From positions 2,356,001-2,420,000 of the forward strand of contig NZ_OY726395.1 of NCBI RefSeq assembly GCF_963378085.1: a stretch of DNA of 64,000 nt, written 5' to 3'. Position 1 is the first letter of the stretch. Each line of letters starts with the position of its first letter. The DNA comes from Mycolicibacterium sp. MU0050. Lineage in GTDB: Bacteria; Actinomycetota; Actinomycetes; Mycobacteriales; Mycobacteriaceae. This document shows, piece after piece, positions 1 to 64,000 of this stretch. The notes below the pieces were generated by a model. That model made no database searches, had not been told where the DNA came from, and saw nothing but the letters and a program-made list of their open reading frames with translations. Position numbers and translations under genes: made by a program.

Positions 1-558
1 GCCGTCGGGGCCGATGTGCGTGCAGCACGGCACCCCGTCGACATGCGCGGAGATCTCCTCGAGCAGTGGGCCCAGCGACTTGTAGGACTCGGCCGGGCCG
101 CCGGGCATGATCGAGGGCCCGTTGAGTGCGCCCTCCTCGCCGCCGGAGATGCCGGCGCCCACGAAGTGCAGGCCGCGCTCGGCCATCGCCTTCTCGCGCC
201 GGATGGTGTCGGTGTAGAGCGCGTTGCCGCCGTCGATGATGATGTCGCCTTCCTCCATCGCATCGGCGAGCTCGTTGATCACGGCGTCGGTGGCGTCGCC
301 GGCCTTGACCATGATCAGCACCCGCCGCGGCCGCTCGAGGGCGGCGAGGAACTCGGGGATGGTCTCGCTGCGGACGAACTTGCCCTCCGAGCCGTGCTCG
401 GCCAACAGCGCGTCGGTCTTGGCGACCGACCGGTTGTGCAGCGCCACCGTGTAGCCGTGCCGGGCGAAGTTGCGCGCGATGTTCGAACCCATGACCGCGA
501 GGCCGGTGACCCCGATCTGCGCGGTGCCGGTGGTGGACTTCGGGTCGGGGGCGGTCAT
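1..558 (-). CDS. gnd: 6-phosphogluconate dehydrogenase, decarboxylating (3' end outside window)
   Basis: Oxidative pentose phosphate pathway enzyme that converts 6-phosphogluconate plus NAD(P)+ to ribulose 5-phosphate, CO2 and NAD(P)H in the cytosol. The 186 visible codons cover most of the N-terminal Rossmann domain: GVTGLAVMGSNIARN near residue 17 is the dinucleotide-binding loop, followed by HNRS, and the stretch GAGISGGEEGA is the 6PGDH substrate-binding signature. The ATG at 558 begins a short MTAPDPKS tail and has an AAAGG-type ribosome site upstream. The reading frame stays open to base 1, so the C-terminal all-helical domain lies outside. Position directly downstream of the M56 peptidase and blaI matches M. 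tuberculosis gnd1 (Rv1844c). Confidence 0.95.
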   Translation of the reverse strand, partial: MTAPDPKSTTGTAQIGVTGLAVMGSNIARNFARHGYTVALHNRSVAKTDALLAEHGSEGKFVRSETIPEFLAALERPRRVLIMVKAGDATDAVINELADAMEEGDIIIDGGNALYTDTIRREKAMAERGLHFVGAGISGGEEGALNGPSIMPGGPAESYKSLGPLLEEISAHVDGVPCCTHIGPDG

Positions 559-613
559 GGAGCACCTTTCAATTGTGTTGTCACGCAAGCGGTGTTGATA
601 ACAGATGTGAGCG

Positions 614-1564
614 CTAGCCGGTGAGCAGTCGCCGCAACTCCGTCAACCAGGGCACGGCGACGGCGATGGTGGGCACCACCAGCAGGGCCGCCGCGGTCAC
701 GTAGGCGGCGACGGCCAGGGCGACGCTGTTGGGTTGGCCGGCAAGTCGACGCACCCGGAGCAGGGTAGTAGGTCCGCTGGCGGACATGGCGCCCGCGGGC
801 GTGTGACCGCCCGCGCAGGCCACCAGGGCGCGGCCCAGGGGAGCGGGCCCGGCGGCCCGGACGGCGGCGTCGTCGGCGAGCAGTTCGATCAGCAGGCGCA
901 CGGCATCCAGCGCGCTACCGCTGCGGACGAAGCGGGGGAAGGCGGCATGCACCGCGGTGAACGCCTCGAGGACCAGGTCGTGGCGCGCCCGCAGGTGCGC
1001 CTGCTCGTGGGCGAGGATCGCGGTGACTTCCGGATCGTCGAGTTGATTGAGCGTGCCCTCGGACACCACCACCCGACTGCGCACGCCCGGCAGGCAGTAG
1101 GCCAGGGGCTGATCGACGTCGAGGACGCGCAACTCGCCGGAACGGGTGCGCGCCTGGGCGGCGCGCGATTCATGGTTCACGCCAAGCAGATCCACCAGCA
1201 TCCGATGGTGTGCGCGACGGCGCCGGGTGGCGATGGCCACGCCGATGATCGAGACCATCAAACGCGCGCCCACCAGCAGGGTCACGGCGAACGCGGCGAC
1301 GTAGAGCAGCCACAGCGGCCAGCCGAGGCGGTCGATTTCCGCGGTGATCGAACGCACGGGGCGGCCGTCGGGGCCCACCTCGAGTAGTCGGCTGGCGATC
1401 GCGATGCCGGCGCTGAAGGTGGACAGCACCGCGGCGATGGCGATCGCCTGCCACAGCACCACCGCGGCCCGCGGTGCCCGCAACGGCCACTGCGCCCGTG
1501 CCAGCACGGCCGGCACTGGACCGACCAGCAGCACAGCAAGGAGGGCGAAGGCCAGCGCGGACAC
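614..1564 (-). CDS. M56-family (BlaR1-like) membrane metallopeptidase
   Basis: Integral-membrane zinc peptidase of about 316 residues. Hydrophobic segments lie near residues 3-20, 35-58 and 84-112, with another close to the C-terminus. The zinc site HEQAH (HExxH) is at residues 186-190. It starts at a GTG 14 bases after the blaI stop; the open frame extends further upstream, but that part runs through blaI and is not credible. In the M56 family such proteins cleave or inactivate the partner BlaI repressor after a cell-wall signal. Unlike staphylococcal BlaR1 this protein has no C-terminal penicillin-binding sensor domain, so the signal it senses is unknown. It corresponds in order and sequence to Rv1845c and is almost certainly cotranscribed with blaI. 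Confidence 0.88.
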   Translation of the reverse strand: MSALAFALLAVLLVGPVPAVLARAQWPLRAPRAAVVLWQAIAIAAVLSTFSAGIAIASRLLEVGPDGRPVRSITAEIDRLGWPLWLLYVAAFAVTLLVGARLMVSIIGVAIATRRRRAHHRMLVDLLGVNHESRAAQARTRSGELRVLDVDQPLAYCLPGVRSRVVVSEGTLNQLDDPEVTAILAHEQAHLRARHDLVLEAFTAVHAAFPRFVRSGSALDAVRLLIELLADDAAVRAAGPAPLGRALVACAGGHTPAGAMSASGPTTLLRVRRLAGQPNSVALAVAAYVTAAALLVVPTIAVAVPWLTELRRLLTG

Positions 1565-1578
1565 GCTGACAGTGTCTC

Positions 1579-1995
1579 TCAGTTCGCGGCGGTTTCGCCA
1601 GCGGGCCCTGTCAGGCCGTGTTTCGCCTCCAACTCGGCCAGCGCGCGTCGCAACGCGTCGGCTTCTTCGGAACCGACCCGCTCCACGAAGTGCACCAGCG
1701 CCGCGCGGCGGCTGCCGCTGTCGGAGGCCTGATCCAGCGCGTCGACCATGAGCCCGGCCACCAGTTCGTCGCGCCCGTGGGCGGGGGCGTAGCGATGGGC
1801 GCGGTCGTCGCGGTGTTGGACCACCAGATGCTTCTTGGCCAACCGCTGCAGCACCGTCATCACGGTGGTGTAGGCCAGATCCCGATTCTCGCGCAGCGCC
1901 TCGTGCACCTGGCGCACCGTCTGGGGCTCGGGCGCGGACCACAGTCGGTCCATGACCGCCTGCTCCAGTTCCCCTAGCCGCGCAGTCTTTCCCAT
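1579..1995 (-). CDS. blaI: BlaI/MecI-family transcriptional repressor
   Basis: Winged-helix repressor of 138 residues, the same length as M. tuberculosis BlaI (Rv1846c). The N-terminal helix-turn-helix lies around residues 7-75: LGELEQAVMDRLW, the conserved QTVRQVHEAL, then TVMTVLQRLAKKHLV as recognition region. The C-terminal helices form the dimer. The start is the ATG at 1995 (MGKTARLGELEQ), since family members begin this way; an in-frame ATG at 2106 would add 37 uncharacteristic residues. It is first in an operon with the M56 peptidase, the usual pairing in which peptidase activity relieves repression. Autoregulation through the 1996-2110 leader is likely, but no clean operator is obvious there. 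Confidence 0.93.
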   Translation of the reverse strand: MGKTARLGELEQAVMDRLWSAPEPQTVRQVHEALRENRDLAYTTVMTVLQRLAKKHLVVQHRDDRAHRYAPAHGRDELVAGLMVDALDQASDSGSRRAALVHFVERVGSEEADALRRALAELEAKHGLTGPAGETAAN

Positions 1996-2040
1996 GATCC
2001 GTTCATCTCTGTCAGCGATGTCGATAGCGTACCCGCGTTT

Positions 2041-2062
2041 ACTACCCAGCGTCGTACGTAGG
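2041..2062. promoter_or_regulatory. possible BlaI operator in the blaI leader
   Basis: The blaI upstream region holds ACTACC near 2041 and GTAGGT near 2057, separated by roughly 10 bases. BlaI operators are dyads of ACTAC-type half-sites, so this imperfect arrangement is a candidate autoregulatory site. The symmetry is weak, and this is a suggestion only. Confidence 0.25.
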
Positions 2063-2209
2063 TCTGCGTGGACGTCGGCGACCGCGCTTGCCGTCGTCGT
2101 TCTCATCCGTGTTTACCGCTCGATCCAGGCAATACCGTCACCTCTGCTGCTTCTCCCGGCCGGGTGTGAGAGCCGTCACAAGGTTCCCACCGCGAACCCG
2201 GCGTGCTTT

Positions 2210-2228
2210 TATGGTTAGGCTTACCTAA
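2210..2228 (+). promoter_or_regulatory. IdeR (iron) box upstream of the FhuF-like gene
   Basis: The 19-mer TATGGTTAGGCTTACCTAA matches the mycobacterial iron box TTAGGTTAGGCTAACCTAA at 16 of 19 positions. It lies 19-37 bases upstream of the GTG at 2247, where it would overlap the promoter. IdeR-Fe2+ binding there should repress the downstream gene when iron is sufficient. Confidence 0.88.
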
Positions 2229-2246
2229 CCATACGAAGGAGGTGCT

Positions 2247-3074
2247 GTGACTGCTGTAGTCGAGGATCCGTTGATCGCGGGGATGGCGATTCGACACTTG
2301 CTGCCGCTGCATGAGTCCAGCCGCCGGCTCCGGAACCTTTACCCGGAATGCCCGCGCGTGTACGGCGTCGCCGTGATGGGGGATGTGTCCAAGCGGCGGT
2401 GGTGGCCGCTGGCGTCGGCGCTGAGCGGTGAGCGACTCGATCTGATGTTCCACGCGGCCGCCATGGAGATGGACAGCCGCACCACCGCCGCGCAGCAGTT
2501 GGCAGCCACCTTGGCGCACGCCGTGATCGGCCGGGTGGTCGCGCTCGTGGTGTTGGAGGGGCGCGCCTGGGACACCGGTCTGGAGAACCTGTGGGTCCAC
2601 GTCGACTCCGAGGGGGCCATCGACTGGCTCGGGGTGGTGGACCCGACCCTGCGGATATTGCCCGACGACCCCTGTGCGGCCAGTTCGTGCGGCGGCTCGG
2701 TCGAGGGGGTGGTGGAACTGCCCAGCGAGGCGGCGCTGGCCACCTGGATCGCCCACCGGTGCCACCGGACGTTGGCGCCGCTGTTCGCCCGCCTGCATCA
2801 CGTCAGCGGTGGGGCGGTCAGCGTGGCCGCCATGTGGCACACGGTCGGCACCGCGATCGTGGTTGCCGCCACGCAGGTGCCGCACCTGGCCGGCTCCAGC
2901 GAGGTGATCGGAATGCGCCGCGGCCAAGCCGTTCTCGACGCGCTGGTCGGGTTCGGCCTGCCGGTGCGCGGCCGGACCACCCTGCGTGGGGTGCCGGCGG
3001 CGCAGAGCCGGCACTTCTTGATCGAAACCCGCGAGGACGGCCTTGCGAAATTAGGGCAGCCTTGCCTATCCTGA
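2247..3074 (+). CDS. IdeR-regulated FhuF-like protein lacking the Fe-S cysteine motif
   Basis: Protein of 275 residues starting at GTG 2247 behind a strong AAGGAGG ribosome site. The C-terminal half (residues about 170-250) resembles the FhuF ferric-siderophore reductase fold, including the run GGAVSVAAMWHTVGTAIVVA. FhuF proteins end in a CC-x10-C-x2-C cluster motif that holds a [2Fe-2S] centre; here the tail reads GLAKLGQPCLS and has only one cysteine. It may be a non-redox relative, a form with a relocated cluster, or a truncated reductase. The IdeR box supports a low-iron role, perhaps iron release from siderophore. I know of no M. tuberculosis counterpart at this position. A second iron box overlaps its 3' end and appears to drive the following sRNA. 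Confidence 0.65.
   Translation: MTAVVEDPLIAGMAIRHLLPLHESSRRLRNLYPECPRVYGVAVMGDVSKRRWWPLASALSGERLDLMFHAAAMEMDSRTTAAQQLAATLAHAVIGRVVALVVLEGRAWDTGLENLWVHVDSEGAIDWLGVVDPTLRILPDDPCAASSCGGSVEGVVELPSEAALATWIAHRCHRTLAPLFARLHHVSGGAVSVAAMWHTVGTAIVVAATQVPHLAGSSEVIGMRRGQAVLDALVGFGLPVRGRTTLRGVPAAQSRHFLIETREDGLAKLGQPCLS
3051..3069 (+). promoter_or_regulatory. IdeR box and promoter for the MrsI-like sRNA
   Basis: TTAGGGCAGCCTTGCCTAT matches 14 of 19 positions of the IdeR consensus. It sits inside the last codons of the FhuF-like gene and partly overlaps a TATCCT -10 hexamer at 3067-3072, a classic repressor position. The predicted start of transcription is near 3079. Confidence 0.72.
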
Positions 3075-3078
3075 TGGG

Positions 3079-3178
3079 CATGACGAACCACCGGACCGCG
3101 CCGGAGTCCTGAGGGCTGCAGAGACCCCCGGTCCATCGAAGGCGAGCCCCGTGCCATTGGCACGGGGCTCGCCGCATT
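3079..3178 (+). ncRNA. mrsI: Iron-responsive small RNA, MrsI (ncRv11846) candidate
   Basis: A transcription unit of about 100 bases with no credible gene: an IdeR box and TATCCT -10 stand at its 5' end and a near-perfect hairpin terminator closes it. An internal stem can form between GGACCG (3093-3098) and CGGTCC (3129-3134), leaving a large loop with GAGGGCTG. Position between blaI and the Rv1847-type thioesterase is exactly that of M. tuberculosis MrsI, the IdeR-controlled sRNA of the anticipatory iron-sparing response that lowers bfrA and other iron-protein mRNAs. The identification comes from synteny, length and promoter; base-level homology was not checked. A 12-codon ATG frame (3074-3112) overlaps it but is probably incidental. 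Confidence 0.75.
3141..3173 (+). terminator. Hairpin terminator of the MrsI-like sRNA
   Basis: Perfect 15-bp inverted repeat GGCGAGCCCCGTGCC / GGCACGGGGCTCGCC with a 3-base ATT loop, followed by GCATTTC. The U-tract is poor, as is common for mycobacterial terminators. It would end transcription of the sRNA before the thioesterase gene. Confidence 0.88.
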
Positions 3179-3207
3179 TCCCGGCCGCGCTGGTGTAGAC
3201 AAGAACA

Positions 3208-3618
3208 GTGCAACAAACACCCGCGGGGTTCCCGGACGGATTCGGGGCGCCCTTCGACAACGAACTGGGCCTGGTCTTCACCGACGTCACGCCCGACGGC
3301 ATCACCGCGCAACTCGAGGTCAAGCCGACCCTGCTGCAGCCCATGGGCATCGTGCACGGCGGGGTGTACTGCGCGATCGTGGAGTCCGTCGCGAGCACCT
3401 CGGCGTTCGTCTGGTTGGCCGAACACGGCGGCGGCAACGTCGTCGGCGTCAACAACAACACCGACTTCCTGCGGGCGATCTCGGCGGGCACGGTGTACGC
3501 TGAGTCCGAGCCGCTGCACCGCGGGCGGCGTCAGCAGCTGTGGATCGTGACCATCCGCGACGAGAAGGATCGGGTGGTCGCGCGCGGTCAGGTGCGGCTG
3601 CAGAACCTCGACGCCTGA
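3208..3618 (+). CDS. PaaI-like hotdog-fold acyl-CoA thioesterase (Rv1847 type)
   Basis: Single hotdog-domain protein of 136 residues. The signature stretch is [18 protein letters not shown] at about residues 47-64, with the HGG turn and the acidic residue on the long central helix characteristic of the PaaI/4-hydroxybenzoyl-CoA thioesterase group, which hydrolyse acyl- or aryl-CoA thioesters in the cytosol. The GTG at 3208 is the only reasonable start. It lies just upstream of the urease operon, as in M. tuberculosis (Rv1847), though nothing ties it to urea metabolism; the 67-base gap leaves room for a separate urease promoter. Confidence 0.85.
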
Positions 3619-3685
3619 GCGCAATTGGCGTCCCCGGCGCCGCGAGTGCTGCCGGATGGACGTCGCCGTGGCAGGATCGCTGCTT

Positions 3686-3988
3686 ATGCGCCTGACACCG
3701 CATGAGACGGACCGCCTACTGCTGTCGTACGCCGCCGAACTCGCGCGGCGCCGGCAGGCCCGCGGCTGCAAGCTCAATCATCCGGAGGCGGTGGCGATCA
3801 TCACCGACCATCTCCTCGAGGGTGCCCGCGACGGCCGCACGGTCGCGGAGTTGATGGTCAGCGGCGCCGCGGTGCTCACCCGCGACGACGTGATGGAGGG
3901 CATCCCGGAGATGCTGCACGACGTGCAGGTGGAGGCCACCTTCCCGGACGGCACCAAGTTGGTGACCGTGCACCACCCGATCGCGTGA
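3686..3988 (+). CDS. ureA: Urease gamma subunit
   Basis: 100-residue structural subunit of urease, which hydrolyses urea to ammonia and carbamate in the cytoplasm. It begins [20 protein letters not shown], the expected family start, so the ATG at 3686 is preferred over one 30 bases upstream. The LNHPEA and VMEGIPEM stretches are typical UreA. It overlaps ureB by four bases (GTGA), consistent with translational coupling. It is first in the operon ureABCFGD; no ureE is present, as is usual in mycobacteria. Confidence 0.97.
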
Positions 3989-4311
3989 GCGACCGCATAC
4001 TGCCCGGGCAGATCCTGCTGGGGGTGGGCGACATCGAGATCAACGCGGGTGCCCAACGCATCGAACTGGAGATTGTCAACACCGGTGACCGGCCCGTGCA
4101 GGTCGGCAGCCATGTGCATCTGCCGCAGGCCAATTCGGCGCTGTCGTTCGACCGGGCGGCGGCCCGCGGTTACCGCTTCGACATCGCCGCGGGCACCGCG
4201 GTGCGCTTCGAGCCAGGAGTGGCGCGGCGGGTGCCGCTCGTGGCGCTGCGCGGCACGCGCGAGGTGCACGGCCTGAGCCTCGACCCACCAGGAAGGCTGG
4301 CCGACCGATGA
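3985..4311 (+). CDS. ureB: Urease beta subunit
   Basis: 108-residue beta subunit that packs against UreA and UreC in the (alpha-beta-gamma)3 holoenzyme. Diagnostic runs are [20 protein letters not shown] and the motif [15 protein letters not shown]. The GTG start overlaps the ureA stop, and the gene overlaps ureC by four bases (ATGA). Tight overlaps on both sides indicate one polycistronic message with balanced subunit synthesis. Confidence 0.97.
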
Positions 4312-6041
4312 CCGCACTGTCCCGGCAGCGTTATGCCGACCTGTTCGGCCCCACGGTCGGTGACCGCATCCGGCTGGCCGACACCGACCTGCTGATCGAG
4401 ATCACCGAGGACCGCAGCGGCGGCCCCGGGCTGGCCGGCGACGAAGCCGTCTTCGGCGGCGGCAAGGTGCTGCGCGAGTCGATGGGGCAGGGCCGGGCCA
4501 CCCGGGCCGACGGCGCCCCCGACACCGTGATCACCGGCGCGGTGATCCTGGATCACTGGGGAATCATCAAGGCCGACATCGGCATCCGGGCGGGCCGGAT
4601 CGTCGCCATCGGCAAGGCCGGCAACCCCGACATCATGTCCGGGGTCCATCCCGACCTGGTGGTCGGCCCGTCGACCGAGATCATCGCCGGTAACGGCCGC
4701 ATCCTCACCGCGGGGGCCATCGACTGCCACGTGCACCTCATCTGTCCGCAGATCATGGACGAGGCCCTCGGCGGCGGCATCACCACGCTCATCGGCGGCG
4801 GCACCGGACCCGCCGAGGGCAGCAAGGCCACCACGGTCACGCCGGGCGCCTGGCATCTGGCCCGCATGCTGGAGTCGCTGGACTCCTGGCCGTGCAACGT
4901 CGTGCTGCTGGGCAAGGGCAACACCGTCAGTGCCGAGGCCATGTGGGAGCAATTGCGCGGCGGTGCGGCCGGATTCAAGCTGCACGAGGACTGGGGAACC
5001 ACCCCGGCGGCCATCGACGCGTGCCTGTCGGTCTGCGACGCGGCGGGAGTCCAGGCGGCCATCCACACCGACACCCTCAACGAGATGGGCTTCGTCGAGG
5101 ACACGCTGGCGGCCATCAAGGGCCGATCGATCCACGCGTACCACACCGAGGGTGCCGGCGGCGGACATGCCCCGGACATCATCACGGTGGCCGCGGAACC
5201 GTATGTGCTGCCGAGTTCGACCAACCCCACCCGGCCGCACACCGTCAACACCCTCGACGAACACCTCGACATGCTGATGGTGTGCCACCACCTCAAGCCC
5301 AGCGTGGCCGAGGATCTGGCGTTCGCGGAGAGCCGGATCCGGCCCTCGACCATCGCCGCCGAGGATCTGCTGCACGACCTGGGCGCGATCTCGATGATCG
5401 GCAGCGACGCCCAGGCGATGGGCCGCATCGGCGAGGTGGTGCTGCGGACCTGGCAGACCGCGCACGTGATGAAGCGGCGCCGCGGCGCGCTGCCCGGGGA
5501 TCCGTCCGGCGCCGCCGGCAACGACAACCACCGCGCCCGCCGGTACGTCGCCAAGTACACTATCTGTCCGGCCGTCGCCCACGGGCTCGACGAACACATC
5601 GGGTCGGTGGAGGTGGGCAAGCTCGCCGACCTGGTGCTCTGGGAGCCCGCGTTCTTCGGGGTGCGGCCGCACGCGGTGCTCAAGGGCGGCATGATCGCCT
5701 GGGCCGCGATGGGGGACGCCAACGCGTCGATCCCCACGCCGCAACCGGTGCTGCCCCGGCCGATGTTCGGTGCCGCCCCCGCGGCGGCGGCGGCGACCTC
5801 GCTGCATTTCGTTGCGCCGCAGGCGATCGACGCCGGACTGGCCGATCGCATCGACGTCCGGCGTCGGCTGGTCGCCGTCAAGGATGTCCGCCGTGTCGGC
5901 AAGGCCGATCTGCCCAACAACGACGCGATGCCGCGCATCGAGGTGGAACCGGACACCTTCACCGTGCGGATCGACGGCGAGGTCTGGCAGGAGCAGCCGG
6001 CCGCCGAGTTGCCCATGGCGCAGCGGTACTTCCTGTTCTAG
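4308..6041 (+). CDS. ureC: Urease alpha (catalytic) subunit
   Basis: 577-residue amidohydrolase carrying the dinuclear nickel centre. All canonical active-site residues are visible: HVH (His141, His143), the carbamylated Lys224 in GFKLHEDWG, His in AIHTDTLNE, His in [12 protein letters not shown], the catalytic flap VCHHLKP, and Asp367 in GSDAQAMGR. Length is normal for the family. It starts four bases inside ureB, and ureF follows after two bases. The enzyme supplies ammonium as nitrogen source and may raise local pH. Nickel is loaded by the downstream UreFGD chaperones. Confidence 0.98.
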
Positions 6042-6043
6042 CC

Positions 6044-6679
6044 ATGACCCAACTCACCACGCTGCTGACCCTCGCCGATTCCCGGCTGCCGACGGGAGGG
6101 CATGTGCACTCCGGGGGCATCGAGGAGGCGATCGCCAGCGGCCTGGTGGCCGACCTCGCCACGCTGGCCGCCTTCCTGCGCCGCCGGATCCGAACCCACG
6201 GCCTGGTCACGGCCTCGCTGGCGGTGGCGACCCAGACCGGCGCGCTGGACACCGCCGCGGCCGACGCCGAAACCGACGCCCGTACCCCGGCCCCGGCCGC
6301 CCGCGCGGCCTCCCGCAGCCAGGGCCGGGGCCTGCTGCGGCTGGCCCGCCGGGTCTGGCCGGTACAGCCGTGGTCGGCGCTGGGCCGCGAGCCCCATCTG
6401 GCGGTGGTGTCCGGAATCGTCGGGCGCAGCACGGATCTGCGCCCACTGCACACCGCGTTGGCGCTGACCTACACCACCATGACGGGGTCGGCCACGGCCG
6501 CGCAGCGCCTGCTCGCGCTGGACCCCGCCGACGTCGCGGCGCTCACCTTCGAATTGGCCGAACTGTGCGAGCAGACCGCCGAGGAGGCCACCGCCGGCCT
6601 GGCCGACCTCTCCGACCCGCTCCTGGACGTGTTGGCGCAGCGCCACGCGCGGCGGGACCGGCCGCTGTTCGCCTCGTGA
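6044..6679 (+). CDS. ureF: Urease accessory protein UreF
   Basis: 211-residue all-helical chaperone that joins UreD and UreG to apo-urease and controls UreG GTP hydrolysis during nickel delivery. The opening [19 protein letters not shown] is the family hallmark. It starts at ATG 6044, two bases after the ureC stop, and equals M. tuberculosis UreF in length. The centre is unusually Ala/Arg-rich, as in other mycobacterial UreF. Sequence drift in UreF is normal, so the call rests on the N-terminal motif and on context. Confidence 0.93.
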
Positions 6680-6704
6680 ATCTCCGCCCCCAGTAAGGAA
6701 TCCC

Positions 6705-7388
6705 ATGCCACCACACCTGCTCGACGGTAAACCGCACGTCCACCGCGAGCGCCCGCGGCGGGTCCGCCGCCCGGGCGAGCCGCTCCGGGTGGGTGTCGGC
6801 GGGCCCGTGGGTTCGGGAAAGACGGCGTTGGTCGCCGCGCTGTGCCGGCAGTTGCGCGACCAACTCTCGGTGGCCGTGCTGACCAACGACATCTACACCA
6901 CCGAGGACGCCGACTTCCTGCGCCGGCACGCGGTGTTGCCCGACGACCGGATTGCGGCCGTGCAGACCGGCGGGTGTCCGCACACCGCCATCCGTGACGA
7001 CATCACCGCGAACCTCGATGCCATCGAGGACCTGATCGCCGCGCACCGGCACCTCGATCTGATCCTGGTCGAGTCGGGCGGTGACAATCTGACCGCCACG
7101 TTCTCCGCCGGGCTGGTGGACGTCCAGATCTTCGTCGTCGACGTGGCCGGCGGCGACAAGGTGCCCCGCAAGGGCGGGCCCGGCGTGACCTTCTCGGATC
7201 TGTTGGTGGTCAACAAGACCGACCTGGCGCCGCTGGTGGGCGCCGACCTCGAGGTGATGCGTCGCGACGCCGGCGCGGTCCGTCAGGGCCGACCGACCGT
7301 GTTGATCAGCCTGACCGAGGATCCGGCGGCCACCCAGGTGCTGGGCTGGGTACGCGAGCAGTTGAGCAATCCGGTGCCCGCGCCCTGA
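6705..7388 (+). CDS. ureG: Urease accessory GTPase UreG
   Basis: 227-residue SIMIBI-class GTPase that carries nickel and powers metallocentre assembly. It shows the P-loop [11 protein letters not shown] (about residues 30-40), the nickel-binding CPH in [13 protein letters not shown], the ESGGDNL switch, and the guanine-specificity motif NKTD. The N-terminus carries His residues ([15 protein letters not shown]), which may bind metal in place of a UreE. It overlaps ureD by one base (TGATG). Confidence 0.97.
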
Positions 7389-8044
7389 TGGATTCCCGGA
7401 TCCTGGTGGTCGCCCAGCGGGATCGACTGCCGCACATAGAGTCTTGCGGTGGCCTGGTCGGGCGCCGCACCGGCGCGCACACCGTGCACCTGGTCTCGTC
7501 GGCCGCCACGCCGCTGGGCGGGGACCGGATCACGGTGCGGGTCGTCGTCGAACCCGGCGCGCTACTGCGACTGCGCAGTGTCGCGGCGGCCATCGCGCTG
7601 CCCGGTCCGGCGACACCGGTGTCGCATGCGGAGATGGTGCTGGAGGCCGGCGGCGATCTCGACGTGGATCTGGAACCGACGGTGGTGGCCGGCTCCGCCG
7701 AGCACCACGCGACGCTCGCGGCCTGCGTCGGCGACACCGGTTGTCTGCGGGTGCGCGAACGCGTCCAGATCGGCAGATCCGCAGAGCGCCACGGCCTGTG
7801 GAGCTCGACGGTGCGCGCCGACGCCGCGGGCCGCCCGCTGCTGCGCCACCGGGTGGAGCTCGGCGCGGGCACCGTGGGCGACGACGTGCTGGCCGCCCCG
7901 CGGGCGGCGATCAGCGAGCTGAGCTATCCGGTCGGGCCCCGCCATCTGATCGACGGCGGTACCGTGCTGGAACTCGCCGGTGGGGGAGCGCTGACCACCT
8001 GGCAGGGGGACGTGCTGCCGGCCCCGCCTCCGAAATCCGGTTAG
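7388..8044 (+). CDS. ureD: Urease accessory protein UreD (UreH)
   Basis: 218-residue scaffold protein that binds apo-urease and recruits UreF and UreG; nickel is thought to pass through a tunnel in UreD. Recognisable stretches are HLVSSAATPLGGDRITVRV near residue 35 and RLRSVAAAIALPGP. The ATG overlaps the ureG stop. It is last in the urease operon and ends in a four-base convergent overlap with ndh, so the two transcripts collide there and no separate terminator is visible. Confidence 0.93.
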   Translation: MDSRILVVAQRDRLPHIESCGGLVGRRTGAHTVHLVSSAATPLGGDRITVRVVVEPGALLRLRSVAAAIALPGPATPVSHAEMVLEAGGDLDVDLEPTVVAGSAEHHATLAACVGDTGCLRVRERVQIGRSAERHGLWSSTVRADAAGRPLLRHRVELGAGTVGDDVLAAPRAAISELSYPVGPRHLIDGGTVLELAGGGALTTWQGDVLPAPPPKSG

Positions 8045-9411
8045 CTGGCTGCCTTTTCGCCTTCGACGGCGGCCGCGATCTCCTCGAGCTGTTCGAGGCG
8101 GGTGCGTGCGAAGGCCTGCTGCTCGGTGATGGTCAGCTGACCGCGCTGCCGGGCCAGGAAGGTGGTGGCCCAGGACAGCAGGGTCGCGATTTTGGTCTTG
8201 AACCCCACCAGGTAGATCAGGTGCAGGAACAACCACGCCAGCCACGCGATGTAGCCGCCGAATTCCAGCTTGCCGATCTTGGCCACCGCCGAGTGCTTCG
8301 ACACCGTGGCCATCGACCCCTTGTCGAAGTAGCTGAACGGTTCGCGGGTGGCCGGGTCGGCCCCGCCGAGTTCGGCCTTGATGATGTTCGCGGCGTACTT
8401 GCCACCCTGGATCGCACCCTGCGCCTGACCCGGCACCCCGTCGACGGCCATCATGTCGCCGACGACGAAAACGTTCGGGTGACCCGGAATGCTCAGGTCC
8501 GGCAACACTTTCACCCGGCCGGCGCGGTCGAGTTCGACCCCGGACTGCTTGGCCAGGTCCCGGCCCAGCGGGCTCGCCGAGACCCCGGCGGACCACACCT
8601 TGCAGGCGGCTTCGATGCGCTTGGTCGAGCCGTCCTGGTACTTGACCACCAGGCCGTTGCGGTCGACGTCGGTCACCATCGCGTTGAGCTGTACCTCGAC
8701 GCCCATCTTCTCGAGGCGGTTCTGGGCCTTCTTGCCCAACTTCGGCCCCATCGGCGGCAGCAGTTGGCCGGCGCCCTCGACGAGGATCACGTGCGCCTCG
8801 GTCGGGTCGATGTGCCGGAACGCGCCGCGCAGTGTGTCGTCGGCCAGTTCGGCGATCTGCCCGGCCATCTCGACCCCGGTCGGGCCGCCGCCGACCACCA
8901 CGAAGGTCAGCAGCTTCGAGCGGCGGACCGGGTCACTGGACCGTTCGGCTTGCTCGAAGGCGCCCAGGATGCGGCCCCGCAGTTCCAGCGCGTCGTCGAT
9001 GGTCTTCATCCCCGGGGCCCACTCGGCGAAATGATCGTTGCCAAAGTAGGACTGGCCCGCGCCGGCGGCCACGATCAGCGAGTCGTAGGGCGTGCGATAG
9101 GTGTGGCCCAGCAGCACTGAGTCGACGGTCTGGTGCTCCAGGTCGATGTGGGTGACCTCGCCGAGCAACACCTGCGCGTTGCGCTGCTTGCGCAGGATGA
9201 GGCGGGTCGGCGGGGCGATCTCGCCTTCCGAGATGATGCCCGTGGCCACCTGATACAGCAACGGCTGGAACAGGTGATGGGTGGTCTTGGCGATCAGCTT
9301 GACGTCGACATCGGCGCGCTTGAGCTTCTTGGCGGCGGTCAAACCACCGAAACCTGATCCGATGATGACGACCTTATGCCGATCGGAGGGCGTTGCTCCG
9401 GGATGGCTCAC
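8041..9411 (-). CDS. ndh: Type II NADH dehydrogenase (NDH-2)
   Basis: Single-subunit flavoprotein that passes electrons from NADH to menaquinone without proton pumping; the principal NADH oxidase of mycobacteria and target of phenothiazine-like compounds. It has the FAD-binding VVIIGSGFGGLTAAKKLKRA at the N-terminus, the second nucleotide-binding VVVGGGPTGVEMAGQIAELA near residue 180, and an amphipathic/hydrophobic C-terminal membrane anchor (WLAWLFLHLIYLVGFKT). I chose the GTG at 9411 (MSHPGATPSDRHK), since GAGGAG lies six bases before it and M. smegmatis Ndh begins the same way; a GTG at 9435 would add eight residues. Synteny with Rv1854c after ureD is exact. Confidence 0.96.
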   Translation of the reverse strand: MSHPGATPSDRHKVVIIGSGFGGLTAAKKLKRADVDVKLIAKTTHHLFQPLLYQVATGIISEGEIAPPTRLILRKQRNAQVLLGEVTHIDLEHQTVDSVLLGHTYRTPYDSLIVAAGAGQSYFGNDHFAEWAPGMKTIDDALELRGRILGAFEQAERSSDPVRRSKLLTFVVVGGGPTGVEMAGQIAELADDTLRGAFRHIDPTEAHVILVEGAGQLLPPMGPKLGKKAQNRLEKMGVEVQLNAMVTDVDRNGLVVKYQDGSTKRIEAACKVWSAGVSASPLGRDLAKQSGVELDRAGRVKVLPDLSIPGHPNVFVVGDMMAVDGVPGQAQGAIQGGKYAANIIKAELGGADPATREPFSYFDKGSMATVSKHSAVAKIGKLEFGGYIAWLAWLFLHLIYLVGFKTKIATLLSWATTFLARQRGQLTITEQQAFARTRLEQLEEIAAAVEGEKAAS

Positions 9412-9466
9412 AATTGGCTCCTCGACAAGGGACACATCGGTACTACCCCTTCACCGTAGTCGTCTC

Positions 9467-9494
9467 CCTTGACGCCGGAACTCCGGCGTCAAGG
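9467..9494 (-). terminator. Hairpin between the LLM oxidoreductase and ndh
   Basis: Near-perfect inverted repeat CCTTGACGCCGGA / TCCGGCGTCAAGG of 12-13 bp with a tiny loop. It lies after the stop of the oxidoreductase at 9525 and before ndh, so it probably terminates the former. No U-tract follows on the minus strand. Confidence 0.7.
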
Positions 9495-9524
9495 ATATTT
9501 GGGCTCGCGCGTGACCATGCGGGG

Positions 9525-10442
9525 TCAGCCCGCCAGCACCTGTTTGAGTGCCTGACCGACGTCGGCGACGACACCGGGGGTGTAGAACGGCAGGTTGAAG
9601 ATGACGCCGTCGACGCCGGCGTCGAGGACCTTCGTCTTGATCTGCTCGGCGATGGCCCCCGGGCTGCCGATGGCGGTGTTGCCCCGGATGGCCTCGGGCA
9701 ACGAGTCGGGAGTGCCCTTCTCGTCGACGATCACCGTGACCAGCGCACTGGTTTCCAGCGTCGCCGGGTCCCGATCGATCTCCTCGCACCGCCGGCGCAC
9801 CACGTCGATCTTGTGGGCCAGCTCGTCGAATGACGCGATGATGTTGAGGTGGTCGAAGTGCTTGGCCGCCAAGGGGATGGTCTTCTTCTCGCCGCTGCCG
9901 CCGATCATCAGCGGAATGTGGTCGCGATACCGGGGGTTGGCCAGCGCCTCGACGGTCTTGTAGTACTTGCCGTCGACGGTGGGGCGCTCGCCGGCCAGCA
10001 TCGGCAGGATGATCTGCAGGGCCTCCCCGAGTTTGTCGAAACGCTCGGTGAAGGTGCCGAACTCGAATCCGAGCTGCTCGTGTTCGAGTTCGAACCACCC
10101 GGTGCCGATGCCCAGCACCGCGCGGCCGGCGCTGATCACGTCGAGCGTGGTGATGGCCTTGGCGAGCAGCGTCGGGTTGCGATAGGTGTTGCCGGTGACC
10201 AGGGTGCCCAGCTGGACAGTCTCGGTCGCGGTGGCCAGCGCGCCCAGCGCCGTGTACGCCTCGAGCATCGGTTGATCCGGCGAGCCGAGCATGGGCAGCT
10301 GGTAGAAGTGGTCCATCAGGAACACGGCGTCGAAGCCCGCCTCGTCGGCCTCACGGGCCTGCGCAATGACCTTCGGGAACAGCTGTTCGACGCCGGCGTC
10401 GTCGGAGAACTTCGGGATCTGGTAGCCGAGTTTGATCGTCAC
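9525..10442 (-). CDS. LLM-class F420-dependent oxidoreductase (Rv1855c type)
   Basis: 305-residue luciferase-like TIM-barrel flavin/F420 oxidoreductase. The N-terminus MTIKLGYQIPKF, followed by EADEAGFDAVFLMDHFYQLP, is typical of mycobacterial F420-dependent LLM enzymes, with GTLVTGNTYRNPTLLAKAIT and the conserved VLGIGTGWFELEHEQLGFEF. Substrate is unknown; relatives reduce or oxidise small ketones, alcohols and nitro compounds with deazaflavin F420. The GTG at 10442 is preceded by a TAGGGT -10-like hexamer only six bases away, suggesting a leaderless message. Same position as Rv1855c, after ndh. Confidence 0.88.
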   Translation of the reverse strand: MTIKLGYQIPKFSDDAGVEQLFPKVIAQAREADEAGFDAVFLMDHFYQLPMLGSPDQPMLEAYTALGALATATETVQLGTLVTGNTYRNPTLLAKAITTLDVISAGRAVLGIGTGWFELEHEQLGFEFGTFTERFDKLGEALQIILPMLAGERPTVDGKYYKTVEALANPRYRDHIPLMIGGSGEKKTIPLAAKHFDHLNIIASFDELAHKIDVVRRRCEEIDRDPATLETSALVTVIVDEKGTPDSLPEAIRGNTAIGSPGAIAEQIKTKVLDAGVDGVIFNLPFYTPGVVADVGQALKQVLAG

Positions 10443-10469
10443 GCTTCGACCCTACTCAGGCCGCGGCGG

Positions 10470-10486
10470 GCTTTCCGGGTGAAAGC
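10470..10486 (-). terminator. Short hairpin between SDR-like gene and LLM oxidoreductase
   Basis: GCTTTC / GAAAGC stem of 6 bp with a CGGGT loop, flanked by GGCCGC-type repeats that could extend pairing. It sits in the 52-base gap after the SDR gene. Weak as a terminator. Confidence 0.35.
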
Positions 10487-10494
10487 GGCCCCGG

Positions 10495-11172
10495 TCAGCC
10501 GAAGTGCGCCGGAACGCCGCTGCTGACGTGCAGGGTCTGCCCGGTGACGTGCCGCGCCGAGGACGACGTCAGGAACAGGGCCAGCCGCGCGATCTCGCCG
10601 GCCACCGAGGGGGAGACCGTCGACAGGCCCTCGTAGCCCGGTTCGGCGCCGCGTCCGGTCGCGACGACGTTGACGGTGATGCCGCGGGTGCCCCATTGAA
10701 CGGCCTGCCCGGCGGTCCAGTCGGCCAGCGCGGCCTTGACGGCGGAGGCGGCGCTGCCCTCACGGGGGGATTCCGGGACGACGTTGACGATCGCACCGCC
10801 GGAGCGCAGGTGGTCGCCGATGGTCTGCAGCGTCAGCACCGGGGCCAGCACGGTGGCATCCAGCGCGTGGTGCCAGGCCGCGGCGTGTTCGCCGGCGGTG
10901 AAGGTGCGCGGGTCGCCGGTCGTGTGCCGGGGCGCGGGGATGTTGACGATGGTGTCGAGATGATGCGGGAACGACGTGCGGGCCTCGGCCAGGCTGGCCG
11001 GGTCGGTCGGGTCGCAGACGATGGAGTTGACCTCGAGCTCCTTGGCTGCGATCTCCAACTCGTCGCGGCGGGCGCCGGAGATGACCACGTTGTGGCCGGC
11101 GTCGCGGAACTCTTCGGCGACTGCGCGACCCAGCTCGGTATCTCCGCCGGTAACCAGCACCTCCATCGCCAT
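10495..11172 (-). CDS. Short-chain dehydrogenase/reductase-like protein without catalytic Tyr (Rv1856c type)
   Basis: 225-residue Rossmann protein. The N-terminus MAMEVLVTGGDTELGRAVAE has the TGxxxxxG cofactor loop, and INVVPES-like and GITVNVVATGR stretches fit the SDR fold. At the catalytic centre, where SDRs have Y-x-x-x-K, the sequence reads ASAVK, with Ala replacing Tyr while Lys is kept; ordinary dehydrogenase activity is therefore doubtful. The start at 11172 is chosen because AGGAGAGG lies just upstream; the open frame continues 21 codons further. Same place as Rv1856c. The modABC genes that follow in M. tuberculosis are absent here. Confidence 0.8.
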   Translation of the reverse strand: MAMEVLVTGGDTELGRAVAEEFRDAGHNVVISGARRDELEIAAKELEVNSIVCDPTDPASLAEARTSFPHHLDTIVNIPAPRHTTGDPRTFTAGEHAAAWHHALDATVLAPVLTLQTIGDHLRSGGAIVNVVPESPREGSAASAVKAALADWTAGQAVQWGTRGITVNVVATGRGAEPGYEGLSTVSPSVAGEIARLALFLTSSSARHVTGQTLHVSSGVPAHFG

Positions 11173-11292
11173 GACCTCTCCTGTCGTGTTCACCGTTGAA
11201 CCCCAGCAGCGCCATCCGCTAGTCGATCGTGGCACACCGGGCGACCGGTGCCTGGGATTACCGCGCGTGACGGCGTCGACCGCCAGCTATGT

Positions 11293-11304
11293 TACTGGAC
11301 AGTA
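11293..11304. promoter_or_regulatory. Palindrome resembling a TetR-type operator
   Basis: TACTGGACAGTA is a perfect 5-2-5 inverted repeat located 121 bases upstream of the SDR start and 214 bases before apa. ACTG-N2-CAGT dyads are common operators for TetR-family repressors. The binding protein is unknown. The rest of the 11173-11517 gap holds the apa promoter and nothing else I recognise. Confidence 0.4.
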
Positions 11305-11471
11305 GCTAGGTGGGGAAACTCGACGCGGGCACGAACAAGACACAATCCGGGCAACCCCGGCGCGAGCTGGGGTTCTCCAGGTCTCCCACGCTGGGCCGAG
11401 AGCGCACGAATCGGGGCGCGGACCGGGACCGCGCGGGGTGCGCCATCGCGAAAAAGAGCGACGAATAGTAA

Positions 11472-11510
11472 GCAAGTCGCACTTGCGTCACGGCCGTAAC
11501 ACGGTAGGTT
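11472..11510 (+). promoter_or_regulatory. apa promoter with inverted repeat; leaderless start
   Basis: A perfect palindrome GCAAGT-CGC-ACTTGC (11472-11486) covers the -35 region, and TAGGTT (11505-11510) is a -10 hexamer seven bases before the ATG at 11518. That spacing predicts transcription starting at the A of ATG, a leaderless message. The palindrome is well placed as an operator or activator site. Confidence 0.55.
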
Positions 11511-11517
11511 CGTCGCC

Positions 11518-12606
11518 ATGAGTGAGCCGGACCTCAATTCGAAGCCGCGTAAGGGTTTGCGGGCGTCGCTGGCGGTTGCCGCGGCCTCCGGCCTGGGCGC
11601 CGTCACGCTGATGCTGCCGGGTGCCCTGGCCAACGCCGACCCGGTCCCGCCGCCGCCTCCGGCGCCGGGAACCGAGGCGCCCGCTGCACCGCCGGCGGAC
11701 CCGAACGCGCCGCCGCCACCGCCGGCGGATCCGAACGTGCCGCCGCCACCGCCGGCGGATCCGAACGTGCCGCCGGCACCCCCGGCGGACCCGAACGCGC
11801 CGCCGGCACCCCCGGCGGACCCGAACGCGCCGCCGGCACCCCCGGCGGATCCGAACGCGCCGGCCGCGGACCCCGATGCGCCAGCGGCCCCCGAGCCCGG
11901 CCGGGTGGAGAACGCCGCCGGCGGGTTCAGTTACGTCGTGCCGCAGGGCTGGGTCGTCGGTGATGCAAGCCGGCTCAACTACGGGCAGGCGCTGCTGACC
12001 AAGGAGGCCCCGCCGGTCGCCCCGGGCGAGACGCCGCCGCCGGCCACCGACACCAGCATCCTGCTGGGCCGGCTGGACCTGAAGCTGTTCGCCGGCGCCG
12101 AGCCGGACAACGAGAAGGCCGCCGTGCGGTTGGCGTCCGACATGGGCGAGTTCTTCATGCCGTTCGCCGGCACCCGGCTCAACCAGCAGACCACCCCGCT
12201 GGACGCCGGCGGCATGCTCGGCTCCGCGTCGTCGTACGAGGTGAAGTTCACCGACACCAGCAAGCCCAACGGTCAGATCTGGGCCGGCGTGGTCGGCGAT
12301 GCGGCGCCCAACGCGCCTCGCGGTCAGCGCAACGAGCGCTGGTTCGTCGTCTGGCTGGGGACCTCCAACGACCCGGTCGACGCCGAAGCCGCCACGGCCT
12401 TGGCCAATTCGATCCGGCCGTGGACCCCGCCGGCGGCCCCGGCCGCAGCGCCGGCCGACCCCAACGCACCGGCGCCGCCTGCGGATCCGAATGCACCGCC
12501 GCCGCCCGCGGACCCGAACGCGCCCGCCCCCGTGCCGGGGCGTAGCGAGGTCGGCGTCCCGGTCCCGGTGGAGACCCCGGTGCCCGAGATGATGCCGCCG
12601 GCCTGA
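11518..12606 (+). CDS. apa: Alanine/proline-rich secreted antigen (Apa/MPT32, fibronectin-attachment protein)
   Basis: 362-residue exported protein of the Apa family, a mannosylated glycoprotein that binds fibronectin and lung surfactant protein A. A signal peptide covers about residues 13-40 ([13 protein letters not shown] to ALANA), followed by a long Pro/Ala region with decapeptide repeats [10 protein letters not shown] (about residues 59-116). The conserved globular part starts at [18 protein letters not shown] and contains SYEVKFTD and RWFVVWLGT; a second short repeat set lies at residues 315-340 before [16 protein letters not shown]. It is longer than M. tuberculosis Apa (325 residues) through extra repeats. 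Followed by a strong terminator and the Rv1861 homologue. Confidence 0.95.
11692..11864 (+). repeat. 30-bp tandem repeat within apa
   Basis: About 5.7 copies of a 30-base unit, of the form CCGGCGGAYCCGAACGYGCC plus ten variable bases, encode the decapeptide [10 protein letters not shown]. Copies differ by one to three bases. Two or three degenerate copies recur near 12455-12530. The array is a probable site of strain-to-strain length variation. Confidence 0.9.
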
Positions 12607-12619
12607 CGGCACGGCACGA

Positions 12620-12660
12620 CCGAAACCCCGATCCCGCCACCGGCAGGGTCGGGGTTTCGG
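12620..12660 (+). terminator. Hairpin terminator after apa
   Basis: Perfect 12-bp stem CCGAAACCCCGA / TCGGGGTTTCGG with a 17-base loop, 14 bases after the apa stop and followed by CTTTGG. It should separate apa from the next gene. Confidence 0.85.
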
Positions 12661-12763
12661 CTTTGGTGCCCCAATGCCGACCCATTCGTTACCCGGGCCA
12701 GGTATATCTGAGCAAAGATCCCGCTTCCGCAGGATCTTCAGATGACAACGAGGGAGAACCCTG

Positions 12764-13084
12764 ATGGACACAGCACTCGTTACCAACCTGGCCTCGGGAG
12801 CCGTCGACATCCTGGCCCGCTCGACGACGCTGACGAGCGTGGGTTGGATCGGCTACATCATCATCGGAGCGATCGCCGGCTGGATCGCGGGCAAGATCGT
12901 CAAGGGCAGCGGTTCGGGCATCCTGATGAACATCGTGGTCGGCGTCGTCGGGGCGCTCATCGGCGGCTTCCTGCTCAGCTTCTTCCTCGACACCGCCAGC
13001 GGCGGTTGGTGGTTCACGCTGTTCACCGCGATCCTGGGCGCGGTGATCCTGCTCTGGGTACTCGGCAAGGTCCGCAAGGCCTAG
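12764..13084 (+). CDS. GlsB/YeaQ/YmgE-family small membrane protein (Rv1861 type)
   Basis: 106-residue protein with three hydrophobic helices: about residues 27-45 (WIGYIIIGAIAGWIAGKIV), 52-76 (ILMNIVVGVVGALIGGFLLS) and 83-101. The glycine pattern G-x-I-A-G-W-I-A-G-x-I and the following NIVVGVVGALIGG are the transglycosylase-associated (YeaQ) signature. Relatives are often stress-induced, and their molecular function is unsettled. A GGGAG ribosome site precedes the ATG. It follows apa as in M. tuberculosis; adhA (Rv1862), next there, is missing here. Confidence 0.87.
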   Translation: MDTALVTNLASGAVDILARSTTLTSVGWIGYIIIGAIAGWIAGKIVKGSGSGILMNIVVGVVGALIGGFLLSFFLDTASGGWWFTLFTAILGAVILLWVLGKVRKA

Positions 13085-13109
13085 CGGTGCGGCACAGCTA
13101 ACCGCGGCG

Positions 13110-14102
13110 TCAGTCGATCGGCGCCCCGTCGAGCCGCCGCACCACCTCGGTGAGCGGCCGACGGGGCGTCGCCGGCAGCGGGTCGGCGTTCAGGGGTGCC
13201 CAACCGACGCGCAGCAGCATCTGTGGCACGCAGTCGCGATCCAACACGGTGTTGCGCACCAGATCCCGGGTGGTGGGCAGTTCCAACGGCTCGGTGATCG
13301 GACAACTCGACAGGCCCAGTGCCGTCGCGGTCAGCAACACCAGGGCGGTGGCCTCGCCGGCCCGCAGGATCGATACCGGGTCGTCGCCGGCCGTCCCCAG
13401 TGCCAGCACCACCCCGGCGTCCAGATCCGGTGCCGCTCCGGCCGGTTGGGCCAGCGCGGGCGAGGCGAACACTCGCCCCGGCACCGGCGCGTGCGGCGCC
13501 GTCGTCGGCGTGTTGCGCGCGGGGACGCCGGCCAACGCGCCGTAGCGTCCGCTCCACATCGACAGCTCCGCGACGTAGTCGACGTCGCGGGCGTGCTCGT
13601 GCACCGCGTCGACGACGATCGCGGCCAATCGCGCCGGCGACTCGACCCGGCGCAGCATGACGCCGCTGCGCGCCGCGCGCGACGCCATCAGCGCAACATC
13701 ACCGGCCGGCACCGGCCACGAGCCGTACACCCGGCGATCGGTGCGCCGGCGCGGGATGGCCGCCGCCAGCGCGATGTCCTGCTGACTGCCGCCCGGCCCA
13801 CAGATCTCCACGCTCGCCAGATGATCGGGTTCGTCCGGGTTGGGCAGCCGGTGCACGTGCGTCTGCCAGCCGAGCGCCGCGAGCGCGACTGTGAAGTGCT
13901 GCAGGGCGGCCCCGCAGCTGAGGATCAGGTCGCGCCGGGCCGGGTCCGTGTGCGGCAGATGACGTTCGGGATCGGCATAGAGGTGCACCGTGCCGTCACC
14001 GATCCGCCAGGCCCACGGCTGGGTGTTGTGGATCGAAGGCGCCCGGATGGCCAACGCGAGCGCAGCCAGGACGGTGGCCTGGTCCGGGAGCTGGTTTTCC
14101 AT
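13110..14102 (-). CDS. Acg-family nitroreductase-like protein
   Basis: 330-residue nitroreductase-fold protein like Acg/Rv2032, Rv3131 and Rv3127, which have the same length. APSIHNTQPWAWRI (about residues 20-33) is the family hallmark at the flavin site, followed by HTDPARRDLILSCGAAL and PRRRTDRRVYG; the C-terminal half has GEATALVLLTATALGLSSCP. Acg itself binds FMN in a covered pocket and is thought to sequester rather than turn over flavin, so enzymatic activity is uncertain. The ATG at 14102 (MENQLPDQATVLAAL) is preferred to one 36 bases upstream. A DosR-type box upstream predicts induction by hypoxia or nitric oxide. Confidence 0.88.
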   Translation of the reverse strand: MENQLPDQATVLAALALAIRAPSIHNTQPWAWRIGDGTVHLYADPERHLPHTDPARRDLILSCGAALQHFTVALAALGWQTHVHRLPNPDEPDHLASVEICGPGGSQQDIALAAAIPRRRTDRRVYGSWPVPAGDVALMASRAARSGVMLRRVESPARLAAIVVDAVHEHARDVDYVAELSMWSGRYGALAGVPARNTPTTAPHAPVPGRVFASPALAQPAGAAPDLDAGVVLALGTAGDDPVSILRAGEATALVLLTATALGLSSCPITEPLELPTTRDLVRNTVLDRDCVPQMLLRVGWAPLNADPLPATPRRPLTEVVRRLDGAPID

Positions 14103-14147
14103 GGCTTCAGCCTGGCACCGCCGGGAGCGGCCCGCCACCGCGCGATG

Positions 14148-14173
14148 GTCCCCGATCGCGGGACATTGGTCCC
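14148..14173 (-). promoter_or_regulatory. DosR/DevR-type box upstream of the acg-like gene
   Basis: GGGACATTGGTCCC (14160-14173) matches the DosR core GGGACTWWAGTCCC at 12 of 14 positions with both pentamers perfect. An overlapping GTCCC-N7-GGGAC lies at 14148-14164. The element is 58-71 bases upstream of the ATG at 14102, a normal activating distance. Confidence 0.75.
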
Positions 14174-14199
14174 TTCGCCCCGAGAAGGTCCGGGTCGGG

Positions 14200-14973
14200 T
14201 CAGAAAGTGCTGTGCCAGACCAGGGCGGCCGCCAGGGCGCCCATCCCGTTGAGGGACCAGTGCAGCGCGATCGGCGCGATGATGCTGCCGCTGCGGTTGC
14301 GCAACCAGGTGAAGACGAAACCCGCCGCCGCCGTCACCAGGACCGCGCCGACCACCCCGATCACCACGCCGAGCACCCCACCGCCGAACAGCCGGGTGAA
14401 GCCCACGTTGCTGGCGGTCAGGCCCATCGACGTGGCGATGTGCCACAGGCCGAAGAGCAACGAGCCGGCCGCCGCGACCCCGCGGAACCCCCACGCCCGG
14501 GTCAGGGCGCCCTGCAGGACGCCGCGGAAGGCGAGCTCCTCGGGGATGACGGTCTGCAGCGGGATGATCACCATCGAGGCGATCAGGGCACCCGAGAGGG
14601 TGGCGTAGTTGTTGTTCAGGAACAGCGGCCGGGTCATCGGCAACGCCACCCCGATCGCGATGACCGTCCCGACCACCAGCACGGCGGCCAGCGCGTAGCC
14701 GGCGCCGGACTTCCAGTGTTCCCGGCCCAGCCCCAATTCGGCCCACCCCAGCCCGCGCGAGCGCACCAGGATCACCAGGCCGATGGCCGCGGCCGGCACC
14801 GTGGCGATGTTCGCCCACGGGGTGGTGAAGTGGGCGATCAGGTTGGTCAACGCGAGCACCACGATGACGATCGCGATGTCGACATAGGTCCGGAACCGGT
14901 TCAGGGCCGTCAACTGGACGAGCAACGGATGCGGCGCATCCGTCGGCACGGCTACCGCGCTTGGCATGGACAT
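14200..14973 (-). CDS. CPBP-family intramembrane glutamic protease (Rv1863c type)
   Basis: 257-residue multi-pass membrane protein with about seven to eight hydrophobic helices. It contains the CPBP/Abi motifs: EELAFRG near residue 143 (E-E-x-x-x-R), FGLWHIATS (His) near residue 170, and an N/H-containing last helix ending APIALHWSLNGMG. Family members related to Rce1 cleave near prenylated or membrane-anchored C-termini in eukaryotes; bacterial substrates are mostly unknown. The length matches Rv1863c, which sits in the same relative place. The gap before phosphoketolase (14974-15027) shows no structure. Confidence 0.88.
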   Translation of the reverse strand: MSMPSAVAVPTDAPHPLLVQLTALNRFRTYVDIAIVIVVLALTNLIAHFTTPWANIATVPAAAIGLVILVRSRGLGWAELGLGREHWKSGAGYALAAVLVVGTVIAIGVALPMTRPLFLNNNYATLSGALIASMVIIPLQTVIPEELAFRGVLQGALTRAWGFRGVAAAGSLLFGLWHIATSMGLTASNVGFTRLFGGGVLGVVIGVVGAVLVTAAAGFVFTWLRNRSGSIIAPIALHWSLNGMGALAAALVWHSTF

Positions 14974-15027
14974 AACCGGATCAGCGTACCTGCCGTCGAC
15001 GGAGATCCTGGTCAGTCGCCGTGCGCG

Positions 15028-17508
15028 CTATTCGTTGTCGCCGCCGGTCGCCGAACCCGCCGCGGCGCCGGCGACCGTGCCGAGCCGGCGGGCGTCGGGC
15101 CACACCCAGTCGCGCACCTCCGGGATGTCGTCGCCGTGCGCGCGGGTGTATTCGCGCGCCGCGATCCGCTTGTCGGACATCTCCTGACGCAGGGTGGCGC
15201 AGGTGGACTGCAGCGACGGGACCCGGTCGATGACGTCCATCACCAGGTGGTAGCGGTCCAGGTCGTTGAGCATGACCATGTCGAACGGGGTGGTGGTGGT
15301 GCCTTCCTCCTTGTAACCCCGGACGTGCAGGTTCGGGTGGCCGGTCCGGCGGTAGGTCAGGCGGTGGATCAGCCACGGGTAGCCGTGATAGGCGAAGATG
15401 ATCGGCTTGTCGCGGGTGAAGATCTGGTCGAACTCGCGGGCCGGTAGGCCGTGCGGGTGCTCGGTGCTGTCCTGCAGCCGCATCAGGTCGACGACGTTGA
15501 CGAAGCGCACCCGCAGCCCCGGCAACCGGGTGCGCAGCAGGTCGGCCGCCGCCAGCGCCTCCAGGGTCGGGACGTCGCCGGCGGCCGCGAGGACGACGTC
15601 GGGATCGGTGCCGAGTTCCTCGCTGCCGGCCCAGTCCCAGATGCCCACGCCGCGGGTGCAGTGCGCCACGGCCTGCTCCATGGTCAGGAAGTTGGGCGCG
15701 GGCTGCTTGCCGGAGACCACCACGTTGACGTACTGCCGCGAGCGCAGGCAGTGGTCATAGGTGGACAGCAAGGTGTTGGCGTCCGGCGGCAGGTAGACCC
15801 GCACCACGTCGGCACTCTTGTTCACCACGTGGTCGATGAAGCCGGGGTCCTGGTGGGAGAAGCCGTTGTGGTCTTGGCGCCAGACATGACTGGACAACAG
15901 GTAGTTCAGGCTGGCGATCGGCCGGCGCCACGGGATGTGGTTGGTGACCTTGAGCCACTTGGCGTGCTGGTTGAACATCGAGTCGATGATGTGGATGAAC
16001 GCCTCGTAGCAGTTGAACATCCCGTGTCGGCCGGTCAGCAGGTAGCCCTCCAGCCAGCCCTGACACTGGTTCTCCGAGAGCATCTCGACCACCCGGCCCA
16101 CCCGGGCGAGGTGGTCGTCGACCTCGGGGGAGTCGAACTCGGCGTTCCACTGCTTGTCGGTGGCCTCGTACACGGCCTGCAGCCGGTTCGACGCGGTCTC
16201 GTCGGGACCGAAGATGCGGAAGTTGTCCGGATTCGACCGCACCACGTCGGCCAGCCACTGGCCGAGGACCTTGGTGGCCTCGGCGACCGTGCCACCCGGC
16301 GCGGGTACGTCGACGCCGAAGCGCCGGAAGTCGGGCAGCCGCAGGTCTTTGAGGAGCAGGCCCCCGTTGGCGTGCGGGTTGTCGCTCATCCGTAGCCGGC
16401 CCGGCGGCGCCAGCTCGGCGATGTCGGCCTGCAGCCGGCCCTCGGCGTCGAACAGTTCGTGGGGCCGGTAGGAGGCCAGCCAGTCGGCCAGCACCGCAAG
16501 GTGTTCCGGGGTGTCCTTGGCGTTCGACAGCGGCACCTGGTGGGCCCGCCAGGAGCCGGTGGTCTTCTTGCCGTCGATCTGCGCCGGGCCGGTCCAGCCC
16601 TTGGGCGTCCGGAACACGATCATCGGCCAGCGCGGCCGGTCCTCGTCGCCGGCGGCGGCGCGGGCCTTGATCGCGGCGATCTCGTCGAGAACCTCGTCGA
16701 GCAGCGCGGCGAAGCGGCGGTGCGCCTCGGCGGGTGCCGCCGCGGGGTCCTGCGGGTCGTCGGGTACCTCGAAGAAATACGGGCGGTGGCCGTAGCCGAT
16801 CATCAGGCTGCGCAGTTCCTCCTCCGGAATGCGCGCCAGCACAGTCGGATTGGCGATCTTGTAGCCGTTGAGGTGCAGGATGGGCAGCACCACGCCGTCG
16901 GTGCGCGGGTTGGCCAGCTTGTTGGAATGCCAGCTGGTGGCCAACGCCCCGGTCTCGGCCTCGCCGTCGCCGATGACGGTCGCGACCAACAGGTCGGGGT
17001 TGTCGAAGGCCGCGCCGTAGGCGTGCGACAGCGCGTAGCCGAGTTCGCCGCCCTCGTGGATGGAGCCCGGTACCTCCGGTGCCACATGCGACGGGATGCC
17101 GCCGGGGAAGGAGAACTGCCGGAACAGCCGGCGCAGCCCCTCCTCGTCCTGGGAGACGTCGGGGTAGAGCTCCGAATAGGTGCCGTCCAGGTAGGAGTTG
17201 GCCACCAGGCCGGGTCCGCCGTGGCCGGGGCCGGTGACGTACATGGCGGGCTGGCCGCGTTGCCTGATCACGCGGTTGAGGTGGGCGTAGAGGAAGTTCA
17301 GCCCCGGTGTGGTGCCCCAGTGGCCCAGCAGGCGCGGCTTGACGTCCTCGGCGGTCAACGGGGTGCGCAGCAGGGGATTGCGCAGCAGGTAGATCTGACC
17401 CACCGACAGGTAGTTCGCCGCGCGCCACCACCCGTCGATCCGGTCGAGGGTCGTCTCGTCGGGCTCGGTGCTCTCCGCGGTGGTCCAGGCAGTCATGTCC
17501 GCCGGCAT
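15028..17508 (-). CDS. xfp: Phosphoketolase (xylulose 5-phosphate/fructose 6-phosphate)
   Basis: 826-residue thiamine-diphosphate enzyme that splits xylulose 5-phosphate (and often fructose 6-phosphate) with phosphate into acetyl phosphate plus glyceraldehyde 3-phosphate or erythrose 4-phosphate. [27 protein letters not shown], and the ThDP-binding GDGEAETG followed by HSNK are diagnostic; the C-terminal half contains [18 protein letters not shown] and the final [20 protein letters not shown]. Length is that of the full three-domain enzyme. A GGGGGA ribosome site precedes ATG 17508. With no acetate kinase or phosphotransacetylase nearby, acetyl phosphate must be consumed by enzymes elsewhere. 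Not present at this locus in M. tuberculosis. Confidence 0.97.
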
Positions 17509-17646
17509 TCCCCCATCTCACCGCGAACTACACCTCGGCGGTCCGGAATCGCCGGATGTTCACCCGCAACACACCAGCGGCCCACCGGTTGGTTGGGAGC
17601 GGGTCGCTGCGGATATCGTTGCTGCCACAGCGAAAGTTGAGGTGCG

Positions 17647-20001
17647 ATGTCGGGCGACAATTCTCTGTTGGCGGGGCTGCGAGTCCTGGACCTGGCCTGC
17701 GGCGCGGGCGATGCCGTGGGCCGCATACTGGCCGACCTCGGGGCCGATGTGATCAAGGTCGAACCGCCCGGCGGGAGTCCGGCGCGTCACACCGCGCCGC
17801 GGCTGGCGGGCACCGGCATCGCCTTCGCCGTCCACAACGCGAACAAGGGCAGTGTCGTCCTGGACCCCGCCGCCGACGGGGACCGGGACCGATTGCTGCG
17901 GTTGGCCGGCGAGGCCGACATCGTCATCGATTCGGGCATCCCGGGACAGGCCGCCGCATACGGCACCTCCTGCGCCGAGCTCGCCGACCGGTTCGACCAT
18001 CTGGTCGCGCTGTCGGTGACCGACTTCGGCGCGGCGGGCCCGCGGGCGCACTGGCAGGCCACCGACGCGGTGCTGTACGCGCTGTCCTCGGCCCTGTCGC
18101 GGTCCGGGCCGGCGACGGGCACCCCGGTGCTGCCGCCGGACGGTATCGCCTCGGCCACCGCGGCCGTGCAGGCCACCTGGGCCACGTTGGTCGCCTACTA
18201 CCACCGGTTGCGCACCGGCCGCGGCGACTACATCGACTTCGCCCGGTTCGAGGCGGTCCTGCTGGCGCTCGACCCGCCGTTCGGTTCGCACGGGCAGGCC
18301 GCGGCCGCCGGCGGAGCCGAGAAGTGGCGGGGCCGTCCGCGCAATCAGGACGCGTACCCGATCCTGCCGTGCGCCGACGGTTATGTGCGCATGGTGGTCC
18401 TGGCGCCGCGGCAATGGCACGGGCTGCGGGCCTGGCTGGGGGAGCCCGAGCAGTTCCAGGACCCCAAGTACGACACGATCATCGAGCGGTTCCTGGCCTG
18501 GAAAGAGATCGGCGCGCTGCTGATCGAGAAGTTCGCCACCATGACCATGACCGAGATCGCCGATGCCGCACAGGCTTACGGCGTTCCGGTGGCCGCGGTG
18601 CTCGACCCCTCCGATGTCGGTGACTCGGAGCACTTCGCCGCCGTCGGCGCGTTCACCGAAACCGAACTGGTGCCCGGCGCCGGCGCACGGGTCCCGGTCG
18701 GCTACTACACCGCCGATGGTGCCCGCCTCGGGTTCCGCAGCCCCGCCCCGGCGATCGGCGCCGGACCCGACGAGTGGCCGCAGCGCCCGGCGCGTGAACT
18801 GCGCATCGAGGACCGCGGTGACCAGCGTGACGGCCTGCCGTTCTCGGGACTGCGCATCGTCGACCTGGGCATCATCGTCGCCGGCGGCGAGTTGAGCCGG
18901 CTGTTCGGCGATCTGGGCGCCGAGGTCATCAAGGTCGAGAGCGCCAAGTTCCCGGACGGGCTGCGGCAGGGCCGGCCCGGTCAGGTGCTCAGCGAGTCGT
19001 TCGCGTGGACCCACCGCAACAACGTCGGCCTGGGGCTGGAGTTGCGCACCCCGGGCGGCGCGGAGGTCTTCGAGCAACTGGTGGCCCGCTCCGACGCGGT
19101 GTTCGCCAACTTCAAGCCCGGAACCCTTGCCGGACTCGGCTTCACCTACGAACGGCTGCAGAAGATCAACCCCGCCGTCGTGCTCGCGGAGAGCAGCGCC
19201 TTCGGCGATACCGGGCCGTGGAGCGCCCGGATGGGCTACGGCCCGCTGGTGCGCGCGAGCACCGGCGTGACCAGCCTGTGGACCGCGCCGGACGGCGCCG
19301 CCGAGCCGGGCCGCCACCCGTTCTACGACGCCACCACGGTCTTCCCCGACCACGTGGTGGGACGGATCACCGCGATCGGCGCGCTGGCCGCGCTGATCCA
19401 CCGGGCCGCCACCGGGGCCGGCACCCACATCCACGTCTCGCAGGCCGAGGCCGGCATCAACCAGCTCGACACGCTGTTCGTCCGGCAGCGCGCCCTGCAG
19501 GAAAACCCCGCCGCCGTCGAGATCGGTGCCGCCGCCGACGGCGTGTACCCCTGCCAGGGCGACGACGAGTGGGTGGTGATCTCGCTGCGTGACGAGGCCG
19601 ACCGCCGCGCCGCCATCGCCGCGATCGGCGACCCCGCCGGCTGGGCGGACTGGACGCGCGGCCGGACCCCCACCGAGGCGGCCGAGGCGCTGCAGGCCGC
19701 GGGAGTGCCTGCCGCGCCGATGAATCGGCGCCCCGAGGTGCTCACCGACCCCCAGGTGTGCGCGCGCGGGACCTACCAGGAGATGCGCCATCCGCTGATC
19801 GAGCAACCCCTGCCCGCCGAAGCCGGGCCGGCGCCGTTCCGTCGCATCGGCAAGGCCCTGCAGGAGCCGGCGCCGATGCCCGGTCAGCACACCCGTGAAG
19901 TCTGCCGCGACGTCCTCGAGTTGGACGACGAGCGGGTCGATCAGTTGATCGCCGACGGCGTGTTGTTCAGCGCCGCCGAGAGGGTCCCGACAGGATCCTG
20001 A
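17647..20001 (+). CDS. Tandem CaiB/BaiF (family III) CoA-transferase (Rv1866 type)
   Basis: 784-residue protein made of two family III CoA-transferase halves. The first starts LAGLRVLDLACGAGDAVGRILADLGADVIKVEPPGGSPARH; the second, from about residue 398, starts FSGLRIVDLGIIVAGGELSRLFGDLGAEVIKVES and continues to the usual GGITSL-like region and IHVSQAEAGINQ. Such enzymes move CoA between acyl acids without a free intermediate. The first half departs from the usual LxxPG at the ligand loop (CGAGDA), suggesting that only one half may be catalytic. It opens a three-gene run with the thiolase-like and epimerase-fusion genes, the same order as Rv1866-Rv1868. Confidence 0.87.
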   Translation: MSGDNSLLAGLRVLDLACGAGDAVGRILADLGADVIKVEPPGGSPARHTAPRLAGTGIAFAVHNANKGSVVLDPAADGDRDRLLRLAGEADIVIDSGIPGQAAAYGTSCAELADRFDHLVALSVTDFGAAGPRAHWQATDAVLYALSSALSRSGPATGTPVLPPDGIASATAAVQATWATLVAYYHRLRTGRGDYIDFARFEAVLLALDPPFGSHGQAAAAGGAEKWRGRPRNQDAYPILPCADGYVRMVVLAPRQWHGLRAWLGEPEQFQDPKYDTIIERFLAWKEIGALLIEKFATMTMTEIADAAQAYGVPVAAVLDPSDVGDSEHFAAVGAFTETELVPGAGARVPVGYYTADGARLGFRSPAPAIGAGPDEWPQRPARELRIEDRGDQRDGLPFSGLRIVDLGIIVAGGELSRLFGDLGAEVIKVESAKFPDGLRQGRPGQVLSESFAWTHRNNVGLGLELRTPGGAEVFEQLVARSDAVFANFKPGTLAGLGFTYERLQKINPAVVLAESSAFGDTGPWSARMGYGPLVRASTGVTSLWTAPDGAAEPGRHPFYDATTVFPDHVVGRITAIGALAALIHRAATGAGTHIHVSQAEAGINQLDTLFVRQRALQENPAAVEIGAAADGVYPCQGDDEWVVISLRDEADRRAAIAAIGDPAGWADWTRGRTPTEAAEALQAAGVPAAPMNRRPEVLTDPQVCARGTYQEMRHPLIEQPLPAEAGPAPFRRIGKALQEPAPMPGQHTREVCRDVLELDDERVDQLIADGVLFSAAERVPTGS

Positions 20002-20018
20002 TCCCACGCCCCGACACC

Positions 20019-20037
20019 GGCGCCGCGGCACGGCGCC
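20019..20037 (+). terminator. Hairpin between CoA-transferase and thiolase-like genes
   Basis: GGCGCCG / CGGCGCC, a 7-bp stem with CGGCA loop and a following AAACCCC. It could attenuate transcription within the operon or simply stabilise RNA; no U-tract. Confidence 0.35.
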
Positions 20038-20065
20038 AAACCCCACCGCTGAAAGGTCTTCTCGC

Positions 20066-21553
20066 ATGTCTCTGGATCCCAGAACGCCGGTCCTCGTCGG
20101 ATACGGCCAGGTCAACCAACTCGACGGCACCGCCGACCCGCAGGAGCCGGTGGCGCTGATGGCGGCCGCGGCGCGCGAGGCGGCGGATCCGCAGGTGCTC
20201 GCCGCCGTCGACGCCATCCGGGTGGTCAACCTGCTGTCGTGGCGGTACCGGGATCCCGGCCTGCTGCTCGGTGAATTGATCGGCGCGGACAACCCCGCCA
20301 CCCGCTACACCGGGGTCGGCGGCAACGTGCCGCAGTCGCTGGTCAATCAGGCCTGCCTGGACATCATCGGCGGAACGGCCGAGGTGGTGCTCGTCGCCGG
20401 GGCCGAGACCTGGCGCAGTCGCAAGCGCCTGAAGGCCGCCGGGGTACGCCCGGACTGGTCCAAGCAGGACGACTCGGTGCCGGTTCCGCCGGGCGCGGAG
20501 GACGCGGTCGAGATGAGCAGCCCGGCCCAGGACCGGATCGGCCTGGCCCTGCCCTCGCACGTCTACCCCTGGTTCGAGGAGGCGCTGCGCGTGGCCGCCG
20601 GCGAGACCCAGGACGAGCACCGCCGCAAGATGGGTGCGCTGTGGGCGCGGTTCAACGAAGTCGCCCAACACAATCCGCACGCCTGGAGCAACAAGGCGTG
20701 GACGGCCGAACAGATCGTCGAGCCCGGCCCCGACAACCGGATGATCAGCTGGCCCTACACCAAGCTGCTGAACTCGAACAACATGGTCGACCAGGGCGCG
20801 GTGCTCATCCTCACCTCGGTCGAGAAGGCGACCGCGCTGCAGATCCCGCGGGAACGCTGGGTGTTCCCGTGGGCGGGCACCGACGCCCACGACACCTACT
20901 CGATCGCCGAGCGGCTCGACTACCACCGGTCCCCGGCCATCCGAGTCGGCGCCGCGCGGGCCCTGGAGCTGGCCGGCCTGGGCATCGACGACATCGACCT
21001 GATCGACATCTATTCCTGCTTCCCGTCGGCGGTGCAGGTGGCCGCCGCGGAGATCGGCGTGCCCATCGACGACCCGGCCCGGCCGCTGACCGTCACCGGC
21101 GGCCTGACCTTCGCCGGTGGTCCGTGGAACAACTACGTCACCCACTCCATCGCCACGATGGCCGAGAAGCTGGTGGCCGCCCCGGGCACCCGCGGCCTGA
21201 TCACCGCCAACGGCGGCTACCTGACCAAGCACGCGTTCGGCGTCTACAGCACCGAACCGCCCAGCGGCGGCTTCCGCTGGGAGGACGTGCAGGACACGGT
21301 CGACGCCGAGCCGACGCGGCGCTCGCTGGTGGACTGGACCGGTGTCGGCACGCTGGAAACCTGGACCGTGCCGTTCGACCGGGACGGCGCCGCGGTGAAC
21401 GCCTTCATCGCCGTTCGCACCCCCGACGACGGCCGGGTGCTGGCGCTCGTCGACGACGCCGCTGCGGCCGCCGCACTGGTCGACAGCAACGCCGCCGACC
21501 CGGCCGGGGCAAAGGTCGAGGTGCGCGCGGACGGCAAGGCCGCCCTGCTGTAG
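20066..21553 (+). CDS. Thiolase-like acetyl-CoA acetyltransferase family protein (Rv1867 type)
   Basis: 495-residue thiolase-superfamily protein. It starts MSLDPRTPVLVGYGQVNQL with a ribosome site AAAGG upstream. RYTGVGGNVPQSLVNQACLDIIGG occupies the place where true thiolases carry their nucleophilic Cys; here an Ala-Cys-Leu segment is displaced and GAETWRSRKRL follows, as in SCP-x/DUF-type thiolase relatives. DLIDIYSCFPSAVQVAAAEIG near residue 316 and the GGxxxH-type GGYLTKHAFGVYS near residue 385 are present. Substrate is unknown; a lipid or sterol acyl-CoA is likely. The C-terminal 70 residues form a small beta-rich extension. Order matches Rv1867. Confidence 0.83.
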   Translation: MSLDPRTPVLVGYGQVNQLDGTADPQEPVALMAAAAREAADPQVLAAVDAIRVVNLLSWRYRDPGLLLGELIGADNPATRYTGVGGNVPQSLVNQACLDIIGGTAEVVLVAGAETWRSRKRLKAAGVRPDWSKQDDSVPVPPGAEDAVEMSSPAQDRIGLALPSHVYPWFEEALRVAAGETQDEHRRKMGALWARFNEVAQHNPHAWSNKAWTAEQIVEPGPDNRMISWPYTKLLNSNNMVDQGAVLILTSVEKATALQIPRERWVFPWAGTDAHDTYSIAERLDYHRSPAIRVGAARALELAGLGIDDIDLIDIYSCFPSAVQVAAAEIGVPIDDPARPLTVTGGLTFAGGPWNNYVTHSIATMAEKLVAAPGTRGLITANGGYLTKHAFGVYSTEPPSGGFRWEDVQDTVDAEPTRRSLVDWTGVGTLETWTVPFDRDGAAVNAFIAVRTPDDGRVLALVDDAAAAAALVDSNAADPAGAKVEVRADGKAALL

Positions 21554-21640
21554 CCCACGGCGGCGGGGTTGGGCGGAAACCGCTCCGCCGCGCGCCGCCG
21601 GGGCCTATCGTCTTTCACGTACCGATGGGGGTCGGGGACG

Positions 21641-23485
21641 ATGAAGATCGTGATCACTGGCGCGACCAGTGCGCTGGGGCGTGCCGCGGCGACGCAGTTG
21701 TCCGGCGCCGGGCACCGCGTGACCGGCGTGGCGCAGCAACCCCATCCGTGTCTCGATCCCGGCGTCGATCTGACCTGTATGCCGCTGGACTCACCGGCGC
21801 TGCGCGACGTGGTGGCCGGCGCCGACGCGGTGATCCATCTGGCACCGGTGGAGCCCGGGGGCGAGCACAGCGAGGGGTTGATCGGACTGCTGCGCGTCGC
21901 TGACGCGACGGCGCGGGCCGGGGCCCGGCTGCTGTTCGTGTCCCAGGCTGCCGGCGACCCGTTGCTGTACGGCCGCGCCGAGGAACTGGTGTCCTCGAGT
22001 TGGGCACCGAGCCTGGTGATCCGGTGCGCGGCCCTGCTCGGCCGCCGCCCCGACTGGGCGGTGTCCCGCACGGTCGCCACCGTGCGCGGTGCGCGCTGCG
22101 CCACGCCGATCCCGGTTCTGCACATCGACGACCTGTGCCGGTTCCTGGTGCGTTCCGTCGGCTCGCACCGAACGGGCACGGTGGACCTCGCGGCCCCCGC
22201 GCCGCTGCCGGCCTCCTCGGCCCGACGGTGGCTGGGGCGGGTAAAGGTCCGCCGCGCGCCCGCCTGGACGCTCGTCGCCCCTGCGATGGATGTTGCTGCC
22301 CTGCAACGTGATTGGGAGTTCACCTGCGGGTGGACGGCGGCGGACGCGTGGTTCGACGCCGGGCGATTGCCGGCCGGTGATCGGTGGGGGCACGCGGAGC
22401 CCCTCGCGCGGGCGCGGGCCGGGATCGGCGGGCACGCCGCGTCCGCCGCGGCGGGGGAGTTCGACGACGTCATCGATCCGCGGTTCGCCGTGTTCGACAC
22501 CCGCGGCAGCACCGATGCGCTGCCGGGGCCGCTGACCCCGATGTCACTCGACGTCCAGTTCGGCGCGCTGCGCGCCGCGCAGCGCGCCACCGGCGAGATA
22601 CTCGGGTTGCGTGGCGACCTGGCCGAGGAATGGCAGCGCCGCGGCACCGCGGTCTTCGGCCACCGGTTGTTCACCGGTCGCACGGTCAGCGAGGAGGTCG
22701 CGGCGGCCATCGGGCGCACCGGGCAGCGGGCCGCGCTGCTGCCCCGCGCGGTCGCCGTGGCCCGGGACCATCACCGCTGGTGTGCTGCGTACGCGGCGCA
22801 GTGCGGACAGCACCCGCGATGGGCCGGGGAGTCCGACGCGGTGCTCGACACCCGGATGCTGTTGCTGCGGGACCAGATTCAGCACGGCTGGGCCTTGGCG
22901 GGCGTCGGTGCGGCGGTCGAGGGTCTGCTGGCGGGCGCGGGACGTCCGGGCCCGCCGGCGACGGCGGAGATCACCGCTGCGCGGCAGTGGGCGGACGGCA
23001 CCGCGACCCTCGAACTGGCCAACCCGTTGGTCGCCGAGGTCGCTGTGGCGAAGGTGGTGCCCTCGGTGCGGGCGTCCCGGTCGTTCCGGATGGCCGAGGC
23101 GGTCGGGGCCTCGCGCGGGGTCGCCTGGGGCGCGGCGGTGTTCTTCACGAATGAACTCCGAGGGGCGTTGTGCGAGAAGGGGAGTCGGCTGGCGGCGCGC
23201 CGCATGCTGGCGTCGGCCGACGACGTCTTCTATCTGACGCTGGCCGAGGCGGTCACACCCCCCGCCGATGCCCGGTTGCGCGTCGCGCGCCGGCGCGCCG
23301 AGCGGGAACGGTTGCAGGCGCTGAACATGCCGGACGTCATCGACGGTTGGTGGTCGCCGCTGCCCGATGCCGCGCCCGCGCCGGCCAGCGTGGCCGGCGA
23401 GCCGAACCGGATGTTGGAGCCGGCCGCGGTGGCGCTGCGCCGGGTCAGCTCAATGTGGCGGGATCGAGCGGCCTTCGGGACCTGA
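21641..23485 (+). CDS. NAD-dependent epimerase domain fused to a PEP-utilising-enzyme-like helical region (Rv1868 type)
   Basis: 614-residue two-part protein. Residues 1-260 form an extended-SDR Rossmann domain with MKIVITGATSALGRAAATQL and HIDDLCRFLV. Residues about 290-600 resemble the linker region of PEP synthase/rifampin phosphotransferase-type enzymes: LPGPLTPMSLDVQFGALRAA, and near the end ASADDVFYLTLAEAV with the RVARRRAERERLQALNMPDVI helix. The ATP-grasp domain and the phosphohistidine swivelling domain of those enzymes are absent, so phosphotransfer is not expected. Function unknown. The ATG at 21641 is preferred over an upstream in-frame one 72 bases away. Its 3' end overlaps a reductase remnant on the other strand. 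Confidence 0.78.
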   Translation: MKIVITGATSALGRAAATQLSGAGHRVTGVAQQPHPCLDPGVDLTCMPLDSPALRDVVAGADAVIHLAPVEPGGEHSEGLIGLLRVADATARAGARLLFVSQAAGDPLLYGRAEELVSSSWAPSLVIRCAALLGRRPDWAVSRTVATVRGARCATPIPVLHIDDLCRFLVRSVGSHRTGTVDLAAPAPLPASSARRWLGRVKVRRAPAWTLVAPAMDVAALQRDWEFTCGWTAADAWFDAGRLPAGDRWGHAEPLARARAGIGGHAASAAAGEFDDVIDPRFAVFDTRGSTDALPGPLTPMSLDVQFGALRAAQRATGEILGLRGDLAEEWQRRGTAVFGHRLFTGRTVSEEVAAAIGRTGQRAALLPRAVAVARDHHRWCAAYAAQCGQHPRWAGESDAVLDTRMLLLRDQIQHGWALAGVGAAVEGLLAGAGRPGPPATAEITAARQWADGTATLELANPLVAEVAVAKVVPSVRASRSFRMAEAVGASRGVAWGAAVFFTNELRGALCEKGSRLAARRMLASADDVFYLTLAEAVTPPADARLRVARRRAERERLQALNMPDVIDGWWSPLPDAAPAPASVAGEPNRMLEPAAVALRRVSSMWRDRAAFGT

Positions 23486-23602
23486 TCATCTCCTTGATGT
23501 CGTCGAGGCCCTCCCAGATGTTGACGTTCATCCCGGCCCGCACCCGGTCCTGATCGTCGAGCCAGAAGGCGGTGAACTCGCGGCCGTTCGTAGGGCAGCC
23601 GG
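23445..23602 (-). pseudogene. C-terminal remnant of a ferredoxin-reductase-like gene (Rv1869c type)
   Basis: The minus strand encodes REFTAFWLDDQDRV followed by RAGMNVNIWEGLDDIKEMIR and then RRPLDPATLS before a TGA at 23445-23447. This is the conserved C-terminal end of FAD-dependent rubredoxin/ferredoxin reductases of the Rv1869c type, whose gene follows the Rv1868 homologue in M. tuberculosis. Upstream of about 23600 the similarity stops, and no start codon or FAD-binding region exists before the next gene at 23659. The rest of the gene has therefore been deleted. The remnant overlaps the end of the epimerase fusion by 41 bases. Confidence 0.72.
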
Positions 23603-23658
23603 GACGCCGCGGGTCCGCTGCCGGGAGCTTCCGGCGGAGGTGGGGTAGTCGAGCGCCC

Positions 23659-24048
23659 TCAGTCGAGGTCGACGCGGATGGTCAGCAGGTTGCTGCCCAT
23701 GGCGCGCACCATGGCGCTGTTCATCCCGGGCAGTTCGCGCAGCCGGGCGATCGGGTCGTCGTCGGGCAGCAGCACGGCGGTGCCGGACCGCCAGCGACCG
23801 CCCTGGCGCACCCGCACCGCCGGATTCGCCTTGATGTTGCGCACGTAGTCGGAGTGCTCGCCGTGCTCGGAGACCAGCCAGAACTGATCGCCGATCAGCC
23901 GTCCACCGACCGCGGTGCGGCGGGGCTGCCCGGATTTGCGCCCGGTGGTCTCGATCATGGTGGTCGGCGACATGCGGCCGACGGGGTTGACGAGGTAACG
24001 CTGAATCGGATGCACGACGCGGCGCTTGAGATCGGTCAAGTCCAGCAT
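23659..24048 (-). CDS. Deazaflavin (F420)-dependent nitroreductase-family protein
   Basis: 129-residue split-barrel protein of the Ddn/FDOR-A group. Diagnostic stretches are NPVGRMSPTTMIETTGRKSG near the N-terminus, then PRRTAVGGRLIGDQFWLVSE and NIKANPAVRVRQGGRW; the last is the F420-phosphate-binding signature. Members use reduced F420 to reduce quinones and nitro compounds such as pretomanid, and many may protect against oxidative stress. The ATG at 24048 with GAGGAACGG upstream is preferred to one 90 bases earlier. A large hairpin separates it from lon. A second deazaflavin-type gene lies at 61.7 kb. Confidence 0.85.
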   Translation of the reverse strand: MLDLTDLKRRVVHPIQRYLVNPVGRMSPTTMIETTGRKSGQPRRTAVGGRLIGDQFWLVSEHGEHSDYVRNIKANPAVRVRQGGRWRSGTAVLLPDDDPIARLRELPGMNSAMVRAMGSNLLTIRVDLD

Positions 24049-24107
24049 GGGTGTTGTCCGTTCCTCGGGAATGCTCCGGTTTCCGAGTCTAGGGACATTC
24101 GACAATG

Positions 24108-24149
24108 CCGTCAGGGTTGTGATCACGGCAGCGATCACAACCCTGACGG
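24108..24149. terminator. Strong hairpin terminator downstream of lon
   Basis: Perfect 17-bp inverted repeat: the left arm CCGTCAGGGTTGTGATC (24108-24124) pairs with GATCACAACCCTGACGG (24133-24149) across an ACGGCAGC loop. It lies 10 bases after the lon stop, so it should end the lon transcript, and it insulates the deazaflavin gene. Confidence 0.9.
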
Positions 24150-24159
24150 CGATCCGGCG

Positions 24160-26547
<2,388 letters not shown>

Positions 26548-26559
26548 CGGACCTCCAAA

Positions 26560-26580
26560 GTTGATTCTCCTGCGCTCAAC
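26560..26580 (-). promoter_or_regulatory. HAIR-like HspR operator upstream of lon
   Basis: Read on the minus strand, GTTGAGC-GCAGGAG-AATCAAC matches the HspR element CTTGAGT-N7-ACTCAAG with the correct 7-base spacing and five of seven bases in each arm. It lies 13-33 bases before the lon ATG. HspR would repress lon until heat shock titrates DnaK, as described for Streptomyces lon. Confidence 0.6.
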
Positions 26581-26614
26581 CTTGGTGGTGGTGGATTTGT
26601 TCCCGGTGCCCGCT

Positions 26615-28018
26615 TCAGTTGACGTCGGCCTGCGCGCGGAGCGCCTGACGGAAATCGTGCCGGCGCTCGTCGATGACGCGGCCGATCTCGTGCAGCATGC
26701 CGGGGCGCCCGCTGGTCAGCTTCTCGAGTTCCGCGCGGCCGACCTCGAGCATGGTCACCTCGCCGACGGCGACCGCACTGGCCGCGGTCGGTTCGCGGGT
26801 CAGGCACGTCTGGCCCACGAAGTCCCCCGTTTCCAGCAGCCGCACGGTGATCTTTCCACCGTGGTCGTCGGCGGCGAGGAGGCGAACCTTGCCGCTGACC
26901 ACGAACCGCATCGACTCGGGCACGCTGCCCACGGCCTGGACCTGTTCGTCGGCGCCGAAGCGGATCAACCGGACCTTGTCCAGCAGGAAACGGTGATCGG
27001 CGGGCGTCAGGCGCAGCGAGCGGGTGGCGACGGGCAGGGCCTCCCACAGCCGCTTCTCGGTGGAGTAGTCATCCTCGGCGCCGTCGAGATGCAGTTCGGC
27101 GCGCCGCGCCGCGTACCAGAGCCAGCGCAGGAAGGTGGCCTTCGCGGCGCCGTCGTCCGACGGGCTGCGCAACGGGATCGAGGTCCGATATGCGCCGCCG
27201 CCCAACGGGACCGAGGTCGGTGGCGTGTCGGCGCGGTGCGGCAACCCCGCGGCCACCGCGGTCAACACCGCACACACCCGGTCGGGCGGGTCCGAGGCGC
27301 CGAAGCTGGTTTCGACGAGGATCCGGTGGGCGGTGGCCGGTCGGCTCAGGTTCGTGAACGACGCACCGGCCAGCACGGAGTTCGGGGTGATGGTCAGCCC
27401 GTCGCCGGTCTCGATGTGCACCGAGCGCCAGTTGACCTCCCGCACCCGGCCGCGCCCGGCCGGGGTGTCCAGCCAGTCGCCGAGCTGGAACGGCTGCTCG
27501 AAGAGCATCAGCAGCCCGGAGATGATCTGGCCCACCGAGTTCTGCAGCGCGAGGCCGAGCACGATCGAGGTGACGCCCAGCGCGGCGAACAGGCCGCCGA
27601 CGTTGGCTCCCCAGACGTAGGAGAAGATCAGCGCCAATCCCAGGATGATCAGCACCACCCGCGCGACATCGAGGAAGATCGACGGAATCCGCTTGCGCCA
27701 GCTGCCTTCCGGGGCCCGCTGGAACAACGTGGCGTTGGTCCCGGACAGCAGCAGGATCAGCACGGTGAAACCCAGCGCCGTGGCCACCACCCGAGTCGAG
27801 GTCGCCTCCGGCGACACGTCGGAGGCCTTGACCATCAGCACCAGCAGGGCGCCCAGTGGCAGCACGTAGATACGAATCAGGTTGACCGGCCGGGCCAGAT
27901 GGCTGCCACGCTTGACCAGCACGTGGTGCAGTTCGGTCAGCGCCACCAGCAGGGCGGGTAGGCCGACCGCGACGGCGACGGCCCAGTAGAACCAGGACGA
28001 GCCCAGCAGGGAACCCAT
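26615..28018 (-). CDS. MscS-type channel with C-terminal cyclic-nucleotide-binding-like domain (Rv2434c type)
   Basis: 467-residue membrane protein of the bacterial cyclic-nucleotide-gated (bCNG) subgroup of MscS channels. Four hydrophobic helices precede the MscS pore helix and beta domain (GLFAALGVTSIVLGLALQNS, then EQPFQLGDWLDTPAGRGRVREVNWR). A CNMP-type beta roll occupies residues about 330-450. Its phosphate cassette reads GDFVGQTCLTREPTAASAV: the ribose-binding Glu is Gln and the phosphate-binding Arg is missing, so ordinary cAMP binding is unlikely. The ATG overlaps the stop of the upstream cyclase-like gene (TGATG). The same pair occurs as Rv2435c-Rv2434c in M. tuberculosis. Confidence 0.85.
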   Translation of the reverse strand: MGSLLGSSWFYWAVAVAVGLPALLVALTELHHVLVKRGSHLARPVNLIRIYVLPLGALLVLMVKASDVSPEATSTRVVATALGFTVLILLLSGTNATLFQRAPEGSWRKRIPSIFLDVARVVLIILGLALIFSYVWGANVGGLFAALGVTSIVLGLALQNSVGQIISGLLMLFEQPFQLGDWLDTPAGRGRVREVNWRSVHIETGDGLTITPNSVLAGASFTNLSRPATAHRILVETSFGASDPPDRVCAVLTAVAAGLPHRADTPPTSVPLGGGAYRTSIPLRSPSDDGAAKATFLRWLWYAARRAELHLDGAEDDYSTEKRLWEALPVATRSLRLTPADHRFLLDKVRLIRFGADEQVQAVGSVPESMRFVVSGKVRLLAADDHGGKITVRLLETGDFVGQTCLTREPTAASAVAVGEVTMLEVGRAELEKLTSGRPGMLHEIGRVIDERRHDFRQALRAQADVN

Positions 28019-30225
28019 CAGGACGACTCCGCCAGCCGCCAGATGGTCGCGCCGGCACCGCCCTTGGCCGTGTCGCCGTTGATCTCCCCGGCCTCCTTGA
28101 ACTGCCGGGTATCGCGCATAACGTCGTACACCGCGCTGGTGACGTAGATGCCCGGCTGAGTCGGACCGCTCTGCGCCTGGTACGCGAGATTCACCGCGGC
28201 GCCCCACATGTCGTAGATGACGTGGGTGCGGCCGACCAGCCCGGAAGTGACGGCCCCGGTGTCGATACCGGCCCGCAGCGCCAGCCGGTGCCCGGTCTGC
28301 GCGTTGAACCGGTCGATGATCCGTTGCATCTCGACGGCGAAATCCAGGGTGCGGCCGATGTTGTCCAGCCGGGGCACGTTCAGGCCGCAGCTGGCCAGGT
28401 AGCCGTTGCGCATGGTGCGCACCCGCTCCACGCCGATGTTCTCGGCCGCCGCGTCGAACTGACGGAACAACTGATTGACCGCCGCCAGCAGATCCTCGGA
28501 GTCCAGTTGCGTGGACAACTCGTCGAGCCCGACGATGTCGGCGAAGATGACGGTGACGTCTTGGTGGTCCTGCGCCACCACCTCGTCGCCTTCACGGTAC
28601 CGGTCGACGACCTTGGCCGGCATCAGCGACAGCAGCAGCTGATCATTCTCCTTGCGCTGCTGGTTGATCAGCTCCTCTTTGACCCGCAGATTGCGGGACA
28701 TGTCATTGAATGAGACGGTCAGATCACCGAATTCGTCGTGCGAGGTCACCGGCAGGGTGGTGTCCAGGTCGCCCGCGCTGATGCGCTGGGCCCCGGCCTC
28801 GAGCCGGCGGATGGGCTGGACGAACATGCGCGCCAACCACATCGAGGCCAGACACACCAGGAAGATGATGCCGACCGTGGACAACACCAGGTTGCGAGTG
28901 AACCGCTGCACCGGGGCGAACGCCTCGTCGGTGTCGACGGTGGCCACGATGCTCCACTGCACGCCGGGCATGTCGACCGGGCCGTAGGCCATCAGGGTTT
29001 CGTGGCCCAGGTAGTCGCGCTGGACCAGCGTCCCGCTCTCGCCGCGCCTGGCGCGTTCGAAGGCTTCACCGGTAACGGGTTGGATCAGCGTGGTGCCGCC
29101 GGCCTCGATGGCGCGGTCCGCCACGTGGGCGGGGGTTCCGTTGGCGATGACGAGACGCTTGTATTCCTCCGGATCCTGCAGGAACAACCGGGAATCGGTA
29201 CGCATCAGGTCGTCGGGTCCGACCAGGAACACCTCGCCGGTCTCGCCCATGCCCACCGCCTCCCATTGCCGGTTGGCGGTCATCGTGGCGTTGAGTTTCT
29301 CTATGGGGAACTGCAGTGCCAGCACACCCTCGATCCGGCCGGCCTCGCCGATCGGCGACATCAACCAGGCGACCGGTTCGTTGTAACTCGGCAGGTACTG
29401 GTCGAAGTCGGTGACCATGACGAAATCGACGTTGTGCGAGGTGATCACCTTGTCGAAGGCGTCGGTCAGCTTTGCGTCGCGGTAGGGCCCGTCCAGGATG
29501 TTGGTGCCCAGATCGACGCCGCGGTAGGCGCTGTAGACCACCGTGCCGTCCAGGTCGATCAGCAGCGCGTCGTCGTACTCGAAGCGGGTAACGATCTCCC
29601 GGAAGAAGTCGTGGTATCGCGCGCTGGTGGCCGACCAGGCGCTGCCGTCGCCCGCGTCGCTGACGTCGATCGAATAGTTCTCGATGTCATAGGGCGCGGT
29701 GTAGACGGCCTGCAGATAGCGCTGCGCCTGCGATGTCGGCAACAGGCCGTCCACGTCGAGGTCCTGGCCGGTGATGGAGTCGGCGCGGGGCTTGAATTTG
29801 GTTTCGTAGTAGGTCTCGATCGCCCGCTGCTGGGCCGGGGTGACGGTGACATCCTCGCCGTTCAGTTCGGCGAAGGCGCGCTTGAAGTCCCGCATCGCGT
29901 TCACGGTGCTGGCGCCTCGGGTGTAGATCACCAGCGAATCGGTGAGTTCCTGGGCCTGTGTCTCGGTCAACCGCGTCGAACGCTCGCGGATCTCGATCAG
30001 CCGGTCGAAGGCGGCCTCGCGCAACGAGCTTCGGCCCGACTCGTAGCCGATGAAACCGACCACCGCCGCCGAGACGACGCTGGTCACCAGAAGCATCACC
30101 AACAGCTTGGACTGGATGCTCATCCGCGACACCCTGTGACCGCGCCAACGCCGAGCAAAGTCGGTAAGGCTGCGGGGGTCGGTAGTAGCGGTCTCTTGTC
30201 CTGGGGGCGGCTCCGTTGCCGTCAT
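28018..30225 (-). CDS. Membrane receptor with class III nucleotidyl cyclase-like domain (Rv2435c type), probably degenerate
   Basis: 735-residue protein: cytosolic N-terminus, TM helix at about residues 40-65, a large extracytoplasmic dCache-like sensor (about 66-440), a second TM (FTRNLVLSTVGIIFLVCLAS), HAMP linker (FVQPIRRLEAGAQRISAGDL), a coiled stretch, and a class III cyclase fold from about residue 545. The first metal aspartate is kept (VIFADIVGL), as is YDMWGAAVN. The second metal site, normally GD, reads RN in VRTMRNGYLAS; the substrate-specifying Lys of EKIK is Arg; and the transition-state Arg of NxAxR is Gln (VNLAYQ). Three of six canonical residues are thus changed, which predicts loss or alteration of activity. 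It is translationally coupled to the channel gene. Confidence 0.85.
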   Translation of the reverse strand: MTATEPPPGQETATTDPRSLTDFARRWRGHRVSRMSIQSKLLVMLLVTSVVSAAVVGFIGYESGRSSLREAAFDRLIEIRERSTRLTETQAQELTDSLVIYTRGASTVNAMRDFKRAFAELNGEDVTVTPAQQRAIETYYETKFKPRADSITGQDLDVDGLLPTSQAQRYLQAVYTAPYDIENYSIDVSDAGDGSAWSATSARYHDFFREIVTRFEYDDALLIDLDGTVVYSAYRGVDLGTNILDGPYRDAKLTDAFDKVITSHNVDFVMVTDFDQYLPSYNEPVAWLMSPIGEAGRIEGVLALQFPIEKLNATMTANRQWEAVGMGETGEVFLVGPDDLMRTDSRLFLQDPEEYKRLVIANGTPAHVADRAIEAGGTTLIQPVTGEAFERARRGESGTLVQRDYLGHETLMAYGPVDMPGVQWSIVATVDTDEAFAPVQRFTRNLVLSTVGIIFLVCLASMWLARMFVQPIRRLEAGAQRISAGDLDTTLPVTSHDEFGDLTVSFNDMSRNLRVKEELINQQRKENDQLLLSLMPAKVVDRYREGDEVVAQDHQDVTVIFADIVGLDELSTQLDSEDLLAAVNQLFRQFDAAAENIGVERVRTMRNGYLASCGLNVPRLDNIGRTLDFAVEMQRIIDRFNAQTGHRLALRAGIDTGAVTSGLVGRTHVIYDMWGAAVNLAYQAQSGPTQPGIYVTSAVYDVMRDTRQFKEAGEINGDTAKGGAGATIWRLAESS

Positions 30226-30404
30226 CGCTTCACCACGGCAGCAGAGTAGCGCCTTTGCGGTCGGATTTGCACTTACCAGCCGGATTTGGTCGTCGCACCG
30301 GCCGGATTCGCGAGCAGATTTCGACGCTGGAGGCCGCCGAAAGCACCCGTCGAGCCCGCGGCGAGGCGTTTGCCGCAGCTAATGACCCTCGGGTCCGCGC
30401 CGCC

Positions 30405-31721
30405 TCAGAGCGGGGCCAGGATGAGCCAGCCGTGCGCGGGGACGACGGCGTCGGCACCGGTGTGCTCCGGCGGCGCACCGCTGCCGGCCACCACCCGCGC
30501 CTGCGCGTACCCGTGGTCCGGGATCCGCACGGGCATGGGGTCATCGGTCAGGTTGAGCGCGACCAGCAGCGTCTCGCCCGTGGCGGTGCTCTGGTACAGG
30601 TAGCGGCGGTTGTCCAAGAGCAGCGCCTCAGTGCGGGCGCGGTGCAGCCAGGGGTGCCGGCGCCGCAATCCGATCAGGAATTGGTGCAGGGCGAACATCT
30701 CGGCGGCGGCGTCGTCGACCGGCAATGGGGGAGAACCGAACTCGGGGCGGATGGCGTCGTCCCCACCGAACCGTTCCTCTTTGAGGCCCTGAAAGCCGAA
30801 CTCGTCGCCGGCGTACACGCTGGGCACGCCGCCGGTGGTCATCAGCACCACCAGTGCGTGCGCCACGTGGCGGGGATCGTCGAGCTGGGTGGCGATGCGG
30901 GTCACGTCGTGGTTGCCGATGAAGGTCAACGGGGCGAAGGAGTCCAGGAATCCGTTGTGCCGCTGCATTGCCCAGTCCAGCTCGTGGAAGTTTCCGTCGT
31001 TGAGCGCGCTCCAGACCGCCTTCCACAGCTCATACTGCGTCACGGAGTCGAAGCCGGCCTCGGTCACCAGAGCCGGGTAGTCGCCGTGGATCACCTCGGC
31101 GACGAACCAGGCCTGCGGGTAGGCAGCGCGCACGCGCGGCAGCACCCGGGCCCAGAAGTGCGGGGGGACCGCGTAGGCCGCGTCCAGCCGCCAGCCGTCG
31201 GCGCCGCGGCCCAACCAGTGCGCCATCACGTCGCCTACGTACTCGGCAACCTCGTGGTGGTCGTGATCGAGCGCGATGAGGTCGCCGTGGCCCTCGAAGG
31301 TGGCGAACCCACCCGGTGTTCGCGGTGCGCGGCGAAACCACTTCAGGGCCGCCGGGTCGCCGTCGAGTGCCGCGCGATGGCGCTCGAAATCGACACCCAC
31401 ATGGTTGAAGACACCGTCGAGCAGCACCCGCAGGCCGCGGTCGTGCGCGGCGTCGACCAACTCGTCGAAGTCGCCGTCGTCACCGAGTCGCGGATCGATG
31501 CGGTAGTGGTCGGTGGTGTCGTAGCCGTGCGTGCGGGAGGCGAACACGGGCCCGAGCGCGATGCCGGACGCGCCGAGCGCCACCGCATGGTCGAGCCAGG
31601 CCGTGACCCGGCGCAACCGGTGTTCGGCAGGCGCCGGGGCGGGGTCGGCCGGGTGGGCGCCGACGAAGCCGAGCGGATAGACCTGCCACCAGATCGCGTG
31701 GGCGACCCACTCGGGGGTCAC
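30405..31721 (-). CDS. GH13 alpha-amylase-family glycosidase
   Basis: 438-residue (beta/alpha)8 glycoside hydrolase. The GH13 conserved regions are visible: LLDGVFNHVG (region I), GWRLDAAYAVP (region II with the nucleophile Asp), WFVAEVIHGDY (general acid Glu) and FIGNHDVTR (region IV). The C-terminal beta domain starts near YLYQSTATGETLLVALNL. Substrate is not clear; glucan or trehalose-type sugars are plausible. The chosen GTG at 31721 overlaps the upstream deaminase stop by four bases (GTGA). The longer open frame runs through the deaminase gene and is rejected. The 30226-30404 gap shows nothing recognisable. Confidence 0.88.
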   Translation of the reverse strand: MTPEWVAHAIWWQVYPLGFVGAHPADPAPAPAEHRLRRVTAWLDHAVALGASGIALGPVFASRTHGYDTTDHYRIDPRLGDDGDFDELVDAAHDRGLRVLLDGVFNHVGVDFERHRAALDGDPAALKWFRRAPRTPGGFATFEGHGDLIALDHDHHEVAEYVGDVMAHWLGRGADGWRLDAAYAVPPHFWARVLPRVRAAYPQAWFVAEVIHGDYPALVTEAGFDSVTQYELWKAVWSALNDGNFHELDWAMQRHNGFLDSFAPLTFIGNHDVTRIATQLDDPRHVAHALVVLMTTGGVPSVYAGDEFGFQGLKEERFGGDDAIRPEFGSPPLPVDDAAAEMFALHQFLIGLRRRHPWLHRARTEALLLDNRRYLYQSTATGETLLVALNLTDDPMPVRIPDHGYAQARVVAGSGAPPEHTGADAVVPAHGWLILAPL

Positions 31722-32197
31722 GGCCGAAACCTGGCCTCGTACAAGCCCTTCATCTCGTCCTCGAACTCGGCCACCGGGCCTTCGGCCACGACGCGCGGCG
31801 CCACCGTGGCGATGGGCAGCGCGGCGACGGGGGAGGGCGGCGCGCCCCACTGCTCACGCCAGCCGGACAGCTGGGCCGAGGAGGTGGCGTAGACGATGCG
31901 GCCCAACCCCACCCAGGCGTGCCCGGCCGCGCACATCGGGCAGTGCTCGCCGGTGGTGTACACGGTGGTCCGGATGCGCCGCACGGGTGGCACGTTGGCC
32001 GCGGCCCACCGGGCGATGGCGAACTCGGGATGCGCGGTCGCGTCGCCGCCGGCGACGCGGTTGCGGTCCTCGAACAGCGTCTTGCCGTCGGCGTCGACGA
32101 GGATCGAGCCGAACGGCTCGTCGCCGGCGGCCAGCGCCTCCCGTGCCAGTTCGACACAGCGCGCCAGGTATTCGATGTCCACCTCGGTCACGGCCAC
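31718..32197 (-). CDS. Zinc-dependent nucleoside/cytosine deaminase family protein
   Basis: About 159-residue cytidine-deaminase-like protein. The zinc and proton-shuttle motif appears as HPEFAIARW (H-x-E) and the second metal motif as TTGEHCPMCAAGHAWVG, a slightly altered P-C-x-x-C. GDEPFGSILVDADGK near residue 24 is the usual substrate loop of guanine/tRNA-adenosine-type deaminases. The exact base deaminated is not predictable. A GTG at 32197 is the likely start, since family homology begins near there; GTG 32191 is possible. It overlaps the amylase gene by four bases, an odd but clear coupling. Confidence 0.8.
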   Translation of the reverse strand: MAVTEVDIEYLARCVELAREALAAGDEPFGSILVDADGKTLFEDRNRVAGGDATAHPEFAIARWAAANVPPVRRIRTTVYTTGEHCPMCAAGHAWVGLGRIVYATSSAQLSGWREQWGAPPSPVAALPIATVAPRVVAEGPVAEFEDEMKGLYEARFRP

Positions 32198-32223
32198 GCT
32201 CGCTGAGTCTACGCACCGCGGTG

Positions 32224-33960
32224 CTACGGCGTGGCCGTGGCGATCTGCCATTCGGCCGCGGCCTGCTGCTGGGTCCAGAACTCGGCGAAGCGTCCGTCGG
32301 CGGCCAGCAACGCCTCGATGCTGCCGTCCTCGACGATGCGGCCGGCTTCGACGAACAACACCCGGTCGGCGTGTCGGATGCTGGCCAGCCGATGGGCGAC
32401 GATCACCCGGGTGCGGGAACGCCGATCGGCGATCAGCGCGTCCACCACGGCCGCCTCGTTCTCCGTGTCGAGGGCGCTGGTGGCCTCGTCGACGAGCAGC
32501 ACCGGCGCGGGCTTGACCAGCGCGCGGGCGATGCTGACCCGTTGCCGCTCGCCGCCGGACAGCGCGGCGCCGGCCTCCCCGACCACGGTCTGGTCCCCGT
32601 CGGGGAGGCGGGCGGTCAACTCGTCGACCCGGGCCAGGCGCATGGCGTCGGCGACGGCATCGTCGGTGGCCTGCGGGTCGCCGACCAGGATGTTGTCCCG
32701 GACCGTGCCGTCGAACAGGTACGGATGCTGGAAGACCACGCTGACCGCGGCGCGGCGCTCGGCCGGCGTGAGTGTCGCCAGGTCCACACCGTCGAACAGG
32801 ACCCGGCCGCCCTGCGGCTCGTGCAGGCCGGCGATCAGCCCCAGGATGGTGCTCTTACCTGATCCCGAGGGGCCGACGATCGCGGTGGTGGCGTCGGGTT
32901 CCAGCGTGAAGCTGGCGTCGCGGAGCAACGGTTGGTCGCCGTATCCGAAGGTGACGCCGTCGAACTCGATGCGCGGCGCCCGCGCGGACGCCAGCGCGGC
33001 GGATCCCGCGGACAGCGTGGGGGCGTCCAGCACGGCCTGGATCCGACCGAGGGTGGCGCGGGTGGTCTCGATGGCCGGCGCCAGTTCGCTCAGCGCGCTG
33101 AAGGGTTCCAGGTAACGCGCGATGACCACGATCAACGCGATGGCCTCGGGCACGCCGAGTTGGCCGCGCACGGTCAGCAGCGTGGTCATGCCGGCCAACA
33201 GGATCAGCGCGACCTGACTGGCCAGACTGAACAGCAGCTGCCCGGGGATCTGCATGGTGAGCAGGCGCAGCGTGGCGCCGTGCTGGGCCTCCAGCGCCGC
33301 GCCGACCTGGCTGCGGGCCGGCGCCACCCGCCGGGCCGCGCGCAGCGCCTGCTGGGTGCGGGCGAACTCGATGATGCGCTCGGTGAGCGCGGAATTGGAC
33401 TCGTCGGCGACGGCGTCGGCGCGGCGGGACAGCCGGCCGGCCGCCCACATCGCGCCCAGCAGAACGGCCACCCCGGCCAGGGCGGCCAGGCCCAGCGGCG
33501 GCGAAATCGCCACCAGGGCAATGGCGATCGCCGCCGGCAACAGGATGGCGCCGAGCAACGGTGTCAGCAGGTTGACCACCAGGCCCACCAGTTCGGGGCC
33601 GGTCGAGGCGATCGCCTGCCGGGCGGTGGCGGTGTTGTCGGCGTCCAGCCAGTCCAGCCGGACGTTGGGCAGCCGGTCGGCGACATCGTGCTGGGTGTGG
33701 TCGAGCAGCTTGAACCCCAGGTCGAAACCCCTACGCGCGGTGCTGGTGTCGACGATCCAGCAGGCGACAGTCACCGCGGTGAGCCAGCCCAGCCAGGGCC
33801 AGGCCTGCGCCGGCGTGTCGCCGAACAACGCCGCGACCAGCGGCACCAACAGCACGGTGGCCGCCGCGCGCAGCAGCACCGAGGTCACCGTCAGCGCGGC
33901 GTAGACGTTGATCCTGCCGCGTTGGTCGGCTGGGATGAGGGCGAGCAATGTGCGGATCAT
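32224..33960 (-). CDS. irtB: Mycobactin/carboxymycobactin importer, ABC subunit IrtB
   Basis: 578-residue ABC exporter-fold half-transporter that pairs with IrtA to import ferric siderophores through the inner membrane. Residues 1-320 hold six TM helices; the nucleotide-binding domain has Walker [16 protein letters not shown]-loop VVFQHPYLF, signature [16 protein letters not shown] and Walker [13 protein letters not shown]. Length is that of M. tuberculosis IrtB (579). It starts four bases inside the end of irtA, showing one message controlled by the IdeR box upstream of irtA. The next gene downstream (31718-32197) is unrelated. Confidence 0.96.
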
Positions 33961-36620
33961 CGGCGGGCCTCCTCAACCGCGGTGACACCCCGACCGGAGT
34001 CCCACAGCGCGCGGTACCGCCCCTCGGCGGCGTACAACTGGTCATGGGTGCCGATCTCGGCGATGCGGCCGTGGTCGAGCACCACGATCTGGTCGGCCCC
34101 GGTGATGGTGTGCAAGCGGTGCGCGATCACCAGCACCGTGCGGTCCCGGGTCAGTCGGTTGAGTGCCTGCTGGACAAGGAATTCCGATTCGGGGTCGGCG
34201 AAGGCGGTGGCCTCGTCGAGGATCAGCACCGGGGTGTCGGCCAGGATCGCCCGGGCGATTGTCAGGCGTTGGCGTTCGCCGCCGGACAGTCCCGAACCGG
34301 CCTGCAGCACGGTGTCGTAGCCCTGCGGCAGCGCCATGATGCGCTCGTGGATCTGCGCCGCGCGGGCGGCCGCCTCGATCTGCGCCGCGCCGGCGTCCGG
34401 CCGGGCCAGCGCGATGTTGTCGGCCACGGTGCCGGCCACCAGCTGCGTCTCCTGCAGGACGAAACCCACCTGCCGGTACAGGTCGTCGGCCTCGAGGGTG
34501 CGGATATCCCTGCCGCCGATGCGGATGGCGCCCCGGCCCACGTCGTGGAAGCGGGCCAGCAGGGCGGCCAGGGTGGATTTGCCGGAGCCGGACGGGCCGA
34601 CCAGGGCCGTCACCGTGCCGGGGCGCAACTGCAGGCTGATGTCCTCGAGCACCGCGACGCCGGGCCGGTAGCCGAAGGTCACGCGATCGAAGGACACGGT
34701 GCCCCCGGGCGCGTCGGTCCCGGCGGAATCCGCGGTGTGCAGGGTGAGTTCGTTCTCGTCGAGCGCGCTCTGGATGCGCCGGGCGGCGAGCATGCCCCCC
34801 TGGATCCCGCCCAGGCCGTAGGCGATGCCCAACAGGCGAGCCCCGAACGTGGTGCCCAGGAACAGGAACGGCAGCAGGTTCACCGGGTCCATCCTTCCGG
34901 CCACCACCAGCGGTGTGCCGACGGCCATGATGAGCCAGAGGAAGGCCGACGGCCGGGTGACCAGATCCATCAGGGTCTTCTTGCCCACGAACGGCCGCTG
35001 CCAGTCCACCAGGAAGTCGATGTACTCCTCGAGCCGACGGCGGAAGGTGGACGCCGCCGCGCCGCCGAAGACCCGCACCACCGGCTGGCCCTCCAGGTAG
35101 GCGCCGGCCTCGCCGGTCATCCGCTCCGACCACTTCTGCGACTGCCCGATCTTCGGGCCGGACTGAATCGACATCACCGACATCAGCACCAGGCTGAACA
35201 GCACCGGGACCAGCAGCGCCAGGGCCAACCGCCAGTCCACCACGAACAGGTAGATCAGCACCGCCAGCGGGGCGACGACCGCGGCCACCGCGTCGGGGAT
35301 GGCGTGGGTGATCAGGTAGTGCAGTGCCAGGGTGTCGTCCTGCACCAGCTGCTTGATGGAACCGGAGCCACGCTCGGTGAACCAGCCCAACGGCAGCTTG
35401 GACAGCTTGGTCAGCAGCCGCGACCGCAGCGAGCGGGCGAAGTTCGCGTCCACCCGGTGCAGCCACAGAGTCAGCCCCGCGGTCAGCACCGTGCCGGTGC
35501 CCAGCAGCCCGACCGCGGTGAGTCCCAGCGTCCACAGCCGCTCGGCCTCGGCGCCGGTCAGCAGCAGCCGGGCCAGCTCGACCAGCAGCACGAACGGCGC
35601 CAGCTGCACCAGCGTGATCACCGCCTGCAACACGCCGGAGACGATCAGCGGGGTCTTCAGCGGCGAGAGCAGTCGCCCGGCGCCCTGGGCACGCCAGCTG
35701 CCCGGCGACGCCGTCGCCCCGGCGACGGCCGGGGTCGGAGTCGCGGCGACGGCCGGGGTCGGGGTCGCGGGGGCCGGCGCTGGTGCGGCCGCGTCGGTCT
35801 CGGCCGCGGGACCCTGGGCCACCGGGGTCTCGGCGACCGGGGACTTCTTGTCGGCGGGCTTCTCGTCGCCGCGCTTGGAGCCCATCGCGCGGCCCTCGGT
35901 CCAGTACGCCTGCGGGTGCATCTCGGACTTGGGGAAGCCGAACTCGTCGCGCAACCGGGTGCGCAGCACCTTCAGCGAACCGGCCTCCGGGGTCACCCAG
36001 GCGTACCAGTTGGACCAGTCGCGGGCCTCGATGGCCGCGGCCAACGAGCCGGTGTCGCGCCGCAGCACCCAGTGCACGCGCAGTCGGGGGTGTTCGGCGA
36101 TCGGGATCAGCCGGTCGTCGTCGTCGTGATATTCGAGGTAGGCCTCAATGGGAAGGTCGTGGGGGACCGCCTCGATGATGCCGTTGATGGCCGGGATCGA
36201 GGCGGGGTCGCCGATCAGCAGATAACCGGCGGGCTGGTCCTCGGGCGCCTCGGGGACGCTGAAGCCTCGAGACCCCAGCACCACGACCGGGACGGTGTCG
36301 CCCGCGGTGGCGTTGCGGGCCCACGTGGTGGCCGGACCGGCGGGTTCGTGCAGCACGACGTCGATGGCGAACCGGCCGGTCTCCGGGTCGGCCTCCGAGA
36401 GGGTGTAGCCGCGCTGGAACTCGGTGTCGGAGCCCTCGGGGTCGGGGAACCAGAATCGCAACCACGACGTCGGCTCCACGACCGCGTCCTCGAACAGCGT
36501 CGGCGAGACCATCCGTACCCGCAGGAAACGCGGCGCAACCAGGAACGTTTCGACGACGGTCGCCTGGTGGTCGCGGGCTCCGAAGCCCTTCATCATCACG
36601 CCCTGGAAACCGCGTGCCAT
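33957..36620 (-). CDS. irtA: Siderophore importer and reductase, ABC subunit IrtA
   Basis: 887-residue fusion. Residues about 1-265 form a FAD-binding siderophore-interaction domain ([15 protein letters not shown], then [37 protein letters not shown] and ending [14 protein letters not shown]) that reduces Fe3+ in mycobactin. A Pro/Ala-rich cytosolic linker (about 275-320) has two ATPTPAVA repeats. TM helices follow (about 330-610), then a nucleotide-binding domain with [28 protein letters not shown] and [16 protein letters not shown]. Partner IrtB overlaps by four bases. Transcribed when iron is scarce. Confidence 0.97.
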
Positions 36621-36678
36621 CCTCGCCCCTCTCCCGCGGTCCGGGATTCGGCCGCGATGCCGCCCAGCGGCTGCTGAC

Positions 36679-36697
36679 TAAGGGTAGCCTCACCTGT
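36679..36697 (-). promoter_or_regulatory. IdeR box of irtAB
   Basis: On the plus strand TAAGGGTAGCCTCACCTGT matches the iron box at 14 of 19 positions; the minus-strand reading AGGTGAGGCTACCCTTA is clearest. It lies 59-77 bases upstream of the irtA ATG and contains a TACCCT -10-like hexamer, so IdeR binding would block RNA polymerase. Confidence 0.85.
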
Positions 36698-36725
36698 CGC
36701 GGCGCGGCGGTGCAGGTTCGTCGGC

Positions 36726-38393
36726 TCAGGTCGACAGCCGGCACGCGCACGACGCCCGCACCGGCACGTCGGCGCGGGCGACGGCGAGTTCGAGCTGGTG
36801 CTCGATGATCGCGGCCTCCCCGGTGCGGCCGAGCCGCTGCAGGCATTCGTGGTAGCCGTGCAGACTCCACACGTTGTTCGGGTGTCGGCAGGGCCGGCTG
36901 ACCGTGGGGTCCAAGCCGAGGTCGGCCTCGTAGACGCGGGCGGCCTCCTGGACGTGGCCCTGCTCGAGCAGCAACGCGCCGTAGGCGTGCCGGGTGGGCT
37001 GCATCCAGCCCCACGGCTCGTCGTAGGGCAGCCCGTCGTCCAGCTCGATGGCGCGGCGCAGATGCGCAAACGCGCCGGCGAAATTGCCGGCCCGATAGTC
37101 GATTTCGCCGTCCAGCATGGCGGCGGCCACCGCCAGGATGTCGTGGGCGGTGTTGTTGAACAGGTAGCGGGTCTCCGGGATGGTCTCATAGGCGGCGGCG
37201 AAGCGGTCCCGCGCCGCTGCGGCCTCGGCCAGTTCACCTCTGGCCGCGTGCGCCACACCCTTGCCGTAGTGCAGGGTGGCCGTCGTCGTGCAGTACAGCC
37301 GGGGGTCCGCCGGAAGCGGTTCGGCGATCAGGTCATCCCACCGGCCGAACCGGATCAGGACGTGTACCCGCAACGGGACGAAGGCCTCCAGCCAGTCGGC
37401 CATCGGTGGGGAATCGATGGCCAACAGCTCCGGGATCAACTGTGCCGCCAGATCGTCGGCGGCGCGCAGCGCGACGCGGGACTGCCCGCTGAACATCGCG
37501 GCGTAGACCACGAAGTGCAGATTGTGCGCGCGGTAGAGCGAATAGAAGTTCAGCGGCCCCGCGTGTTCGACGAACTTGCGGTCGGCGGCCTCGGCGGCCA
37601 GGTTGGCCTCCACCGCGCTGCGGTAATCGCCGCAGAGCACGTCGAGGTGGCTGGGCATGTGCTGCAGATGCCCGGCGTCGGGCACCAGTCCGCGCAGCAG
37701 ATCTGCGGCCGGCAGGGCGGCCTCGGGGTGGGCCGACATCTCCATGGTGTGGATGTAGATGTGCAGCAGTCCCGGATGGCGGCGCCCGGCGTCGGTGGCC
37801 AGTGCTCGTTCAAGTAGCTGTTGAGCTTGCAGCACAAGGGATCCCGGCGCGGGATCGCCGGTGGCGGTGTCCCACAGCGCCCAGGCGGTGACGTTCACCA
37901 GCGCGTCGGCGGCCAGCGTCTGCACGTCGATGTCGTCGGGATGGGCGTCGGCAAGGTCGGCCATGGCCAGCGCGTAGGCCCGCCCGCCGGCGGCCAGGGC
38001 GTCGGCGTCGTCGGGGGCGTCGGTGGGGAAGCGGCTACGCAGCGCGGCGATCAGGGCGCGCTCGAGGTCCGTAGTCCGGCCCTGGGCCGCCGCGCCCAAC
38101 TCGCGGCGGGCGCGCGCGAGCGACGCGGTGCGGTCGGCGGGATCGAAGGCCTCCCAGGCCTTGTTGTAATTGGGGCCGACGGCATACGCGATGCCCCAGT
38201 GCGCGATCGCCAGTTGGGGGTCCGCCGCCAGCGCCCGCTCGAAGCAGTCGATGGCCTCCTCGTGGTTGAACGCAAACGCCCACACCAGCCCGCGGTCGAA
38301 CCACAACTGCGCTTGCTCGGAAGGGGTGGCGACCGCGCGGTGGTGACCGCCGAGGTCGTAATAGGGTTCTGGGGCCTCGCGGCGGATGTCCAC
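36726..38393 (-). CDS. Tetratricopeptide-repeat protein with conserved His motifs
   Basis: About 555-residue soluble protein with repeated TPR-like helical pairs: WFDRGLVWAFAFNHEEAIDC, then FERALAADPQLAIAHWGIAY near residues 30-65, and further copies at about 390-520. Between them LLHIYIHTMEMSAHPEAAL and HLQHMPSHLDVL give clustered histidines that could bind a metal; the same His pattern occurs in a broad family of TPR proteins of unknown role. No signal peptide or TM helix. The GTG at 38393 (VDIRREAPEPYYDLGGHHR) is chosen as start; the longer frame enters intergenic sequence. It follows the FUSC gene by 41 bases and is likely cotranscribed. Confidence 0.75.
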   Translation of the reverse strand: MDIRREAPEPYYDLGGHHRAVATPSEQAQLWFDRGLVWAFAFNHEEAIDCFERALAADPQLAIAHWGIAYAVGPNYNKAWEAFDPADRTASLARARRELGAAAQGRTTDLERALIAALRSRFPTDAPDDADALAAGGRAYALAMADLADAHPDDIDVQTLAADALVNVTAWALWDTATGDPAPGSLVLQAQQLLERALATDAGRRHPGLLHIYIHTMEMSAHPEAALPAADLLRGLVPDAGHLQHMPSHLDVLCGDYRSAVEANLAAEAADRKFVEHAGPLNFYSLYRAHNLHFVVYAAMFSGQSRVALRAADDLAAQLIPELLAIDSPPMADWLEAFVPLRVHVLIRFGRWDDLIAEPLPADPRLYCTTTATLHYGKGVAHAARGELAEAAAARDRFAAAYETIPETRYLFNNTAHDILAVAAAMLDGEIDYRAGNFAGAFAHLRRAIELDDGLPYDEPWGWMQPTRHAYGALLLEQGHVQEAARVYEADLGLDPTVSRPCRHPNNVWSLHGYHECLQRLGRTGEAAIIEHQLELAVARADVPVRASCACRLST

Positions 38394-38434
38394 GTTCGGC
38401 CACGCTACGCCGATCGGGGCTAAAGCGCGCGGGC

Positions 38435-40441
38435 TCAGGATAATTCGGCGACGGTCAACAGGTGCCGAGTGATCGTCTCGGTTTCGGCCACCAGGACGCG
38501 TTGGGAGGTGTCCTGTTTGCCGAGCACTCCGGCCGCCTGCCGCAGTTGGGCGTCGGCCTCGGCGAGATGTCGGGCGTCGATGGTCCACATCTGTCCGGCG
38601 CTGGGCAATTCGCCCCGCAGGGCGTCCACGTAGTCGTCGACGGCGACGACGAACCGGGGATCCAGCGTGGCGTGGTGGACGGCGGCAAGCTGACCCTCCA
38701 GCGCGGCGCAGGCACCCGTGATGGCGTTGAGGGCGGCCCGATACGCGGTCAGCCAGTGGCGCACCTGCGCCATCTCCGCGCGCACCCCGCCGGCGGCGGC
38801 CTCGAACGCCGACCGGGCCCGGGTGACGCGCTGCCAGACCGAGCTCAGCGTGTCCTCCGGGTGAGCGAGGGGATGCACGAACGCCCGGACAACGGTTGCG
38901 GCATATTCACTTTCGGCGCGCAGCAGCTCTCCGGCGCGCTGCCGCAGCCGGACCAGGGCCCGGTCGGGCAGCACCACATGACTGGCCACTGCGAGACCAC
39001 CGCCGATCACCGTGGCCACCACCCGCTGGCCCATCGCGGGGCTGTCGATGGTCCCGCCCAGGTCGACCAGGAAGACGATGGCGCCCGCCAACGCGGCGTA
39101 CAGCGGCACGGCACCGTAACCGGCCACCGCGTAGGCCAGCCCGAGCACCGCCACGGCCAGCGTCACGGCCACCAGCCCGCTGGGCTGCCACAGCACGGTG
39201 ATCACGCTCGCCACCACGACGCCGGCGGTGACCCCGGCGATGCGGGACACGCAGCGCGTGTAGGTGTGGGCGGTCTCGGGCCGCAACACCAACAGCGCCG
39301 TCAGGGCAATCCAATAGCCCTGCGGGGTCTCGGTGACCCGGGCGACCACCAGGCCGATCACCACGGCCGCGGTCAGCCGCGACGCGTGCCGCAGGATCGG
39401 GGAATCGCCGTTGCACTGCGCCAGAATGCGCCCCCAAGCGCTGCGCAGGTAGGTCAGCAGGCGGCGCGGTGCCGTCTGCCCGGTGTGCATGGCTGTGGGC
39501 CATCCGGTCAGCTGCAGTGCTCCGGCCTTCGCCACCTGGCCGTGCAGTCGTTGGGCCGCGGTCGCGGCCGACCCACTCAGCGCAGCGGCGTGATCCTCGG
39601 CGCGGCGCAGCGCCATGCGGGCGTCCAGGGCCGCGGCGCGCCCGCCGGCGCCGATGGCGGCCAGCGCGTCGGCGCACGCCAGCAGCACCTCGCGCACCGC
39701 GGGGTCGTCGGCGTCGGCCCGCAGCGCGTTGACGGTCATCGCAATGCGTTCCGGCCACGCGTGCGTGCCCCGGAACGCCGGGGGCCGACGGCGGGCCTGG
39801 CGATCGGTCGCGCCGACGGCCTCGCGCAGGTCCATCAGCGGGGTGGGATCCCAGCTCGCCGCCGGGTCGAGCGCCAGCCGGCGCGCGGTGGTCGCGACCC
39901 AGCCGTAGGCGTCGGCGAGCGCGGTCCGCTGGGCCACCCACCGCTGGCGCGGCCACGCGGCGACCAGGACCACCTGCAGCAGCCCGGCGGCGACGGCCAG
40001 GCCGGCCGCCCCCAGGGCGGACCAGAAGGTCGCCGACCAGCCGAGCGCGGTCGGCGCGGCGGCGACCAGGAGCGCGCCGCCCGCTGCGGCGGCCAGGCCC
40101 GCGGCGGAGCTGAGCGCCCACAGCAGACCGGCGCCCAGCGTCCAGGCCAGGGCGGTCGGCACGAAAAGCCAGGTGTGCCCGGTGCTCAGGTGCCCGAGGA
40201 AGGTCGCCAACCCCAGCCCCAGCGAAACTGCGCACGCGATCGGCAGCCGACGGACCGCGCTGCCCTGCAACGCGGTGGCCCCCACGATCGCGGCGGTGCC
40301 GCCGGCGGCGACGGCGGCGGCCGGCGAGGCCCAGTGCAGGGCGGCGGCCGCGGCGAGCAGCACTCCGAGCAGACTGCGGGCCACTTCGCCGATGTACGGC
40401 CACGAATGCGGTAGGGCGGGGCCCCTGAACATGGCTGTCAT
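38435..40441 (-). CDS. FUSC-family membrane transporter-like protein
   Basis: About 668-residue inner-membrane protein with two sets of five to six hydrophobic helices (residues about 20-160 and 345-490), each followed by a cytosolic helical region, the FUSC/aromatic-acid-exporter layout (AaeB/YccS-like). The conserved GYWIALTALLVLRPE of the second set is visible (about residues 375-390). Relatives export aromatic acids or act in envelope stress; substrate is unknown here. ATGs at 40441 and 40432 are both possible. It is divergent from the EthD-like gene with almost no gap. Confidence 0.82.
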   Translation of the reverse strand: MTAMFRGPALPHSWPYIGEVARSLLGVLLAAAAALHWASPAAAVAAGGTAAIVGATALQGSAVRRLPIACAVSLGLGLATFLGHLSTGHTWLFVPTALAWTLGAGLLWALSSAAGLAAAAGGALLVAAAPTALGWSATFWSALGAAGLAVAAGLLQVVLVAAWPRQRWVAQRTALADAYGWVATTARRLALDPAASWDPTPLMDLREAVGATDRQARRRPPAFRGTHAWPERIAMTVNALRADADDPAVREVLLACADALAAIGAGGRAAALDARMALRRAEDHAAALSGSAATAAQRLHGQVAKAGALQLTGWPTAMHTGQTAPRRLLTYLRSAWGRILAQCNGDSPILRHASRLTAAVVIGLVVARVTETPQGYWIALTALLVLRPETAHTYTRCVSRIAGVTAGVVVASVITVLWQPSGLVAVTLAVAVLGLAYAVAGYGAVPLYAALAGAIVFLVDLGGTIDSPAMGQRVVATVIGGGLAVASHVVLPDRALVRLRQRAGELLRAESEYAATVVRAFVHPLAHPEDTLSSVWQRVTRARSAFEAAAGGVRAEMAQVRHWLTAYRAALNAITGACAALEGQLAAVHHATLDPRFVVAVDDYVDALRGELPSAGQMWTIDARHLAEADAQLRQAAGVLGKQDTSQRVLVAETETITRHLLTVAELS

Positions 40442-40466
40442 TATGCCGCTCGGTAGGTTCGCGTTC

Positions 40467-41174
40467 GTGGAGAAGGTGATCTTGGTGTCGCAGTGCGCCG
40501 CCGCGGACGACGCATGGTGCGCACGGCTACGCGGCCCGGTCGCCGCGGAACTGCTCGACCTCGGATTGCCGGGACTGACGATCAACGTCAAGGACGCCGC
40601 GGTGCGGGACTCGCTGATGACCCTGACCACCCTGAACCCGCCCGTGGCGGCGGTGCTGAGCCTGTGGACCGATCAGCATTACGGCGCGCAGGTTGCCGCC
40701 GCCGTCGAGCTGCTGGCCGGCGAATCCGACGCGGTCGCCGGATATCTGGTCACCGAGTCTGTACCGTTGCGTGCTCCCGAGGTCGAGTTGGGTTCCCGCA
40801 CACCGGGATTGGCCAACGTCGCGCTGTTGCGGCGGCCACCGGAGCTCGACGAGCCGACCTGGCGAACCCGCTGGCACCGCGACCACACCCCGGTGGCCAT
40901 CGAAACTCAGGCCACCTTCGGATACACCCAGAACGCCGTGGTGCGGGCGTTGACCCCGGACGCCCCGGCGGTGGCCGCGATTGTCGAGGAGCTGTTCCCC
41001 GCCGACGCGGTGACCGATCTGAAGGCGTTCTTCGGCGCGGCCGACGACGCGGATCTGGCCGCCCGGATCGACCGTATGGTCGCGAGCACGGCGCGCTTCG
41101 GCGCCAACCGCAACGTCGACACCGTGCCCACGAGTCGTTACGTGCTGCGGTCCGCGGTGCGCGCCACTGGGTAG
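40467..41174 (+). CDS. EthD-domain-like dimeric alpha/beta-barrel protein
   Basis: About 235-residue protein with a ferredoxin-like dimeric barrel. The sequence WRTRWHRDHTPVAIETQATF in the second half is the EthD signature (W-x-x-W-H-x-x-H). The N-terminal half looks like a weaker duplicate. EthD proteins accompany P450 systems or act as small decarboxylases and cyclases; no specific role can be assigned. The GTG at 40467 is preceded by TAGGTT seven bases upstream, suggesting a leaderless transcript; an ATG at 40443 would nearly abut the divergent FUSC start. It is followed after 11 bases by the crotonase gene. Confidence 0.72.
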   Translation: MEKVILVSQCAAADDAWCARLRGPVAAELLDLGLPGLTINVKDAAVRDSLMTLTTLNPPVAAVLSLWTDQHYGAQVAAAVELLAGESDAVAGYLVTESVPLRAPEVELGSRTPGLANVALLRRPPELDEPTWRTRWHRDHTPVAIETQATFGYTQNAVVRALTPDAPAVAAIVEELFPADAVTDLKAFFGAADDADLAARIDRMVASTARFGANRNVDTVPTSRYVLRSAVRATG

Positions 41175-41185
41175 GCTCTGCGCTC

Positions 41186-41941
41186 GTGACGTTGACGATC
41201 GCCGACGAGAATCGGGTCCGCACGCTGACACTCGATCGGCCGGAGGCATTGAACGCCTTCGACGAAGAGCTGTACGACGCCACCACGGTCGCGCTGCGTG
41301 CGGCCGCCGAGGACGCCGAGGTCTCGGTGGTGCTGCTCACCGGCACCGGCCGGTCGTTCAGCGCGGGCACCGACCTCGCCGAGATGCAGGCCCGCATCAC
41401 CGACCCGGGTTTCACGCCCGGCCAGTACGGCTTTCTGGGCCTCGTCGATGCGCTCGCCGAGTTCCCCAAGCCGCTGATCTGTGCGGTCAACGGGTTCGGG
41501 ATCGGCATCGGGGCAACGATTTTGGGCTTCGCCGACCTCGCCTTCATGGCGACGACGGCGCGGTTGAAGTGCCCGTTCACGAGTCTGGGGGTGGCCCCGG
41601 AGGCGGCGTCGTCGTACCTGCTGCCCCAGCTGGTGGGCAGGCAGAATGCCGCCTGGATGCTGATGTCCTCGGAGTGGATCAGCGCGCAGGAGGCCCACCG
41701 GATGGGTCTGGTGTGGAAGGTGTGTGAGCCCGACGACCTGCTGCCGGAGGCGCGCCGGCACGCCGAGGTGCTCGCGTCGCGGCCGTTGAGCAGCCTGATG
41801 GCGGTCAAGCGCACGATGACCGCGCCGCTGGCCGCCGGAATCGCGGCCGCGCGTGATCGGGAAAATGCCTGCTTCGCCGAGTTGATGGGCAGTGCCGACA
41901 ACGCGTCGGCGCTGGCCGATTTCAACCAGCCGAAAAGTTAG
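41186..41941 (+). CDS. Enoyl-CoA hydratase/isomerase (crotonase) family protein
   Basis: 251-residue crotonase. Oxyanion-hole sequences are TGRSFSAGTDLAEMQARI and NGFGIGIGATILGFADLAFM. Classic hydratases carry Glu at positions 144 and 164 (rat numbering); the equivalent region here reads CPFTSLGVAPEAASSYLLPQ, with one Glu retained in PEAASS, as in delta-isomerases. GTG 41186 lies eight bases after a TAGGCT hexamer, so a leaderless start is likely. Substrate is an enoyl-CoA of unknown chain type. It ends in a four-base convergent overlap with bfd. Confidence 0.88.
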   Translation: MTLTIADENRVRTLTLDRPEALNAFDEELYDATTVALRAAAEDAEVSVVLLTGTGRSFSAGTDLAEMQARITDPGFTPGQYGFLGLVDALAEFPKPLICAVNGFGIGIGATILGFADLAFMATTARLKCPFTSLGVAPEAASSYLLPQLVGRQNAAWMLMSSEWISAQEAHRMGLVWKVCEPDDLLPEARRHAEVLASRPLSSLMAVKRTMTAPLAAGIAAARDRENACFAELMGSADNASALADFNQPKS

Positions 41942-42126
41942 CTGGCGGCAACGCTGTTGAGCTTGGCCGACTCGGCCTCGATGATGGCCCGCACCGTCCG
42001 GCGGCACCGTCCGCAATCGGTTCCGGCCCCGCACGCGATCGCGACCTGCTTCGATGTGCAGGCCCCCCGGGAGACGGCGTCGGCGACTTCGTGGCTGGTG
42101 GCGCCGGTGCAGAGGCAGACGAACAC
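41938..42126 (-). CDS. bfd: Bacterioferritin-associated ferredoxin
   Basis: 62-residue [2Fe-2S] ferredoxin with the Bfd cysteine pattern: CLC at residues 4-6 and C-G-A-G-T-D-C-G-R-C near residue 35 (CxC...CxxC). Bfd binds bacterioferritin at the heme site and reduces its ferric core, releasing Fe2+ when iron is scarce. It is transcribed away from bfrA. The IdeR box at 42171-42189 overlaps a TAGACT -10 on its strand, predicting repression when iron is plentiful, the opposite of the storage gene. Confidence 0.92.
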   Translation of the reverse strand: MFVCLCTGATSHEVADAVSRGACTSKQVAIACGAGTDCGRCRRTVRAIIEAESAKLNSVAAS

Positions 42127-42170
42127 GAGGGGTGCCTCCTTGCTGAAATCGACGGCCGCGGGTTTCGCGA

Positions 42171-42189
42171 TTAGTGCAGTCTAACCTAA
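42171..42189 (-). promoter_or_regulatory. IdeR box overlapping the bfd promoter
   Basis: TTAGTGCAGTCTAACCTAA matches the iron box at 15 of 19 positions. On the minus strand it contains TAGACT, a -10 hexamer for bfd, so IdeR-Fe2+ should repress bfd. Confidence 0.83.
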
Positions 42190-42203
42190 CTCGTGCGGTA
42201 TTG

Positions 42204-42242
42204 TTAGGGCAACCTGCCCTTAGGTATGCGAGGCTTACCTAC
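42204..42242 (+). promoter_or_regulatory. Tandem IdeR boxes upstream of bfrA
   Basis: Two neighbouring 19-mers: TTAGGGCAACCTGCCCTTA (42204-42222, 13 of 19 matches) and GTATGCGAGGCTTACCTAC (42224-42242, 13 of 19). The likely bfrA -10 is TAGATT at 42299-42304, so the boxes lie well upstream of it. That is an activating position, as known for M. tuberculosis bfrA, which IdeR switches on in high iron. Confidence 0.7.
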
Positions 42243-42384
42243 CCGACGCTGTTTGCGGTGCCGGGGTGTTTTGGCGTGTTTTTCCTCCCGATCTGGGCTA
42301 GATTCGAGGCACGCGGTGGCGACGTACAGCCCACGTGCACTGCGGTTTCTACTCCCTAGACAGCCCCTGGTGCGAGGAGATCCA

Positions 42385-42864
42385 ATGCAAGGCGATCCAG
42401 AAGTGCTGAAGTTGCTCAACGAGCAGCTTTCCAGCGAGTTGACGGCCATCAATCAGTACTTCCTGCACTCGAAGATGCAGGACAATTGGGGATTCACGGA
42501 ACTGGCGGCCCACACCCGGGCCGAGTCCTTCGACGAGATGCGCCACGCCGAGGCGATCACGGACCGGATCCTGCTGCTCGACGGTCTGCCGAACTATCAG
42601 CGGCTGTTCTCGCTGCGGGTCGGCCAGACCCTGCGGGAGCAGTTCGAGGCGGACCTGGCCATCGAGTACGAGGTGCTCGAACGGTTGCGGCCCGGCGTCG
42701 TCATGTGCCGGGAGAAGCAGGACAGCACCAGCGCGTCGCTGTTGGAAGGCATCATCGCCGACGAGGAATCGCACATCGATTACCTCGAGACGCAGCTGGA
42801 GTTGATGGACAAGCTCGGCGAGGAGCTCTACGCCGCGCAGTGCGTCTCCCGGCCCCCGAGCTGA
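42385..42864 (+). CDS. bfrA: Bacterioferritin BfrA
   Basis: 159-residue heme-containing ferritin that stores iron as a 24-mer shell in the cytosol. The four-helix bundle carries the ferroxidase ligands (E18-type Glu in LNEQLSSELTAINQYFLHSK, DEMRHAEAITDR and IIADEESHIDYLE) and the heme-ligand Met52 in DEMRHAE. ATG 42385 follows a GAGGAG ribosome site; the longer upstream frame is regulatory sequence. The leader contains CAGCCC (42361-42366), complementary to a loop in the MrsI-like sRNA. It corresponds to Rv1876. Confidence 0.97.
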   Translation: MQGDPEVLKLLNEQLSSELTAINQYFLHSKMQDNWGFTELAAHTRAESFDEMRHAEAITDRILLLDGLPNYQRLFSLRVGQTLREQFEADLAIEYEVLERLRPGVVMCREKQDSTSASLLEGIIADEESHIDYLETQLELMDKLGEELYAAQCVSRPPS

Positions 42865-42880
42865 CCCGACCGCCAGAAAC

Positions 42881-42894
42881 TAGAACGCGTTCCA
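42881..42894. promoter_or_regulatory. KstR-type operator upstream of the CMD gene
   Basis: TAGAACGCGTTCCA fits the KstR consensus TNNAACNNGTTNNA at every fixed position. It lies 32-45 bases before the ATG at 42926, a good repressor position. KstR controls sterol catabolism genes and is released by 3-oxo-cholestenoyl-CoA-type ligands. Confidence 0.68.
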
Positions 42895-42925
42895 CCGGTG
42901 GCGACGCGGGCGTAGCATCGCGCCC

Positions 42926-43420
42926 ATGAGCCGAATCGGAGATTTTCCCGACGACGATGTCGCGGGCTGGCTGCTGAAGTCGCCGGACATCGGCGGCGCG
43001 ATGGCCGGCTTCACCCACGCCGTCTACAACCAGAACCGGTTGCCCATGCGCGTTCGCGAGCTGGCGCGCATCGTGATCGCGCACGCCAACGAGTGCGCGG
43101 TGTGCATCAACACCCGCGACGCCGACGGTCCCGCGGCGGGGGTGGACGAGGACCTCTACTCCCACGCGCACGAGTGGCGAACCTGGCCGGGATACAGCGA
43201 GCAGGAGCGGCTCGGCGCGGAGTTCGCCCATCGGTTTGCCACCGAGCACACCGAACTGCGCGACGACGAGGACTTCTGGGCGCGGGCCGCCGAGCACTAC
43301 TCCGACGAACTGCTGACCGACCTGGCCCTGTCCTGTGCGATGTGGGTCGGCATGGGGCGGATGCTGCGCACCCTCGACATCGGCCAGACCTGCTCGTTGA
43401 CCATCCCGGCCCGCGGCTGA
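42926..43420 (+). CDS. Carboxymuconolactone decarboxylase/AhpD-family protein
   Basis: 164-residue all-helical CMD-family protein. The core RVRELARIVIAHANECAVCI, ending CAVC, supplies the C-x-x-C redox pair with a following His-less N-T-R; it is characteristic of AhpD-like alkylhydroperoxidase relatives, though the classic E...CxxxH proton-relay His is not obvious. Function may be thiol-disulphide exchange or a decarboxylase-like step. The KstR-type box suggests a role during sterol or lipid use. TesB follows after 30 bases. Confidence 0.82.
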   Translation: MSRIGDFPDDDVAGWLLKSPDIGGAMAGFTHAVYNQNRLPMRVRELARIVIAHANECAVCINTRDADGPAAGVDEDLYSHAHEWRTWPGYSEQERLGAEFAHRFATEHTELRDDEDFWARAAEHYSDELLTDLALSCAMWVGMGRMLRTLDIGQTCSLTIPARG

Positions 43421-43450
43421 GCGCTCCCGCGCGCACCTTAAGCTGACCGG

Positions 43451-44281
43451 GTGTCGTCGTCGCTCGGTGAAGTCCTGGCCACCCTCGCGCTGGAGCGGGT
43501 AGAACCCAACTACTTTGTGGGAGAACAACTCCCGGCCCCGGCCAATCACATCTTGGGTGGTCACATCTCCGCCCAGGCGCTGCTGGCCGCGGGTCAGACC
43601 GCGCCGGGACGTGCCGCGCACAGCGTGCACACCTACTTCCTGCGCCCCGGCGATGCGCGGTATCCGGTGGACTTCGAGGTGGTCGAACTGCAGGAGGGGC
43701 GCACGTTCTCGGCTCGCCGGGTCACCGCGCGCCAGGACGGTCAGGTGTTGCTGGAGGCCATGTCGTCGTTCAAGGCAGCCGGTTCGGGGGCGGCGGAACC
43801 CCTCGAGTATCAGCCGCCGATGCCCGCCGTGCCCGAACCGGAATCGTTGGCGCCGGTGCCCCCACACGCCGCCGAGGACGCCGACGGCGGCAGCGGCCAG
43901 TGGGCGGGTTTGCGCTGGTACGAGCGCCGGATCGTCGACGCCGATCGGCTGCCGCCGGCCCGGTCCCGGATCTGGTGGCGGCCCGGCGGGGACGTGCCGC
44001 AGCAGCCCGACCTGGCCGCCGCGCTGGTCGCCTACCTGTCGGCGGTCGCGCTGACCGAACCGGCGTACGCGGCGCGCGGCGCCGCGCTGGGGCCCTCGGC
44101 GCAGCGGGATCACTCGGTGTGGTTCCACCGACCGCCGGTGCTCGGCGACTGGCTGCTCTACGACCGGGCCTCACCGAGCAGCGTGGACACCGTGGCCCTG
44201 GCGCAGGGCCGGATGTTCAACCGCAACGGCGACCTGGTGTGCACGGTCGCCCAGGAGATGTACTTCCCGCCGCCGCGCTGA
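43451..44281 (+). CDS. Acyl-CoA thioesterase II (TesB family)
   Basis: 276-residue double-hotdog thioesterase that hydrolyses medium- to long-chain acyl-CoA. The N-terminal motif GGHISAQALLAAGQT and HTYFLRPGDARYPVDFEVVE are typical TesB, as is the C-terminal DHSVWFHRPPVLGDWLLYD then SAGGRGL-like region, here VDTVALAQGRMFNRNGDLVC. GTG 43451 has TAAGCT about seven bases before it, suggesting a leaderless transcript of its own besides any readthrough from the CMD gene. Likely role: release of free acids during lipid turnover. Confidence 0.92.
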   Translation: MSSSLGEVLATLALERVEPNYFVGEQLPAPANHILGGHISAQALLAAGQTAPGRAAHSVHTYFLRPGDARYPVDFEVVELQEGRTFSARRVTARQDGQVLLEAMSSFKAAGSGAAEPLEYQPPMPAVPEPESLAPVPPHAAEDADGGSGQWAGLRWYERRIVDADRLPPARSRIWWRPGGDVPQQPDLAAALVAYLSAVALTEPAYAARGAALGPSAQRDHSVWFHRPPVLGDWLLYDRASPSSVDTVALAQGRMFNRNGDLVCTVAQEMYFPPPR

Positions 44282-44360
44282 TTTGGCATCGACGGATCGG
44301 GGAACACGTTTTTTTGACGGGGCCGTTGACCACGAGGGCCCCCCGATCAAAGGAACAGTC

Positions 44361-44780
44361 ATGGACGGTGCCGTCTGGATCGTCATCGCGGTGGTCGCGG
44401 TCTTGGTCGTGCTGGGCGTGCTGATGCTCGTCGGCCGTCGGACCCGCAACGCGAAGATGCACGGCAAGGCCGAGCGCATCCGAGAAGAGACACAGCAGGA
44501 GTCGGTGCAGGTCGAGCGCCGCAGCGCGCTGGCCACCGAGACCGAGGCGCGGGCCCGGGCGGCGCAGGCCGAGGCCGAGGCCAAGGCCGCGGAGGCCGAG
44601 CGGCTCGCCCAGCGCGCTCAGCAGCATCGCAGCGCCGCGACCGAGAGCCGCGAAGAACTCGAGGCGCGCCTCGAGCACGCCGATTCCATCGACCCGGAGG
44701 TCAAGGCCGCGGATCGGTCCGGGACGCAGGAGCCATCGCCGACGCAGGAACCGCCGCGCACGCAGGAACCGCCGCGCTGA
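44361..44780 (+). CDS. Small membrane-anchored coiled-coil protein with acidic TQEP repeats
   Basis: 139-residue protein: one N-terminal TM helix (residues 5-27, VWIVIAVVAVLVVLGVLMLV), then a charged helix predicted as coiled coil (about 38-112, rich in A/E/R: EAEAKAAEAERLAQRAQQH), and a tail of three hexapeptide repeats TQEPxR/P. The tail is encoded by three 18-base repeats (44724-44777). Ribosome site AAAGGAA precedes the ATG. The function is unknown; the shape suggests a membrane-tethered scaffold facing the cytosol. Ends five bases from the CYP140-like gene on the opposite strand. Confidence 0.72.
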   Translation: MDGAVWIVIAVVAVLVVLGVLMLVGRRTRNAKMHGKAERIREETQQESVQVERRSALATETEARARAAQAEAEAKAAEAERLAQRAQQHRSAATESREELEARLEHADSIDPEVKAADRSGTQEPSPTQEPPRTQEPPR

Positions 44781-44784
44781 TCCG

Positions 44785-46095
44785 TCAGCGGGATCCCGCG
44801 GGCTCCCGGTCGGTGCCCAGCTGCACCGGCAGCCGCGACCAGCCCCGCAGCACGCGGGTGTCCCGCCGGACCCCGGCCCCGGCGATGCGGGCGTCGGGGA
44901 ATCGTTCGAAGAAGGCGCGCAACCCGACCTCGCCCTCGGCGCGGGCCAGCGCCGCACCCAGGCAGAAGTGCCGGCCGCCCGAAAAGGCCAGGTGCCGATT
45001 GGCGTTGGGGCGGGTCACGTCGAACCGGTGCGGGTCCTCGAAGACCTTGGGATCGCGGTTGGCCGCGGCCAGGTAGGTCACCACCATGTCCCCGGACCGG
45101 ATCGGCCTACCCGCCAGCTCGGTATCGGTCGCCGCGAAGCGTGCCGTGAGCTGGACCGGCGAGTCCAGGCGCAGAATCTCCTCGACGGCGTTGGGCCAGG
45201 CCTCGGGCCGCCCGCGCAGGGTCGCGAGCTGATCGGGGTGCTCGGCCAGCATGCGGATGCCGTTGCCCAGCAGGTTCACGGTGGTCTCGAAGCCCGCCGC
45301 CAACACCAGGCCCGCGGTGGCCCGCAGTTCGAGGTCGTCGAGCTGATCGTCGTCGTCGGCGGCGCGGATCAGCTGGCTCATCAGGTCGTCACCGGCGCAC
45401 CGCCGCAACCGGGCCAGATGGTCGGCCAGCCAGTTGTCGAAACCGCTGAGCCCCTGGGAAACCCGGCGATACTGCGGCCAGGTCAAACCGATGTCCAGGC
45501 TCGGCGCGGCCAGCTCGCCGAACTCGAGCACGCGGGCCCGGTCGTGGTCGGGCACCCCGAGGATGTCGCTGATCACCGCGACCGGCAGCTGCGCGCAATA
45601 GCGCTCGACGACGTCGACCACGCCCGACTCGGCGGTCAGCCGGTCCAGCAGGGCCTCGGCGGTGGCCTCGACCCGTTCCCGGAGGCCCGCGACCGCCCGG
45701 GCGGTGAACACCGACGAGACCGTCTTGCGGTAGCGGGTGTGTTCCGGCGGCTCGACGGCCAGCAGCGACGGCGGCTGCAACGGATGCAGGCTGCGGGAGC
45801 GGGTGCGTTCCTCGAGCCGGCGCAGCGGTGCGGGCAGGCTGGTGCCCAGCGAATTGACCCGGAAGTCCTCGGAGCGCAACACGGCGCCGGCGACCGCGTG
45901 GTCCGGGGTCAGGTAGCTCACCCGGCAGCGGATCAGCGGCCCGCGCGCATGCAGCTCGTCGCAGAAACCGACCGGATCCTCGCGCACCGTGGGGTCGGCG
46001 AGGAGCCGGGCCTGTGGGTCGCCGCCCCTGGCCGCGGCTCGCGAGACCGCTCGCACGAATCCGTGCATCGCCAACCAATGCACGCGATCTTTCAT
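44785..46095 (-). CDS. Cytochrome P450, CYP140-like
   Basis: About 436-residue soluble heme monooxygenase. The heme-binding loop is FSGGRHFCLGAALARAE with the axial Cys, the ExxR motif is in NAVEEILRLDS, and the I-helix oxygen-activation region is AGFETTVN, with Glu-Thr. Start ATG 46095 (MKDRVHWLAMHGFV); the longer frame enters the neighbouring gene. Relative order with bfrA and Rpf fits cyp140 (Rv1880c) of M. tuberculosis, so CYP140 is the most likely family, but I assign it by position. Substrate unknown. It needs a ferredoxin and reductase from elsewhere. Confidence 0.85.
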   Translation of the reverse strand: MKDRVHWLAMHGFVRAVSRAAARGGDPQARLLADPTVREDPVGFCDELHARGPLIRCRVSYLTPDHAVAGAVLRSEDFRVNSLGTSLPAPLRRLEERTRSRSLHPLQPPSLLAVEPPEHTRYRKTVSSVFTARAVAGLRERVEATAEALLDRLTAESGVVDVVERYCAQLPVAVISDILGVPDHDRARVLEFGELAAPSLDIGLTWPQYRRVSQGLSGFDNWLADHLARLRRCAGDDLMSQLIRAADDDDQLDDLELRATAGLVLAAGFETTVNLLGNGIRMLAEHPDQLATLRGRPEAWPNAVEEILRLDSPVQLTARFAATDTELAGRPIRSGDMVVTYLAAANRDPKVFEDPHRFDVTRPNANRHLAFSGGRHFCLGAALARAEGEVGLRAFFERFPDARIAGAGVRRDTRVLRGWSRLPVQLGTDREPAGSR

Positions 46096-46159
46096 GGGTT
46101 TCACGCTACCCGGGGAGTTTCGTTGTGGCTTCCACCTCCCAGCACATAGGCTTCCCGCC

Positions 46160-46570
46160 ATGATTGTGCGTGCGGGGTTGGTCGCGATGGCGGTGGTCGG
46201 AATGCTCGGCGGTGCCCTGGGCGCCGCGGCGGTCGGCACGGCGGAGCCCGCCACCGACCCGATCCTGTGCCAGTACACGATGAGCGAACCGCGGGTGGTC
46301 GAGGTGTCGGGGACCAAGATGGTCAACGCGTCGCTGAGCCCGTCGGGGTGCAACGGCACGGCGGAGCCGACGTCGGCGCAGGTGTGCGTGTCCACCGCCG
46401 GCTCGGCGGGCCGGTGCGCAGAATTGCCCGGCTACGGCACGGCGCAGGTGTACCTGTCGCCGTACGTCCCGGGCCAGAGCTACACGGTGCGCGGTCGCGG
46501 CTGCGCCGATCAGGCCCAGCCGCCGCTGGCGTTCTGCACGACGCTGGGCCCCACCACCGTCACCCTCTAA
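46160..46570 (+). CDS. Small exported cysteine-containing protein, unknown function
   Basis: 136-residue protein with a signal peptide (residues 1-28, MIVRAGLVAMAVVGMLGGAL to GTAEP). The mature part has seven or so Cys residues (CQY, SGCN, VCVS, RCAE, RGCAD, FCTT), enough for paired disulphides, and is beta-rich by sequence. TAGGCT seven bases upstream of ATG suggests a leaderless message. Divergent from the CYP140-like gene and ending in a four-base convergent overlap with CYP124. I do not recognise the family. Confidence 0.7.
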   Translation: MIVRAGLVAMAVVGMLGGALGAAAVGTAEPATDPILCQYTMSEPRVVEVSGTKMVNASLSPSGCNGTAEPTSAQVCVSTAGSAGRCAELPGYGTAQVYLSPYVPGQSYTVRGRGCADQAQPPLAFCTTLGPTTVTL

Positions 46571-47886
46571 CCGCGCCGGCCGGGCGCCGGGGGTGTCCAC
46601 GCCACCGGCAGGTGCTTGATGCCGTGGATGAAAGCCGAGAGCAGCCGGTCCGGTTCCCCGGTGACGGTGATATCCGGGATCTGGCGGCGCAGTTCGTCGA
46701 ACGCCACGGCGATCTCGCGGCGCGCGAGGTTGGCGCCCAGGCAGAAGTGCGCGCCGCCGCCGCCGAATCCGGCGTGCGGATTGGGGTCGCGGCGCACGTC
46801 GAAGCGCCACGGGTTGTCGAACTTCTCCTCGTCGCGGTTGGCCGAGCAGTACCAGAGCGTGGCCTTGTCGCCGGCCCGCATCGGCACGCCGGAGAGCTCG
46901 AAATCCCGGGTCAGCGTGCGACGCATGTACACCACCGGCGAGGCCCACCGGACCACCTCTTCCACGGCGGTGGGCGTGACGGCCGCGAAGTCGTCCCACC
47001 AGATCCGGCGCTGCTCGGGGTAGCGGCTCAGCGCGAGCATCCCGTGGCTGATCGCGTTGCGGGTGGTCTCGTTGCCGGCGACGACGAGCAGGATGAAAAA
47101 TGACGCCACCTCCGCGGAGGTCAGTCGCTCGCCGTCGACCTCGGCGTGGACCAGGCTGCTGGTCAGGTCGTCGCGGGGCTCGCGGCGCCGGGCCTCGGCG
47201 AGCTCATGTGCGAAGGCGCCGATTTCCATTGCCACGCCGATGAATTCGTTCAAATCGGTGGTCAGGTCGGGATCGCCGAAGCCGAGGATGATGTTGGTCC
47301 AGTGGAACACCTGATCATGCTGTTCGGCGGGGATGCCCATCATGTCGCAGATGATCTGCAGCGGCAGGGGGCCGGCCAGTTCGGCCACCAGATCGGCGTT
47401 GCCGTCGGGATTTCGCGCGATCATCTCCGAAACCAGCCGGCGGGCGCGGTCGTGCACCGAGGCCTCGATCTTGGCCACCACCTTCGGGGTGAAGGCCCGG
47501 CTGACGATGGACCGCAGGCGCTGATGCCGGGGGTCGTCGAGGACGATCATCGAGCCGAAGTACTCGGCAACCTCCGGCATGTTGTCGCCGATGGTGATGT
47601 TGGGGCTGGAGCTGAAGATGTCCGGATGGCGGCTGGCGAAATGCACATCGTCATAGCGGGTCAGTGCCCAATGGCCCGGCCCGCGCTCGTAGCCCTCGAA
47701 CTCGATCTCGTCGAAGAACTTGATCGGCGCCTCGCGCCGCAGCGTGGCGAAAGCGCCGTCGCGGAAATCGTCGTCCCCCGACCAGAACTTCCACCGGCTG
47801 AAGTCCACCTCGGACAGTGGCACCCCCGGCGGGGGCTGCCCGTTGATCTTCTCGGCGATGCGCGTCCCGGACCCCATCTTTGACAA
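46567..47886 (-). CDS. cyp124: Cytochrome P450, CYP124 family (methyl-branched lipid omega-hydroxylase)
   Basis: 439-residue P450 highly similar to M. tuberculosis CYP124A1 in remembered sequence: SSPNITIGDNMPEVAEYFGS, then MIVLDDPRHQRLRSIVSRAF and FTPKVVAKIE are nearly identical, and the heme loop is FGGGGAHFCLGANLARREI. The I-helix has AGNETTRN. CYP124 hydroxylates the terminal carbon of methyl-branched fatty acids and alcohols and of cholest-4-en-3-one. Residues 1-30 resemble the CYP124 N-terminal tail. CYP125 is 6.5 kb away, suggesting a local concentration of branched-chain/sterol side-chain oxidases. Confidence 0.93.
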   Translation of the reverse strand: MSKMGSGTRIAEKINGQPPPGVPLSEVDFSRWKFWSGDDDFRDGAFATLRREAPIKFFDEIEFEGYERGPGHWALTRYDDVHFASRHPDIFSSSPNITIGDNMPEVAEYFGSMIVLDDPRHQRLRSIVSRAFTPKVVAKIEASVHDRARRLVSEMIARNPDGNADLVAELAGPLPLQIICDMMGIPAEQHDQVFHWTNIILGFGDPDLTTDLNEFIGVAMEIGAFAHELAEARRREPRDDLTSSLVHAEVDGERLTSAEVASFFILLVVAGNETTRNAISHGMLALSRYPEQRRIWWDDFAAVTPTAVEEVVRWASPVVYMRRTLTRDFELSGVPMRAGDKATLWYCSANRDEEKFDNPWRFDVRRDPNPHAGFGGGGAHFCLGANLARREIAVAFDELRRQIPDITVTGEPDRLLSAFIHGIKHLPVAWTPPAPGRRG

Positions 47887-47959
47887 GCTACCAATCCGGC
47901 GTCGTCGGCTGGCACAATTCGGGATTCGACCGCCGATCCGTCACGGAGAGCGAGCCACG

Positions 47960-49063
47960 GTGACTCTGCCCGACCTGATCTGCCGGGACTGCGGGACGGT
48001 GCGCGCGGTGCAGCGGCCGGGTTGGCGCTGCGAGTGCGGCGGGCTGTTCGACGTCGCGCCACCGGCGCCGCGGCTGGGGATCGACCCGGCAGCGCGGCAC
48101 CGAAATTCGTTGTGGCGGTATGAATCCGTCCTACCCGTGGCATATGACCGGTCGGTGAGTCTGGGGGAGGGCGGCACGCCGCTCGTCGCGTCGGTGCTGC
48201 CGAACGTCCGGCTGAAGCTGGACTACCTGATGCCGACACTGTCGTTCAAGGACCGCGGCGCGGTGGTGCTGGCGACGCTGGCGCGGCGTCTCGGGGTGCG
48301 CGCCGCGCTGCTCGACAGCAGCGGCAACGCGGGCACCGCCGCGGCGGCCTATCTGGCGCGCGCCGGGGTGCCGTGCCGGGTGTATGTCCCGGCGGACACC
48401 GCGCCGGCCAAGCTCGCCCAGATGCGCGCCCACGGCGCCGAGGTGATCGCGGCCGGCACCCGGGCGCAGGCCGGGTCCGCGGCGCAGGCCGCCGCCGAGG
48501 AGCCCGGAATGTTCTATGCCAGCCACGTCTTTCACCCGTACTTCCTGCACGGGGTGAAGACCTACGGCTACGAACTCTGGGAGCAGTGCGGCAACTCCTT
48601 GCCGGAGACCGTCGTCGTCCCGGTCGGCAACGGCACCCTGCTGCTGGGCGTGCAGCTGGCCTTCGTCGAGCTCGTCGACGCGGGGCTGGCCGAGCGGATG
48701 CCCACGCTGGTGGCGGTGCAGGCGGCCGGCTGCGCCCCGATGGCCGCGGCGTTCGCCTCGGGTGCCGCCGACGGCGCGGTGCGCAGCGCGCCGACCGTCG
48801 CCGAGGGCATCGCCATCGCCGCGCCCCCGCGGGCAGCGCAGATCCTGGCCGCGGTGCGCGCCTCCGGCGGCGCGGTGGTGACGGTCGACGACGACGAGAT
48901 CCGGTCCGCGCGGGGGGAGCTGGCGGCCGCGGGATTGTTCGTGGAGCCCACCGCGGCGGTCTGCTGGGCCGCCGTGCGCCAGCGCGCCGGGGAGGTGGCG
49001 GCGCTGCGTGGCGACGATGTCGTGGTGCCGTTGTGCGGTGCCGGGCTCAAGCAGCCCGACTAG
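47960..49063 (+). CDS. Threonine-synthase-like fold-II PLP enzyme with N-terminal zinc ribbon
   Basis: 367-residue pyridoxal-phosphate enzyme. The N-terminus CRDCGTVRAVQ and CECGGLFDV form a zinc-ribbon-like four-Cys module, as in many threonine synthases. SFKDRGAVVLATLARRLG carries the PLP lysine, DSSGNAGTAAAAYLARAG the phosphate-binding region, and VVPVGNGTLLLGVQLAF the cofactor-phosphate glycines. It is shorter than classical threonine synthase and not in a thr operon, so dehydratase or cysteate-synthase activities are alternatives. GTG 47960 has GGAGAG upstream. It ends three bases from the Rpf gene on the opposite strand. Confidence 0.8.
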   Translation: MTLPDLICRDCGTVRAVQRPGWRCECGGLFDVAPPAPRLGIDPAARHRNSLWRYESVLPVAYDRSVSLGEGGTPLVASVLPNVRLKLDYLMPTLSFKDRGAVVLATLARRLGVRAALLDSSGNAGTAAAAYLARAGVPCRVYVPADTAPAKLAQMRAHGAEVIAAGTRAQAGSAAQAAAEEPGMFYASHVFHPYFLHGVKTYGYELWEQCGNSLPETVVVPVGNGTLLLGVQLAFVELVDAGLAERMPTLVAVQAAGCAPMAAAFASGAADGAVRSAPTVAEGIAIAAPPRAAQILAAVRASGGAVVTVDDDEIRSARGELAAAGLFVEPTAAVCWAAVRQRAGEVAALRGDDVVVPLCGAGLKQPD

Positions 49064-49066
49064 CGA

Positions 49067-49576
<510 letters not shown>

Positions 49577-49692
49577 CTAAGAACTCATTGGCAATCGCGA
49601 ATTGCGTGATCTCCGGTCCGGGGTGGGCGTGTGATCTGGGTGTGATCGGCAGCAACTCGGGGTAACCGCTCGGCCTGATCCCGGGAGGAAAA

Positions 49693-50220
49693 ATGATGAC
49701 GAAATTGCTTCAGCGGGCCCGCCGGGCGGTGCTCGCGAGGTCGGCCGCGGCGCTGCTGGCCCCGGCCTTGCTGGCGGCCCTGCTCGTCGGGCCCACCGCG
49801 GTGGCCTCGGCCGACTCGCGACTGGACTTCACCGGCACCACGATCTCCGGCGCCCCGTTCGATGGGGCCCAGTTGCAGGGCAAGCCGGCGGTGCTGTGGT
49901 TCTGGACCCCGTGGTGCCCGTTCTGCAACCAGGAGGCGCCCACGGTGAGCCGAGTGGCCGCCGCCAATCCGGACGTCACCTTCGTGGGCGTCGCAGCGCG
50001 TTCCGAGCGCGCGGCCATGCAGGAGTTCGTCTCGAAGTACAACCTGAACTTCACCAACCTCGACGACGCCGACGGCGCGATCTGGGCCCGTTTCGACGTG
50101 CCCTGGCAGCCCGCCTACCTGTTCGTGAAGCCCGACGGGACCTCGACGTTCGTCAACAACCCGACGTCGGCGATCAGCGAGCAGGACCTGTCGGCCCGGG
50201 TGGCCGCGCTGACCGCGTAG
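49693..50220 (+). CDS. Exported thioredoxin-fold protein (MPT53/DsbE-like)
   Basis: 175-residue extracytoplasmic thiol oxidoreductase. Signal peptide about residues 1-38 (VLARSAAALLAPALLAALLV to ASADS) followed by a thioredoxin fold with redox motif WFWTPWCPFCNQEAP (CPFC). The cis-Pro region is FDVPWQPAYLFVK. MPT53 oxidises secreted proteins and forms disulphides, while CcdA-like partners recycle such proteins. Strong GGAGG site before ATG 49693. The next gene is a CcdA homologue four bases away, the same pairing as Rv2878c-Rv2877c, here relocated next to Rpf. Confidence 0.9.
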   Translation: MMTKLLQRARRAVLARSAAALLAPALLAALLVGPTAVASADSRLDFTGTTISGAPFDGAQLQGKPAVLWFWTPWCPFCNQEAPTVSRVAAANPDVTFVGVAARSERAAMQEFVSKYNLNFTNLDDADGAIWARFDVPWQPAYLFVKPDGTSTFVNNPTSAISEQDLSARVAALTA

Positions 50221-50223
50221 TCC

Positions 50224-51105
50224 GTGGACCTCGAGCTCGCCGGGCTGGCGCTGGCGGCCGGACTGGTTGCCGCCCTCAACCCGTGCGGGTTCGCGATGCT
50301 GCCGGCCTACCTGACCTTCGTGGTGGTGGCCCCGGGGACCCAGCGGCGCACGGCCATCGGGCGTGCGGTGCTGGCCACCGCGGCGATGACCGCGGGCTTC
50401 CTCCTGATTTTCGCCGCGTTCGGGGCGCTGACGGTGGCACTTGCCTCGTCGATCCAGCGCTATCTGCCGGTGGTCACCGTGGTGATCGGCGTGCTGCTGG
50501 TGGGGCTGGGCGTCTGGCTGCTCAGCGGCCGGGAACTGCGGGTCGGTCTGCCCGCGGGGCTGTCCGCGCGCACCCAACGCGCCCCGACGGTGCGGGTGTT
50601 GTCGATGTTCGGCTACGGCATCGGCTTCGCGGTGGCGTCGCTGTCCTGCACCATCGGGCCGTTCCTGGCGGTGACGGCGGCCGGCGCGCGGGCCTCGGCC
50701 TCCGGGTCGTGGGGCACCGCCGCGCTGGTGTATCTCAGCTATGCCGCCGGATTCGCGTTGGTGGTCGGGACGCTGGCGGTGGCGGCGGCCTTCGCCAGTT
50801 CGGCGCTGGCTGACCGACTGCGGCGGGTGCTGCCGGCGATCAACCGGGTCGGCGGCGCGGTGGTGACGCTCGTCGGTCTCTACGTCGCCTACTACGGTGT
50901 CTACGAACTCAGGTTGTTCCACGGCGGGGGCGATCCCGCTGATCCGCTGATTGCGGCCGCGGGCCGGATTCAGGGGACGCTGGCGGGCTGGGTGCATCGG
51001 ACCGGCGCCTGGCCGTGGCTGGCGGCGCTGGTCGTCCTGCTGGCGATCGCGCTGTGCTGGACCAGGTTTCGGCGCCACCCCAGCGCCCGCAGGCCGCTCG
51101 ATTAG
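50224..51105 (+). CDS. ccdA: CcdA/DsbD-type transmembrane thiol transporter (Rv2877c type)
   Basis: 293-residue inner-membrane protein with about six to seven hydrophobic helices. NPCGFAMLPAYLTFV at residues 20-34 and SCTIGPFLAV near residue 142 place the two conserved cysteines that pass reducing equivalents across the membrane to exported thioredoxin-fold proteins. GTG 50224 is four bases after the preceding stop, so cotranscription with the MPT53-like gene is near certain. C-terminal extension after residue 225 is unusual but also membrane-spanning. Confidence 0.88.
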   Translation: MDLELAGLALAAGLVAALNPCGFAMLPAYLTFVVVAPGTQRRTAIGRAVLATAAMTAGFLLIFAAFGALTVALASSIQRYLPVVTVVIGVLLVGLGVWLLSGRELRVGLPAGLSARTQRAPTVRVLSMFGYGIGFAVASLSCTIGPFLAVTAAGARASASGSWGTAALVYLSYAAGFALVVGTLAVAAAFASSALADRLRRVLPAINRVGGAVVTLVGLYVAYYGVYELRLFHGGGDPADPLIAAAGRIQGTLAGWVHRTGAWPWLAALVVLLAIALCWTRFRRHPSARRPLD

Positions 51106-51141
51106 GGACCGACGTCCTGGCGATCGGGGACTTTCGGCGAG
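51105..51141 (+). promoter_or_regulatory. DosR/DevR-type boxes upstream of fdxA
   Basis: GGGACCGACGTCCT (51105-51118) and GGGACTTTCGGCGA (51128-51141) resemble the DosR core GGGACTWWAGTCCC; the first keeps the dyad, the second has one perfect half. They lie 37-73 bases before the ATG. A -10 TACTGT at 51165-51170 puts the start of transcription at the ATG itself. The M. tuberculosis fdxA is also DosR-controlled. Confidence 0.6.
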
Positions 51142-51177
51142 TGTCCGCAACCGCGGGTCACACCTACTGTCGTGGTC

Positions 51178-51519
51178 ATGACCTATGTGATCGGTAGTGC
51201 CTGTGTGGACGTCGTGGACAAATCCTGTGTGCAGGACTGCCCGGCCGACTGCATCTACGAGGGTGAGCGTTCGCTCTACATCAACCCCGAGGAGTGCGTC
51301 GACTGTGCGGCCTGCGCGTTCATCTGCAAGGTGGACGCCATCTACTACGAGACGGACCTGCCCGAGGACCAGCGCGCGCACCTCGCGGACAACGCGGCGT
51401 TCTTCACCGAGATTCTGCCCGGTCGCAGCGCGCCGCTGGGCACACCCGGCGGCGCGACGGCGCTCGGTCCGGTGGGGGTGGACACGCCCCTGGTCGCGGC
51501 GATGCCCCGGAAGAACTGA
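51178..51519 (+). CDS. fdxA: 7Fe ferredoxin FdxA
   Basis: 113-residue bacterial-type ferredoxin with cluster ligands CVQDCPADC and CVDCAACAFIC (the second Cys of the first motif replaced or shifted, as in [3Fe-4S][4Fe-4S] forms). It starts MTYVIGSACVDVVDKSC, the Actinobacteria FdxA hallmark. It supplies electrons to P450s and other redox enzymes, here including the three P450s of this window in principle. Its leaderless start and DosR-type boxes suggest induction in hypoxia. Confidence 0.93.
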   Translation: MTYVIGSACVDVVDKSCVQDCPADCIYEGERSLYINPEECVDCAACAFICKVDAIYYETDLPEDQRAHLADNAAFFTEILPGRSAPLGTPGGATALGPVGVDTPLVAAMPRKN

Positions 51520-51673
51520 GCGGCTCCATTCGCGTTTCGGGACGCGATGCGGTAGAGAAATGCACTGAAGTGTGTCGGGGGTCGACGGCACGCGTCGCCT
51601 TCCCGGCTCGTTTCTCGCGTGTTCGGAGTTCGCTGCGGCGCTGCGGCGGTCCGGACACGAAGGGAGAAGTTGC

Positions 51674-52942
51674 GTGGACACGGTGCTGGGCCTGTCTGTA
51701 ACGGCCACCAACGTCCAAACCGTCCTCGTCGAGGGACGCGGCGCCGACGGCGCCACCCTCGGGCACGACGAGTTCGACGTGTTCGGCGGCGAGGGCGCGC
51801 CCGGGCGGGCCTCCGAGCAGGTCGCCGAGGCGGTGTTGAGCATCGCGGAGTCCGACGGGCATCGCCTGCACTCCATCGGCGTCACCTGGAGCCCGGACGC
51901 CGATCTGGAGGCCTCGCTGCTACTCGACTCGCTGGCGGACATGGGCCTGGCCAACGTGGTCGCGGTGCAGTCGCCGCGCGCCGCCGAGGCGCTGGCCCGC
52001 AGCATCGGCACGATGATCGGCTACGAGCGCACCGCCGTCTGCGTGCTCGAGCCCGACGCCGTGATCCTGTCCCTCGTCGACTCCCAGGACGGCGAGATCG
52101 ACACGGCGGTCAGTTACGCCGTCGACAGCGAGGATCAGCTGGTGGCCTGGATCCGGGCCGGCCTGCAGCGCCACGATTGGCGCCCCGAGGGCCTGTTCCT
52201 GGTGGGTTCGGTGGGTGGTCTCGACGCGCTCGCCGCGTTGTTGCAGGACGAGCTGGGTGTGCCCGTCTTCGACCCGCCGGAGGCCGAACTGGCGTTGGCG
52301 CACGGCGCGGCATTGGCCTCGGCGGCGGATCCGCAGCCGGCCGCCACCGCCAACGGCGCCGGTGGCCGCTGGCCCGCGGTGCCGTTGACCATGCTGGTGG
52401 CCGGCGCGGTCACGTTCGTGGTGGCCGTGTCGTTGGCCGTCAGCCCGCACCTGATCCCGCGCAGCGACACCCATCGCGACACCGCCGTGGTGACCAAGCC
52501 GACCGAGGGCATCGGCAGTGCGCCGATCAAGGCGCCGCCGTCGAAGGCGCAGCTACCGTCGGCGCGCCCGGCGGCTCCGGCCAGGCCCGCGGCCCCGGCC
52601 GAACCGCCCGCGGCACCCGCGCCGCCGCCCGCCGCACCCGCACCGCCGCCCCCGCCGGCGCAGGCCCTGCCCGCACCGGAACCGGCCGCACCCGCACCCG
52701 CGCCCGCTCCGGCCGCGCCGCCGGCGCAGGAGGCGCCGCCGCCCCCGCCGCCGGTCGTCGCGCCGGTGCCGACGATCGAGGCCATCACCCCCGCCTATCC
52801 GCCGGCGCCGGTCGTCGAGCCCATCAACCCGATCCAGCCGCCGCCACCGGTGGTGGCCCCGGTGGTGCCGCAGGTACCCGAGAAGCCGCGCCTGCGCGAC
52901 CGCATCATCGACAAGATTCCCGGGCTCAACCGGTTCAACTGA
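51674..52942 (+). CDS. DUF7159-type mycobacterial membrane protein with proline-rich tail
   Basis: 422-residue protein. The N-terminal domain (residues 1-230) starts VDTVLGLSVTATNVQTVLVE, the family opening, and has an actin-like/ribonuclease-H-like feel with GSVGGLDALAALL near residue 185. A single TM helix lies at about residues 238-262 (LTMLVAGAVTFVVAVSLAVS), followed by an exported Ala/Pro-rich region (290-380) and the tail [20 protein letters not shown]. The Pro-rich stretch is low complexity. Function is unknown. GTG 51674 follows a GGAGA site; 8-base convergent overlap with the next gene. Confidence 0.75.
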   Translation: MDTVLGLSVTATNVQTVLVEGRGADGATLGHDEFDVFGGEGAPGRASEQVAEAVLSIAESDGHRLHSIGVTWSPDADLEASLLLDSLADMGLANVVAVQSPRAAEALARSIGTMIGYERTAVCVLEPDAVILSLVDSQDGEIDTAVSYAVDSEDQLVAWIRAGLQRHDWRPEGLFLVGSVGGLDALAALLQDELGVPVFDPPEAELALAHGAALASAADPQPAATANGAGGRWPAVPLTMLVAGAVTFVVAVSLAVSPHLIPRSDTHRDTAVVTKPTEGIGSAPIKAPPSKAQLPSARPAAPARPAAPAEPPAAPAPPPAAPAPPPPPAQALPAPEPAAPAPAPAPAAPPAQEAPPPPPPVVAPVPTIEAITPAYPPAPVVEPINPIQPPPPVVAPVVPQVPEKPRLRDRIIDKIPGLNRFN

Positions 52943-53594
52943 CCGGCCGCAGCGCGTGCAGGTTCTTCGCGGTCGGGGAGCTGGGCACCGACCGCGGGTC
53001 CGGGCCGGTGCCCAGGACACGGTCGGCGGTGCCCGCGGTGGTGACCGTGAACCAGAACTTCTCGTTCTTGAAATGGTGCTGCCGGTGATTGCGCCAAATC
53101 GCTTTGTACACCTTTGATTTCGGCTTGTAGTCGGTGTGGATCAGATAGTGCATCCATTCGTAGACCAGCCCGAACACGCTCAGCGACATCAGGAAGGTCC
53201 CGGCGAGCTCGATGCGCGGGAAGGCCGCCACGGCCACGACGACGGCACCAGGCAGCACCCACAGCAGCGCCTGCCAGGGGATGAAGATCAGCCCGACCGC
53301 CCGCGGGTCGACGTGATGCTCGCGGTGCTTGCGGGCCAACAGCGGATCGAGGGTCACGCCGAGGAACCGCCGCGGCCGCCAGTGCAGGATCACCACGTGG
53401 ATGCACCACTCCACGAAGGGGAACGCGACCAGCAGACCCAGCGGCACCAGCGCGTCGGTCGGCCGCCAATCCCCGAGGGACCCGCGCCACACCGCGGCGA
53501 CCGCCAGCGTCGCGGCGATCATCCATGGGGTGGGGTGCCGGACGAACTCGCGGGCCGCGTCGGCCAGCGTGAACGCCTCACGTCTCGTGCTCAT
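52935..53594 (-). CDS. Fatty acid hydroxylase/sterol desaturase superfamily membrane protein
   Basis: 219-residue diiron membrane protein. The histidine boxes of the superfamily are visible: [18 protein letters not shown] (HxxHH), HYLIHTDY and the last box [15 protein letters not shown]. Four hydrophobic helices surround them. Such enzymes hydroxylate or desaturate sterols, fatty acids or carotenoids; the substrate is unknown. It is coupled to the upstream FadR-type regulator gene by a four-base overlap (ATGA), so the regulator probably controls it or responds to its substrate. Confidence 0.85.
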
Positions 53595-54319
53595 GACGGC
53601 GTCGATTCCTCGAGGTCGGCCAGCGCGGCGAGGATTGCCGTGGTGGCCGGTTCCAGCAGGTCTGCGGCGGCCCGCTGGGCGCCGGCCTCGTCGCCGTCGC
53701 AGATGGCCCCGGCAAGGCGCCGGTAGGCGTCGGGCCGGCCGACCTCGGCGGCCATCACCGTGGCCAGCGCGGCCAGCGCCGGCTCGTAGGTGGCCCGCAG
53801 CGTGTTGTACATCAGCCGGAAGGCCACGGAGTCGGCTGCGTCGACGACATGGTCCCAGAAGCTCAGCGCGTGCCGTTGCCGCGCAACCGGATCCGACTCG
53901 GCGGCCAGGAGTTCGACGGCGGCGGCCAGCGGTTCGCGGGCTCGTGGCCCGCCCCGGCGGGCGGCCAGCTCGGCGACCTTGGGCCCGTTGTGCAGCCGGG
54001 TCTCCAGGATGCTGCGCACCACCGCGAGGTCCAGCACGCCGTCGCGCACCACCAGGTGGGGGAGCAGATCCAAGCCGGCGTGCCGACGGTAGTCGCGCAC
54101 GGTGGTGGCGTCGCCCTGGCGCACCTCCACCAGGCCGGTGGCCGTCATCCGCTTGAGCGCTTCGCGCACCGCCGGCCGGGACACCCCGAGCACCTCCGCC
54201 AGCCGGCGCTCGCTGGGCAGGGTGTCGCCGGGGCGGAGGTCGCCGCGCAGCACCTCCCCGATGAGCTGGTCGAAGACGTCCTCGGGGACGGAGCGGCGGT
54301 TGACCGGCTGCAGTGCCAT
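53591..54319 (-). CDS. GntR-family, FadR/FCD-type transcriptional regulator
   Basis: 242-residue regulator. Winged HTH at residues 10-75: [20 protein letters not shown], then [20 protein letters not shown] with the conserved RPAVREAL recognition helix. The FCD ligand domain follows, with helices carrying D, H, H ([17 protein letters not shown] and [11 protein letters not shown]) that bind a metal and acid ligand. Ligands in this group are carboxylic or acyl-CoA-type molecules. It precedes the hydroxylase gene in one operon and lies 55 bases downstream of the CYP125 gene; operator-like dyads sit in that gap. Confidence 0.87.
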
Positions 54320-54343
54320 GGCCCCAGCCTGCCGCAGACCCCA

Positions 54344-54367
54344 CCAGTGGTCAAGTGGTCATACCAG
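54344..54367. promoter_or_regulatory. GntR-type operator candidates before the FadR-like gene
   Basis: Two short dyads occur within 24 bases: ACCA-G-TGGT (54344-54352) and TGGT-CAT-ACCA (54357-54367). TGGT-Nx-ACCA is a typical FadR/FCD operator core. They lie 25-48 bases before the regulator start at 54319, suggesting autoregulation. Confidence 0.5.
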
Positions 54368-54373
54368 TAGGGA

Positions 54374-55609
54374 TCAGCGGCCGCGGTAGTCGACCTGCCA
54401 GTGCTTGATCCCGTTGAGCCAGCCGCTGCGCAGCCGTTGTGGCGCCCCGACGCCGGTCAGGTCCGGCATGTGGTCGGCGATCGCGTTGAACATCAGGTCG
54501 ATGGTCATCCGCGCCAGGTTCGCCCCGATGCAGTAGTGCGCCCCGGTGCCGCCGAACCCCACGTGCGGGTTGGGGTCGCGGAGGATGTCGAAGCGCAGCG
54601 GGTCGGTGAAGACATCCTCGTCGAAATTGGCCGAGCGATACGACATCACCACCCGCTGGCCCTTCTTGATCTGCACCCCGGACAGTTCGTAGTCGGTCAG
54701 GGCGGTGCGCTGGAAGGAGGTCACCGGCGTGGCCCACCGCACGATCTCGTCGACAGCGGTCGGCGGGCGTTGCCGCCGGTACAGCGCCCACTGCTCGGGG
54801 TGCTCGGCGAACGCGATCATGCCGTGGGTGATGGAATTTCGGGTGGTCTCGTTGCCGGCGACGGCCAGCAGCACCATGAAGAAGCCGAACTCGTCGTCGG
54901 AGAGCTTGTGCCCCTCGACGTCCGCCTCGATCAGGGTGGTGACGATGTCCTCACCCGGCTGCTCGGCGCGCTGGGCCGCCAGCTGCATTGCGTACATAAT
55001 CAATTCCGTTGCCGCACTGCGGTTGTCGTAGTGGGCGAACTCCGGGTCGTCGTCGCTGACCATCTGATTCGACCAGTCGAACAGCTTCTTGCGATCGGCC
55101 AGCGGAACCCCGATCAGCCCGGCGATGGCCTGCAGCGGGAGTTCGCAGGCGACCTGCTCGACGAAGTCGCCCCGGCCCTGCGCCGCCGCGGTCCTGGCGA
55201 TCTGCTGCGCCCGCGCGTCGAGATCGGCGCGCAGCCGTTCGACCGCCCGCGGCGTGAAGCCGCGGGAGATGATCTTGCGCAGGTGGGTGTGGTGCGGCGC
55301 GTCCATGTTCAACAGCACGAACTTGCCCGTCTCGAGCTGCTCGGCGGTGGATCCCTTGGGATAGCGGGGCAGCGCGGTCTTGGCCTCGCTGGAGAACACG
55401 TCGCTGCGGATCGAGATCTCCTTGACGTCCTTGTGCTTGGTCACCAGCCAGAAGCCGCCGTCGTCGAAACCGCCGTCCCCGAGAGGCTGGGCGTTCCACC
55501 AGATCGGGGCGACGCGGCGCAACTCGGCGAGCTCGTCGACCGGTAGGCGTTCGCAGTTCAGGTCGGGGTCGGTGAAGTCGAAACCGGGGGACAGGCTGGG
55601 AACGGTCAT
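54374..55609 (-). CDS. cyp125: Cytochrome P450, CYP125 family (steroid C26/27 hydroxylase type)
   Basis: 411-residue P450. Heme loop VGFGGTGAHYCIGANLARMT, I-helix AGNETTRN, and the C-terminus LRSGWLNGIKHWQVDY are CYP125 hallmarks, nearly identical to remembered M. tuberculosis CYP125A1 (Rv3545c, 433 residues). CYP125 oxidises the terminal methyl group of cholesterol or cholestenone to start side-chain degradation. This copy lies away from fadA5 and has no clear KstR motif upstream, unlike the main locus, so it could be an additional paralogue. The 5' leader (55610-55797) shows no further feature. Confidence 0.93.
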   Translation of the reverse strand: MTVPSLSPGFDFTDPDLNCERLPVDELAELRRVAPIWWNAQPLGDGGFDDGGFWLVTKHKDVKEISIRSDVFSSEAKTALPRYPKGSTAEQLETGKFVLLNMDAPHHTHLRKIISRGFTPRAVERLRADLDARAQQIARTAAAQGRGDFVEQVACELPLQAIAGLIGVPLADRKKLFDWSNQMVSDDDPEFAHYDNRSAATELIMYAMQLAAQRAEQPGEDIVTTLIEADVEGHKLSDDEFGFFMVLLAVAGNETTRNSITHGMIAFAEHPEQWALYRRQRPPTAVDEIVRWATPVTSFQRTALTDYELSGVQIKKGQRVVMSYRSANFDEDVFTDPLRFDILRDPNPHVGFGGTGAHYCIGANLARMTIDLMFNAIADHMPDLTGVGAPQRLRSGWLNGIKHWQVDYRGR

Positions 55610-55797
55610 TTCGGTGAGCTCCTCGCTGCGGTGAACTCGTATCGGGCCCTATGGCCCGTTCCTACACCGGATGCGACGCCGGTTGGCCGGTTTTGCGGGC
55701 ATCGGTCAAACGGGGACGCTCCGGCGCGCGAAATCTCGACCGAAGGCCGATACTGGAGCGGATGTAACAACCCGGACCCGCGGGGTGATGACCGGAT

Positions 55798-56190
55798 ATG
55801 CGCACTCGACCAGTTCTGCTCGGCTCGCTGGGCGCGGCCGTCGCAATCGGCCTGGCGCCCGTCGCGGGCGCGGACCCCGCGGCGCCGGAGCCGCGGCCGG
55901 ATGTCGCCGCGGAGGCGAGCGTGGGCACGCCGCACCTGGCGAGCCCGGAGAATCTGCCGCCGGGCGCCACCAGCACCCCGCCGCCGGAGGGCCGCGGCCT
56001 GGGCTATCTGCGTGACCTGTGGCACGCGGTGCAGACCCAGGAAGTCAGCGGCGCCGACGCGCTGCTGCTGCTGACGCAACGGCCGATGAATCCCGACGCG
56101 TATTCGCCGCGCGGGCTGCCCGCCGGGCCGCAGCCCGCGCCCCCACCCGCACCTGCGCCTAGCGCGGTTGAGGTGCCACCGTCTTCGTGA
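55798..56190 (+). CDS. Small exported Pro/Ala-rich protein, unknown function
   Basis: 130-residue protein with a signal peptide (residues 1-25, RTRPVLLGSLGAAVAIGLAP to AGAD), a short conserved-looking central helix LGYLRDLWHAVQTQEVSGAD near residue 70, and a proline-rich tail (PAGPQPAPPPAPAPS). No cysteines. ATG 55798 is the sole reasonable start. It overlaps the oppositely transcribed gene by 32 bases at the 3' end. Family not recognised. Confidence 0.65.
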   Translation: MRTRPVLLGSLGAAVAIGLAPVAGADPAAPEPRPDVAAEASVGTPHLASPENLPPGATSTPPPEGRGLGYLRDLWHAVQTQEVSGADALLLLTQRPMNPDAYSPRGLPAGPQPAPPPAPAPSAVEVPPSS

Positions 56191-56740
56191 CCGTCGTCGT
56201 CACGGTGGCCGTCGCCGTGGCGGTCGGGGTCGCGGTGCGGGTCGTGCCGTCGGATTCGGCGGCGAAGCTGGGCGCCTCGTAGAACGCCCAGGTGTCGCGG
56301 TAGATCACCTTGCCGCCGGAGGTCACCTCCAGAGCCTTCGGCGACACCGTGTACCGGGCGCCCTCGTTGTCCGCGACGAACGTGCCGGCGCCGGAGGATC
56401 GCGCCGAGGTCCGCAGCAGGGCGCCGTCGTCGATCCGCACGCCGCGGTATTCGTAGCCACCGTCGGGCTCCGCGCAGACCGCCACCATCGACCGCTGGGT
56501 GCGGCCCAGCGCGACTGCGCTCTGCCCCTGCTCGCAGCGGGCCTTGGAGGAGATGAAACCGAGCTCATCGGTGTCCGTGCCGGCCCTGCTGGTGGTCGTC
56601 GTCGGGCTCACCGGCGCCGCCTCCGCGGCCGGAAGCGCCCGTTGGCCGGCCGGCTGCGTCATCACGCCGGCGAAGAGCGCGACGGTCGCCAGCACCGCAC
56701 CCAATCCGGTCAGCATCAACACATTGCGACTGGACAACAC
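56159..56740 (-). CDS. Membrane-anchored or exported protein with Thr-rich segments
   Basis: 193-residue protein starting at GTG 56740 six bases after AGGAGG. An N-terminal hydrophobic segment (residues 7-25, VLMLTGLGAVLATVALFAGV) acts as signal or anchor. The exported part carries one Cys pair (ARCEQGQ, AVCAEPD), a beta-rich domain with YEYRGVRIDDGALL and ARYTVSPKALEVTSGGKVIY, and a Thr-rich C-terminal tail (TATPTATATATVTTTVTKTV) typical of O-mannosylated mycobacterial proteins. Function is unknown. Convergent overlap with the neighbour by 32 bases. Confidence 0.68.
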   Translation of the reverse strand: MLSSRNVLMLTGLGAVLATVALFAGVMTQPAGQRALPAAEAAPVSPTTTTSRAGTDTDELGFISSKARCEQGQSAVALGRTQRSMVAVCAEPDGGYEYRGVRIDDGALLRTSARSSGAGTFVADNEGARYTVSPKALEVTSGGKVIYRDTWAFYEAPSFAAESDGTTRTATPTATATATVTTTVTKTVAPQPR

Positions 56741-56894
56741 CCGGGCCCTCCTGTGCTCATTGAACCGTGTCCGTCCAGCAAAGCACCCTGCGCAGCGATC
56801 CTGTCGTTGCGACGACGGTGTTTCGCGGGAAAGTTCACCGAGCGCGCGGCGGCACCCGATAGGCTTCGCGGCAACGAGCCGACGGGAGGCGTCC

Positions 56895-57311
56895 ATGATT
56901 GGCGACCGGACGCGCGACATGATGCGCAACGTGGTCGGCTCGGGTGCCGTACTCGCCGCCACCGTCGCGGTGGCGCTGGCGGCCGCCGGGGCGGCGGCCG
57001 CCGATCCCGAGCACGCGTACGCCGACGTGCCCGGGATGGCCCACGACGTCCAGCTGAGCACCAAGTGCCACAGCTGGGAACGGTTCATCTTCGGCCGCGG
57101 GGTGGAGGGGCAGACGTACGCCTGCCACTACATCCCCAACCAGTGGCCGCCGGTCGACTCCGGATTCTGGGTGTGGTCCCCGCCGCTGTACGGCGTGCAG
57201 GAGATCGGGGCGCCGTGCCCGACGAATCGCGGCGCGGCGGCCCAATCCCCGGACGGACTTCCCCTCGAATGCGCGGGGGACCGGGGCTGGCAGCAGGACT
57301 TCTACGCCTGA
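56895..57311 (+). CDS. Small exported protein with conserved Cys, unknown function
   Basis: 138-residue protein. Signal peptide about residues 9-36 (VVGSGAVLAATVAVALAAAG, ending AAADP). The mature part has four cysteines (TKCHSWERF, YACHYIPNQW, GAPCPTNRG, LECAGDRGW) suggesting two disulphides, and several aromatic residues. GGGAGG lies seven bases before ATG 56895. Ends nine bases before the convergent nitronate-monooxygenase-like gene. One of three small exported genes in a row. Confidence 0.7.
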   Translation: MIGDRTRDMMRNVVGSGAVLAATVAVALAAAGAAAADPEHAYADVPGMAHDVQLSTKCHSWERFIFGRGVEGQTYACHYIPNQWPPVDSGFWVWSPPLYGVQEIGAPCPTNRGAAAQSPDGLPLECAGDRGWQQDFYA

Positions 57312-57320
57312 GCCGGCCGG

Positions 57321-58454
57321 TCAGGCCTCGGCGGCCTCGTTGAGCGCGTTCAGCGTGGCGGTCGACTCCAGGTACTCCTGCACCCAGCGTTCGATGACCG
57401 CCGAGGTCTTCTCGACCTTGGTGAATTGCCCGACGACCTGGCCGACCGGGTTGAACGCGACGTCGACGGACTCGTCGGGATACTTGTGGGTGGCGGCCAC
57501 CGCCATGCCGGAAACCATGTACTGCAACGGCATTCCGAGCGGCTTCGGGTTCTCCGGGTTCTCCCAGGCCTCGGTCCACTCGTTGCGCAGCATGCGCGCG
57601 GGTTTCCCGGTGAAGGAGCGGCTGCGGACCGTGTCGCGGCTGGTGGCCTTGGCGTAGGCGGCCTGCTGCACCGGGGTGTTCTCGGCCTCCTCGACCATCA
57701 GCCACTGCGATCCGGTCCAGGCCCCCTGGGTGCCCAGCGCCAGCGCCGCGGCGATCTGCTGGCCGCTCCCAATACCGCCGGCGGCCAGCACCGGAATCGG
57801 CGCGACCTCCTTGACCACCTCCGGCCACAGCACGATCGAGCCGACATCGCCGCAGTGGCCGCCGGCCTCGCCGCCCTGGGCGATGATGATGTCGACGCCG
57901 GCGTCGGCGTGCTTGCGGGCCTGGCGCGCCGAACCGCACAGCGCGGCGACCACCCGGCCCGCGTCGTGGATGTGCTTGATCATGTCGGCCGGCGGGGTGC
58001 CCAGCGCGTTGGCGATCATGGTCACCTTGGGGTGCTGCAACGCGACCTCGACCTGCGGCGTCGCGGTGGCCTCCGTCCAGCCCAGCAGCTGCAACGCGTC
58101 GTCGTCGCTGTGCTCGACCGGGACCCCGTGGTCGGACAGGATCTTCTTGGCGAAGTCGATGTGCTCCTGGGGCACCAGGTCGTTGAGGGTTTTCTTGAGC
58201 ACCTCGGGGGACAGGTCGGTGGCGTCCATCCCCTCGTACTTGTTGGGGATCACGATGTCGACGCCGTATGGGTGGTCGCCGATGTTCTCGTCGATCCAGT
58301 TCAGCTCGATCTCGAGCTGCTCGGGGGTGAACCCGACCGCGCCGAGCACGCCGAATCCGCCGGCCTTGCTCACCGCCACCACCACGTCGCGGCAGTGGGT
58401 GAAGGCGAAGATGGGGAATTCGATGCCCAATTGGTCGCAGAGGGGAGTATGCAT
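57321..58454 (-). CDS. Nitronate monooxygenase/2-nitropropane dioxygenase-like flavoprotein (Rv1533 type)
   Basis: 377-residue FMN TIM-barrel protein. The start MHTPLCDQLGIEFPIFAFTH and SKAGGFGVLGAVGFTPEQL are typical, as are IIAQGGEAGGHCGDVGS and AAGGIGSGQQIAAALALGTQ, the phosphate-binding end of the barrel. It closely resembles Rv1533 in remembered sequence. Some relatives (IpdC) work in steroid ring degradation, others oxidise nitronates. A perfect KstR-type motif 44-57 bases upstream supports a steroid-linked role. Ends next to a convergent small exported gene. Confidence 0.85.
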   Translation of the reverse strand: MHTPLCDQLGIEFPIFAFTHCRDVVVAVSKAGGFGVLGAVGFTPEQLEIELNWIDENIGDHPYGVDIVIPNKYEGMDATDLSPEVLKKTLNDLVPQEHIDFAKKILSDHGVPVEHSDDDALQLLGWTEATATPQVEVALQHPKVTMIANALGTPPADMIKHIHDAGRVVAALCGSARQARKHADAGVDIIIAQGGEAGGHCGDVGSIVLWPEVVKEVAPIPVLAAGGIGSGQQIAAALALGTQGAWTGSQWLMVEEAENTPVQQAAYAKATSRDTVRSRSFTGKPARMLRNEWTEAWENPENPKPLGMPLQYMVSGMAVAATHKYPDESVDVAFNPVGQVVGQFTKVEKTSAVIERWVQEYLESTATLNALNEAAEA

Positions 58455-58497
58455 AGTCGGCTCCTGGTGAGCGTATGGCAGGGGATCAGTGCAAGAC

Positions 58498-58511
58498 TGG
58501 AACGTGTTCTA
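58498..58511 (-). promoter_or_regulatory. KstR-type operator of the nitronate-monooxygenase-like gene
   Basis: TGGAACGTGTTCTA fits TNNAACNNGTTNNA at all fixed positions and extends to a near-perfect palindrome (GGAACGTGTTC with flanking CTG/CTAG). It lies 44-57 bases before the start codon, in the 109-base gap after the epoxide hydrolase gene. Confidence 0.78.
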
Positions 58512-58563
58512 GTTTATCCCAGCCGCCCCGTCGCGCACACGACCCTCCCGAACTTTGTGCCGA

Positions 58564-59709
58564 TCAGCGCAGGGTCGCGAAGAACTTCCGGACGTCCTCG
58601 ACGAACAGTTCCGGCTGCTCGAACGCAGCGAAGTGGCCGCCGCGCGGCATCGTCGTCCAGTGCGTGATGCGGTAGCGGTCCTCGCACCACTGCCGCGGCG
58701 CCTGCAGGATCTCCTTGGGGAAGGACGCCACCCCGGTGGGGATCTGAACCCGCCGTCCGCGTCCGAAGCCGCGGTAGCTCTCCCAGTACAGCCGCGCCGC
58801 GGAGGTGGCCGAGTTGGTCAGCCAGTACAGCATCACGTTGTCGAGCATCTCGTCGCGGCCGAGCACGTTCTCCGGGTGGCCGCCGCAGTCGGTCCACGCC
58901 CAGAACTTCTCGACGATCCAGGCCAGTTGCCCCACCGGCGAGTCGGCCAGGCCGTAGCCCAGCGTCTGCGGGCGGGTCGACTGCTGGGTGGCGTAGCCGG
59001 TGCCCCAGCGGCGGTGCTCCGCGGCGGCCGCCAGCGCCTGCTGTTCTTCGGCGCTGAATCCGTCCGCGGGTTCGGCCGGCGGGCGTCCCAGCGGCATGTT
59101 CAGATGAATTCCGATGCAGCCGCCCCCATTTCGGCCGATCTCGCTGGTGACCGCCGCCCCCCAGTCGCCGCCCTGCGCGCCGTAGCTGGAATAGCCGAGG
59201 CGCTGCATCAACGTCTCCCAGGCCGCCGCGATCCGCTCGACACCCCAGCCCGCCGCGGTCGGCTTGCCCGAGAAGCCGTAGCCGGGCAGCGACGGGCACA
59301 CCACGTGAAAGGCGTCCTCGGCGCGGCCGCCGTGCGCGGTCGGATCGGTCAGCGGACCGATCACCTTGAGGAATTCGACGACGGAGCCCGGCCAGCCGTG
59401 GGTGATCACCAACGGCAGCGCGCCGTCGTGCGGCGAGCGCTGATGGATGAAATGCAGGTCCAGTCCATCGATTTCGGTGTGGAACTGCGCGAACTCGTTG
59501 AGCGCGGCCTCCCTGGCGCGCCAGTCGTAGTCGCGTTCCCAGTACTGCGCCAGCTCGCGGGTGTAGGCCAGCGGGATGCCCTGGCTCCAGTCCTGCACGC
59601 ATTCCGGGTCCGGCCAGCGGGTCCGGGCCAGGCGTTGGCGCAAATCGGCCAGATCGGCGTCGTCGACGGCGATCCGAAAAGGTCGAACGGGCGGTACGGC
59701 TGCGCTCAC
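58564..59709 (-). CDS. Epoxide hydrolase with N-terminal EHN domain
   Basis: 381-residue alpha/beta hydrolase. The N-terminal EHN lid (residues 1-110: PFRIAVDDADLADLRQRLAR, then TRWPDPECVQDWSQGIPLAY) is typical of microsomal-type epoxide hydrolases. HGWPG near residue 130 is the oxyanion loop, GGDWGAAV at about 202-209 holds the nucleophile Asp, and the catalytic His is in RGGHFAAFEQPE near residue 360. Opens epoxides to diols; substrate unknown. Upstream of the KstR-type unit, transcribed in the same direction. Confidence 0.93.
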   Translation of the reverse strand: MSAAVPPVRPFRIAVDDADLADLRQRLARTRWPDPECVQDWSQGIPLAYTRELAQYWERDYDWRAREAALNEFAQFHTEIDGLDLHFIHQRSPHDGALPLVITHGWPGSVVEFLKVIGPLTDPTAHGGRAEDAFHVVCPSLPGYGFSGKPTAAGWGVERIAAAWETLMQRLGYSSYGAQGGDWGAAVTSEIGRNGGGCIGIHLNMPLGRPPAEPADGFSAEEQQALAAAAEHRRWGTGYATQQSTRPQTLGYGLADSPVGQLAWIVEKFWAWTDCGGHPENVLGRDEMLDNVMLYWLTNSATSAARLYWESYRGFGRGRRVQIPTGVASFPKEILQAPRQWCEDRYRITHWTTMPRGGHFAAFEQPELFVEDVRKFFATLR

Positions 59710-59798
59710 GACGCTCCCTTCTCCGACGGCTCGGCGCCCGACCCTACCCCGGGCGGTTCCGCCAGCGCGGGGCCGCGCGGCTGATCTACAGTTGCGTC

Positions 59799-60461
59799 AT
59801 GGCCGATCACGACATCGCCGCCGCGCGTCGGGAGATCACCGACGCCATGCTGAGCGCGCTCGACCGCAGACACGAGTTGCTCGACGCCATCGTCGAGGCC
59901 GAGGACCGCTGCGCGGCCATCGATGCCATCGCCGACGTGCTGGGATCGTCGCGGCGCTCGGCCGAGGCGGTCCTGGGGCTGTCCTTCGAGTGGCTCACCA
60001 AGAGTTCGCGGCGCAAGATCGCCGCCGAACTCGAGGACCTCAACTCCCGACTCAGTTTCACCGTGGGCGAGCGGCCCGCTGCCAGCGGTGAGACGTTGAC
60101 GCTGCGGCCTTTCGACGGCGAGCGCGACCGGGACATCTTCGCCGCACGTACCGAGGACACCCACACCGCCGGCGACGGTTCCGGCGCCCCGGCCCGAGAC
60201 GTCGACGACGAGATCAGCGCGGCGAAGACCCGCCTGCACTCCGAGGACGCCGCCTGGTTCGTCGCCGTCGAGGGGGAGCAGAAGGTGGGGATGGTCTTCG
60301 GCGAACTGATCGGCGGCGAGGTGAACGTGCGGATCTGGATTCGCCCCGAACACCGCAAGAGGGGGTACGGGACGGCCGCGCTGCGGCAGTGCCGCTCGCA
60401 GATGGCCGCGTACTTCCCGGCGGTGCCGATGGTGGTCCGCGCGCCCGGGGCGACGCCGTAG
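59799..60461 (+). CDS. GNAT acetyltransferase fused to a GyrA-like helical segment
   Basis: 220-residue protein. Residues about 15-90 ([20 protein letters not shown], then [20 protein letters not shown]) align by eye with the coiled helical gate region of DNA gyrase subunit A (ALD...AQAILDM...RLAALERQ). The catalytic tyrosine and DNA-gate domains of GyrA are absent. Residues 100-215 form a GNAT domain: [15 protein letters not shown], then [20 protein letters not shown] with the R/Q-x-x-G-x-G acetyl-CoA site. A fused or repurposed topoisomerase fragment is suggested. Role unknown. cinA follows two bases later. Confidence 0.7.
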
Positions 60462-60463
60462 CC

Positions 60464-61729
60464 GTGGGGACTCGCGCGGGCATCGTCGTCACCGGAACCG
60501 AGGTCCTCACCGGGCGGATCGCCGATCGCAACGGGCCGTGGCTGGCCGACCGGTTGCTGGAGTTGGGGATCGAACTCGCCCACATCACCATCTGCGGTGA
60601 CCGGCCCGAGGACATCGCCGCGGCGCTGCGCTTCCAGGCCGACGCCGGGGTGGACGTGATCCTGACGACCGGCGGCCTGGGACCCACCGCCGACGACATG
60701 ACGGTGGCGGTCGTCGCCGAATTCAGCGGTCGCGAACTGGTATTGGACGTCGAGCTCGAACACCGCATCGCGGCGATCCTGCGGCGGCTGATGGAACGCT
60801 ATCCGGGCGCCGACTTCGACGCGGTGATGGCCGCCAACCGCAAGCAGGCCCTGGTACCCGCCGGCGCCACGGTCCTCGAACCGGTGGGCACCGCCCCGGG
60901 GGTGGTGGTTGCGGGCGCGCCGACCGTGGTGGTGCTGCCCGGTCCGCCGCGGGAGCTGCAGGCGATGTGGCCGGCCGCGCTGGCCACCCACACCGTGCAG
61001 CAGGCCATCGCGGCGCGCACGCAGTACCGCCAGGAGACGCTGCGGATGTTCGGCGTGCCCGAGTCCGAACTCGCCGACACGCTGCGGTTGGCCGAGTCCC
61101 GGGTGCCGGGGTTCGACCGGCTCGAGATCACCACCTGTCTGCGGCGCGGCGAACTGGAGATCGTGACCCGTTACGAGCCGGCCGCCGAGCCGAGCTACCG
61201 CGCGCTGACCGAGGTGCTGTCCGAGCACCACCGGCGGGAGCTGTACTCGACCGACGGGGCGACGGTCGACGACCAGGTCGCGGCGCTGTTGGCGGGACGA
61301 CGCGTCGCCACGGCCGAGTCGTGCACCGCGGGACTGGTCGCCGCCCGGCTGACCGACCGCCCCGGGTCCTCGGCGTACGTCACCGGCGGGGCGGTGGTCT
61401 ATTCCAACGAGGCCAAGAGCGCGGTGCTCGGTGTCGACCCCGCCCTGATCGCCGAGCACGGCGCGGTTTCCGAGCCGGTGGCCGAGGCGATGGCGGCGGG
61501 CGCGTTGCGGCGCTTCGACGCCGACACCGCGGTGGCCATCACCGGGATCGCCGGACCCGGCGGCGGTACCGACGAGAAGCCCGTCGGCACGGTGTGTTTC
61601 AGCGTGCAGCGCACCGACGGCGCCACCCGGACCGAAATGTTGCTGCTGCCCGGTGGCCGGGCCGACATCCGGGAGCGGTCCAGCACGGTGGCCATGCACC
61701 TGTTGCGGTCGGTGCTGCTCGAAACCTGA
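60464..61729 (+). CDS. cinA: CinA-family protein (competence/damage-inducible; NMN amidohydrolase domain)
   Basis: 421-residue two-domain protein. Residues 1-165 form a molybdopterin-binding-like COG1058 domain ([46 protein letters not shown]). Residues about 255-421 form the CinA C-terminal nicotinamide-mononucleotide deamidase domain ([53 protein letters not shown]). In the family the second domain recycles NMN to nicotinate mononucleotide, and in mycobacteria CinA has been linked to antibiotic tolerance. GTG start follows the GNAT stop by two bases; corresponds to Rv1901. Confidence 0.95.
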
Positions 61730-61732
61730 GGG

Positions 61733-62143
61733 CTAGGCGATGTCGGCGACGAACACGCCGGCCTTGCGCAGCGCCAGCCGGGGGATCAACGGAAGCCCGG
61801 TGCCATCGGATCCCACCGGGACGATCCGCGGGTTCACGATGTGCAGTTCGCGGCCGAGCAGCCGCACGTCGGCCTGACCGGCGGCCAGCACGTTCTTGAC
61901 CCAGTTGGTCTTGCCGTGGGCCAGCAGCACCGCGAACACGTTGCCCTTGCGGTAGGACGTCACGATCGTCTCGTACGGGGTGCCGGAGGTGCGGCCCGTG
62001 TGCTTGACGATGGTGAACCCGGGCAGCCGCTTCGCCAGGGGCGCCAGTGCCGGGTTGACGTACTTGATCTGCAGGCGCTCCACCGTCGGGGAGAACAACA
62101 TCGGCACGTCGGGAGTGTGGTTGGGGTGGTCCTGGGCTCGCAT
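61733..62143 (-). CDS. Deazaflavin (F420)-dependent nitroreductase-family protein
   Basis: 136-residue FDOR-A split-barrel protein like the one at 23.7 kb but only distantly similar. Diagnostic stretches: FTIVKHTGRTSGTPYETIVT, GNVFAVLLAHGKTNWVKNVL and AAGQADVRLLGRELHIVNPR. It keeps the T-G-R-x-S-G loop that contacts F420. AAGGA lies six bases before ATG 62143; ATG 62101 is possible. Substrate is unknown. It abuts cinA on the opposite strand and follows an alpha/beta hydrolase by 51 bases in the same direction. Confidence 0.83.
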   Translation of the reverse strand: MRAQDHPNHTPDVPMLFSPTVERLQIKYVNPALAPLAKRLPGFTIVKHTGRTSGTPYETIVTSYRKGNVFAVLLAHGKTNWVKNVLAAGQADVRLLGRELHIVNPRIVPVGSDGTGLPLIPRLALRKAGVFVADIA

Positions 62144-62194
62144 CGCTGTCCTTCGGTATCGGCTGTTCCGTGCCGCCGTGTTCGGCCGCCGGTC

Positions 62195-63118
62195 TTACGT
62201 GTGGCGTTCCCAGAGTTCGGCCATCGACCCGAGAATGTCGTGGGCGTAGCCCAATCCGGCGAGGTGGCTTTCGCCGGGCAGCGTGAACATCTCGGCGTCG
62301 GGCAGCTTGGCCACCACGTGCGCGCCGTGCGAGTACGGAATGATGTGGTCCTTGTCGCCGTGCCACCACCGGACCGGGACCTTGACCTCGTCGAGGCGAA
62401 ATCCCCAGTCCCGGGCGAAGTTCACCACGTCGGCGAACGGGGCCCCCAGCTGTTTGCGTCCGCCGTTGAGCAGGTCGTCGAGGAACATCGCCTTGAACTC
62501 CGGTCGCGTCAGCAGCCGGCGGTCGCCCTCCGGCGAGACCCGCGCGTAGATCTCCAGGACCGGCAGCGCCACGGGCTTGATCAGCCGGACCAGGCCGGTG
62601 GCCACGGCGCCGACGGGCTCGCCCACCACCTCGAGCACCGGGGCGACGGCGGTGCCGAGCGTCATGGCGCCGCCTTTGATCGCGTCGGGTCCCACGGCCG
62701 GTGCGACGCCGCCGAGAACGCCGACGGCCACCACCCGGTCCGGCATGGCGGCCGCGGCGGCCAGCGTGTAGGGCCCGCCGCCGGACAGGCCGACCACGGT
62801 CATCTTGTCGATCCCCAGTGTGTCGGCGATGACCCGCAGGTCGTCGGCGAACGCGGCGACGTTCTCGTACTGGTGGGGCGTCGAGGAGCCGATGCCGGGC
62901 CGGTCCACGCCGATCAGGCGCAGCTGGTTCTCCTCGGCGTACACCCTGGCCTCGGTCGGGATCTGCCGGCGCGCCCCCGGGGTGCCGTGCAGCCAGAACA
63001 CCGGTCGGCCCTGCGGGTCGCCGAACTCGGCGAACCCGACCCGCCGGAACTCGCCGACGGCGATGCTGCCTTCGAGCTTGGGCCGCGCCAGCTTCGGCGC
63101 CCCGAGTGGATTTCGCAT
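62195..63118 (-). CDS. Alpha/beta hydrolase
   Basis: 307-residue cytosolic hydrolase. Oxyanion loop HGTPGARRQ near residue 44, nucleophile elbow VGLSGGGPYTLAAAAA near residue 108 (Ser), acid Asp in WWHGDKDHIIPYSHG near residue 255, and catalytic His in LPGESHLAGLGYAHD near residue 282 complete the triad. Substrate could be an ester, lactone or lipid. ATG 63118 (MRNPLGAPKLARPKLEG) is preferred to an upstream one. The next gene upstream is an AraC-type regulator 40 bases away and may control it. Confidence 0.85.
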   Translation of the reverse strand: MRNPLGAPKLARPKLEGSIAVGEFRRVGFAEFGDPQGRPVFWLHGTPGARRQIPTEARVYAEENQLRLIGVDRPGIGSSTPHQYENVAAFADDLRVIADTLGIDKMTVVGLSGGGPYTLAAAAAMPDRVVAVGVLGGVAPAVGPDAIKGGAMTLGTAVAPVLEVVGEPVGAVATGLVRLIKPVALPVLEIYARVSPEGDRRLLTRPEFKAMFLDDLLNGGRKQLGAPFADVVNFARDWGFRLDEVKVPVRWWHGDKDHIIPYSHGAHVVAKLPDAEMFTLPGESHLAGLGYAHDILGSMAELWERHT

Positions 63119-63158
63119 AGCCAGCAGTGTCGCACGCCACATTTCAGCGACGAAATCG

Positions 63159-64000
63159 CTAGCGGCGGCGCCGACCGGTCGGTTCCTCGACGCGCTTGAC
63201 CCGGCGCCGGTACGACGACGGGGTCTCGCCGCTGAACTGCGCGAATGCCCGCGTGAACGAGCTCAGGTTGTCGAAGCCCACGGCGCTGGACACGTCCTGC
63301 ACGCTGGTTTCGGGCAATGCCAGCAACGCCATGGCCCGCAACATCCGGGCGTGCAGCAGGTAGGTGCGCCAGGAGATCCCCAGGGTGTCGCCGAACAGTC
63401 GGCGCAGCGTCCGCTCGGAGACCGCGACGGCTCGGCTGACGTCCTCGGCGCTGACCGACTGCAGGTGTTCCTTGGTGTAGGCCATGGCGGCGGCCACGAT
63501 GGGATGGTCCGAGGTGGGCAGGTTCAGCGGCGCCTCGTGATCCAGCGCATCGGCGACCAGGTGCGCCAGAGTCCGGAAGAAGCCGTCGGCGATCGCCTCC
63601 TCCTCGCGAGAGCCCACGCGGCGGTCGATCGGCCAGCGCAGCGCGTAGATCATCATCTCCCGGATCAGCGGCGACACCGCGAGGATCCGGGCGCGATTGC
63701 CGGCGTGCGGGAGTAGCTGCGGATCGAACATCACCGCGATGGTCTTGACGTCGGGGTTCATCGTCGCCGAATGCTCCAGGCCGACCGGCAGCCAGGCCGC
63801 CTGCTGCGGGGGCAGCAGATAGTGGCCGGCCCGGGTCTCGACCTCGACGACGCCGCCCATGGCGTATTCGATCTGGTGGACGTCGTGGGAATGCCAGCCG
63901 GTCAGCAGCTTGTCGCCCTCGTACAGATAGCTGCCGGCCAGGGCGCGGCCACCCCGGCGCAGGTCGATCTGCCGGGGCGTGGCCGATTCTGCATCATGTC
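63159..64000 (-). CDS. AraC-family transcriptional regulator (5' end outside window)
   Basis: At least 280 residues. An N-terminal cupin sensor ends with HSHDVHQIEYAMGGVVEVET and GHYLLPPQQAAWLPVGLEHS, the classic ligand pocket; the C-terminal double HTH follows: AMAYTKEHLQSVSAEDVSRA, then AVSERTLRRLFGDTLGISWR and DVSSAVGFDNLSSFTRAFAQ. The frame is open to the right edge with no credible start codon inside the window, so the true start lies beyond base 64000. Stop at 63159. Expected to act with a local hydrolase or reductase gene; inducer unknown. Confidence 0.9.
   Translation of the reverse strand, partial: HDAESATPRQIDLRRGGRALAGSYLYEGDKLLTGWHSHDVHQIEYAMGGVVEVETRAGHYLLPPQQAAWLPVGLEHSATMNPDVKTIAVMFDPQLLPHAGNRARILAVSPLIREMMIYALRWPIDRRVGSREEEAIADGFFRTLAHLVADALDHEAPLNLPTSDHPIVAAAMAYTKEHLQSVSAEDVSRAVAVSERTLRRLFGDTLGISWRTYLLHARMLRAMALLALPETSVQDVSSAVGFDNLSSFTRAFAQFSGETPSSYRRRVKRVEEPTGRRRR

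Follow-up and report, generated by a model that had tools for sequence, protein, structure and literature searches.

The locus at 3051-3178 of the window, the 64,000-nt stretch of Mycolicibacterium sp. MU0050 DNA analyzed here, is very probably an orthologue of mrsI encoding a bfrA-repressing small RNA, with the MrsI of M. tuberculosis compared by its published description. This identity, which the earlier note had proposed, is supported because position, IdeR box, length, terminator, a seven-nucleotide loop with a six-nucleotide pairing element, and a site co-conserved upstream of bfrA all agree. Similarity is not confined to the terminator, so the outcome that the note had named as refuting did not arise; conservation is strongest in the loop and the first hairpin.

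In the cited passages, MrsI (ncRv11846) is described as an RNA of ~100 nt encoded between blaI and rv1847, with an IdeR site, a rho-independent terminator and bfrA as a target (PMC8628891, PMC7029489, PMC11188477, PMC12101431); PMC8628891 places it at 2096766-2096867 of H37Rv. The window locus shares this place with the MrsI of M. tuberculosis and M. smegmatis, along with the IdeR box, the ~100 nt length, the terminator, the 7-nt loop, the 6-nt element and the bfrA site, but differs in having a FhuF-like gene upstream, the last codons of which run through the box. A six-nucleotide seed and a seven-nucleotide loop are given for MrsI in the cited part of PMC12101431, and the window loop agrees with these in lengths, not in letters. 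The parts of the published work cited here name hypF and fprA as further MrsI targets, and the passage in PMC9410917 describes RyhB, PrrF, FsrA and IsrR as being, like MrsI, iron-repressed sRNAs that lower iron-using or iron-storing proteins. Slow growers, e.g., M. angelicum (L009), align with the mrsI of the window.

Anatomy of the mrsI locus

The locus lies between a blaI-type repressor gene (1579-1992, - strand; PF03965) and an Rv1847-type hotdog thioesterase gene (3208-3618, + strand; PF03061), confirming that it occupies the published place of MrsI. The FhuF-like gene, which encodes an iron reductase-like protein of 275 aa with relatives named iron reductase, occupies 2247-3074 (+ strand), and between its stop at 3074 and the thioesterase start at 3208 no further gene was seen, in keeping with the silent gap described previously. 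The IdeR box of mrsI (3051-3069, no strand assigned) also encodes the last codons of the fhuF-like gene, the frame of which does extend through the box as had been claimed. It matches TTAGGTTAGGCTAACCTAA, which we take to be the IdeR consensus and which was used for box scoring, at 14/19 positions on the - strand and 13/19 on the + strand. Scores of 14/19 or better occur at five positions of the window (2210, 2215, 3051, 36679 and 42171), adjoining the fhuF-like gene, mrsI, an irtA-like gene and bfrA; no position reached 14/19 in 60 simulated sequences matched to the window in length (64 kb) and dinucleotide composition. The 14/19 box reported earlier is borne out. The irtA-like siderophore transporter gene (33957-36620, - strand) contains SIP, FAD-binding and ABC domains, and its upstream IdeR box at 36679-36697 scores 14/19.

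The -10 hexamer TATCCT (3067-3072, + strand) overlaps the IdeR box, and TAnnnT is found at the -10 place in 50 of the 52 relatives with an identifiable right half-box. The predicted MrsI RNA (3080-3178, + strand), its start set by the -10 spacing and its end by the terminator, would be ~99 nt long, matching the ~100 bases estimated earlier. The sequence from 3079 to 3178 has a folding energy of -54.5 kcal/mol (z -4.96; 1 of 200 shuffles was equally low), and the RNA downstream of the box is predicted to form two hairpins. The first of these (3093-3134, + strand), which is absent from the earlier description, pairs 3093-3098 with 3129-3134 and 3106-3111 with 3119-3125, showing covariation in helices 1 and 2, and ends in a 7-nt apical loop AGGGCUG (3112-3118, + strand) that holds the pairing element GGGCUG. 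The second is the intrinsic terminator (3141-3173, + strand), a perfect 15-bp stem as first reported, in which 3141-3155 pair throughout with 3159-3173 around the loop ATT. At the mrsI locus, every Rfam match falls below the cut-off of its family; the best of them (F6, E 6e-4; 30 bits, where 46 are required) covers the terminator stem alone, on both strands. Elsewhere in the window, an Rfam match to 5_ureB_sRNA above the cut-off (4470-4761, - strand, antisense within a ureC-type gene) was rejected as a real sRNA and probably reflects coding similarity to ureB.

Conservation and covariation

A scan of GTDB contigs for the thioesterase yielded 494 related stretches, the best 80 of which, together with the window, make up a set of 81 loci. 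The core motif was found within 260 nt upstream of the thioesterase in 54 of the 81 and further upstream in five more (L033, L039, L063, L068 and L077), giving 59 in total; 45 of these were aligned, the other 14 being omitted because they resembled others, were truncated or, in the case of L049, had degenerated. Among the 45 aligned relatives, changes on both sides were seen in 17 of 27 base pairs, and the terminator has such changes in 12 of its 15 pairs; none of 500 shuffles reached the observed covariation. Paired cells amount to 96.8%, as against 89.9% in shuffles and 37-45% when the structure was slid, the aligned structure having an advantage over the slid versions in that it was taken from the window's own fold. 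The inner stem changes from CTG/CAG to CAG/CTG in 3 of the 54 loci and to CCG/CGG in Nocardia with the loop unchanged, and the loop columns are invariant in the alignment, a constancy that is partly a selection artefact among the 54 loci, which were picked by a motif holding the loop. The loop is likewise present in all 20 loci examined outside the genus, which were found by a covariance model itself trained on the loop. From these sequences, a predicted consensus structure with strong covariation and a constant loop is obtained.

The neighboring fhuF-like gene and the origin of the promoter

The fhuF-like gene has an IdeR box of its own at 2210-2228 (16/19, no strand assigned). Its product is unmatched by PF06276 (FhuF) at E up to 10, while an 87% relative, P0003, matches at E 0.063, below the cut-off, and two Nocardia relatives score above it; because the window protein has no above-cut-off match, the gene is called FhuF-like only. 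The gene is found in 124 of 198 Mycobacterium genomes and in 45 of the 81 loci, every one of the latter with an upstream box of 14-16/19. Both box and core of mrsI follow in 41 of the 45, two have the core without the box, and two are without the core. Where gene, box and core occur together (41 loci), the stop precedes the box in 15, overlaps its opening bases (TTAG) in 21, and comes after it in 5; the window is one of these 5, in which the fhuF-like frame runs through the whole box, and so has the rarer form. Of the 11 pairs of gene and sRNA that adjoin each other outside the genus, 3 have the stop within the TTAG and 2 have it immediately ahead of the box. At the remaining 36 of the 81 loci a fhuF-like gene was not detected; 16 of the 36 have the core, and 14 of these 16 have a box of 13-14/19, the other two being cut. 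Judged from these arrangements, the closeness of gene and box is common and looks old. The earlier proposal of a promoter that arose within the final codons of a protein-coding gene is unsupported, since the box also occurs at loci with no detected fhuF-like gene and the stop passes it in 5 of the 41 loci, and a gene end that shifted over a pre-existing box would be as simple an explanation as a promoter arising within the gene. In six genomes without an mrsI match (L097-L102), a 56-58% fhuF-like gene with a 16/19 IdeR box is located elsewhere in the genome; judged by eye, five of the six seem to have a flavodoxin-like frame after it.

Because the fhuF-like gene is preceded by an IdeR box of its own, with no room for a terminator before mrsI, part of the RNA is probably also formed as the 3' end of the fhuF-like mRNA. 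Small RNAs that derive from mRNA 3' ends and have an internal promoter are a known class, which the window locus resembles in that the end of the gene overlaps the promoter of the sRNA, and in that one terminator can act for the two; it differs from this class in that both promoters carry boxes for one repressor, with co-transcription presumed. At two loci, L106 (genome G097) and L046 (a MAG of another species, with 79-82% identical DNA), the hairpin begins 4 nt and 10 nt past the fhuF-like stop, respectively, with no box, while loop, stems and terminator are all retained, placing the RNA in the fhuF-like 3' UTR. The absence of the box from both probably represents a single loss, and G097 retains CAGCCC at -18 of bfrA (L151).

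These two loci, and the position of the element directly after a gene with an IdeR box, would also suit an element that serves only as 3' UTR and terminator to the fhuF-like mRNA, or else as the thioesterase leader, and that does not act in trans. Such a role is improbable, as the element has its own box at the 14 loci without a found fhuF-like gene, its loop is constant while the stems vary, and the bfrA site described below accompanies mrsI; a thioesterase leader is further opposed by the terminator that precedes the thioesterase. A tentative reading, credible but held at somewhat less than even confidence, is that mrsI and the fhuF-like gene form an old two-promoter unit of the family, in which the fhuF-like mRNA would, on iron starvation, run into mrsI and end at its terminator, and the sRNA would arise as a primary transcript as well as from the 3' UTR. 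The internal promoter would have been lost in one lineage, which would make the sRNA from the mRNA only, many slow growers would have lost the gene and kept an orphan sRNA, and the sRNA would not be specific to mycobacteria.

Other loci depart from the common arrangement. L049 and L105 (G122) have the same sequence, in which an insertion of three bases disrupts the box and a clear terminator is missing; their mrsI is in decay. At L107 (G162), and also at L037, the mrsI core is lost and the IdeR box (15/19) is retained, followed by an inserted stretch; the bfrA of G162 retains CAGCCC despite the lost core.

The proposed target site upstream of bfrA

The proposed target gene, bfrA (42385-42864, + strand; PF00210), is preceded by two copies of CAGCCC, the complement of the loop, at -58 (42327-42332, + strand) and at -24 (42361-42366, + strand). 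Further upstream are IdeR-like boxes at 42171, 42204 and 42224 (15, 13 and 13/19; span 42171-42242), beside which a divergent gene on the - strand resembles bfd by eye. Leaders of bfrA were compared between all 20 Mycobacterium genomes that have bfrA and are without mrsI, and 73 genomes with mrsI, made up of the top 30 bfrA matches, a further 40 taken in list order and three chosen genomes (G097, G161 and G174); G122, which has CAGCCC and a degenerate mrsI, was excluded from these counts. Within 70 nt upstream of bfrA, CAGCCC is present in 65 of 73 genomes with mrsI versus 2 of 20 without it (G149 and G162), counts that are inflated by kinship, ten of the 20 leaders without mrsI looking alike. 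The hexamer is absent from 8 of the 73 leaders with mrsI; it occurs at 70-140 nt in 10/73 and 1/20, and at 140-200 nt in 1/73 and 0/20, of the genomes with and without mrsI, respectively. No other of the 4096 hexamers is as frequent in the 70 nt before the bfrA start, TAGGAG trailing it at 49/73. The place of the site varies by group (~-58, -42 and -27), which suggests renewed selection. In these leaders the bfrA site appears largely to come and go with mrsI, and the co-conservation of loop and site is consistent with the known mechanism, in which bacterioferritin is repressed by loop pairing.

Outside the genus, in a count made by eye, the 100 nt ahead of bfrA contain CAGCCC in 5 of 12 mrsI-bearing genomes and in none of 4 that lack mrsI, L248 being left out for its cut flank. 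In nine further outside-genus genomes with an mrsI match, the bfrA match is weak or none is good; these were not counted, and as they lack a good bfrA match, other targets must exist there.

Still less probable than a purely cis-acting element is a related IdeR-controlled sRNA with main targets here unlike those of MrsI. It would accord with the duplex energy of the loop and the bfrA leader, which gave no signal against shuffled leaders (298 of 500 were as low), with the lack of CAGCCC in 180 nt around the likely start of hypF, considered as a second target, and with six Mycobacterium genomes (G049, G087, G091, G146, G168 and G189) that have mrsI and no bfrA orthologue; these observations also count against the mrsI reading preferred here. 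Against a related sRNA with other main targets stand the two CAGCCC copies of the window bfrA and the wide occurrence of the site in genomes with mrsI.

Distribution

A covariance model, with matches accepted at E up to 0.001, detected mrsI in 172 of 198 Mycobacterium genomes. Across the family, 226 of 301 genomes and 22 of 31 genera had matches, Nocardia, Gordonia and Williamsia included, one of the 22 genera depending on a single match at 9.3e-4; the assignment of relatives to Nocardia is based on a 96% protein match, and that to Gordonia on a 100% match. In the order, 19 of 150 genomes matched, one of these being discarded: the G487 match (L220, E 7.6e-4) was rejected as mrsI, as it consists of a terminator-like part alone. 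At all 20 loci examined outside the genus, a box of 13-16/19 precedes the hairpin and the thioesterase follows, with a fhuF-like gene directly upstream in 11 and 1.8 kb away in 1; no fhuF-like gene was present within the fetched stretch at the other 8. The RNA of the window is well supported as a further member of the MrsI kind; the family is wider, and its tie to an iron gene closer, than the name would suggest. A contig titled as a Bifidobacterium breve MAG (L010) carries the mycobacterial blaI-thioesterase locus and is probably mislabelled or contaminated.

In the cited passages of PMC8628891, PMC7029489, PMC11188477, PMC12101431, PMC9410917 and PMC8600241, MrsI is described for mycobacteria only, and PMC8600241, in the parts cited, concerns both MrsI and Nocardia only through an MrsI entry in its reference list. 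A literature search, to which subscription journals were mostly closed, returned no paper joining MrsI with FhuF or MrsI with Gordonia; MrsI and Nocardia occurred together in PMC8600241 and in a neurology abstract book.

Proposed mechanism

We infer transcription, IdeR binding and repression at the locus from its computed anatomy, covariation, distribution and co-conservation. In the presence of iron, IdeR would occupy the box over the -10 hexamer and the promoter would be shut; in its absence, the 99-nt RNA would be made, ending at the hairpin terminator. The GGGCUG of the loop would then pair with the CAGCCC of the bfrA 5' leader, a pairing that would repress bacterioferritin and so spare iron. 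It is scarcely credible that the RNA acts instead via translation of a leaderless mini-gene, a 10-codon frame whose ATG at 3080 coincides with the predicted transcript start, as the peptide MTNHRTAPES (3080-3112) was rejected as unconserved, ATG or GTG lies nearby in 12 of 52 relatives with frames differing in length and sequence, and the box-to-core spacing among relatives is not in multiples of three.

Mycobacteria spare iron by means of the sRNA MrsI, relatives of which are now found in Nocardia, Gordonia, Williamsia and other genera.
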